In this document: in pieces, positions 1 to 32,142 of the stretch
Position numbering within the stretch: the stretch's first letter is position 1
Layout of the letters: each line of letters starts with the position of its first letter
Source of the DNA: a virus
Reading direction: 5' to 3' (one strand)
Virus record (IMG/VR): IMGVR_UViG_3300036719_001326
Location: 1 to 32,142 of that record
Length of the DNA: 32,142 nt
Translations under genes and position numbers: made by a program
The notes under the pieces: generated by a model
Seen by the model: the letters and a program-made list of their open reading frames with translations, nothing else
Databases searched by the model: none
Told to the model about the DNA's origin: nothing

Positions 1-291
1 TAGCTTTTCTTCCATTCCATCCCGTTGTGCGGTGAGTTGCTCATCATCATCCGTGCGTCCCCGCCCCTCGGCAATGGACTGCCAGCGGATTGATTCCTCC
101 CGTGCCTCGTTGAGTTCGCGTTCGAGTTTGTTCAGCGTCTCGCAAAGACCTTTGGCTTCTTCGCCTGTATGGATGTGAAATCCATCATACCATCCTCTTT
201 CAGTCTTACGGCGCAGTCTCCACATGTGGTAGTAGCATTCATCGCAGTATGCTTCCCATACGTCTAACTTAGGTGTTGGTTGTGTGTTCAT
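1..291 (-). CDS. Hypothetical early protein, partial (C-terminus outside window)
   Basis: An open frame reads from an ATG at 291 to the left edge without a stop, giving at least 97 residues. The N-terminal part holds a Cys-x-x-Cys pair (residues 17-20, sequence CDEC) and many aromatic residues. From about residue 50 it becomes a charged, heptad-like stretch rich in Glu, Arg and Leu, probably a coiled coil. No family is recognised. It is the last visible gene of the leftward early block. Its leader contains the exact 12-mer AACCAACACAAA shared with two other early genes, which supports this start. Confidence 0.7.
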   Translation of the reverse strand, partial: MNTQPTPKLDVWEAYCDECYYHMWRLRRKTERGWYDGFHIHTGEEAKGLCETLNKLERELNEAREESIRWQSIAEGRGRTDDDEQLTAQRDGMEEKL

Positions 292-294
292 GGT

Positions 295-306
295 TTTGTG
301 TTGGTT
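295..306 (-). promoter_or_regulatory. Leader motif AACCAACACAAA, copy 1
   Basis: This exact 12-mer lies 3 nt upstream of the ATG at 291 and touches the stop codon of the preceding gene. Identical copies precede the starts at 5321 and 5595. There is no Shine-Dalgarno box, so the motif may help translation start (inference). Confidence 0.5.
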
Positions 307-503
307 TATCTAATATCTAACGCTTCTCGGATAGCTGCTTGGTTATCTCTTTTCCCTTTGATGTATCCTTTAGTGTATATATCACTAACTAAACCAGCCC
401 AAGCTCTGTCCTTGTATTTTAGGTCGGGGCGGGTGTGATGCTGCCATATCTCTCCGTGTTTCTTAAATCCCAACTTAATCATGCTTTCTTTACTTATGTT
501 CAT
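306..503 (-). CDS. Small hypothetical early protein (65 aa)
   Basis: This is a basic 65-residue protein with no recognised domain. The central part is rich in Lys, Arg, Trp and Tyr and ends in a short helix-like segment. The ATG at 503 is chosen over an upstream TTG at 512 because it overlaps the stop of the preceding gene as ATGA, the junction used throughout this block. That suggests translational coupling. Function is unknown; a nucleic-acid-associated role would fit the charge but is only a guess. Confidence 0.65.
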   Translation of the reverse strand: MNISKESMIKLGFKKHGEIWQHHTRPDLKYKDRAWAGLVSDIYTKGYIKGKRDNQAAIREALDIR

Positions 504-703
504 TCGTTCCAAAGTTTGATTTTTAGTTTCTTGGCGAGACCGACAACCGCGTCAACCTCGTCCTCATGCGTGTAGTGATGCTGGGTTTCGCTCTTGTAAG
601 CAACCCATTTTTTGTCTTTTGTTTGCATTGTGCGGATATTTTTAGCCTCCATCCATTTGAGGCGGGGGGAAAGTTCTTCAGGTAGTTCGGGGAATAGGTT
701 CAT
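500..703 (-). CDS. Small hypothetical early protein (67 aa)
   Basis: The protein begins MNLFPELPEELSPRLKW and continues into a Lys-rich C-terminal half with a likely helix. No family is recognised. A longer frame exists upstream (TTG at 760), but the ATG at 703 forms an ATGA overlap with the stop of the gene before it, so the short version is preferred. Its own stop overlaps the next start in the same way. The two couplings make expression likely despite the size. Confidence 0.65.
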   Translation of the reverse strand: MNLFPELPEELSPRLKWMEAKNIRTMQTKDKKWVAYKSETQHHYTHEDEVDAVVGLAKKLKIKLWNE

Positions 704-900
704 AGCAGTTCGGATTTCAGCCTTCCCACTTCCAGCCCCCGCCCTGTTTCGATCAGGCAATGGTCAACGCCGATCATGTCTAGGAGGACGTTGATTAGAA
801 ACTCTCGCTCCATTTTAGTGTAGGATGTGGTGATGGACTGATAGCCTAAGCGTTCAGCTTCTTCGATGGAGTATGTTGGTGGGATTGGTGGTTGTTTCAT
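700..900 (-). CDS. Small hypothetical early protein (66 aa)
   Basis: This 66-residue acidic protein has a Pro-rich N-terminus (MKQPPIPPTYSIEEAERLGY) followed by a probable helix-turn-helix-sized region. No family is recognised. The ATG at 900 follows a 71-nt gap after the SSB-like gene, and no other frame fills that gap. The leader is A/T-rich (ending TTTTCCAAT) with no Shine-Dalgarno sequence. It is first in a run of three coupled small genes. Confidence 0.65.
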   Translation of the reverse strand: MKQPPIPPTYSIEEAERLGYQSITTSYTKMEREFLINVLLDMIGVDHCLIETGRGLEVGRLKSELL

Positions 901-971
901 ATTGGAAAATTTGCCCTGCTGCGATTCTCTGGGCGGGAGGATTGTTTATCGTCGCGGCTCGGTGTTCAAGG

Positions 972-1280
972 TTAAAAGGGGATGTCGTCCTCTTCCTGTG
1001 GCGCGTTCATAGCTCCAGCGTCCACCTTCCAGCCAGCGAGGGAAACGTAGTATTTCCCATTGTATTCGTTGCCCCGCAGGTTGACTCCAATAGTGACTTC
1101 CTGCCCGTCTGTGAGGCTGTCTAGGAGGTTGATCTTCTCCTTGGCGAAATCAACGGGAACCATTTGAGGATATTTTCCTCCGGTGTTCACGACGATTGTG
1201 CGTTTCTTAAAGCCGGAAGCAAACTCTTGGATTTCAAGAATCGTTTCGACTGTGCCTTTTATTTCGATTTTATCGCTCAT
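972..1280 (-). CDS. DUF3127-type OB-fold, single-strand DNA-binding-like protein
   Basis: The 102-residue product resembles the DUF3127 family. It has an N-terminal beta-strand start (IEIKGTVETIL), a central segment with KRTIVVNTGGKYPQMVPVDF, and the EYNGKYYVSLAGWKV strand typical of that family. The C-terminus is EEDDIPF, the acidic tip that SSB proteins use to recruit replication and repair partners. It probably coats single-stranded DNA in step with the nuclease and annealing protein encoded just upstream. The ATG at 1280 has an A-rich leader (AACTAAAAAT) and no Shine-Dalgarno box. Identification rests on motif and C-terminal tip, not on a database search. Confidence 0.8.
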   Translation of the reverse strand: MSDKIEIKGTVETILEIQEFASGFKKRTIVVNTGGKYPQMVPVDFAKEKINLLDSLTDGQEVTIGVNLRGNEYNGKYYVSLAGWKVDAGAMNAPQEEDDIPF

Positions 1281-1367
1281 ATTTTTAGTTAATTGGTCAG
1301 CGTTTTTTGGGATGCGCTGCCCCCCTTTGCCCCTGCCCCCCGAATGGTCGGAAGGCGAGGAAATTGT

Positions 1368-1565
1368 TTATGGTTCCATTCCGTCCATCCAGAATGTTGA
1401 TGCTTTCGCGGCTTGAGTTATTCCGATGCAGCAGAGGATTTCAAACGACTGTCCTGGATGTAGGGCGGCTAGGCGTAATGACTCCAGATGAGCGGATTCA
1501 AGCGATTTATGCCGTTTGCTTGGCGGGTGTCCACTTGATTTGAATATGTAGTAGTATGGCTTCAT
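1368..1565 (-). CDS. Small hypothetical protein coupled to the nuclease gene (65 aa)
   Basis: The protein begins MKPYYYIFKSSGHPPSKRHK and is otherwise featureless apart from a CC pair near residue 45. No family is recognised. Its ATG at 1565 overlaps the stop of the PD-(D/E)XK nuclease gene as ATGA, so it is probably translated together with the recombination genes. An 87-nt gap with C/G-rich tracts and no frame separates it from the SSB-like gene. Confidence 0.6.
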   Translation of the reverse strand: MKPYYYIFKSSGHPPSKRHKSLESAHLESLRLAALHPGQSFEILCCIGITQAAKASTFWMDGMEP

Positions 1566-2371
1566 AGATATGCTGGTTTCTCGATTAGGGTGATTCCTTC
1601 ATGCTGGCGAGGCCATACGTCGATTGCTACGCAGGATTGCCACTTGGCAAGCGCGTTCATGTATCCGGCGCGTCCTGCCTCGATAAGTGCGGGTGAGACT
1701 TCCACCCATGCAGATTCATACGGCTCGGAGACTTCGATGAAGCAGATGACAAAACGGTTGCGCTTTTCTCCGGTTGCGGCGTTCCAAAGGTCAAGGTAAA
1801 GAGCGGCTTGCCAGTGATACCCACGGGATATGATAGTGTTAGTGATTTCCCGCAAGCTCCCGATTCGTGCCGTTGTCTTGAGGTCAACAAGCAAGTCTAG
1901 TCCGTCCGGCACAAGGTCAATCATGCCCTTAATCTGAGTCGCTCCAATGGTGGCGAAAACCGCAACCTCGGATTTGTAGCCGACTCCGAAGCGTTGCGCG
2001 TAGTCCTCGGAAAAGACCTGCTCGCAACCGGAGGCGGCGCGGATGTCGTCCTCCGTGGCAATCATGCGCCCCATTTCTCTCTGGTCGGCTTTCCATTCCT
2101 GGGCTGCTTTCGTGCGAAAGTCGGCGAATGGCGATATTGCTGCAATGTCGGTGAGCGGCGTCTCTGGTTCGAGAATCGCTGAGTGAATCAGCGTCCCCAA
2201 GTCCATTGCTTTCGTGACTTCCCTACCGGATGAATGCCGCCACTTGTAAGGCGACTCATTGAAATCCCACAAGAGAGACTTGGAAACCGGAGCTTCAAGG
2301 TTTCGGGGGGTTGCGGAGCGTAGATAATACGCTTTGCCTAGATTGTGTTCGATTTGTGCGTTGGTTATCAT
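1562..2371 (-). CDS. RecE-like PD-(D/E)XK exonuclease (DUF3799 type)
   Basis: The 269-residue protein shows the signature order of RecE/Cas4-like nucleases of the DUF3799 group. These are GTLIH (residues 59-63), SEVAVF with Glu135, KGMIDLVPD with Asp152, LVDLKTT with Asp163 and Lys165, and the QAALYLDL helix with Gln188. Asp152, Asp163 and Lys165 would form the metal-dependent active site. The family degrades double-stranded DNA ends to leave single strands for an annealing protein, and an ERF-type annealase is encoded just upstream with one small gene between. The ATG at 2371 overlaps the stop of that small gene as ATGA. All expected motifs are present. Function as an exonuclease is inferred from family membership. 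Confidence 0.88.
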   Translation of the reverse strand: MITNAQIEHNLGKAYYLRSATPRNLEAPVSKSLLWDFNESPYKWRHSSGREVTKAMDLGTLIHSAILEPETPLTDIAAISPFADFRTKAAQEWKADQREMGRMIATEDDIRAASGCEQVFSEDYAQRFGVGYKSEVAVFATIGATQIKGMIDLVPDGLDLLVDLKTTARIGSLREITNTIISRGYHWQAALYLDLWNAATGEKRNRFVICFIEVSEPYESAWVEVSPALIEAGRAGYMNALAKWQSCVAIDVWPRQHEGITLIEKPAYL

Positions 2372-2505
2372 TGAAACAGTCGTTTGATTTTTTGAAGGAT
2401 GGTTGGTTTCGGCTTTCCCATTGCAAGGAGGAGCGCAACTGTGATGGCAGCGTCCCGCCCGATGCTACGGGTTGGAGTTTTGAACGGTGTGTGTGTGGTT
2501 CTCAT
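2368..2505 (-). CDS. 45-aa protein encoded between annealase and nuclease genes
   Basis: A 45-residue frame fills exactly the gap between the ERF gene and the nuclease gene. Its ATG at 2505 overlaps the ERF stop as ATGA, and its TGA overlaps the nuclease ATG in the same way. The product starts MRTTHTPFKTPTRSIGRD, has a short hydrophobic stretch (AAITVALLLAMG, residues 19-30) and ends in a basic helix (KIKRLF). No family is recognised. The double coupling is strong evidence of translation. It could be a small partner of the recombinase pair or simply a coupling peptide. Confidence 0.65.
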   Translation of the reverse strand: MRTTHTPFKTPTRSIGRDAAITVALLLAMGKPKPTILQKIKRLFQ

Positions 2506-3086
2506 ACTGTGGTGTTTGCTTTGTTTTTGGCGATAAATGCCTTGTCGATTGCGGGGACTTTATCGGTCGTGAGTTGCCCGATAGACTTGACTCCGTAGTG
2601 GCGAAGAAAAGCGGCTTCGTCGATGTTGAGGCTTTCGATGCTTTCCTTGATCCGTGCTGCCTCTCCGCTGGAAATGAGCGGGTAGGTGGCGGGTTTCGTA
2701 TGCGCGGCGGCGTTCCCGTCGTCATCCTCCTGAGCGACTCCGCAAACGGCGGCTAACGAGTAGCGGCGAAGGTAGGTTGTTGCGGCTCCGATGCCCTGCC
2801 CGTCCTGTTTGGCTGGGACACATGACATTGTGCCTGAGACATACCCTCCCCCGCTGTGGGCGATTGTGGTGGTGACATGGCAGATTCCCCCGTCAAATGA
2901 TGGGGACTGGATAACGGATAGACCGTTGGCTGCTAGGACGGGGCGGACGGTGTTCAAGACCTCCGCCAAATCTGCGTATTTGCTTTTGAAATGGGGATTG
3001 AGACTCCCCTTGGTGGCGTTTTCAACCTCCCCTTGCATTTTGGCGAGGGCGGCGAATAATTCTGGTGTGCTGTGTTCTAGGCGCAT
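2502..3086 (-). CDS. erf: ERF-family single-strand annealing protein
   Basis: The 194-residue protein carries the ERF signatures NPHFKSKYADLAEVL (residues 30-44) and GIGAATTYLRRYSLAAVCGVAQEDDD (98-123), with the beta-rich segment in between. ERF proteins bind single-stranded DNA and anneal complementary strands during phage recombination and genome circularisation. The C-terminal 60 residues are variable and helical. It lies just upstream of the RecE-like nuclease, the usual two-component arrangement. The ATG at 3086 has a 57-nt leader holding a T-arm-like hairpin and AACCAACA, so this is probably a separately controlled translation unit. Confidence 0.92.
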   Translation of the reverse strand: MRLEHSTPELFAALAKMQGEVENATKGSLNPHFKSKYADLAEVLNTVRPVLAANGLSVIQSPSFDGGICHVTTTIAHSGGGYVSGTMSCVPAKQDGQGIGAATTYLRRYSLAAVCGVAQEDDDGNAAAHTKPATYPLISSGEAARIKESIESLNIDEAAFLRHYGVKSIGQLTTDKVPAIDKAFIAKNKANTTV

Positions 3087-3112
3087 TTATTTTTGTTGGT
3101 TTGTGTGATAGT

Positions 3113-3131
3113 GCAAGGGATAGAACCTCGC
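3113..3131 (-). promoter_or_regulatory. T-arm-like leader hairpin upstream of erf
   Basis: On the minus strand the sequence is GCGAGGTTCTATCCCTTGC, a 6-bp stem with one G-U pair and the 7-nt loop TTCTATC. It is followed by ACTATCAC and then the A-rich leader of erf. It shares its architecture with elements at 4294 and 4948, whose loops are TTCGATC and TTCCATC. The loops match the tRNA T-loop pattern TTCNANC. A post-transcriptional role is inferred from position. Confidence 0.55.
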
Positions 3132-3143
3132 GTTGGTGATGTT

Positions 3144-3461
3144 TTACGGTTTGCCCTGCTCTTCGGCAAGGATATTTTCTGAGTATTTTCGCATGATTTT
3201 CCTGACACGCTCGCGGGTGTTCTCGCAGTATTGCAACTGGCTAAGAATCTTTGCCCTGGCATAAACTGCTGAGGTGTGGTGAATGCGCCCTACGATCTCG
3301 CAGGCGGATTGCAGGGAGTGGGATTCCGCCCATAAAGTCATTACGATTTGGCGGGCGAGTGCTTCCGCGAAGGTTTTTCGCTTTCCGGTGATGGCCTCCA
3401 CGGGAATAACCATAACGTCGGCGGCGGCTCGGAGAAGGGCTGGGGCGTTGTCGATTAACAT
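3144..3461 (-). CDS. Stand-alone DnaA domain-IV-like DNA-binding protein
   Basis: The 105-residue product resembles only the C-terminal DNA-binding domain of DnaA. Residues 21-72 run VEAITGKRKTFAEALARQ, then a helix, SACEIVGRI and HHTSAVYARAKI. In DnaA the corresponding parts are the basic loop, the AxRQIAMYL helix and the DHxTVxHAxxKI recognition helix. There is no AAA+ ATPase part. It could bind DnaA boxes at the phage origin or compete with host DnaA. A DnaA box lies at 6212-6220. The ATG at 3461 overlaps the stop of the preceding gene by 7 nt (ATGTTAA). A longer frame exists upstream but runs through neighbouring genes. Confidence 0.75.
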   Translation of the reverse strand: MLIDNAPALLRAAADVMVIPVEAITGKRKTFAEALARQIVMTLWAESHSLQSACEIVGRIHHTSAVYARAKILSQLQYCENTRERVRKIMRKYSENILAEEQGKP

Positions 3462-3766
3462 ACGCCCCCCTTTCTGATCGAGCGGAGCAGTCTGGCAGCG
3501 GATCGGCGGTTGCATTCTACGGATGGTTCCCTCCTGGGGAATTTGATTCCGATAGCGGCATATTTTTTTATCTCTCCGCATGAGGTGTACCATCCTGTAT
3601 AAAGGCGGGTCTCTCCGTGCAAAGTGTGAACCTGCCCACATTGCGTGTGCAGCGTCTCGAAGGGCGGTTTCCGGCGCGGTGCTGGCGGTTCTGGAATGTC
3701 CATGTCTGGATCGTAAGCAGGGCGTGGACATTCCGGTTCAATCGCGGATTCGTAAAAGGCTTTCAT
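3455..3766 (-). CDS. Hypothetical early protein (103 aa)
   Basis: This product starts MKAFYESAIEPECPRPAYDP, is Pro-rich in its first third and basic at the C-terminus. It has five cysteines, including CGQVHTLHGE and SCGEIKK, which might bind metal. No family is recognised. The ATG at 3766 gives an ATGA overlap with the stop of the membrane-protein gene before it. The open frame continues upstream to 4042, but that extension overlaps two other genes and has shadow-like composition. Confidence 0.6.
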   Translation of the reverse strand: MKAFYESAIEPECPRPAYDPDMDIPEPPAPRRKPPFETLHTQCGQVHTLHGETRLYTGWYTSCGEIKKYAAIGIKFPRREPSVECNRRSAARLLRSIRKGGVC

Positions 3767-3945
3767 TTTGTTAGGAGGTAGGTGGTGAGGGACGCGATGA
3801 TAGCGGTGGCGAGGATTAACAACCATACGCCAAGGGGCGAAGGTTCCGGCGGTTGGCGGCGGTTTATGTTCCGGCGCGGGTGCGGGATGATAGTGACGGG
3901 GAGGAAAGTATCCCCTGCTGGCGTTGTGTGTGTGTGTGTGTTCAT
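3763..3945 (-). CDS. Small single-pass membrane protein (60 aa)
   Basis: Residues 1-37 are polar and Pro/Thr/His-rich (MNTHTHTTPAGDTF...). Residues 38-60 form one clear membrane segment (LGVWLLILATAIIASLTTYLL) ending in TK. The arrangement suggests a tail-anchored inner-membrane protein. The ATG at 3945 lies two bases after the stop of the preceding gene. Function is unknown; small early membrane proteins of phages often act in superinfection exclusion or host takeover, but nothing here proves that. Confidence 0.6.
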   Translation of the reverse strand: MNTHTHTTPAGDTFLPVTIIPHPRRNINRRQPPEPSPLGVWLLILATAIIASLTTYLLTK

Positions 3946-3947
3946 GT

Positions 3948-4073
3948 TTATTCTGGTTCGTCTGAGAATGTGTCGATGTAATCGCAATGATCTTCCGGTT
4001 CGTCCCATCTCTCATTTGTGGACGGTTCGGGCGGCGCGTCAAAGCGGTGTTTATCTTCGTCGGGAAGGATCAT
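3948..4073 (-). CDS. 41-aa strongly acidic protein
   Basis: This 41-residue frame encodes a highly acidic peptide (starts MILPDEDKHRFDAPPEPS, ends DTFSDEPE) with 14 Asp/Glu. The ATG at 4073 overlaps the previous stop as ATGA, and the next gene starts two bases after its TAA. It is translated in a coupled string, so a real product is likely. Small acidic phage proteins sometimes mimic DNA, but that is speculation here. Confidence 0.55.
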   Translation of the reverse strand: MILPDEDKHRFDAPPEPSTNERWDEPEDHCDYIDTFSDEPE

Positions 4074-4273
4074 GGCGTGATGGTGGGGTTTGTCGGGATT
4101 GTGTCGAGAATAAAAAATGCCCTTTCCATGATTTTCCCATCCAAGCGGGAAAGCTCGGCGGCGGTGATCGTTCCGGCGTGATAGTGGCGGGTGATTTGCG
4201 TTTCCCGCTTGGCGAGGTCTTCGCGGGTGATAGCGGTGCGGATGCGGTCTGATAGTGCGGCGTAAGTTGTCAT
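4070..4273 (-). CDS. Small hypothetical protein (67 aa), predicted helical
   Basis: The product begins MTTYAALSDRIRTAITRED and is mostly helical with a charged middle, ending in the Pro/Thr tail TIPTNPTITP. No family is recognised. The ATG at 4273 lies just after the leader CACTATCACAAA and 20 nt downstream of a T-arm-like hairpin. A longer frame to 4360 would read through that hairpin and is not preferred. Its stop overlaps the next start as ATGA. Confidence 0.55.
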   Translation of the reverse strand: MTTYAALSDRIRTAITREDLAKRETQITRHYHAGTITAAELSRLDGKIMERAFFILDTIPTNPTITP

Positions 4274-4293
4274 TTTGTGATAGTGATGATAGT

Positions 4294-4310
4294 GCGGGGA
4301 TCGAACCCGC
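4294..4310 (-). promoter_or_regulatory. T-arm-like hairpin with canonical TTCGATC loop
   Basis: The minus strand reads GCGGGTTCGATCCCCGC, a perfect 5-bp stem with a 7-nt TTCGATC loop. This is indistinguishable from a tRNA T-arm. It is followed by ACTATCATCACTATCAC and the ATG at 4273. No matching acceptor, D-arm or anticodon arm is found upstream, so it is not a complete tRNA. It could be a leader element or a short match to a tRNA 3' end such as a phage attachment site. Confidence 0.6.
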
Positions 4311-4323
4311 TGGTTTGTTAGGT

Positions 4324-4608
4324 TTACATATTGCCGCGCAGGGTTTCCATTGATACCCAATGTGAGAGGGCTTCACTAACGATGTCTGGAGTGACGCGAG
4401 CCTCGCACCTGGCATCGGCTAGGGATTCGTTGACCGATTCAGTTTCGGCAGCTATGTTTAGATTTCCTGACTGGAATGTTTCGGCTAAATCTAAATCATG
4501 CCCCCAATTATCGCGGATGGTTTCAACGGCGGCATCGCGGATTAGAGTCATGGGAACTCCAGCGTTGCAGTTTTCAAGATTGAGGATTTGTGAGATATTG
4601 TAGTTCAT
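4324..4608 (-). CDS. Hypothetical early protein (94 aa)
   Basis: The 94-residue product is acidic and helical (starts MNYNISQILNLENCNAG) with no recognised domain. The ATG at 4608 follows an 11-nt gap after the preceding stop, and the leader ACAAAACGAAA is purely A/C/G without a Shine-Dalgarno box. Length and composition are those of a real gene; function is unknown. Confidence 0.65.
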   Translation of the reverse strand: MNYNISQILNLENCNAGVPMTLIRDAAVETIRDNWGHDLDLAETFQSGNLNIAAETESVNESLADARCEARVTPDIVSEALSHWVSMETLRGNM

Positions 4609-4619
4609 TTTCGTTTTGT

Positions 4620-4748
4620 TTATGGTTGTGTGAGAGTTGCGCGGCGGAATGCCTCAGCATCGGAGATTCCGCCAAGTTTGCCGTTGGATGCGGCGATTGC
4701 TAGTGCGAAAGCGGCAAGGGCAAGGATAAGGTAGAAAGCGTTTTTCAT
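4620..4748 (-). CDS. 42-aa membrane or exported peptide
   Basis: The product starts MKNAFYLILALAAFALAIAAS, one basic residue followed by a 17-residue hydrophobic core, then a polar tail ending RATLTQP. It looks like a signal peptide or single N-terminal membrane anchor. The ATG at 4748 is chosen over an upstream ATG at 4847, because the upstream extension overlaps the neighbouring gene and lacks protein-like features. The leader is CACTATCACCCC, matching those of the genes starting at 4273 and 4935. Confidence 0.55.
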   Translation of the reverse strand: MKNAFYLILALAAFALAIAASNGKLGGISDAEAFRRATLTQP

Positions 4749-4761
4749 GGGGTGATAGTGT

Positions 4762-4935
4762 TTAAATCCAAGGGAGGTTTTCCAAGCTGTCATTTGAGCC
4801 TTTCCATTCCGGCTCATCCATTCGATCTTCGAATTCAATCTGCTCATGTGCTAAGTCACGGGCGGCTGATGGCGGGGCGTCTTTAGCTATCCAATAATTA
4901 AAAGCTGCGGCAAAGCGTTCTTGGTAAGTTTTCAT
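4762..4935 (-). CDS. 57-aa acidic hypothetical protein
   Basis: This frame encodes MKTYQERFAAAFNYWIAKDA followed by an acidic helix (EQIEFEDRMDEPEW). The ATG at 4935 lies downstream of the T-arm-like hairpin at 4948-4966 and the leader CACCATCACCCT. The stop lies 13 nt before the next start. No family is recognised. Position, leader and natural composition support expression. Confidence 0.55.
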   Translation of the reverse strand: MKTYQERFAAAFNYWIAKDAPPSAARDLAHEQIEFEDRMDEPEWKGSNDSLENLPWI

Positions 4936-4947
4936 AGGGTGATGGTG

Positions 4948-4966
4948 GCAAGGGATGGAACCTTGC
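4948..4966 (-). promoter_or_regulatory. T-arm-like leader hairpin upstream of the 57-aa gene
   Basis: The minus strand reads GCAAGGTTCCATCCCTTGC, a perfect 6-bp stem with loop TTCCATC. It is followed by CACCATCACCCT and the ATG at 4935. It shares stem position, loop pattern and downstream ACYATCAC motif with the elements at 3113 and 4294. Confidence 0.55.
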
Positions 4967-4976
4967 GGGTTTGAGG

Positions 4977-5321
4977 TTAGGCCACTTCCTTGAAAATCAA
5001 ATAAGTGTAAAGCCTTGCGGATTTTGCGGCATCATACGCCTTTCCTGTTGGATTGATTCCCAACCCATCAAGAAAGCTGGCGATTGCGTGATTTTCATAC
5101 TCAAACCCGAAAGGCAAGCCCATTAGATAATCGTGGAAGCGTTCCTGGTTATTGGGAAAGCGGCGAAGGTTTGCGGGATGGTTTGCCACTCGCTCAAACT
5201 CTCCGCGAAGGCGAAGGATTGCACCCTCTAACGTGGGGAATGTTTCCCCGTTGTCATCCGTGACGGATTCAAGGATATGGGCGCGGATTGCGTTCCTAAC
5301 TTCTTTGCTGTTTGTTTTCAT
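4977..5321 (-). CDS. Hypothetical early protein (114 aa)
   Basis: This soluble 114-residue protein begins MKTNSKEVRNAIRAHILESV. It has a helix-rich middle and the segment FHDYLMGLPFGFEYENHAIASFLDGLG. It resembles an uncharacterised group of phage and plasmid proteins (recalled pattern, not searched). The ATG at 5321 is preferred to the upstream frame start at 5384, which overlaps the preceding gene. The leader carries AACCAACACAAA 12 nt upstream. Confidence 0.65.
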   Translation of the reverse strand: MKTNSKEVRNAIRAHILESVTDDNGETFPTLEGAILRLRGEFERVANHPANLRRFPNNQERFHDYLMGLPFGFEYENHAIASFLDGLGINPTGKAYDAAKSARLYTYLIFKEVA

Positions 5322-5333
5322 ATTCGTTTTCGG

Positions 5334-5345
5334 TTTGTGTTGGTT
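5334..5345 (-). promoter_or_regulatory. Leader motif AACCAACACAAA, copy 2
   Basis: This exact 12-mer lies 12 nt upstream of the ATG at 5321 and overlaps the TAA of the preceding gene. It is the same motif as at 295 and 5601. Confidence 0.5.
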
Positions 5346-5595
5346 ATTTGGAGAAAAGAGAAAGCAACCACGCCCCGCCGTCATCGGGTTCAGGCGCGGA
5401 AAATACTGGTGGATTTTTCGCTACTACGGCGGCGCGATAAGATCGAATAACCATATCCGCTTCGGGGTTGCTATGCCCGATTAGTCCGATACCGTTACAA
5501 CGATAGCAAAGGCCGTTAGATGGGCGATAGGAAACTTTCCCCGAGCCATTGCACCTTGGGCAGGTGTTGGCGGCGGAAGTCATTGTAGTTGTCAT
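5344..5595 (-). CDS. DnaJ-type zinc-finger early protein (83 aa)
   Basis: Residues 12-35 hold two CxxCxGxG repeats (CPRCNGSG and CYRCNGIG), with cysteines 12, 15, 30 and 33. This is the zinc-binding pattern of the DnaJ cysteine-rich region. No J-domain is present, so it is not a DnaJ co-chaperone. Small phage proteins with this finger are common and usually uncharacterised. It is the first gene of the leftward block, starting about 100 nt downstream of a strong promoter. The ATG at 5595 follows the leader AACCAACACAAACGAAA. Confidence 0.75.
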   Translation of the reverse strand: MTTTMTSAANTCPRCNGSGKVSYRPSNGLCYRCNGIGLIGHSNPEADMVIRSYRAAVVAKNPPVFSAPEPDDGGAWLLSLFSK

Positions 5596-5600
5596 TTTCG

Positions 5601-5612
5601 TTTGTGTTGGTT
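5601..5612 (-). promoter_or_regulatory. Leader motif AACCAACACAAA, copy 3
   Basis: This exact 12-mer lies 5 nt upstream of the ATG at 5595, in the leader of the first early gene. It is identical to the copies at 295 and 5334. Confidence 0.5.
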
Positions 5613-5691
5613 TGTCGTCGCCTTGTTCGCGGCAACGGAGGCAAACTAGCAATCGTCCGGAGTTTGTCCAAATCTTTTTTGCAATAACTCA

Positions 5692-5720
5692 AAAATAATT
5701 TTTCACTTTTTTCTTGCCAA
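5692..5720 (-). promoter_or_regulatory. Leftward early promoter (sigma70-like)
   Basis: On the minus strand TTGGCA (5 of 6 to the -35 consensus) is followed by a 17-nt A-rich spacer and TATTTT (4 of 6 to -10). Transcription would start near 5685 and give a leader of about 90 nt for the first early gene. The -35 box overlaps the inverted repeat CTTGC-n7-GCAAG, a possible operator. Confidence 0.6.
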
Positions 5721-5848
5721 GCTAGCAAGCCTTACAACCACAAGGCATTCCCGCGATTCAACGCCAGGGAAATAATCGGAAAAAACTTTGCGGCGAGCGT
5801 CAACTTTCGGCGACGATCAGCAGGAAAGCAAAGCGAAGGATTGCCAGG

Positions 5849-5860
5849 TGGTACGTACCA
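5849..5860. repeat. Palindrome TGGTACGTACCA
   Basis: A perfect 12-bp palindrome. Its GTACGTAC core recurs at 6137-6144, and CGTACG lies inside the iteron array at 6248-6253. These could be binding sites for a dimeric protein. Confidence 0.5.
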
Positions 5861-5905
5861 AGAGCAAAACCCAAGCGGAAAGAACAAGAAGGGAAGGGAA
5901 GGAAT

Positions 5906-5952
5906 GAAGGGGAAAGGAAGAGAAGGGAAAGGAAGGGAAGGGAAAGGAAGGA
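5906..5952 (+). repeat. 47-nt uninterrupted purine tract
   Basis: An unbroken run of G and A built from imperfect GGGAAAGGAAG units. The purine bias extends leftward to about 5876 with only a C and a T interrupting. Such tracts can form triplex DNA or act as origin-associated elements. The frame translated across it is low-complexity Lys/Gly/Glu/Arg and is not considered a gene. Confidence 0.75.
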
Positions 5953-6176
5953 TTCAATGTTTCAAGAACCTATTGCCATTCCCCATTAAATATCCACAAC
6001 AAGTCGCATCCCCTTTGCTTCGCTGGCTGGCATCGCTAACCAATTGCTCTGGTAAGAATAGGATAATCACCGCTGTCTAAAAGTGTCAAGCAAAAAATTC
6101 GCGATTTTGAAATTAGAGTTGTCACAAGTTGAGGGCGTACGTACTTGAGGCTGCGACAAGTAAGGTAAACGCTAGG

Positions 6177-6332
6177 TTCAAGCGGTCGTTTCAATCCAAA
6201 GTTGTTAACACTTATTCACAGCGCATGATTCAAACGAGAGATTCAAGCGTACGTTTCAAGCTACCGGCACAGCTACCGGCGCAGTTCCCCCGAACACTAC
6301 TCACGCGAGCACCTTTCAAGCGGTCGCTTCAA
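6177..6332 (+). repeat. TTCAA iterons with 13-bp period
   Basis: TTCAA occurs at 6177, 6190, 6229, 6242 and 6255, all on one 13-bp register, and again at 6315 and 6328, also 13 bp apart. The best pair, TTCAAGCGGTCGTTTCAATC (6177-6196) and its 19-of-20 copy at 6315-6334, spans two units each. The regular spacing resembles iteron arrays bound by initiator proteins. The two empty units of the array hold the DnaA box. Confidence 0.6.
6212..6220 (+). promoter_or_regulatory. DnaA box TTATTCACA
   Basis: This matches the consensus TTATNCACA exactly and sits between iteron units. The phage encodes a stand-alone DnaA domain-IV-like protein at 3144-3461, which could bind it. One box alone may occur by chance. 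Confidence 0.45.
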
Positions 6333-6367
6333 TCGCAAGTTAGTGCAAGTGCAAGTTAGTTGCGTTA

Positions 6368-6398
6368 GGGGGGGGAGGGGGTTGCGCGGCGGTGGGGG
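6368..6398 (+). other. G-rich run with possible G-quadruplex
   Basis: Runs of eight, five and five guanines (6368-6375, 6377-6381, 6394-6398) lie close together downstream of the iterons. A quadruplex is possible, since the eight-G run can supply two G-tracts. No function is shown. Confidence 0.4.
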
Positions 6399-6489
6399 CT
6401 GTTACATCTATTGGATCAACCACCCTTTTAAAAAATGAGCAAATGGCGAACGTGCTTGACAAGGTGTGGGAATCTGGTAAGAGTTGGGC

Positions 6490-6543
6490 ATGAGCAGTCC
6501 GATTTCATATGATTTGCATGGTGGGCTAATTGGGTGCTGCTAG
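6490..6543 (+). pseudogene. Truncated start of a paralogue of the 7283 gene
   Basis: A 17-codon frame encodes MSSPISYDLHGGLIGCC and ends at a TAG beside the stop of the converging HNH gene. The intact gene at 7283 starts MSSPVSYDLMGQGGG. The two begin with the same 11 bases and share 7 of the first 9 residues. The simplest reading is that this is the 5' remnant of a duplicated gene cut off by the HNH insertion. A chance short frame cannot be excluded. Confidence 0.5.
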
Positions 6544-7193
6544 TATCTTGCTCCTTTTTGCAAATTATCCAATGCCCACAGGGGCTGGAGATTGGTGTAA
6601 TGATTTAGCCGGAAAACATCATCGGCGGTTTTGGCTGAAGCTAATGGGATAATATGGTCTATGTGCCATTGCCCACGATTAGCCCAGTTCATGCCATCGG
6701 AGAATTTTGATTCGATATGCCTAGCTAGTTGATCCCAGTCACAACCGATAATCACACTTGCTTGTGATGTTTTTTTGTAATTTTTGTTTCTGAATGCGCG
6801 TGAGACTAGAGACCTTGTTGCCTGAGCAAGTGAGTAAAATGGATCTGAGTGCCGCCTTTCCATTCGTCTTTTGCGCACAACCTCATTGACATGTGTTTTA
6901 TTTTTTTGATAATAGTCTTTGGCGTTTTGGCGGTGCTTTTCTTTATTGTTCTCTCTCCATTGTTTGTTCGCCAGCGAACATTTTTCTGGGTTTTTCAATC
7001 TCTGCTTGCGAGCAGCTTTTTTGACAGACTCATTTTGCCTGATGGCTGAGTCAAAAGTAACCCATCTCTCTTTGCCTTGGGAATACTGCCAAAAAACCTT
7101 GCCATCGGCTCGCGTGTCCCATCTTTTATGCCTGACCAAAAAATGGTTGACATTCTCCTTGAATTCAAATACTAGTTGATTCGCTTCCTGCAT
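6540..7193 (-). CDS. HNH endonuclease, free-standing homing type
   Basis: The 217-residue protein ends in an HNH domain. WHIDHIIPLAS (residues 176-186) supplies the His-Asp-His core, and NHYTNLQPLWALDNLQKG supplies the downstream Asn region. The middle (about 55-115) is a Lys/Arg/Asn-rich helical linker with repeated KNPEK and NNKEKHRQNAKDYYQKNK-type segments, usual in phage HNH proteins. The gene lies antisense between rightward genes and beside a truncated copy of its neighbour, suggesting insertion as a selfish element. All core residues are present, so it may be active. Confidence 0.88.
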   Translation of the reverse strand: MQEANQLVFEFKENVNHFLVRHKRWDTRADGKVFWQYSQGKERWVTFDSAIRQNESVKKAARKQRLKNPEKCSLANKQWRENNKEKHRQNAKDYYQKNKTHVNEVVRKRRMERRHSDPFYSLAQATRSLVSRAFRNKNYKKTSQASVIIGCDWDQLARHIESKFSDGMNWANRGQWHIDHIIPLASAKTADDVFRLNHYTNLQPLWALDNLQKGARY

Positions 7194-7214
7194 GCTGTAA
7201 CATGTTTGAGGTTT

Positions 7215-7243
7215 CCGATCCTTCGACTAATTCGTTGGATCGG
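7215..7243 (+). terminator. Symmetric hairpin upstream of late structural genes
   Basis: CCGATCC-TT-CGA-CTAAT-TCG-TT-GGATCGG forms a 7-bp outer and 3-bp inner stem separated by a symmetric TT/TT loop, followed by GTTTATTCT. It may stop transcription arriving from the left. The T-run is weak, and the hairpin also sits in the HNH leader on the other strand, so the role is uncertain. Confidence 0.4.
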
Positions 7244-7282
7244 GTTTATTCTAATCAAAACCAACATTTAGTCAATAAAATT

Positions 7283-7543
7283 ATGAGCAGTCCAGTGAGC
7301 TACGATCTGATGGGGCAAGGTGGAGGCATTGTGCTTGAGGCTGGCGACAGTGCTACTGGTGTTTTCCGGTGGATACAGGTGTTGACTGATACTGCGTTAG
7401 CTAGTGAGAGTGGGCAAACAGCAGGGAATCTGGATTCGATTTCAAAATTAGATGACGTTGTATTGCCTGGCGGAGTTGGGATTGGTGGGCGGTTTACAAA
7501 GGTTCAGGTTACATCTGGTCTTGTAATTGCGTATTACTACTGA
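7283..7543 (+). CDS. Small virion-associated protein (86 aa), putative
   Basis: The product starts MSSPVSYDLMGQGGGIVLE and ends GGRFTKVQVTSGLVIAYYY. It is Gly/Val-rich, probably all-beta, with no cysteines. Similar short proteins sit beside tail or head genes in many phages (recalled, not searched), so a minor structural role is likely. The ATG at 7283 is preferred to an upstream start at 7202, because the leader AATCAAAACCAACATTTAG lies just before it and the paralogous remnant at 6490 starts at the same residue. Its stop overlaps the next start as TGATG. Confidence 0.65.
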   Translation: MSSPVSYDLMGQGGGIVLEAGDSATGVFRWIQVLTDTALASESGQTAGNLDSISKLDDVVLPGGVGIGGRFTKVQVTSGLVIAYYY

Positions 7544-9975
7544 TGAGTCAGTTTGCACAGAGTGGAAGTGCGATGGATGATGCACAATCCTCTGATGGGG
7601 ATGGAGGGTTTGTGGGTGTGAACCAGCGGTTGCAGTTGAATCAGTTGGAGGTGGGGGAGGTAAGGGAGAGTTTGAATGGTCGGATGGATGGGCATTGGAA
7701 GCCTCGTAAGGGGATTGTGGCACGGACGGGGACTTTGACTAGTGGTGGAAGTCCGTTGCAGTTACCGTTTTTTTTGATTGATGTGGCGAAGAGCATTACT
7801 GCTGCTAGTGTTGCGGCTGGGGTTGTCACGATAACGATTACTGGGCATGGATTGACTGGCACGGCATTGGCTCGTGTTACAGGATTGGTGGGTGATGCTG
7901 TAATGGATGGGGATGTTGTTTTGACTGTGGCTAGTGTGGATACATTGACGTATTCTGTGGTTGGGTTGACTTCGATTAGTGACCAGACAGGCACGTTGTC
8001 CACGACTCCAATCAATGATGCCGCTAACGTGAACGTGAGGGCTTCTTGTTTGTTCAGCGATCCTAACTTGGGTAATGCCGAGAGTGTCGTGTTGGCGTTG
8101 GACTCCAAGGCTATTCTGGTTGATCTGGATGACTACACCACGGCGGATATTGAATACCCTACGGGAAAAACGTTGGCGCAAGATTGCGATTTGATACAGG
8201 CGTTTGATCGTGTGTATCTGTTTCGAGATGGAGTGCAGGCATTTGAGTGGTTTCCTAACGGTCGGCAGATTGAGGCGGCTAGTCAGAGTGCTTCTACTAC
8301 CGTTACCATGCGGATTAAAGATCACGGGTTAAGCGTAGGGGATGAGATTGTTGTTAGCGGGTTAACGGGCGGGACTCCTGCTAACGGGACGTTTGCTGTT
8401 GCAACAATTACCGATAAAGACGTTTTTACTTATGTTTTCACGACTTCTCAAACGCAAACATTCGGAGTTACTGATGCTGTGCTAAAATCTGGGTTCACCT
8501 TAGTTCCAGCAGGTGTTTACACTCAGCCACAGGTGTTTGTTACAGTTGGAAACGATGGTTCGGTAACAAACGGGCTTGTGAGCCTGGATGTTACGGGAAA
8601 CACAACTATTGTAACTGGGGATACGATTGTGATTTATGAAACGGATGTTCCTGAGTTCAGCGCAATCTCTGGTAAGTCTTTCGAGGTAGCAAGTGCTACA
8701 ACCACAAACATTTCGTTTTTTGCTCCAGTAGGAGATTTAGCCAGCCTTGGCGGTGGTTTAGAGGTTGAGTTCGGCGGCAGGTTTAGCGTAGGCGGTGGAT
8801 TCATCCATCAGCCAGCCCCGCCTTGGGGAGTTTACTTTCAGCGCAGGTTGTGGGTTCCGTTTTACTACACACCTGCTGGCACGTTTAGCTCGCCAACCTA
8901 CACGGATAGGAAGATTACCGATGAGATAGCCATTTCGGATATTTTAGACAGCCATACGTTCGACCAGATTGCCAATCAGTTTCGCATTACGGGTGGGACG
9001 ACGGATTATTTGGTGGCGATGAAGGGATTCTACGATGACGGCTTAGTTGTCTTGAATCGGAATAGCTTGCATCTGATAAGCGGGACTGTTGGTAGCTTGT
9101 CTGATACCAAGGTCACGCAGTTAACTACCGAAGTTGGGTGCTTGGCAAGAAAAAGTGTCGTGATGAAGGGTAACGCTATGTTCTTCCTGTCCGATGATGG
9201 CGTTTATGCCGTCGAGTTCCTGAATGATTACAACCTCCGTGGTGCAGATGAGCCTATTTCCAAGAATATCCAGCCATACATTGACCGAATTAACAAAAAT
9301 CTGGCTTCCGAAGCGGTTGGAGTGCTGTTCAACAACCGATATTACCTTGCCGTAGCGTTGGATTCTGGCGCAGGAGCCAATGATGCTTTTGGAAACAACA
9401 CGATTTTGGTGTTCAACTTCCTGAATAAGGCTTGGGAGTCGATTGATACCTTTGGGGCTAGTGATTTTATTATCAAAAACCTGATTATCGGCAGCGCATC
9501 GGAGCGCGATAGCATTTATGCGGTGACTTCCTTAGGTGGATTGCATGAACTGGAGGCTACGGAGAGTTCTTTGGACAATTTGGTGTCGGCTGGGGCTACA
9601 ACTAGCTTCTCAATCAACTCTTCTTTGACCACTAGGGGGTATGCCTTGGGCAATCTTGACCGTAAACGGTTCACCGATGGGCAGCTTACCATGCAATGCG
9701 TTGATGGTGGGCTTGGTGAGTATGCTATTTCCTTTGCGGCTGAAGACCCTGACAACAATCAGAGTATCGGGACGACAACCACCTTCCTTGGAGGCACGGT
9801 TCTCGGGACTGGTTCCGCTCCCGAAGATGAAACGGGGAACATCCGGTTCCGTCTTGGTGGGATTCGTGGCTACGTAGGAAGCCTAACCTTGACACGGACA
9901 ATCGGTTCCCCTAAGATCACCTCTATTAAGGTCACTGGTTCCGTGACAAACAGACAAATCATTTCCCAATCGTAA
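7543..9975 (+). CDS. Tail hub/nozzle-like structural protein (810 aa)
   Basis: The N-terminal LNQLEVGEVRESLNGRMDG followed by WKPRKGI resembles the opening of podovirus tail hub/tubular B-type proteins, where the chain lists sources to be assembled into a beta-propeller. Residues of roughly 80-145 and 245-310 hold two beta modules with HGL...G-type motifs (HGLTGTALARVTGLVGD; DHGLSVGDEIVVSGL), like the FCCH-type insertion seen in phage fibres. The C-terminal half has repeated propeller-like strands (LVVLNRNSLHLISG, NAMFFLSDDGVYAVEFL, NTILVFNFLNKAWESI). It probably forms the tail hub or nozzle below the portal. It is coupled to the 86-aa gene by TGATG. Confidence 0.7.
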   Translation: MSQFAQSGSAMDDAQSSDGDGGFVGVNQRLQLNQLEVGEVRESLNGRMDGHWKPRKGIVARTGTLTSGGSPLQLPFFLIDVAKSITAASVAAGVVTITITGHGLTGTALARVTGLVGDAVMDGDVVLTVASVDTLTYSVVGLTSISDQTGTLSTTPINDAANVNVRASCLFSDPNLGNAESVVLALDSKAILVDLDDYTTADIEYPTGKTLAQDCDLIQAFDRVYLFRDGVQAFEWFPNGRQIEAASQSASTTVTMRIKDHGLSVGDEIVVSGLTGGTPANGTFAVATITDKDVFTYVFTTSQTQTFGVTDAVLKSGFTLVPAGVYTQPQVFVTVGNDGSVTNGLVSLDVTGNTTIVTGDTIVIYETDVPEFSAISGKSFEVASATTTNISFFAPVGDLASLGGGLEVEFGGRFSVGGGFIHQPAPPWGVYFQRRLWVPFYYTPAGTFSSPTYTDRKITDEIAISDILDSHTFDQIANQFRITGGTTDYLVAMKGFYDDGLVVLNRNSLHLISGTVGSLSDTKVTQLTTEVGCLARKSVVMKGNAMFFLSDDGVYAVEFLNDYNLRGADEPISKNIQPYIDRINKNLASEAVGVLFNNRYYLAVALDSGAGANDAFGNNTILVFNFLNKAWESIDTFGASDFIIKNLIIGSASERDSIYAVTSLGGLHELEATESSLDNLVSAGATTSFSINSSLTTRGYALGNLDRKRFTDGQLTMQCVDGGLGEYAISFAAEDPDNNQSIGTTTTFLGGTVLGTGSAPEDETGNIRFRLGGIRGYVGSLTLTRTIGSPKITSIKVTGSVTNRQIISQS

Positions 9976-9976
9976 T

Positions 9977-10894
9977 ATGCCTGGAGTCGTAGAAACAACC
10001 GATACTTTTGCTACTAATCAAGTGATTACCAGTACGGCGATGAACAACATCATCGACCAGACGTTGTTCACAAGTGATGCGATAGCCGCTGGGAATACAA
10101 CGCTTGCCTTGGTGGCGGGTAAGCTCAAGGTGGGAACGATTACCTCAAATGAGATGGGGGCTGGTGCTGTTACAGCCAACGCTCTTGCGTCAAATGCAGT
10201 AACTACTGCCAAGATTCTGGATGCAAACGTAACCACAGCAAAGATTCTGGATGCAAACGTAACTACCGCCAAGATTCTTGACGCTAACGTTACAACCGCA
10301 AAGATTGCAGACGCTGCCATCACTGCTCCCAAGCTGAATGGAGCGCAGACTGGCGCGGCTCCTATTTACGGGATTAGAGCATGGGTAAACTTTGATGGAA
10401 CAACGGCAGATGACATTGGCGGGACTTACTCTAGGACGCTTACAACCGTAACGGTAACTACATCTGTTGACCACGGATTGATTGTTGGACACAAAGTCTT
10501 TTTGGATTTCACATCTGGCGGAGCCGCAGATGGAGCTTTTGTTGTAACGGGGGTCACTAGTAATACTGTTTTCACTGTAACGCATGGCACGTCAGGAACA
10601 ATCTTAACTGGTAATGTTACATTAAGTCGCAGGCTTATTAGAGCATCTGGCAATGTCTCAAGCGTTAGCTTGTTAGCAACTGGAAAATATGCCGTTAATT
10701 TTACAACAGCCCTTCCAAATGCAAATTATGCACGATCTGGATTTGCCAACTTTACTGATGGCGATACCAAAGGATTTGTTGGAGGAACTGATGAAACAGC
10801 AACAACAGAACAATCTTGCGACATTAACGCTTCAAGCACAGCAACTGGTAGCGAAGGCAATTTTACAGTAGTCAACGCAATGTTTGTAGGATGA
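9977..10894 (+). CDS. Tail fibre protein with NVTTAKILDA repeats (305 aa)
   Basis: The N-terminus (about 1-60) is a short beta region. Residues 75-115 contain four tandem decapeptides of the type TTAKILDANV, a shaft-like repeat of trimeric fibres. A module at about 150-215 (SVDHGLIVGHKVFLDF) resembles two in the hub protein. The C-terminal part, NVSSVSLLATGKYAVNFT and LPNANYARSGFANF, resembles the tip domain of many podovirus fibres. The gene starts one base after the hub gene's stop, and its own stop overlaps the next ATG. Confidence 0.8.
   Translation: MPGVVETTDTFATNQVITSTAMNNIIDQTLFTSDAIAAGNTTLALVAGKLKVGTITSNEMGAGAVTANALASNAVTTAKILDANVTTAKILDANVTTAKILDANVTTAKIADAAITAPKLNGAQTGAAPIYGIRAWVNFDGTTADDIGGTYSRTLTTVTVTTSVDHGLIVGHKVFLDFTSGGAADGAFVVTGVTSNTVFTVTHGTSGTILTGNVTLSRRLIRASGNVSSVSLLATGKYAVNFTTALPNANYARSGFANFTDGDTKGFVGGTDETATTEQSCDINASSTATGSEGNFTVVNAMFVG
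10201..10320 (+). repeat. Four tandem 30-bp repeats in the fibre shaft
   Basis: Four in-frame 30-bp units encode TTAKILDANV-like decapeptides. The first two share the stretch AAGATTCTGGATGCAAACGT exactly; units three and four diverge at synonymous positions. Unit number could change by recombination and alter fibre length. Confidence 0.8.
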
Positions 10895-11223
10895 CCTCCC
10901 ACCTAGCAACTGCCCTTACCCTTTATGAATCAAACAACATTGACCTGCAAAGCCTTATCGGTTGGCATTTGTCTTATGGCGTTGTTCTTTCAACTCCCAA
11001 GGTTTTTGCGTTGTGCTTCCACTCACACAGTAGCGAGCCTGACAAAGCAGTTGCTTTCGAGCATTCGGACACGCTTCACTTCACCATGTGTTGCGGCGAT
11101 ATGCTTAGTGGACTACGCCCTTTCAAAGATGATTACAAATACCTTTCTTTTCGCCGTGACTTCAAAGGGTCGGAACGGACTCGCTTGTTAAGCATGGAAA
11201 AATTTTACTCAAAACTACGATAA
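10891..11223 (+). CDS. Hypothetical protein downstream of the fibre (110 aa)
   Basis: The product is a soluble 110-residue protein with His/Cys-rich patches (ALCFHSHSSEPDKAV, HFTMCCGDMLSGL). It is seen here immediately after the fibre, with an ATGA overlap. No domain is recognised. Such genes often encode fibre chaperones or minor tail parts, but the Cys/His content could also suggest metal binding. An overlapping frame from 10925 is a shadow. Confidence 0.55.
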   Translation: MTSHLATALTLYESNNIDLQSLIGWHLSYGVVLSTPKVFALCFHSHSSEPDKAVAFEHSDTLHFTMCCGDMLSGLRPFKDDYKYLSFRRDFKGSERTRLLSMEKFYSKLR

Positions 11224-11227
11224 AATC

Positions 11228-12130
11228 ATGGGCAGCCTATTTAGCAAACCAAAAACAGTCAAAGCTCCAAAGATGGACATTGGCAAAGATATTCAGAGAT
11301 ACGTTTCTGGTATGTCTGGCGCATTGCCTCAGATATTATCGCAGGAGCAACAATTCCGTCCTCAGTTCCAAGGTCTGAATCTCGGTGATATTCAATCGTT
11401 CCTTAGCGGTTCCGGTGGACAACAAGGAATCTTTGGTCTTAGCAACCAAGCCGCGCAACAAGCTGGTATGGGGCTTGGTGAGGCAAGGGGAGCGGAACTC
11501 GGTCAGATGACCGGACAAGCAGGTCTTACCCGTGGATTGATGCAAGCGTTGTCGCCGGAACAGGCTGGCGTGGTGCAAGGCTTCGATACAGAGGCACAAA
11601 GGGCATTAGCGGCATCCCAAAGAATCAGCCCAGAAGAACAGCGCGGATACCAACAGACAGCGCGTGAAGCTGCTTCTGCGGCTGGCAGGATTGGTGGAAA
11701 CGCCGCTATTGCCTCCGAGGTGATGGGGCGTGAGGATGTATTCGCTCGTAAACGTGCCGAGGCAGCACAAGCAGGACAGAACGCCTACAATGTGGCAGAG
11801 AGGTTCTACACCCAGCCAGGGCTAAACCTTCTTGGTTCTACTCCATTGTCGTATCAGCAAGGGCAGCAGTTCATCAACACGGGACTTGGAGCAATTGGAT
11901 CGGGAACACCTCAGTTGTTTGATACTTCCGTGGGGCTTAACCTTGGTGCGGCACAACGCGCTAACCAACTTGCGGCGGCACAAGCCAACGCACAGGCACA
12001 GGCTTCTCGTAGTGCGGGGTTCATGGGTGCGCTTGGGAGCATCGGCGGTGCGCTTTTGACTGCCCCGATGACTGGCGGGGCTTCCCTTGGCGGTCTTGCT
12101 CTTGGTAAGGCTGGATCATTATTCAAGTAA
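11228..12130 (+). CDS. Putative internal virion (DNA-ejection) protein, Gln/Ala/Gly-rich (300 aa)
   Basis: Starts MGSLFSKPKTVKAPKMDIG. The body is rich in Gln, Ala and Gly (QAAQQAGMGLGEARGAELG) with long helices, and it ends in a hydrophobic Gly-rich segment (FMGALGSIGGALLTAPMTGG, then ASLGGLALGKAGSLF). This composition is typical of podovirus ejection proteins that leave the virion and form a channel across the cell envelope. It opens a run of four such genes leading to the terminase. There is no Shine-Dalgarno box; the leader is GATAAAATC. Confidence 0.6.
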   Translation: MGSLFSKPKTVKAPKMDIGKDIQRYVSGMSGALPQILSQEQQFRPQFQGLNLGDIQSFLSGSGGQQGIFGLSNQAAQQAGMGLGEARGAELGQMTGQAGLTRGLMQALSPEQAGVVQGFDTEAQRALAASQRISPEEQRGYQQTAREAASAAGRIGGNAAIASEVMGREDVFARKRAEAAQAGQNAYNVAERFYTQPGLNLLGSTPLSYQQGQQFINTGLGAIGSGTPQLFDTSVGLNLGAAQRANQLAAAQANAQAQASRSAGFMGALGSIGGALLTAPMTGGASLGGLALGKAGSLFK

Positions 12131-12141
12131 AAATCAACAAT

Positions 12142-12621
12142 ATGGCGACTTACGGAAGAGGACAGATGCTAGGTTCGGGGATCAACCCTGAGTCATTCAA
12201 GCTGGATTACAGCGGGATGGCTAATGCTGCTGCTACGCAAGCACAGGGGGTTGCAGACCTTGGGCAAAGCATAGGCAATACGATCTCGATGGTGGGTGAG
12301 GAATACAAGGAGAGGAAAAAAGAACAAGCGGAACAAAACAAACAGATCAAGTTAGCTGAGAATGTAGGAAAGCTGATTGTTCAAACCATGCCGGAATACG
12401 CCGACATGATTAACCCAAGCCTTCTTGCCATTAGCGATCAGAACATTCCGCTTGCTGACAGGGTTGTTGAAGCACTCAACATTACCGAAGGATTTAAGAC
12501 TAGGCTTGACCTTGAGGGTCTAAAAAGAGAACGTGAAATGGATGCAATGAGAATGCAGAAGATGCGTATGTCAATGCAACCTAGTTCTGATACCGTTGAG
12601 GAGACGCAAATTGTATGGTAA
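12142..12621 (+). CDS. Putative internal virion protein, coiled coil (159 aa)
   Basis: The first 60 residues are Ala/Gly-rich (MATYGRGQMLGSGINPES...). Residues about 50-75 are a charged coiled coil (EEYKERKKEQAEQNKQIKL), and the tail is Met-rich. No domain is recognised. Position between two ejection-like genes suggests it belongs to the same internal core. The ATG follows the stop of its neighbour by 11 nt, and the leader AAAATCAACAAT has no Shine-Dalgarno box. Confidence 0.55.
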   Translation: MATYGRGQMLGSGINPESFKLDYSGMANAAATQAQGVADLGQSIGNTISMVGEEYKERKKEQAEQNKQIKLAENVGKLIVQTMPEYADMINPSLLAISDQNIPLADRVVEALNITEGFKTRLDLEGLKREREMDAMRMQKMRMSMQPSSDTVEETQIVW

Positions 12622-12640
12622 ATTTATTCAATAAATTCAA

Positions 12641-13591
12641 ATGCCAGAAAAACCATTAACATCACTTCTGAGTCCTAATTCAAACTTGCGCTCTAAAGTT
12701 GCAAGTCTTGATTCTGCTATTGATACGCTAAGAGCAAACGGGATGGAGAGTCAGGCTAATATGCTTTACTCCAATCTTCAACAGGCAATAGCAAACAAGG
12801 ACATTGATAATCTAAAGGCGTATTCAGGTCAGTTGATGGCATTGAATACCAAGAATCTTACCGTTCCTGCGGAAGCAAGAACACCCAAAGATGAAGTAGC
12901 CAGATCAATCGAGCAACTTGTTAGCGTTGCTGACAGCCGAAACATAGCAATTCCTCCAGCTATTTTGAATGACGCAGCAAATGCTTTTGTCTCTAAGGAT
13001 CAAGGTGCTGTTCGTGCTTTAGCAAATAGCATTGGTAAGTTAGTAGATGCAGGAATCAAGGTTCAGACAAATGAGCAAAAAGAACAACGGCAACTTGCTG
13101 ACGGAAACATTGTTCTTATCGGTTCTCAATCTGGGACTAGATACAACAATATGGGAACTCCAATTCCATTTGGGAATCAGAACGCCGAACAATTCTCCGC
13201 ATTTGCAGAAAGAGCTTACTCACCAACAAGGGAGGTAGTCGCTAGTGTCCCTGGACTTGGTGACGTAATGACTACGCAAGTTGAGGGAGTGCCAGTCGTT
13301 CCAGCTACTAGTGCAGGGCAAATTGAAATTGGCGCAAACCCAGAAGCATACGCTGCTATGCAGAAATTGCCAGAGCCTGCACTTGACCCAATAGAAAGAA
13401 ACACAAGAGCTAACGAGCGCGCTAGACTTCTGTATGAATCAGGAGATAGGATAGGTGCGCTTAATACCTTGAGAGCATTAAAAGCAGAAGATATTTACGG
13501 AGATATTACCGACGAGACTTTGGATTCTTATTTTGGCAAAAGCTCTGCAACTGTTCCAAGTAAAATACCACTTGGTGAAATTATCAAATAA
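12641..13591 (+). CDS. Putative internal virion protein (316 aa)
   Basis: A mostly helical protein starting MPEKPLTSLLSPNSNLRSKV, with repeated helices in residues 15-150, a Pro/Val-rich middle and a charged C-terminus. No family is recognised. Together with its neighbours it forms the internal-core gene string upstream of the terminase. The leader is AATTCAATAAATTCAA-like and A/T-rich, without a Shine-Dalgarno box. Confidence 0.55.
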   Translation: MPEKPLTSLLSPNSNLRSKVASLDSAIDTLRANGMESQANMLYSNLQQAIANKDIDNLKAYSGQLMALNTKNLTVPAEARTPKDEVARSIEQLVSVADSRNIAIPPAILNDAANAFVSKDQGAVRALANSIGKLVDAGIKVQTNEQKEQRQLADGNIVLIGSQSGTRYNNMGTPIPFGNQNAEQFSAFAERAYSPTREVVASVPGLGDVMTTQVEGVPVVPATSAGQIEIGANPEAYAAMQKLPEPALDPIERNTRANERARLLYESGDRIGALNTLRALKAEDIYGDITDETLDSYFGKSSATVPSKIPLGEIIK

Positions 13592-13593
13592 AG

Positions 13594-16500
13594 ATGCCTG
13601 ACTTAACAAGAGATAGCCTTTCACGGGCGCGTGAGGAGGGCTACTCCGATCAAGAAATAGCATTGCATATTTCCGAAGGTCGTGACGACATTAAGAATGC
13701 AATGGAAGAAGGCTATTCCCTTGATGAGATTGCAGATTATCTTTCTGGGAAACAAGCTCCGAGGCAAGAAGAGAAGCAGGAAGAAAAGAAAGAAGAACCG
13801 AAAGACCCAAGCATAGGGCGTATTGCTGCTGGACTTGGTGCTGAGATTGTGTTGGCAGAGGGCATGAAGGCGGGGGGGGCTGCTGGGGGAGCCGCAATAG
13901 GTGCGTTAGGAGGTCCAACTGCTCCAATTACTGTTCCTGCTGGTGCTCTTATTGGGTATGTAGGAGGGGCATTAACTGGCGGAGTCTCAGGTTCTATTGC
14001 GGCACAAAAAATAGAAGGGGCAAGTGATATTGATTATGGAAGAGTGGCTATTGACACTCTTTTGAATTTAATTCCTGGAAGCAAGATTGGCAAAGCTGGA
14101 GGTAAACTAGCAAAAGTTACCGGCACGATTGCCAAAAGACCGATTGCTTCTGGTGTTGCTATTGGCGGATTGGCAACTCCCGCTTACATGGCGGTTGAAG
14201 AAGCTGGCGGCAAAGAAGATTACTCGCTTAAAGACTATTTAATCGGAGCGGGAACAAGCGCAGCGTTGGGCGGTGGACTTGGCGTAGCCGAAAAAGGATT
14301 GACCGCAGGCATACGGAAAATAAGGAATAAGACTCCTGATGAGATCAATAAACTTATTGAAGCTGGCGACCCAACGACTATTGACTTAGTTGACACGCTT
14401 ACTGCTGGACTTACTCCAGATGATTTGAAAATGGCTCCTGCTAATTTCAAAGGCAGCGTTAGTGAATACATAAGCAATGCAACAAAGGCAACTGCATCAA
14501 AAGTAGTTCCTACTAGAGTTATTGGATATGATGCAACGACTGCCGCAAAGAAAGCAAAGGCTTCCGTGGAAGCTGTTGAAGGAACAGCAACAAACATAGG
14601 TGGTCGAATCGACTCATACCTTGATGCAAACCCACAATATCGGGCTGATGCAATAGCGTTTCTTGATGGTGAAGATCGTCCTGACTTACCGCCTGAACTG
14701 CTGGATCAACTTGTATTTGGCAGAAGCAAGATACGGGCAGAGCAACAAAGGATGATTGACCTGCACAACAGCGGGGAGAAGTTACTGCCAAACAACAGGG
14801 CGGAAGTAATAGAGGACAGTCTTAATCGCGGTGACTATTTGACTAGGGGCTATGAGTTTTTCCAGAATCCAAACTACACGCCATCCCCCGAAAAGTATGA
14901 TGCGCTAAAACGTCGGCTAACAACTGGGCTTACCGACGAAATGAAGGACGCTCGGATGAAGGAGTTTATTGGCAACTACAAGATGCCACGCGAAGAAGCG
15001 GAAAGGATAAGGCGTTTTCACGGGATTGCACCTGGAGGTGAGGGTAAGTCAAACGCCGCATATCAAAGGGATATTAAGGCAAGTTCCACTCCTAGTAAGG
15101 ATAGAATTGCAGCATTCCAAAAGAAACTTGATGAGGAGAAAATGACTGAGGAAGAAGCCAATAAATACTTGGCAGAGCTTCAGTTAAAGATGAAGGGCAA
15201 TCCTACGGAGTTTTCTGCATTTATGCAGGGGAAAGGAACTCCAAATGTATTAAAGCAAAGAAAGGTTGTTTCACAAGAGCTAGAAGATTACCTTGGGCTG
15301 ATTACACAACCTGGACAAAGAGTAAAGTCAACCATATCCGTTCTCAATAGGATCAACGAATACAACGAATCTGATGCTAGGATTGCAAAGTCTTTGCTTG
15401 ATTCTGGCATGGCAGTAAAAGCGTCTGATCCTAATTTCCAACAGGGACTTCAACCCTTGAAACTCAAACGTGGCGATGCAATGTTTGATGGGGAACCATT
15501 GTTTGTTGATCCTTACACTCAGAACGCAATCAACAAGGTTTACGCAGGAGGAGTAGAAGAACAATCTAACTTGCTTGCGGCTCGCTTAATGGGGGATATT
15601 TATGAGACTGCCGTATCTGGTTTGAAGTCGGCTAAAGTGCTTGGGAATCTTTCATCTTATTTGATCCAAGCCCCAAGCAACCTTGCAGCAACACTCGGTG
15701 CGGGAATGAATCCTGCCCTTGGTCTTGGCAATGCTGTGAAAATGGCACTTGGAACACTTGGAGGGACAAGGCTAGGCGGCTTGCCAGTAATCAAAAGGTT
15801 CGCTAATGAAGCACCTCCAATAACTTTGCAGAAGTTTGAGGACTACAAGAAGCGCGGAATGATAACTGGCAACATTGCCTATGAGGATCTCAAGGCTGGG
15901 CTTCAAGGGAAACGCATTGGAAAGGTTCTTGAGAAAGTGACTAATGTTCCTGGTCGTGTTTACAGTTTACCCGATAACATATTTAGAGTTGTAAACTACG
16001 AGAACAATATGCACGTCTTGAAAAAGATGATGCCAACTGCTACTGATGAGCAGATCAAAGAAATGGGAGCAAGACTCACAACAAAGACTTACCCCAACTA
16101 CGATTCAATAAGCCCTGAACTGAAGGCACTTTCAAGGGCTGGCGTAATGCCTCAGTTTGTTACCTACTCTCTTGAGTTTGCAAGGACTCAGTTTGAGCAA
16201 GCCAAGGCAATAAGAGACATGATGAATGGAACTTTTGTGGCAAAGCTCGGAGATGAGTTTAAGGATATTCCAGTCAATCAAGCGGCAATGAAGAAGGAAG
16301 CTGCCAAAAGAGCAGTTGCGATGACCACTGCTTATGCCGCAGCAACATACGGGCTGAACCAATTTAACCGCGAGACATTCACGGAAGAAGAAGAAAGGGC
16401 TTATCGGGATACTGTTGCGGCAGAATTTGAACGGGATAAACCGCTTTTGCTTTACCGCAAGAAAGATGGCTCTATTGGATCAATAAATACTTCCGTTTAT

Positions 16501-17487
16501 TTACCACAAACCATATTGGCAAATCCCGTCATGTCGATATTAAGGGGAGAAAACGCAGAGGAAGGGACTGGCAATCTCCTAAAGGTTCTTAGCACTGAGC
16601 TTGTTGGAGAAGGTTCGTTTGCGCTTCAAGCTGGCACATCAATGATTTCTGGCAGGGACTTTGAAACAGGCAAACTAATATCAGAAAGTCCAGATTACAT
16701 TGAAAACAGATTGGAACGCGCTGGTAATTTCGCTAAAGAATTTATTCCATCCACGATTACGGCATTGCAAAGACCTGATAAAACCACCCAAGAAAAAGTC
16801 ACAAGGCAACTTGGAATACGCGAGGAAGTCAGAAAAATACCAGATGGATTTAAGTTTAAGGCGGATGGTATTTACGAGGCTATTGCAGGTATTAAGTCAA
16901 CTATGTCTGGAAACCAATACGCATTGCAAGCAGGCAGGGTTACGCCAGAAGAATATCAAAGCCTAATTGCAAAATCACAAAGCAACTACGCTGGCAATAT
17001 GCAGAAGATGTTAGACCATGTGAAAAATCTCCGAACACTTGGTGAGACTGATGAAACAATTATTCCGATGCTTAGGGACGTTGGTTTCTCAAGTTTAGAT
17101 GCGCTCAATCTAATAGAAGGAAAACTTATTCCATTCGACCCGACAAGGCAAAAGACAACATCCGAAATGCTGGATGAGATAACTGGAAAGAATGATGCGG
17201 AAACCCGTCAAAACATTCGGGACTTCATAAAGAAAGACCCGATTGTTGGTGAGAGGATTCTGGGAGCATACAAAGACAGGATGCGAAACCAAGGAATTGT
17301 TCTTTCTCCAAAGGAAGCATTGCTTGCTGGGTTGCCAACCGATGAGAAGGTTGCAAGGCTTTTCCCAGAAATCCAATCAAGCCGCGATCCACAAGCCGCA
17401 ATCAGAAGGCTTGTTAAGAAAAAGATATTGACCGAGACTGATGTATTGAACATAAGCATCAGGCAGAAGGCGCAACGAAATGAGTGA
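13594..17487 (+). CDS. Giant internal virion/DNA-ejection protein (1297 aa)
   Basis: This is the largest gene in the window. The N-terminus has two copies of a short helical motif (EEGYSDQEIALHISEG and EEGYSLDEIADYLSG), followed by a charged linker. Residues about 70-150 are Gly/Ala-rich and hydrophobic (GMKAGGAAGGAAIGALGG), like membrane-inserting parts of ejection proteins. The rest is a long helical region, with segments such as QAPSNLAATLGAG and SRAGVMPQFVTYSLEFARTQF reminiscent of large podovirus core proteins (T7 gp16 type). No lytic transglycosylase motif was found. Its last 8 bases overlap the small terminase gene. Confidence 0.65.
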   Translation: MPDLTRDSLSRAREEGYSDQEIALHISEGRDDIKNAMEEGYSLDEIADYLSGKQAPRQEEKQEEKKEEPKDPSIGRIAAGLGAEIVLAEGMKAGGAAGGAAIGALGGPTAPITVPAGALIGYVGGALTGGVSGSIAAQKIEGASDIDYGRVAIDTLLNLIPGSKIGKAGGKLAKVTGTIAKRPIASGVAIGGLATPAYMAVEEAGGKEDYSLKDYLIGAGTSAALGGGLGVAEKGLTAGIRKIRNKTPDEINKLIEAGDPTTIDLVDTLTAGLTPDDLKMAPANFKGSVSEYISNATKATASKVVPTRVIGYDATTAAKKAKASVEAVEGTATNIGGRIDSYLDANPQYRADAIAFLDGEDRPDLPPELLDQLVFGRSKIRAEQQRMIDLHNSGEKLLPNNRAEVIEDSLNRGDYLTRGYEFFQNPNYTPSPEKYDALKRRLTTGLTDEMKDARMKEFIGNYKMPREEAERIRRFHGIAPGGEGKSNAAYQRDIKASSTPSKDRIAAFQKKLDEEKMTEEEANKYLAELQLKMKGNPTEFSAFMQGKGTPNVLKQRKVVSQELEDYLGLITQPGQRVKSTISVLNRINEYNESDARIAKSLLDSGMAVKASDPNFQQGLQPLKLKRGDAMFDGEPLFVDPYTQNAINKVYAGGVEEQSNLLAARLMGDIYETAVSGLKSAKVLGNLSSYLIQAPSNLAATLGAGMNPALGLGNAVKMALGTLGGTRLGGLPVIKRFANEAPPITLQKFEDYKKRGMITGNIAYEDLKAGLQGKRIGKVLEKVTNVPGRVYSLPDNIFRVVNYENNMHVLKKMMPTATDEQIKEMGARLTTKTYPNYDSISPELKALSRAGVMPQFVTYSLEFARTQFEQAKAIRDMMNGTFVAKLGDEFKDIPVNQAAMKKEAAKRAVAMTTAYAAATYGLNQFNRETFTEEEERAYRDTVAAEFERDKPLLLYRKKDGSIGSINTSVYLPQTILANPVMSILRGENAEEGTGNLLKVLSTELVGEGSFALQAGTSMISGRDFETGKLISESPDYIENRLERAGNFAKEFIPSTITALQRPDKTTQEKVTRQLGIREEVRKIPDGFKFKADGIYEAIAGIKSTMSGNQYALQAGRVTPEEYQSLIAKSQSNYAGNMQKMLDHVKNLRTLGETDETIIPMLRDVGFSSLDALNLIEGKLIPFDPTRQKTTSEMLDEITGKNDAETRQNIRDFIKKDPIVGERILGAYKDRMRNQGIVLSPKEALLAGLPTDEKVARLFPEIQSSRDPQAAIRRLVKKKILTETDVLNISIRQKAQRNE

Positions 17488-18061
17488 CGAAAAACTAGAG
17501 AAGTTCAAAGAGAACTACTACGACGACCGCCCTGACAAGAGCGAGTGGTTCCTTGAGGTGCGCGAACGTGCCAAGTCTCTTTCCCGCAATAACGTCGAGC
17601 ATTACGCTCCCCACAAGGCAGCGTTGGCGTTGTTCCTTTTATCTCAGGGCGCAAGGATAAGCGAGATTTCCAAGAAAACGGGAATGGGGCGGGACGTAAT
17701 CCGTGGGCTGGAGTGGCGGCACAACGATACCCTAGAGACGAAGCGTAAGGAGTTCTCCATGCGTTACGCCATCGCCGCGCAGGAATACACCGATTTGTTG
17801 TTTGAACGCGCTACACAGCTATTTGACGACCCCGACAGCCTTGCCAAGATTTCCCCTGAGAAGCTGGCAATCACGGTTGGCATTTTGACAGATAAAGCGG
17901 CACAACTTACCGGCATGGCGACTACCGTTGTGGAGCATCGCAAGGGGGCGAGCATTGATGACGCTGCAAAAATGATTTCAGAAGCGCGAACTAGGATTGC
18001 AAATAAAATCAGAGAAAGCGCGATTGATGCTGAAATCATTGACGAACCCAATGATCTTTGA
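17480..18061 (+). CDS. terS: Terminase small subunit, putative
   Basis: The 193-residue protein has a helix-turn-helix at about 57-78 (GARISEISKKTGMGRDVIRGLE), followed by a helical oligomerisation region ending in a charged tail. It lies upstream of the large terminase with only an inserted HNH gene between. Small subunits bind the packaging site and load the large subunit. Identification is by context, size and the DNA-binding motif. The ATG at 17480 overlaps the end of the preceding gene. Confidence 0.72.
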   Translation: MSDEKLEKFKENYYDDRPDKSEWFLEVRERAKSLSRNNVEHYAPHKAALALFLLSQGARISEISKKTGMGRDVIRGLEWRHNDTLETKRKEFSMRYAIAAQEYTDLLFERATQLFDDPDSLAKISPEKLAITVGILTDKAAQLTGMATTVVEHRKGASIDDAAKMISEARTRIANKIRESAIDAEIIDEPNDL

Positions 18062-18069
18062 TAAAAAAC

Positions 18070-18104
18070 AAGCGTCAACCGGATGTGCGATCCAGAAGAC
18101 GCTT
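18070..18104. terminator. Hairpin between terS and the HNH gene
   Basis: AAGCGTC (18070) pairs with GACGCTT (18098), and an inner GGAT/ATCC pair closes a GTGCG loop. The T-run lies on the leftward side (GTTTTTTAT on the minus strand), so it looks better as a leftward terminator or a mark of insertion than as a rightward stop. Confidence 0.35.
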
Positions 18105-18125
18105 TAACACAAAACATAAACTACT

Positions 18126-18644
18126 ATGAAAAGTGCTGAGAAAAATAAGTCAGAAGAATTGATTGATGTCAAGAACATATCCGATTATTTGGATTACAAT
18201 TCAGAAACGGGCATTTTTGTCTGGAAGGTAAAAACAAAAACTAGCAATGCTGGTGATGTTGCAGGAAACGCAAATTGGCGTGGATATGTTTCAATATGGA
18301 TTTCTGGCAAGCAGTATTACGCGCACCGATTAGCTTGGGCGTTTTGCAATGGCTCATGGCCTATTGGAGATATTGACCACATAAACGAAGACAAGTCAGA
18401 CAATAGAATTGTAAATCTAAGAGTCGCAAGCCGTTCAGAAAATATGTTCAACCGTGGTTGCAATAAAAACAACACCTCTGGAATGAAGGGAGTGGTTTTC
18501 TGCAAGACAACAAATAGATGGAGGGCGCAGATGATGGTAAACAGAAAGAGCGTTAACATCGGAAGATTCAAAACAAGAGAAGCAGCGGCAAACGCTTACA
18601 TGCTTAAAGCGCAAGAAATCAGGGGAGAGTTTGCAAAATGCTAA
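18126..18644 (+). CDS. HNH-AP2 homing endonuclease between terS and terL
   Basis: The 172-residue protein has an HNH core (AHRLAWAF with His67, GDIDHINEDKSDNRIVNLR with Asp84, His85 and Asn97). It is followed by an AP2-type DNA-binding domain at about 118-160 (GMKGVVFCKTTNRWRAQ, INIGRFKT-like, EAAANAY). HNH-AP2 proteins are mobile nucleases that often settle in terminase regions. The leader TAACACAAAACATAAACTACT has no Shine-Dalgarno box. The last 7 bases overlap the terL start. Confidence 0.9.
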   Translation: MKSAEKNKSEELIDVKNISDYLDYNSETGIFVWKVKTKTSNAGDVAGNANWRGYVSIWISGKQYYAHRLAWAFCNGSWPIGDIDHINEDKSDNRIVNLRVASRSENMFNRGCNKNNTSGMKGVVFCKTTNRWRAQMMVNRKSVNIGRFKTREAAANAYMLKAQEIRGEFAKC

Positions 18645-20239
18645 AGTGGACGGATCATCCAGTTCTTCCCGTTCCTACGGATGAAGAAATCACTCAGATG
18701 AGTGCTGAGGAATTGATGGAGTTTCATCAAATTCGTGAGGAGGCTATTCGTAATGCGGCAAGAGACCCGTTTAGATATGGATGGAAGTTTGAAAACTGGA
18801 GGAAGGTTGAAGAATACTTATCAACCAGAAACGAAGTCTTAATCAGCGGAGGAAATCGGTCGTCGAAAACGCAGGTCGGTGCTTACTTTGTGGTTAAAGC
18901 GGCTATTGAAAACCCCAATTCTGACATTTTTTGTTTCGCTCAAAACGCCGAGGTTTCTATTCGTCAACAACAAGCTGCCGTGTATGACTGGATGCCAGCC
19001 GAATTTAAGAGCAAGCAGACAAGCCAGAACACCTATCTGTCTTACTCAAGGAAAAATGGCTGGACTGACAACTCATTGATTCTTCCAAATGGCTCCCGTA
19101 TTTCTTTTAAGACCTACGCAGCGTTTGCAAACAATCAAACGATTCTTGAGGGCGCAGAGCTTGGATCAAAAGAAGCAACTTGGCTAAACATTGGCGCATG
19201 GTGTGATGAGATGCTTGGTGGTCCAGAGATAATCGACACGTTAAGATTCCGATTAGCGACCAGAAACAGTAAGATGATGCTTACGTTCACTCCTATTTTT
19301 GGATACACTGAATTGATAAAGCAGTATCTTGACGGAGCTAAGATTATTGAGAGTCGAGAGGCTGAACTTCTGGATAATGAGATCGTGCCGACAATTCTTG
19401 AGTGTAAAAACATCAAGGGAACTGTCCATTATTTCCACTCTCAAGATAACCCTTTTGGTGGTTACGACCGAATAAAGCAAACATTGATCGGTAAACCGAG
19501 AGAGGAAATCTTAATTAGGGCTTACGGCATACCAACTAAAGCAGCCGCCACCAAGTTTCCCAAGTTCAACAAGGTGGTTAACGTGGTGGAGCCGGACAAG
19601 ATACCGAAGACCAACATCACAAGGTATCATATCATCGACCCCGCTGGATCAAAGAACTGGTTCATGTGCTGGATTGCCGTGGACGAAACGGGAACATTTT
19701 GGGTTTACCGCGAATGGCCTGGAGTTGACGTAGGCGACTGGGCGGAATGGCGGAACGGCAAGTGGATGCCTGGAGAGGGCGCAAAAGGGCAAGGCTACGG
19801 TATCCGTGACTACATTGAGCTTATTGAGAACGTAGAGGAAGATGAAGAGATTTTTGAACGAATAATCGACCCTAGACTAGGAGCCGCGAAGTATCAGGTT
19901 CAAGACGGTTCGTCCTCCATTATTGAGGATTTGAACGAATCTGGGATGGTTTGCATCCCTGCTCCTGGATTGGATATTGACGACGGACTGCAAGCATTGA
20001 TCGGAAAAATGGCATGGGATACTTCTAAGCCGTTGGATTCTGTCAACCGCCCGCATTTCTACATTAGTTCCGACTGCGAGAACATCATCCAAGGGTTGTC
20101 AGAATACACCGGAGACGGCGGATTAAAAGAGGCATGGAAGGACGTTATTGACGTTTTGCGTTACGCAGCAATTTCTGGAATAGATCACGTTGACAATTCC
20201 GTCAGTTTGGTTACAACTCAGGGAGGTGGAGGCTATTAA
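18638..20239 (+). CDS. terL: Terminase large subunit
   Basis: The 533-residue packaging motor shows a Walker A variant GGNRSSKT (residues 71-78) and Walker B WLNIGAWCDEML with Asp190-Glu191. The ATPase coupling motif LTFTPIFGYTEL follows at 215-226. The C-terminal nuclease has YHIIDPAGSKN with Asp334, IIDPRLG and the final KDVIDVLRYA, matching an RNase-H-like fold. It cuts concatemers and drives DNA through the portal. The ATG at 18638 overlaps the HNH gene; a later Met at 18698 is possible, but the N-terminal region before the ATPase is of normal length. Confidence 0.93.
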   Translation: MLKWTDHPVLPVPTDEEITQMSAEELMEFHQIREEAIRNAARDPFRYGWKFENWRKVEEYLSTRNEVLISGGNRSSKTQVGAYFVVKAAIENPNSDIFCFAQNAEVSIRQQQAAVYDWMPAEFKSKQTSQNTYLSYSRKNGWTDNSLILPNGSRISFKTYAAFANNQTILEGAELGSKEATWLNIGAWCDEMLGGPEIIDTLRFRLATRNSKMMLTFTPIFGYTELIKQYLDGAKIIESREAELLDNEIVPTILECKNIKGTVHYFHSQDNPFGGYDRIKQTLIGKPREEILIRAYGIPTKAAATKFPKFNKVVNVVEPDKIPKTNITRYHIIDPAGSKNWFMCWIAVDETGTFWVYREWPGVDVGDWAEWRNGKWMPGEGAKGQGYGIRDYIELIENVEEDEEIFERIIDPRLGAAKYQVQDGSSSIIEDLNESGMVCIPAPGLDIDDGLQALIGKMAWDTSKPLDSVNRPHFYISSDCENIIQGLSEYTGDGGLKEAWKDVIDVLRYAAISGIDHVDNSVSLVTTQGGGGY

Positions 20240-20240
20240 C

Positions 20241-20498
20241 ATGAGCGCGAAGAAAGAACCGAAGAAAAGAGGACGACCCGCAAAGGTTGTGGAGCCTGTT
20301 GTAGAATTGCCGGAAACGCCCTTAAAAGCGGTGATTTTAGGAGCTTGCAACAACCCGACATGGATGCGCGGCAGGATCGACGGTTTTGGAGTAAACGTCA
20401 AAGTTCCCGCTCAAATGTCAAAACGCTTGATTGGGAAGGAAGTTAGTGTTATCCTTGTCGATTCCGACCTTGGGGACTACTACCAATACATACCATGA
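20241..20498 (+). CDS. AT-hook-like small basic protein (85 aa)
   Basis: The N-terminus MSAKKEPKKRGRPAKVV contains KRGRPAK, an AT-hook core that binds the minor groove of AT-rich DNA. The C-terminal half is a small beta domain (GFGVNVKVPAQMSKRLIGKEVSV). A Shine-Dalgarno-like GGAGGTGGAGG precedes the ATG at 20241, unusual for this window. It lies between terL and portal and overlaps the portal start as ATGA. It may help packaging or capsid DNA binding, by context only. Confidence 0.65.
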   Translation: MSAKKEPKKRGRPAKVVEPVVELPETPLKAVILGACNNPTWMRGRIDGFGVNVKVPAQMSKRLIGKEVSVILVDSDLGDYYQYIP

Positions 20499-22561
20499 AT
20501 CCATTGCAAGAAATAGAAGATGAGTCCCTTGTTTACGTGGACAAGGAGCCAGATATTATGGCGTTGGCTAATGCTTACGACACCTGTTTGATTGATCTGG
20601 ATTACTACTTTGAGTCCTGTTTGCGGTCTTACAATGATCGACGGAATATCTGGGATGGGAAGTCAGACGACCTACGCAAAAACGGGGCGAACGCTTTCCC
20701 GTGGCAAGGTGCTTCTGACCAAGAGGTGAACGTGGTTGGCGAGCGCATTGATATGTATGTTGCGCTGTTTGACCAGGCTCTCCAGCGTTCCCACATTAAA
20801 GCGTTTCCAACTTCGATGGCGGCAATGCCCAAGGCGGCGGTTGTTTCTGGCTTCCTGAAATGGATGCGTTCCACCTACATTCCCGACTTCAAACGTCAGA
20901 TGGAGCTTGGTGGGAACTACCTGATGGAGAAGGGGATTATGGTTTCCTACGTTGGTTGGAATCGTGAGAAGCGTTCTTACCTCCAGAGCATCAGCCTAGA
21001 GCAGATTCAAGAAGCATCCCCTGACCTTGTTGAGTTGATACTTAGTGGACAAGATGATGAGGTGCTGCTTGATTTGATTCAGCAATCCTTCCCTGACCTT
21101 TCCACTAAAAGAGCGAAGAAAGCAATCAAAGACCTTCGCAAGATGGGCGCGGCGGAAATCCCACTTCCTCGTCAAACGGTTGACTGTCCGGTTGTCTATG
21201 CTTGCGCTCCCGATGGTGAAGTGATGTTCCCGTCTTACATTTCCGATCCGCAACGCGCTCCGTATATGTTCTGGCGCACCTTCCTCACAGCTCAAGAGCT
21301 TGAGAAAAAGGTAACGAACGAGGGCTGGGATCGTGAATGGGTGGACAATGCCATTGAAACCCTTCGCGGGAAAGACTCTATGTATCTCGATGGCGAGAAG
21401 GTTAAGACCCAAACACGCCTTCCAATCACAGACGACAATGACCTTGTGATGGTTGTCTATGCGTATCAGCGTTTGATTGACGAAGAGGACGGTTCCGAGG
21501 GTATTTACTGCACCGTGTTCCATCCCCAGACAGAAGGCTTTGCCAAGCATGAGCTACTTAACGGATACGACGATTACCCTTTCGTAGTCACCCGCCTAGC
21601 CAACGACCAGAAACGAATGTATGAGGTTCAAACTTTTTCAGATATTCTCCGTGGTCCTCAGATGCAAATTAAGACCGAACGTGACAGCCGCATTGATCGT
21701 GCGTCTCTCGCAACTCTACCTCCTCTTATGCATCCTGCTGGACGTCCTCCTTCTGATTGGGGTCCAGGTCGCAGAGTCCCGTATCGGCGTTTGGGTGAAA
21801 TTGCTTTCGGTCCGATTCCTCCGCAAGATAATGGCTCTGTTGAAAGTGAGCTTTCGATGCGTAGTCAAGCTGATCGTGCTATTGGTCTTGATCTTGAAAA
21901 TCCCCTTTCGGCGGCGCGGCAGCAATACTACATAGGCAAGTTCCTAGACCATGTTAAGGACGTTCTTACGATGGCTTGGAAGCTGTATCAGCGAATGGGA
22001 CCAGATGAGGTTTTCTTCCAAGTAACGGGGAATCCTAACCCACAAGTGATGACTAAGGGTAGTCCCGATGAGGATTTCTCCATTATGGTTTCGTTTGATT
22101 CCTTGTCTAGTGACCCAGATACAGCCGAGACTCAGTTGAAGAATATGGTTCAGTTGGTTCAGTTGGATCGTAATGGGATCATGGACGTGAACAAGCTGCT
22201 TGAGTTTGCGGCTTCCTCCATCAATCCTATCTTTGCCGACTATGTATTGCAGCCAGTTGAAGAGTCACAACAGAAAGTGGCGAAGAATGTTACTGATGAC
22301 CTTGCCAAGATATTCGCTGGTATCGAAGTCCCCGCCCAACCTAACGGCGCACAGATTGCAATGCAGATGGTTCAGGCGTATGTCCAGCAACCCGATGTTG
22401 CGGCTAGGGCGCAGTCTGACGAGGCTTTCGCAGGTCGCTTGCAGAAATACATGGGTCAGTATCAAATGATGATGATGCAAGCCCAGAACGCTGAGATTGG
22501 TCGTCTTGGCACGGCTCCAGCACAGATGGGCGGCGTAACAACTCAAGGAATGGAACAATAA
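20495..22561 (+). CDS. Portal protein
   Basis: The 688-residue protein is of usual podovirus portal size and sits directly after terL. Features include the N-terminal RRNIWDGKSDDLRKNG and AFPWQGASD, the clip-region segment TFSDILRGPQMQIKTERDSRIDRAS, and the C-terminal Gln/Met-rich barrel helix (GQYQMMMMQAQNAEIGRLG). Portals form the dodecameric ring at the capsid vertex through which DNA passes. It is coupled to the AT-hook gene by ATGA. Assignment is by size, order and recalled motifs. Confidence 0.85.
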   Translation: MNPLQEIEDESLVYVDKEPDIMALANAYDTCLIDLDYYFESCLRSYNDRRNIWDGKSDDLRKNGANAFPWQGASDQEVNVVGERIDMYVALFDQALQRSHIKAFPTSMAAMPKAAVVSGFLKWMRSTYIPDFKRQMELGGNYLMEKGIMVSYVGWNREKRSYLQSISLEQIQEASPDLVELILSGQDDEVLLDLIQQSFPDLSTKRAKKAIKDLRKMGAAEIPLPRQTVDCPVVYACAPDGEVMFPSYISDPQRAPYMFWRTFLTAQELEKKVTNEGWDREWVDNAIETLRGKDSMYLDGEKVKTQTRLPITDDNDLVMVVYAYQRLIDEEDGSEGIYCTVFHPQTEGFAKHELLNGYDDYPFVVTRLANDQKRMYEVQTFSDILRGPQMQIKTERDSRIDRASLATLPPLMHPAGRPPSDWGPGRRVPYRRLGEIAFGPIPPQDNGSVESELSMRSQADRAIGLDLENPLSAARQQYYIGKFLDHVKDVLTMAWKLYQRMGPDEVFFQVTGNPNPQVMTKGSPDEDFSIMVSFDSLSSDPDTAETQLKNMVQLVQLDRNGIMDVNKLLEFAASSINPIFADYVLQPVEESQQKVAKNVTDDLAKIFAGIEVPAQPNGAQIAMQMVQAYVQQPDVAARAQSDEAFAGRLQKYMGQYQMMMMQAQNAEIGRLGTAPAQMGGVTTQGMEQ

Positions 22562-22574
22562 CGGAACGCAAAAG

Positions 22575-22778
22575 ATGTCATTATCATGGTTCACAAATGG
22601 TGTAAATCTCAATCCTCAAACGTGGAAAGCTTGGGATTTAGCGCAACGAAACGAAGATGGCAGTCCAGTATGGGATGTTGATTGGAAAAAAGTGGCTTGG
22701 GCAATGTATAAAGAATCTTGCAATATTGAATCACAGTTAAATGACTTAAAGTCTGAATATCAACAACCTAAACAATAG
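22575..22778 (+). CDS. Small hypothetical protein after portal (67 aa)
   Basis: A Trp/Asn-rich 67-residue protein (MSLSWFTNGVNLNPQTWKAW, then DVDWKKVAWAMYKES) ending in Gln/Lys. No family is recognised. The leader is ACGGAACGCAAAAG. Length, spacing and natural composition favour a real gene. Confidence 0.55.
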   Translation: MSLSWFTNGVNLNPQTWKAWDLAQRNEDGSPVWDVDWKKVAWAMYKESCNIESQLNDLKSEYQQPKQ

Positions 22779-22780
22779 CC

Positions 22781-22927
22781 ATGAAACAAGGACTGTATAG
22801 CAACATCGCAGCTAAACGCAAACGCATCGCAGCCGGAAGCGGAGAGAAGATGAACAAGGTTGGCAGCAAGAAAGCACCTACTGCGAAAGACTTCCGCGAC
22901 TCAGCTAAAACCGCTAAGAAAAAGTGA
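22781..22927 (+). CDS. Small basic phage protein (48 aa)
   Basis: The 48-residue product begins MKQGLYSNIAAKRKRIAAGS and ends KTAKKK. It resembles a widespread family of very short phage proteins of the type GLYANIxxKRKRIAAGSGE, which are uncharacterised. It is highly basic, fitting nucleic-acid contact. Its TGA overlaps the GTG start of the next gene as GTGA, supporting translation as a coupled set. Confidence 0.75.
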   Translation: MKQGLYSNIAAKRKRIAAGSGEKMNKVGSKKAPTAKDFRDSAKTAKKK

Positions 22928-23109
22928 ACAGGCTCAACAGTGACGTAGCCCGATGTGATGGCGAATGGGTTGAGGACGGCGCGGATTCCGGCTGGCGTGA
23001 AGGTTGCGAGACCTGCCTACGCAGAACCGCCCCTCGTCCAGAACAATACTCGCTGATTATTCCCCCTGCCATACTTGCTTTTTTCTGCGAATATCTGATT
23101 GAACCATAA
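22924..23109 (+). CDS. Small Cys-containing phage protein, GTG start (61 aa)
   Basis: The product reads (M)NRLNSDVARCDGEWVEDG, WREGCETCLRRTAPRPEQ and PPAILAFFCEYLI. This pattern (CxxCLRRTAPRPE then a CEYLI ending) recurs in small phage proteins of unknown function (recalled). Four cysteines could bind zinc. The GTG start overlaps the previous stop as GTGA, and its TAA overlaps the next start as TAATG. Confidence 0.7.
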   Translation: MNRLNSDVARCDGEWVEDGADSGWREGCETCLRRTAPRPEQYSLIIPPAILAFFCEYLIEP

Positions 23110-23333
23110 TGGAAAAGAGATTTACAAAAATAGTCACCAATCCCGCCACGGGACGCAAAAGAACCGTGAAGTTCGGGCAAAAGGGGGCTACCATTTCCCC
23201 AGGCACGGCACGTGGGGATTCGTACTGCGCCCGTTCCGCCAAGATCAAAGGTGATTGGAAGTCTGACCCCAATTCACCGAACCGACTTTCCCGCCGCAAA
23301 TGGAAGTGCAAGGGGAGCAAATCAATGAAGTGA
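23109..23333 (+). CDS. Small basic phage protein with GDSYCARS motif (74 aa)
   Basis: This 74-residue basic protein contains the recurring phage motif SPGTARGDSYCARSAKI followed by DPNSPNRLSRRKWKCKG, as in a DUF6321-like group (recalled, not checked). Function is unknown, though the positive charge suggests nucleic-acid binding. It is linked to neighbours by TAATG and TGATG overlaps. Confidence 0.72.
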   Translation: MEKRFTKIVTNPATGRKRTVKFGQKGATISPGTARGDSYCARSAKIKGDWKSDPNSPNRLSRRKWKCKGSKSMK

Positions 23334-23587
23334 TGAGAGACTACAAAAAAGAGTATCAGGAATATCACGGGAAGCCCAAGCAGATCGCTCGCAGGGCTGG
23401 TCGTAACGCTGGACGTGCCAAGGCTGTGAAGCTGGGTATCGCATCCAACGGAGACGGCAAGGATGTTCACCACAAGAACAACAACCCGAAAGACAACCGC
23501 GCTAGCAACCTCGCCTCTACCTCCGTAAGCAAGAATCGCGGGTTTCCTCGCACAGCAAAAAACAAGCCTAAAGGACGACTCAAATGA
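23333..23587 (+). CDS. HNH-like small basic protein (84 aa)
   Basis: Starting MRDYKKEYQEYHGKPKQIAR, this basic protein has a core KDVHHKNNNPKDNRASNLASTSVSKN that resembles the His-His...Asn-Asn pattern of small HNH domains, so it may be a degenerate or small HNH protein. The ATG at 23333 overlaps the previous stop as TGATG. A longer frame to 23300 reads through the upstream gene. Whether it cuts DNA is unknown. Confidence 0.7.
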   Translation: MRDYKKEYQEYHGKPKQIARRAGRNAGRAKAVKLGIASNGDGKDVHHKNNNPKDNRASNLASTSVSKNRGFPRTAKNKPKGRLK

Positions 23588-23796
23588 CCCCGCTACCTAA
23601 GCCAACCATCCAGCAAGCCGTTAACGCTCTATCCGACCGTGACGAGTTCAAAGCAATCATCCAGTTCATCCAAGACGAGCGCGAGAGATTCTTTGCCGAC
23701 CTTCGCCAGTGTGTAGATACCAACGAGGTAATGAAGATCGTAGGCAGCGTTTCAACCTTGGATGAGCTTCTTTCCTTGTTGAAAAAAGAAGGTTGA
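23584..23796 (+). CDS. Small helical protein, last of the portal-region string (70 aa)
   Basis: A helical acidic protein (MTPLPKPTIQQAVNALSDRD, then FKAIIQFIQDERERFFADL and LDELLSLLKKEG). No family is recognised. The start overlaps the previous stop as ATGA. Two terminator-like hairpins follow. Confidence 0.6.
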   Translation: MTPLPKPTIQQAVNALSDRDEFKAIIQFIQDERERFFADLRQCVDTNEVMKIVGSVSTLDELLSLLKKEG

Positions 23797-23825
23797 CTTT
23801 TCAACACTCTCTGCTTTTATTGCTT

Positions 23826-23852
23826 CGCCGTTTCGTTTTCGGCGTGTTTGTG
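23826..23852 (+). terminator. Terminator hairpin 1 of the portal operon
   Basis: CGCCG (23826-23830) pairs with CGGCG (23840-23844) around loop TTTCGTTTT and is followed by the U-rich TGTTTGTGTGTT. A short stem, but well placed after the last rightward gene. Confidence 0.45.
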
Positions 23853-23859
23853 TGTTCAG

Positions 23860-23897
23860 AGAGCCGTAGGGGTTAATCCTCTACGGTTCTTCTGTTT
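23860..23897. terminator. Terminator hairpin 2 between convergent genes
   Basis: AGAGCCGTAGGGG (23860-23872) and CCTCTACGGTTCT (23878-23890) form a stem of about 13 bp, with two G-U pairs and a TTAAT loop. The rightward side continues TCTGTTTG. It lies between the end of the rightward string and the end of the leftward cassette, so it can serve both. Confidence 0.65.
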
Positions 23898-23926
23898 GAA
23901 CAGGTCGATACACTGAACGCTGCGCG

Positions 23927-24202
23927 TCAGTGATCTTGGCTGTTCTCCGAATGAAAATATCCTGGATTGCGACATCCACAGCGGCGGCAGTAGGGTGTCT
24001 CGAAGATTTCCGTGACGCGGTATCCAGTGAGCTTTGCTTCATCCACTGTTTTCCGTTTCCAGTGGTGCCCTATCACGCGGCACAAAAAAGACGGAGAACA
24101 AGTCGCTGGACGAGAATCATTCGCCATCGGCTTTTTACAGTTCCAGCAATGCGTGTCGGTAGGCATCGCGTTTTCCATCTCACAGTGTTTGCACATGCTC
24201 AT
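23927..24202 (-). CDS. Cys-rich zinc-ribbon-like protein (91 aa)
   Basis: Four cysteines at residues 4, 7, 19 and 22 (MCKHC, HCWNC) form a CxxC-x11-CxxC zinc ribbon. Further Cys at 72, 75 and 77 (YCRRCGC) with nearby His could bind a second metal. The fold suggests a nucleic-acid or protein adaptor. The gene is leftward, opposite to all surrounding late genes, and overlaps the stop of the other cassette gene as ATGA. Confidence 0.68.
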   Translation of the reverse strand: MSMCKHCEMENAMPTDTHCWNCKKPMANDSRPATCSPSFLCRVIGHHWKRKTVDEAKLTGYRVTEIFETPYCRRCGCRNPGYFHSENSQDH

Positions 24203-24582
24203 GATCTGTCAGCTTGGACGTTCTCGCTATAAATTTTCCTCTGACGGACAGCTTCAATGCCGTCTTGGTCGTCTTCAAGTTGGGATAGAGCGTTGGCGAG
24301 CGTAGCAGCCCCGATCTTCTCCACCTCATCATAAGGAGCCATCGACCACCCTGCGATGTAGTCAGCGATCTCCTTAATCGTGTAGGTTTGAACGGCTATC
24401 GGGCGTTTTCGGCACTGGTCAGCATGAGCGCATGCAGGGTATCCGCAGTCGTATCCGGAGTTCGGGCAGTTAAATTCTTTCGGCATATTTTCGGTTCGTT
24501 TCAGGTTATCAGGCTTGCGAGGTTTATTGGAGTCGTAATCTGGACTCCATCCTACGTGTCCTACTTGGAATTTATCGTTCAT
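24199..24582 (-). CDS. Cys-containing hypothetical protein (127 aa)
   Basis: Residues 39-58 contain four cysteines (CPNSGYDCGYPACAHADQC), possibly a metal site. The C-terminal half is helical and acidic. No family is recognised. The ATG at 24582 is chosen because the leader ACCACGCAACACAAAAAC resembles early-gene leaders; the frame continues upstream to 24711 without protein-like content. It forms a two-gene leftward unit that may be early-expressed despite lying in late DNA. Confidence 0.66.
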   Translation of the reverse strand: MNDKFQVGHVGWSPDYDSNKPRKPDNLKRTENMPKEFNCPNSGYDCGYPACAHADQCRKRPIAVQTYTIKEIADYIAGWSMAPYDEVEKIGAATLANALSQLEDDQDGIEAVRQRKIYSENVQADRS

Positions 24583-24923
24583 GTTTTTGTGTTGCGTGGT
24601 TAGTTTCCCTTTTCTCTCAGTCAAATCAAGAAGAATCAGTTCGCTTCGCTCAAAAAGATTCTCCCCGAGAGGATAAAGCCAAACCGATCTCTTAGGGCTG
24701 CGTTGCCGCATTCCTATGTTCCTTGGTTCACCATGCAGAACCCCTGCTTCCAGAGACCTGATTCGGTTTTACGCTCTTCCCCCCGTTTCGGATTTTTGCC
24801 GTTACGGATGCTAGATGACAGATCGGAGTCAGAGCTAGCCGCGAGCCTAATGGTGATGAAGTCTTGCGACCCCTTTGCCCGTTCTCATGGCTGACTCGTT
24901 CCAAGAGAAACTAGCCTAAATGA
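24583..24923. other. Non-coding stretch between divergent units
   Basis: No convincing gene was found in these 341 bases. A rightward 63-codon TTG-started frame exists, but its Ser/Pro/Arg-rich composition is like a shadow. A minus-strand promoter for the cassette should lie near 24600-24700, but no clear -35/-10 pair was found. The 7-bp inverted repeat GAGTCAG/CTGACTC lies at 24826 and 24891. Confidence 0.45.
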
Positions 24924-24967
24924 AAAGGACTAGCACGAGGAGGTAGGAAAACCCGTGCTAGTCCTTT
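24924..24967 (+). other. Perfect 14-bp-stem hairpin
   Basis: AAAGGACTAGCACG and CGTGCTAGTCCTTT are exact inverted repeats around a 16-nt purine-rich loop. The loop contains GAGGTAGGA, whose exact complement TCCTACCTC lies at 25012-25020. The left arm also overlaps an 8-codon frame (MKRTSTRR). It may be a terminator (TTTT on the minus side) or an RNA regulatory element. Confidence 0.7.
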
Positions 24968-24972
24968 AAGCC

Positions 24973-25092
24973 ATGCGATCAAGCGGCGGCGTGGAAAACT
25001 TTAACGATGAGTCCTACCTCTCGTCGGCAGAAATCTACGCAGGTTTTTCTGACAACGCAAGAAAAAGTTTCAATGAATTTTTATCCCCTTAA
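24973..25092 (+). CDS. 39-aa ORF upstream of scaffold, putative
   Basis: A short frame starting MRSSGGVENFNDESYLSSAE and ending FNEFLSP lies between the 14-bp-stem hairpin and the scaffold promoter. Its composition is that of an ordinary soluble peptide. It has no overlap or Shine-Dalgarno support, and the stretch TCCTACCTC inside it can pair with the hairpin loop. It may be a real peptide, or an RNA element that happens to be open. Confidence 0.4.
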   Translation: MRSSGGVENFNDESYLSSAEIYAGFSDNARKSFNEFLSP

Positions 25093-25100
25093 CATCACTA

Positions 25101-25130
25101 TTGACAACTGTAACAAATTTGCGTTAGTGT
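25101..25130 (+). promoter_or_regulatory. Candidate promoter of the scaffold-capsid operon
   Basis: A perfect TTGACA (25101-25106) is followed by an 18-nt spacer and TAGTGT (3 of 6, but with T1, A2 and T6 kept). It lies about 40 nt upstream of the scaffold ATG. Confidence 0.45.
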
Positions 25131-25170
25131 GCTGCAAATCGCACCGCCGAGCGTAAATGGCGTTTCCAAT

Positions 25171-26181
25171 ATGAGCAATCCAGAAGCTACCGCTGAAGCT
25201 ATCGAATCAGTGTCTAACCTGTCATTTGAAGAGCTTGTAGCTCAGAGAACGGCAAGACAAAATCCAGAACCTGAATCCGAGGAGCAACCCGAAGAAGAAG
25301 TAACCGAAACCGAGGAGGAAGAGATTCCCACCGAAGAAGAGGAAACCGAAACAGAGGAAGAACCCGAAGAGGAGGAAGAGGAAAGCGAAATTGATCTACT
25401 GTCGTTGACCACGGAGCAGATTCAATCTTTAGCCAAAAAGGGTAAGAGCCGACTCCTTCAACGGATTGGCGAGCTAACCGCTCAGAAGAAAGCCCTGGAG
25501 GAAAAGATTCAGTCTCAGCCGGAAATCAAGGAAGTCCCTCAAGAACAAAACCCATTCCGCGAAATACAGTCATTCGATGACCTAAAGGCGAAATACAAGG
25601 AGCTTGAGAAAACCCTCGATTCAACAGATGAACTATTGGAGGAATACGAAGATTATCGTGCTGAAGACATAATCCTAGTTGGAGACCGCGAGTTCACCAA
25701 GCAGCAGATTCGTAAAGCTAACCGAAACGCACGTGAGGCGTTGACCAAATACATTCCCGCTCAACAGGCGCATCTTCAGCAGATCGCCCAGATGGAACAG
25801 CTAAAAGGTCAATACATCGCTGCGGCAGAAGAAGAAGTTCCCGACATCAAGGATGAAACCACAACTGTCGGAAAACAATTCAAGGATTTAATGTCTGACC
25901 CGCTTATCGAAAAGCTACGCAAACAAGTTCCTGAAATTGGCTACCAAATCGAATACATCCTGGCTCATGCTGCCAACTCCATTCATGGAGGAACGAGAAT
26001 CAAGAAGCAACCTGCGGTGGCGAACAAGCTGAAAATCAGCCCATCATCTTCGCCATTTGGTGCAGGAGCTGCGAAATCCTCGACTCCCTCCACAAAAAAG
26101 GGGACGGACGCATACAGCCGCTTTGAAAGAAGTGGGAGTCCAGAAGAATGGGTTGCTGCTAGAATCGCTAAATACAAGTAA
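25171..26181 (+). CDS. Capsid scaffolding protein, putative (336 aa)
   Basis: Starting at ATG 25171 (MSNPEATAEAIESVSN), the protein has an extremely acidic region at about 30-78 made of Glu-rich repeats. Coiled-coil helices follow at about 90-130 and 145-170, then a charged helical C-terminus ending in ARIAKYK. This layout, just before the major capsid gene, is typical of podovirus scaffolds, which guide capsid assembly and then leave. An upstream GTG in frame at 25129 is less likely because of its odd N-terminus. There is no protease motif. Confidence 0.8.
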   Translation: MSNPEATAEAIESVSNLSFEELVAQRTARQNPEPESEEQPEEEVTETEEEEIPTEEEETETEEEPEEEEEESEIDLLSLTTEQIQSLAKKGKSRLLQRIGELTAQKKALEEKIQSQPEIKEVPQEQNPFREIQSFDDLKAKYKELEKTLDSTDELLEEYEDYRAEDIILVGDREFTKQQIRKANRNAREALTKYIPAQQAHLQQIAQMEQLKGQYIAAAEEEVPDIKDETTTVGKQFKDLMSDPLIEKLRKQVPEIGYQIEYILAHAANSIHGGTRIKKQPAVANKLKISPSSSPFGAGAAKSSTPSTKKGTDAYSRFERSGSPEEWVAARIAKYK

Positions 26182-26199
26182 ATTCAACCAACTAAGAAA

Positions 26200-27195
26200 A
26201 TGCCTATCTCAAATACTTATCAGCCATCAGCCCCCGCCGCCAAGTCCGGTCAGGGTTCCGCCGTCTCCAACCGTGAGGATTTAAGCAACGAGCTTTCTAT
26301 CCTTGCACCGGAAGAGACTCCTATCCTTTCGCTCTGCGGCAAGGGTAAAGCATCTGCCACCTACACCGAGTGGACTGTTGACAGCCTCGCCTCCCCCGCT
26401 ACCACGGGTATCAGCGAAGGTTCCGACGTTACCTCGTTCTCCGACAAGTTCGCGGATCGCGCCCGTCTTGGAAACTACATCCAACTCATGCGCCGTGACT
26501 ACATTGTGTCCAACCTTCAGCAAGCCGTCACCAGTGTCGGACCAGCTAACGTGGCACAAGCGGAAGCGAAGTCCATGCGTGAAATCAAGCGCGACATCGA
26601 AGCAACCATCGCCTCCGACAACGAGATGACGGTTGAGAACGGTGCTGGCACTCCTTACGGAATGCGCGGTCTTGGCAAGTGGATTCAGACCGCTGCCCAA
26701 TCAACCAACCCAGTTCCCGCTGCATACCGCACTCCTTCTGGTTCGATCATCTCGTCCACCATCAGCGAAAGCACCTTCAACACTTTGATTGGTTCGATCT
26801 TTGCTCGTAACGGTGAGATGAACAGTCTGACACTTGTTGCTAACGTGGCACTTCGCCAGCTTATCAGCAACTTCACCCGCGCCCAACCCTCAAACGCTGG
26901 TGTTACCTACCATGTCAACCAAGACGCTACGAGCAAGCAAATCACTCTTTCGGTGAATCTGTATGACTCCGACTTCGGCCTTGTGAAGATCGTGAACGGC
27001 AACCCAAGCTGTATGCCAACTGCTAGCACCAACGTAGGCTACGTCATCAATCCTAAGTATCTGGGCTTCAACACCCTGATTCCTATGGGTGCTACTCGCC
27101 TTGAGAACCAAGGTGGCGGCGAGCGCGGCTTCATTGACGTTGCTGGAACGCTTGTCTGTAAGCATCCCCAAGCCCACGGTAAAATCGCATACTAA
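26200..27195 (+). CDS. Major capsid protein (SU10/DUF5309-like)
   Basis: The 331-residue protein has the N-terminal signature NREDLSNELSILAPEETPILSL seen in SU10-type (DUF5309) capsid proteins. It is followed by SDKFADRARLGNYIQLMRRDY and a C-terminal GFNTLIPMGATRLENQGGGERGF-type ending. The fold is expected to be HK97-like. It follows the scaffold gene by 18 nt with leader CAACCAACTAAGAAA and no Shine-Dalgarno box. Composition (Ala/Ser/Thr/Asn-rich) fits an abundant structural protein. Confidence 0.88.
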   Translation: MPISNTYQPSAPAAKSGQGSAVSNREDLSNELSILAPEETPILSLCGKGKASATYTEWTVDSLASPATTGISEGSDVTSFSDKFADRARLGNYIQLMRRDYIVSNLQQAVTSVGPANVAQAEAKSMREIKRDIEATIASDNEMTVENGAGTPYGMRGLGKWIQTAAQSTNPVPAAYRTPSGSIISSTISESTFNTLIGSIFARNGEMNSLTLVANVALRQLISNFTRAQPSNAGVTYHVNQDATSKQITLSVNLYDSDFGLVKIVNGNPSCMPTASTNVGYVINPKYLGFNTLIPMGATRLENQGGGERGFIDVAGTLVCKHPQAHGKIAY

Positions 27196-27214
27196 TCCAA
27201 ACTAAGAAACAAAT

Positions 27215-27649
27215 ATGAAAACTACTATTCAAGAATCGTTTAACGGGTTTACCGACATCCACAAGCTAACCGCTGCTGACATCACTGCTATTGGCACTGG
27301 TGGACAGCGCACAATCGCCCTCGTCCCTCCTGGTGGCGTGGTGACTGGCTGCGGCGTGTTTGAGGCATCGGACTTCGCTGGAACATCGACTAACCTCACC
27401 CTTGACGTTGGCGTCACTGGTGCAGACCCCGATGATTTCATCGACGCGCTTGACCTCGACGGTTTGACCAAGGCTGCCTTCAACACTGGAGACGTTCTTG
27501 TCAACACCGCTGCTGGCTATTACATCAACAACACGGCATCCGCTGTGCCTGTTCTTATCGAACCTATCTTCACCGGCACTGTGACTGGTGGTGAGTGGTA
27601 TATCGGAGTTAAGATCCTTGATCTTGGACTCCTTGCGTCCAACGCCTAA
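27215..27649 (+). CDS. Capsid decoration-like or minor head protein (144 aa)
   Basis: A Gly/Thr/Val-rich all-beta protein (MKTTIQESFNGFTDIHKLTA, then VVTGCGVFEASDFAG), ending GGEWYIGVKILDLGLLASNA. It lies directly after the capsid gene, where decoration or fibre proteins usually sit. The leader AACTAAGAAACAAAT is A-rich. Coding stops 10 nt before a strong terminator. Confidence 0.6.
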   Translation: MKTTIQESFNGFTDIHKLTAADITAIGTGGQRTIALVPPGGVVTGCGVFEASDFAGTSTNLTLDVGVTGADPDDFIDALDLDGLTKAAFNTGDVLVNTAAGYYINNTASAVPVLIEPIFTGTVTGGEWYIGVKILDLGLLASNA

Positions 27650-27659
27650 ACCCAAACTG

Positions 27660-27696
27660 GGGAGGGAGGTAAAATCTCCCTCCCTTTTCTTTCTTT
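27660..27696 (+). terminator. Strong rho-independent terminator after the capsid genes
   Basis: GGGAGGGAG (27660-27668) and CTCCCTCCC (27676-27684) form a 9-bp perfect stem with a 7-nt loop, followed by TTTTCTTTCTTT. It ends exactly where the next ATG begins at 27697. Confidence 0.85.
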
Positions 27697-27975
27697 ATGC
27701 TGGTTGACGAAGAAATCAATGCTGCCCTTGTCCGTGAGCTATGCTCTGGACGCAAGTTCATCGAGAGCTTGGAGAAGCGCAGGGAGATTGAAGCCGCTGC
27801 TGAAGCAAGAAAAATGCGTGAAGTGAAGTCCATCGCGGGGAAACCCGTGGGTTCTATTCCGCAACGTGAGTATCTACTACTCGCAAACAAATACGGAAGT
27901 GAGTGCTGGGATGACCGCACCTTTGTCCGTGACTTTTTCAAATCACAATCACACCTTAAAGCTGGCAACATTTGA
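27697..27975 (+). CDS. Small hypothetical protein after the terminator (92 aa)
   Basis: A helical charged protein (MLVDEEINAALVRELCSGRK, then REIEAAAEARKMREVKSI) with no recognised family. Its ATG directly follows the terminator T-run, so translation needs read-through or an internal start. It overlaps the next gene as TGATG. Position after the capsid suggests a head-tail joining or assembly factor. Confidence 0.6.
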   Translation: MLVDEEINAALVRELCSGRKFIESLEKRREIEAAAEARKMREVKSIAGKPVGSIPQREYLLLANKYGSECWDDRTFVRDFFKSQSHLKAGNI

Positions 27976-28589
27976 TGCAAACTAGAACCTACGCTGAACT
28001 GCTTTCTTTGATCCAGTCACTAAGCGGGGTTGTCTTTGCTACGCTAGAGCTTGGGAGGATTAAGGCTCTGATTAACCGCAGGGCGTTAAGGGCTTATCGT
28101 TCGACAAACTACTGGCCTCGCTTTCTAAAGATCGGTGAGGAACGCGCTGTGACTAACGATGTAGTTCCCTACACTGAGTCGGGCAAGAGTGCGATTGACA
28201 CTTACTTGCGTATCCATGTGCAAGCTCCTTATGTGACTACTTCCGTTCAGGAGTATGACATTATGGTGACGGCAGATGGGGCTAAGTTGGTGGCTGGGAA
28301 TACCGCACCTACTTCGGCGTTTGTTACCTACAAGGCGCAACTTACCGATACTTACGGTGACGGGGTGGGTGAATCCACCTCCATCCCTGCTGAGTGGTAT
28401 CAATACATGGCGCATGGGACTTATGCGGATTACCTCCGTGCGGAAGGGCAGCAGGAGAAAGCAGCGTTGGCAGACCAAGAAGCTGATATGCTGCTTCAAG
28501 AGGAAATGATTCGCATTGACGAGCAACACACCTTACAGCTTGTTGCAAACAGGATTTTCACAAACGCTAACATGCAGATGCGCTACTAA
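27975..28589 (+). CDS. Head-tail connector/adaptor-like protein (204 aa)
   Basis: The helical N-terminal part (LLSLIQSLSGVVFATLELGRIKALINRR) and beta/helix C-terminal region (PAEWYQYMAHGTYADYLRAEGQQ) resemble adaptor proteins that bind beneath the portal in podoviruses (T7 gp11 or P22 gp4 role). No exact family is claimed. The ATG at 27975 overlaps the previous stop as TGATG; a TTG directly before is not preferred. Its TAA overlaps the next ATG as TAATG. Confidence 0.6.
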   Translation: MQTRTYAELLSLIQSLSGVVFATLELGRIKALINRRALRAYRSTNYWPRFLKIGEERAVTNDVVPYTESGKSAIDTYLRIHVQAPYVTTSVQEYDIMVTADGAKLVAGNTAPTSAFVTYKAQLTDTYGDGVGESTSIPAEWYQYMAHGTYADYLRAEGQQEKAALADQEADMLLQEEMIRIDEQHTLQLVANRIFTNANMQMRY

Positions 28590-29425
28590 TGAACTACTCA
28601 CTTGGAAATATGCTTGGCGGGGGTTTCGTCGGTGGTCTTGACCCAGACGCTAAAGGATACATTGATGCAGTTGTCGCTGCTGGTGGGACGGTTAGTGGGA
28701 CGCAGAAAAACGCAATCAATACCTTCTATAAGACTGGTAAAAGTGATGGCTGGTATTCTTCGCTGAAGCGTATGTATCTGCCGATTTGGGGAGTCGCCGC
28801 GCCTAATGCTATCGACATGATTGCGCTGGGCAGCGGGACGTTCAACGGCACGGTGACTCACGCAGCGGGATATGTGCAAGGAGATGGATTGACCGGATAT
28901 TTTGACACGGCGTCTCGATTTGATACTTTAGGATTTACCGTTGAAACTGGCTATCAGTTTGGGTTAATCTATTCAGGAACATTAGTTTCCTTGGCGCAGA
29001 TACAAGGGGCAGGAGCAGCAGGAAGCAATAAACAAACAGTTCTTGGACAGGCCGTTAGTTTAGGGCGAGCAAGGCTTAGGCATTCTGGAACTGGTACGGG
29101 TAGCATTGAGGCGGTAACAACAGTTAATGGAATTATTTCTGGCTCAAGAACAGTGGGGAACAGATCGCTTTACAAACGTGGATCAACTCGTTCTGTTTTA
29201 ATATCTACATCCGGTGGCGACTCTGGAACAATCCCCGAATCAAATGTTTATGCGTTAGCGTGGAATAATTCCGACTCTGTTGGAGGTTCAAGCCCATCTG
29301 CCTTTTCAAACATTCAATTAGGAAGCTACGGGTTTGGACTTGGTTTAACTGACTCGCAAGACAGCGCGTTTACACTCGCCCTCAAAAACCTTTGGGAAAC
29401 CTGCACATCGCTTAGTTTGCCATGA
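28589..29425 (+). CDS. Receptor-binding or LamG-like tail/head fibre protein, putative (278 aa)
   Basis: The N-terminus MNYSLGNMLGGGFVGGLDPDA is followed by a helical stretch and a long Gly/Ser/Thr-rich all-beta region (LTGYFDTASRFDTLGFTVE, VSLGRARLRHSGTGTG). That layout looks like a concanavalin/LamG-type sugar-binding fold. Such proteins are found near phage tail-fibre genes and may contact host surface glycans. Coupling to neighbours is by TAATG and ATGA overlaps. Confidence 0.5.
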   Translation: MNYSLGNMLGGGFVGGLDPDAKGYIDAVVAAGGTVSGTQKNAINTFYKTGKSDGWYSSLKRMYLPIWGVAAPNAIDMIALGSGTFNGTVTHAAGYVQGDGLTGYFDTASRFDTLGFTVETGYQFGLIYSGTLVSLAQIQGAGAAGSNKQTVLGQAVSLGRARLRHSGTGTGSIEAVTTVNGIISGSRTVGNRSLYKRGSTRSVLISTSGGDSGTIPESNVYALAWNNSDSVGGSSPSAFSNIQLGSYGFGLGLTDSQDSAFTLALKNLWETCTSLSLP

Positions 29426-29727
29426 TCGGATTCGTTGTTACGCCAGAGCAAGCAGAAGCCGCCAACGCTGCCATTGCAGAGGCGCAGACAAGCCGTGGAA
29501 TGCCCGTGTTCTGGCTGGCTGGCAGCTACCCAATCTACACCGGAGAACACGCAGGAGATTGTTTTATTCCATGCGATGATGCGATACTTGCCACTCCACT
29601 TATCGGACACCCGCCACAGACTCCGCAGGATTTCCCTGAGTTTGCCATAATCATTGATTCAGTGGGTGGGCTAGACGCTCGCATTGATATTCCAGCCTCC
29701 GACATTGCCCCACCGCCTGAGCCATGA
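29422..29727 (+). CDS. Hypothetical protein after the fibre-like gene (101 aa)
   Basis: An acidic, Pro-rich 101-residue protein starting MIGFVVTPEQAEAANAAIAE and ending in IAPPPEP. Position directly after a fibre-like gene suggests a fibre-assembly factor, but no motif confirms it. It starts with an ATGA overlap and overlaps the next start in the same way. Confidence 0.5.
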   Translation: MIGFVVTPEQAEAANAAIAEAQTSRGMPVFWLAGSYPIYTGEHAGDCFIPCDDAILATPLIGHPPQTPQDFPEFAIIIDSVGGLDARIDIPASDIAPPPEP

Positions 29728-30131
29728 GTGACAAGTTTCCAGATAGAGCAGAGTTCGCGTTGGCTGGCATCCGCAGGGGAAGCCGAACGTTCATGCTTAC
29801 CGCTCCGTTCCGCTATGATTCACGGATAGGTTGGCTAACCGTTCCCGCAGGATTCTTGACTGATGGCGCATCCATCCCACGGATATTCTGGTCTATCTTC
29901 TCTCCAACTGGCAGCTATTTCGAGGCGGCGTTAATCCACGACTACCTCTATTCCAACGTAAGCACATGGCATATCGACCGCGCTATGGCAGATAAGATAT
30001 TCCTTGACGCAATGGGGGAGATTGGAGTTGGCTGGCTTACGAGAAAAACCATTTACCGCGCCGTTCGACTTGGCGGGTGGAAGGGATACAAAAAAAGCAA
30101 ACTACAAGATGACTTCCAGCCAGATGAATAA
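29724..30131 (+). CDS. DUF1353 family protein (135 aa)
   Basis: Conserved parts of the DUF1353 family are present: LTVPAGFLTDGASIPRIFW (residues 38-56) and HDYLYS (72-77), with a helical C-terminus. These proteins occur in phage lysis or tail-end regions, but their function is unknown. The gene begins the lysis region with an ATGA overlap, and its stop overlaps the holin-like start. Confidence 0.85.
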   Translation: MSDKFPDRAEFALAGIRRGSRTFMLTAPFRYDSRIGWLTVPAGFLTDGASIPRIFWSIFSPTGSYFEAALIHDYLYSNVSTWHIDRAMADKIFLDAMGEIGVGWLTRKTIYRAVRLGGWKGYKKSKLQDDFQPDE

Positions 30132-30288
30132 AGAACTTTTCCATAGCGTAGTCGGGACATTTGCTCCAATACTGGGAGTCCTTACGTCTATGCAAGAGCA
30201 GATTGAATACGGACTTCGTATCAGTGGCTTGGTTGTCGGATTGGTTGCGGGACTACTCAGCTTATGGCAAATACTCAGAAAGCTATGA
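30124..30288 (+). CDS. Holin-like membrane protein (54 aa)
   Basis: Two hydrophobic segments are visible: VVGTFAPILGVLTSM (about 9-23) and GLRISGLVVGLVAGLLSLWQIL (30-51), with basic ends. The size, two membrane spans and position directly before the endolysin gene fit a small class II holin. An upstream in-frame ATG at 30109 would add MTSSQ and could give a longer second product. The stop overlaps the endolysin ATG as ATGA. Confidence 0.65.
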   Translation: MNKELFHSVVGTFAPILGVLTSMQEQIEYGLRISGLVVGLVAGLLSLWQILRKL

Positions 30289-30797
30289 AAGACCTTGTGT
30301 CTGAAATCGTTCGCATCGCCAAATCACAAGTGGGGGTGCGTGAAGTGGGCAACACAAACTGTGGTGAAATCGTAAATCAATACAAGGCTGCGACATGGCT
30401 GAACCCTAAAAAAGGATGGCCTTGGTGCGCGGCTTTCGTCTGCTGGGTAATCCGCGAGGCGTTGGCATCATCCGGCACGAAGCAGACAAAGACGTTCAAG
30501 CGTCCGAGAACCGCTGGTGCATGGGACTTTGAGAACTGGTCTATCGCGCAAGACTCGACGACTTGGTTGCGGAGGAAGCCCGCTGGTGACATTGTTCCTG
30601 GTGACATTGTGATTTTCACCTTTTCCCATATCGGCATCGCGGTATCCTCTCCCGACAAGATGGGCAACATCTCCACAGTGGAGGGCAATACTGACTCAGC
30701 AGGATCAAGAGAGGGCGGTGGTGTTTATCTAAAAACACGAAACCTTTCCAAAATCCGTTCACGTATTCGCTTCAATCTCCCATCCAAGGTAGCATGA
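30285..30797 (+). CDS. CHAP/NlpC-type endolysin (170 aa)
   Basis: The conserved WPWCAAFVCWVIREAL (residues 46-61) carries the catalytic Cys48, and SHIGIAVS carries His115. TVEGNTD with Glu134 and Asn136 supplies the third site. This is the CHAP/amidase pattern that cuts peptidoglycan peptide bonds. Basic tail residues (KIRSRIRFNLPSK) may aid binding to the wall. There is no signal peptide, so export would depend on the holin. The ATG at 30285 gives an ATGA overlap; an upstream ATG at 30264 is possible. Confidence 0.83.
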   Translation: MKDLVSEIVRIAKSQVGVREVGNTNCGEIVNQYKAATWLNPKKGWPWCAAFVCWVIREALASSGTKQTKTFKRPRTAGAWDFENWSIAQDSTTWLRRKPAGDIVPGDIVIFTFSHIGIAVSSPDKMGNISTVEGNTDSAGSREGGGVYLKTRNLSKIRSRIRFNLPSKVA

Positions 30798-31102
30798 GAA
30801 CATCCCCTCCAACATTGGTAAACATCGGAGGGAAAATCATCACCATCCGCATAGACCCTAAGCTAGAATCGTGGGGCGAGTATCACGCTGATGATGAGGA
30901 AATCGTTCTCGCATCAAGAACACTTGAAAGGCAGTCAACTTTACGCGAAACCCTCCGTCACGAAATACTTCACGCTTCTCTTGACATTGCTGGAATTAGT
31001 CACCTTACTGTTTACCAAGAAGAGGCAATCGTGCGCTGCATTGACAACATATTCCATCCTGCATGGGATAAAGTTAGGAAGCAACTGACCACCTTGGATT
31101 GA
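30794..31102 (+). CDS. HExxH metalloprotease-like protein (102 aa)
   Basis: The helix RETLRHEILHASLDIAG contains HEILH (His56, Glu57, His60), the zincin signature, with acidic residues at 76-77 (YQEEAIV) as possible third ligands. The rest is a short beta/helix domain. Such proteins resemble the ImmA/SprT-like group and are often found in phages with unknown substrates. It is coupled to the endolysin gene by ATGA, so a role at lysis or in proteolysis of host or phage proteins is possible. Confidence 0.62.
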   Translation: MRTSPPTLVNIGGKIITIRIDPKLESWGEYHADDEEIVLASRTLERQSTLRETLRHEILHASLDIAGISHLTVYQEEAIVRCIDNIFHPAWDKVRKQLTTLD

Positions 31103-31159
31103 GCAAACAATCGCGCAAAAAGCGGGGATTCCGTCTGATTTGAGCAACATTACACGCAA

Positions 31160-31960
31160 ATGAAACCACTGAAAAGTAAGTCTAAAATCATTGTCCTCTT
31201 GTCCGACTTGCATATCGGCTCAGTTGTCGGGCTATGGCCATCTGATTTCGTATCCACCGAGGGAGTCCCCATCGGGCAAAACGCATTCCAGCAATGGCTG
31301 TGGGCTTGCTGGAAAGACTGCCATGAGTGGATCGCCAAGACCGTAGGGGATGAGCCTTACGAGTTGGTGATTAACGGAGACCTAGTGGAGGGCATTCACC
31401 ACCGGACAACCCAAGTAATGAGTGCGGATGTTGGGGATCAATCTTCCGCCGTGATTCAGATTCTTGAACCCGTGACAAGCAAAGCTGCTGGTGTTCACAT
31501 CATCAAGGGGACAGAGTGCCACACGCGCAATGACGAGATTCGGTTGGGCAAAGTTCTAGGCGCATCGAAAAATCCTGAGAACGGGCAAAACGCTTGGGAC
31601 AACCTCGACATTGAAATCAACGGGACGCTTATCAACTTCGCGCACCATATCTCAGCTACCTCCCGCCCGTATCTTGAAGCTGGAGCGCACAGCATCGCCT
31701 TGGGAGTAATCACCCACACCCGCGCTAGGGTCGGCAAGCGTGTCCCATCGGTAATCTGTCGGGCGCATCGGCACAGGCACGGAATCTGGACTGATGGGAA
31801 CCAAGCATCGCTTATCACGGGCGCATGGCAGGGATTGACCCGCCACGGCTACAAAGTTGTCCCTGACGCAATCTCAGAACCTTCCTGTATTATCCTTGAC
31901 ACAAGGACAACCGACAAGGGAGACTTGCCCCTGTTCCACCAACGTAAATACATACCATAA
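31160..31960 (+). CDS. Calcineurin-like metallophosphoesterase (266 aa)
   Basis: Motifs of the family appear in order: LLSDLHIGS (Asp16, His18), VINGDLVEG (Asn72, Asp74), KGTECHT (variant of GNH, residues 116-122), AHH (161-163) and CRAHRHRHGIW (variant of GHxH, 200-210). These residues bind two metals and hydrolyse phosphoesters. The substrate is unknown; phage members may act on nucleotides or DNA ends. It starts 57 nt after the previous stop, with leader TTACACGCAA, and overlaps the next ATG as TAATG. Confidence 0.8.
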   Translation: MKPLKSKSKIIVLLSDLHIGSVVGLWPSDFVSTEGVPIGQNAFQQWLWACWKDCHEWIAKTVGDEPYELVINGDLVEGIHHRTTQVMSADVGDQSSAVIQILEPVTSKAAGVHIIKGTECHTRNDEIRLGKVLGASKNPENGQNAWDNLDIEINGTLINFAHHISATSRPYLEAGAHSIALGVITHTRARVGKRVPSVICRAHRHRHGIWTDGNQASLITGAWQGLTRHGYKVVPDAISEPSCIILDTRTTDKGDLPLFHQRKYIP

Positions 31961-32142
31961 TGGCAAAAAGCATCCCGAAAGTTAGCGGCATGGACTGGAT
32001 TGTTGAGCAACTCAGCCAGCAAGAAATGGAGCCTGACGAGTTCACGGCGGAAATGGTCATGGAGAAAACCAAGACGACTAACTCGTCAGTTCGCTGCCGC
32101 CTAGCAAGGATGTGCAAAAGCGGCGAATTGACGAAGCGAAAA
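31960..32142 (+). CDS. Hypothetical DNA-binding-like protein, partial
   Basis: The frame starts at ATG 31960 (TAATG overlap) and runs to the window edge with 61 codons. It starts MAKSIPKVSGMDWIVEQLSQ and later has NSSVRCRLARMCKSGELTKR, like the end of a winged-helix recognition helix and wing. This suggests a small transcription or DNA-binding protein, but only part is visible. Confidence 0.5.
   Translation, partial: MAKSIPKVSGMDWIVEQLSQQEMEPDEFTAEMVMEKTKTTNSSVRCRLARMCKSGELTKRK

Follow-up and report, generated by a model that had tools for sequence, protein, structure and literature searches.

Phage T4, like other phages, has recurrent hairpins with the loop motif CUUCGG (Tuerk et al., 1988, via PMC8948821), in which a fixed loop tops a variable, paired stem; their location is mainly intergenic, with some copies near early gene transcripts, and transcript stability is one of their known roles. 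Short repeats between non-structural genes were likewise described in cluster K mycobacteriophages, where SAS is a fixed 13-bp sequence beside the start codon and ESAS is an inverted repeat of conserved sequence for which an RNA hairpin is unsupported (PMC3203893). A third point of comparison is the tRNA T-arm, whose loop carries a purine at position 57 and U at position 55; a 17-nt T-arm hairpin with GUUYRANYC suffices as a TruB substrate, TrmA requires merely a 5-bp stem and a 7-nt T-loop (PMC7912444), and the motif of human TRUB1 is GUUCNANNC (PMC5713356). The phage hairpin considered here shares features with each of these, and no description of it was found in open-access papers.

The window, i.e., the whole stretch of DNA analysed, is a viral contig of 32,142 nt (IMG/VR record IMGVR_UViG_3300036719_001326), in which a minus-strand early module encodes an ERF single-strand annealing protein, a RecE-like exonuclease, an SSB-like protein (DUF3127) and a DnaA-C-like ORF, and a plus-strand late module encodes terminase and an SU10-type capsid protein. 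Three minus-strand hairpins with T-arm-like loops had been predicted originally in early-gene leaders, and their coordinates and sequences proved exact. Hairpin 1, GCAAGG(TTCCATC)CCTTGC with 6 bp (4948-4966; 35.4 bits with the covariance model R1; folding z -4.3), begins 10 nt after the TAA stop (4977-4979; identical copy in L002) of the minus-strand ORF 4977-5321, and the 12-nt A/C-rich spacer CACCATCACCCT (4936-4947) separates it from the ATG (4935-4933) of a 57-aa ORF (4762-4935) of unassigned function and with no family match. Hairpin 2, GCGGG(TTCGATC)CCCGC with 5 bp (4294-4310; 30.0 bits; z -2.6), follows the TAA stop (4324-4326) of ORF 4324-4608 by 13 nt and precedes, across the 20-nt A/C-rich spacer ACTATCATCACTATCACAAA (4274-4293), the ATG (4273-4271) of a 67-aa ORF (4070-4273), also of unassigned function. 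Hairpin 3, GCGAGG(TTCTATC)CCTTGC with 6 bp (3113-3131; 33.2 bits; z -3.4), which shows covariation in orthologous leaders, lies 12 nt after the TAA stop (3144-3146) of the DnaA-C-like ORF 3144-3731; a 26-nt A/C-rich spacer (3087-3112) leads from it to the ATG (3086-3084) of the ERF gene (2502-3086; PF04404, E 4.7e-24; phrog_2324). All these features are on the minus strand. The match of ORF 3144-3731 to the DnaA C-terminal DNA-binding domain is weak (E 9e-6, below the Pfam cut-off).

Such a number of hairpins exceeds chance, as GGTTCNATCC occurs three times in the 32-kb window against 0.38 expected and none of 100 shuffles reaches three. When each region was folded from stop to start, the T-loop hairpin was the sole structure (-7.9 to -8.9 kcal/mol; z -2.6 to -4.3). 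As had been stated, no full tRNA is present, since ARAGORN finds neither tRNA nor tmRNA in the window, and the window hairpins match no Rfam family even at a permissive threshold, at which two sub-threshold matches only were obtained. Several gaps of at least 40 nt on the early strand carry no hairpin, and thus the element is not needed at every junction.

Other repeated sequences were noted in the same region. A CACTATCAC-like motif recurs in the early leaders (3105-4947, minus strand); with at most one mismatch it has 16 matches against 4.7 expected, mostly on the early minus strand and often immediately 5' of an ATG. In relatives it is also present after hairpins with other loops, and it is possibly an element of its own, acting in translation or regulation. 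The divergent region between the early and late modules contains a long purine-only tract of GGAAGG-type repeats (5860-5960), and a divergent control region at 6170-6370 contains repeated TTCAAGCGGTCG/TTCAAGCGTACG-like sequences that are possible operators.

Differing stems that keep their pairing had been taken in the original prediction as a sign of selection on structure, a view supported by compensatory changes in orthologous leaders and by the large number of copies in phages both related and unrelated. Searches by protein homology, with the DnaA-C-like ORF and ERF as queries, yielded 94 loci. Among the closest relatives, the majority have two to four such hairpins apiece, with differing stems, at the same gene junctions and at others besides. 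The rows of the ERF-leader alignment (A2) were picked for orthology, with no regard to pairing. In it, 96.3% of the cells are paired; covariation is 0.653 against 0.285 in shuffled and at most 0.222 in slid alignments, and 10 double-change cells fall on four of the six pairs. A wider set of 42 collected copies scores 0.739 against 0.203, a value inflated because its rows were picked with at least 4 bp. This covariation also separates the hairpin from ESAS, the sequence of which is conserved (PMC3203893).

Pairing was further counted beside every TYCNAYC occurrence located 10-33 nt after a stop in the protein-homology loci, regardless of its flanks. Contiguous pairs numbering 0, 1, 2, 3, 4, 5 and 6 or more were found in 65, 25, 12, 5, 2, 10 and 31 cases, respectively; this bimodality indicates a chance tail and a separate paired class, the group with 5 or more pairs not being the tail of the group with 0-4. 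Because loci gathered by sequence pattern are biased in favor of that pattern, the main counts were also made on the protein-homology loci; copies of one clade are not independent of each other, and gene starts and stops are simple ORF calls. Together, the shuffles, the bimodal counts and the covariation in ERF leaders rule out a chance origin of the set. Inverted repeats can be protein-binding sites, and a single window offers three copies only, but a DNA-level operator or a chance inverted repeat is extremely improbable: stem variation is compensated, orientation and stop distance are fixed, and the counts are far above chance. Covariation and the bimodal pairing distribution have largely refuted this reading, and the element probably acts at the RNA level.

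The covariance-model search proposed at the outset recovered further copies in other phages. Of 30 phage records, 24 have matches to R1, with up to eight copies in one (G001), a count in which the weakest matches are marginal, the variant with C at position 55 is under-reported, and most records had been collected for carrying the motif, so that it gives no estimate of frequency. The terminase lineages of these records differ, comprising the window type, that of G025 near Burkholderiales phages, that of G001 weakly near the Verrucomicrobia phage P8625, and that of G006. The element thus occurs in several unrelated, mostly uncultured phage lineages. The relatives P8625 and C75C1 are without it, and a check of six isolate records (P8625, C75C1 and VPv64, and parts of BcepGomr, ART and POI1126) revealed no paired leader copy. 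An element of host chromosomes was considered and rejected, given that one stem-specific pattern searched in 84,980 bacterial genomes hit 56 stretches, mostly in one actinobacterial coding gene, and none in a comparable A/C-rich leader. A search of 149 Planctomycetota genomes under strict filters and without a positive control gave no match, nor did a search for the host through terminase among genome contigs or a DNA search with one leader against a phage collection. The A/C-rich, non-Shine-Dalgarno leaders of the window resemble those of P8625, a likeness that makes Verrucomicrobiota a plausible host of the window clade.

Each hairpin had been described as sitting directly upstream of an early gene start behind an A/C-rich leader; the A/C-rich spacer before the ATG is there, but the anchoring to the start does not hold, the fixed neighbour being the upstream stop codon. 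Across 94 copies, most hairpins have their base 6-14 nt from the stop (median 9.5), and the ATG follows the hairpin by 10-48 nt, unlike SAS, which abuts the start codon with a fixed sequence. The limits of this table (stop distance from -3 to 40, ATG distance up to 50) are wide enough to have shown a flat distribution, which was not seen. In a survey of 2264 stops from 27 records, all 69 TYCNAYC hairpins start at offsets of 6-19 nt, in contrast to 676 other hairpins scattered over 0-30 nt, and no other loop is comparably recurrent. A prospective test, consisting of two scans of viral contigs with other stems and with patterns containing no stop codon, returned about 20 new A/C-rich leader-like matches, nearly all of them preceded by a stop at a distance of 6-13 nt, and matches in coding sequences and tRNAs without such regular stop spacing. 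In another clade (L279, L280, L281, L282 and L289), the hairpin lies about 7-15 nt after the stop, but the following gene mostly begins about 80-100 nt beyond it; in these records, ACAAACGGCAGCCTAG-type direct repeats also lie in the stretch from the T-loop hairpin to that gene. Distant ERF orthologs (L012, L013, L021, L024 and L026) retain a hairpin at 9 nt from the stop but with non-T loops (GGACAAA, ACGACAAACA, AAAT and GGAA), which implies that the position of the hairpin is conserved more widely than its T-loop. The anchor is therefore the upstream stop codon, not the downstream start.

A hairpin or pseudoknot about 8 nt after the stop is also typical of the stop-codon readthrough elements of RNA viruses. 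The stop distance is similar here; however, the downstream gene has its own ATG, and readthrough was rejected because the random gap lengths modulo 3 (33/36/25) and the predominance of TAA (72 of the 94 stops) argue against it.

A place just 3' of stop codons would also suit a transcription attenuator, a partial intercistronic terminator mostly lacking a U-tract, and a T-rich tract does follow some copies (L221, L230, L264 and L408). At least seven T in the next 10 nt are found, however, after only 5 of 133 hairpins and after none of the window copies, the rest continuing A/C-rich, and the 128 copies without a U-tract argue against an ordinary terminator. Moreover, copies lie within operon-like arrays, up to eight per record, and terminators are not expected to conserve their loop, making attenuation improbable. 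Alternatively, the hairpin could insulate translation or control reinitiation by keeping ribosomes that have terminated from sliding on to the following start, in agreement with the location of its base at the expected leading edge of a terminating ribosome. Yet gaps of about 20-40 nt nearly abolish reinitiation in the tested E. coli and Haloferax gene pairs (PMC10666635), so that a block would hardly be needed at gaps of about 50 nt, and members of the L279-L282/L289 clade mostly have about 100 nt before the following start. Such insulation is accordingly unlikely.

The loop itself is nearly invariant in the element, which consists of the loop T-Y-C-N-A-Y-C, a G-C closing pair (112 of 115) and a 5-9 bp stem of variable sequence. 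Among the stop-anchored hairpins of the protein-homology loci, 38 have the exact loop consensus and one a single mismatch, and among hairpins upstream of 798 genes in 19 phage records no 7-nt loop besides T[TC]CNA[TC]C recurs comparably. The T-arm resemblance noted originally is thereby upheld: like tRNA T-arms and the minimal TruB and TrmA substrates (PMC7912444), the hairpins have a stem of at least 5 bp, the closing pair equivalent to G53-C61, and a 7-nt loop with U54, C56, A58 and C60, and they may adopt a true T-loop fold. They differ in that position 57 takes any base (C 38, A 24, T 20 and G 12 in 94 copies), in place of the purine of tRNAs, in that position 55 is C in 13 of the 94 copies and T in 81, including all three of the window, and in that the other parts of a tRNA are absent. 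A tRNA or tRNA remnant was rejected on the negative ARAGORN and Rfam results and on the loss of the purine at position 57. Two phage tRNAs encountered during scanning, one in L374 (6017-6093, Ser) and one in L385 (6630-6702, Asn), nevertheless overlap a TCCGATC arm, and their predicted T-arm GCGGGTCCGATCCCCGC has C at position 55.

These features bear on the possibility that the hairpin is a T-arm mimic, through which a host factor acting on isolated T-arms (TruB, TrmA/TrmFO, RNase P or RNase Z) would modify, cut or chaperone phage mRNA, or would itself be titrated. The near invariance of U54, C56, A58, C60 and the closing G-C pair beside varying stems agrees with this possibility, as do the small substrates sufficient for TruB and TrmA and the TRUB1 motif. 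In addition, BLASTP found no protein family common to all hairpin phages tested, which points to a host factor as the reader, or to no reader at all. On the other hand, U55, the base that TruB changes, is replaced by C in some copies, the tRNA purine R57 is not conserved, distant orthologs exchange the whole loop and keep the hairpin position, and a fixed distance to the stop codon is not predicted. The T-arm mimicry suggested originally is thus weakened in its TruB-type form, and recognition by a T-arm factor is doubtful, if still a real prospect. A related proposal, which we consider rather unlikely, is an undescribed, widespread class of phage RNA in which a free-standing T-loop hairpin at the front of the terminating ribosome would recruit a host tRNA-handling factor, or dock on ribosomal or RNase P RNA, and so process or switch polycistronic mRNA at each stop codon.

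The explanation we tentatively prefer, with a probability of roughly 0.4, is that the hairpin serves as an intercistronic element of mRNA punctuation or stability, similar to the T4 CUUCGG hairpin but capped by a T-loop and located where the terminating ribosome would have its front. It is favored because readthrough, termination and insulation are argued against and because the CUUCGG hairpin is the closest working analogue, from which the phage element differs in having a 7-nt U-Y-C-N-A-Y-C T-loop instead of a UUCG tetraloop closed by C-G, and in being tied to the upstream stop. Each hairpin would be a cis-acting RNA structure at a gene junction of a polycistronic phage mRNA, with a short stem closed by G-C under its tRNA-like T-loop and flanked by G-poor, A/C-rich single strands (the flanks contain about 4% G). 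With its base about 10 nt 3' of the stop codon, the stem would lie just ahead of a ribosome terminating there, a placement that depends on the footprint size of the terminating ribosome. Folded outside that ribosome, the hairpin could hold back exonucleases advancing into the upstream cistron and keep the A/C-rich ribosome-loading site of the next gene from pairing with upstream sequence, a punctuation role like that supposed for the T4 hairpins. An effect on mRNA decay or translation is thereby predicted. The early-strand gaps that have no hairpin and its absence from P8625 and C75C1 weigh against this explanation. The main unexplained fact is that pure stability does not account for near-invariant loop letters beside a variable stem, and for this reason a T-arm-reading factor stays the chief rival.

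If its role is mRNA punctuation, the T-loop hairpin would represent a second, independent answer to the problem that T4 solves with CUUCGG hairpins. If, instead, a host factor that reads T-arms binds it, these phages would be borrowing the tRNA-processing machinery for their own mRNAs.
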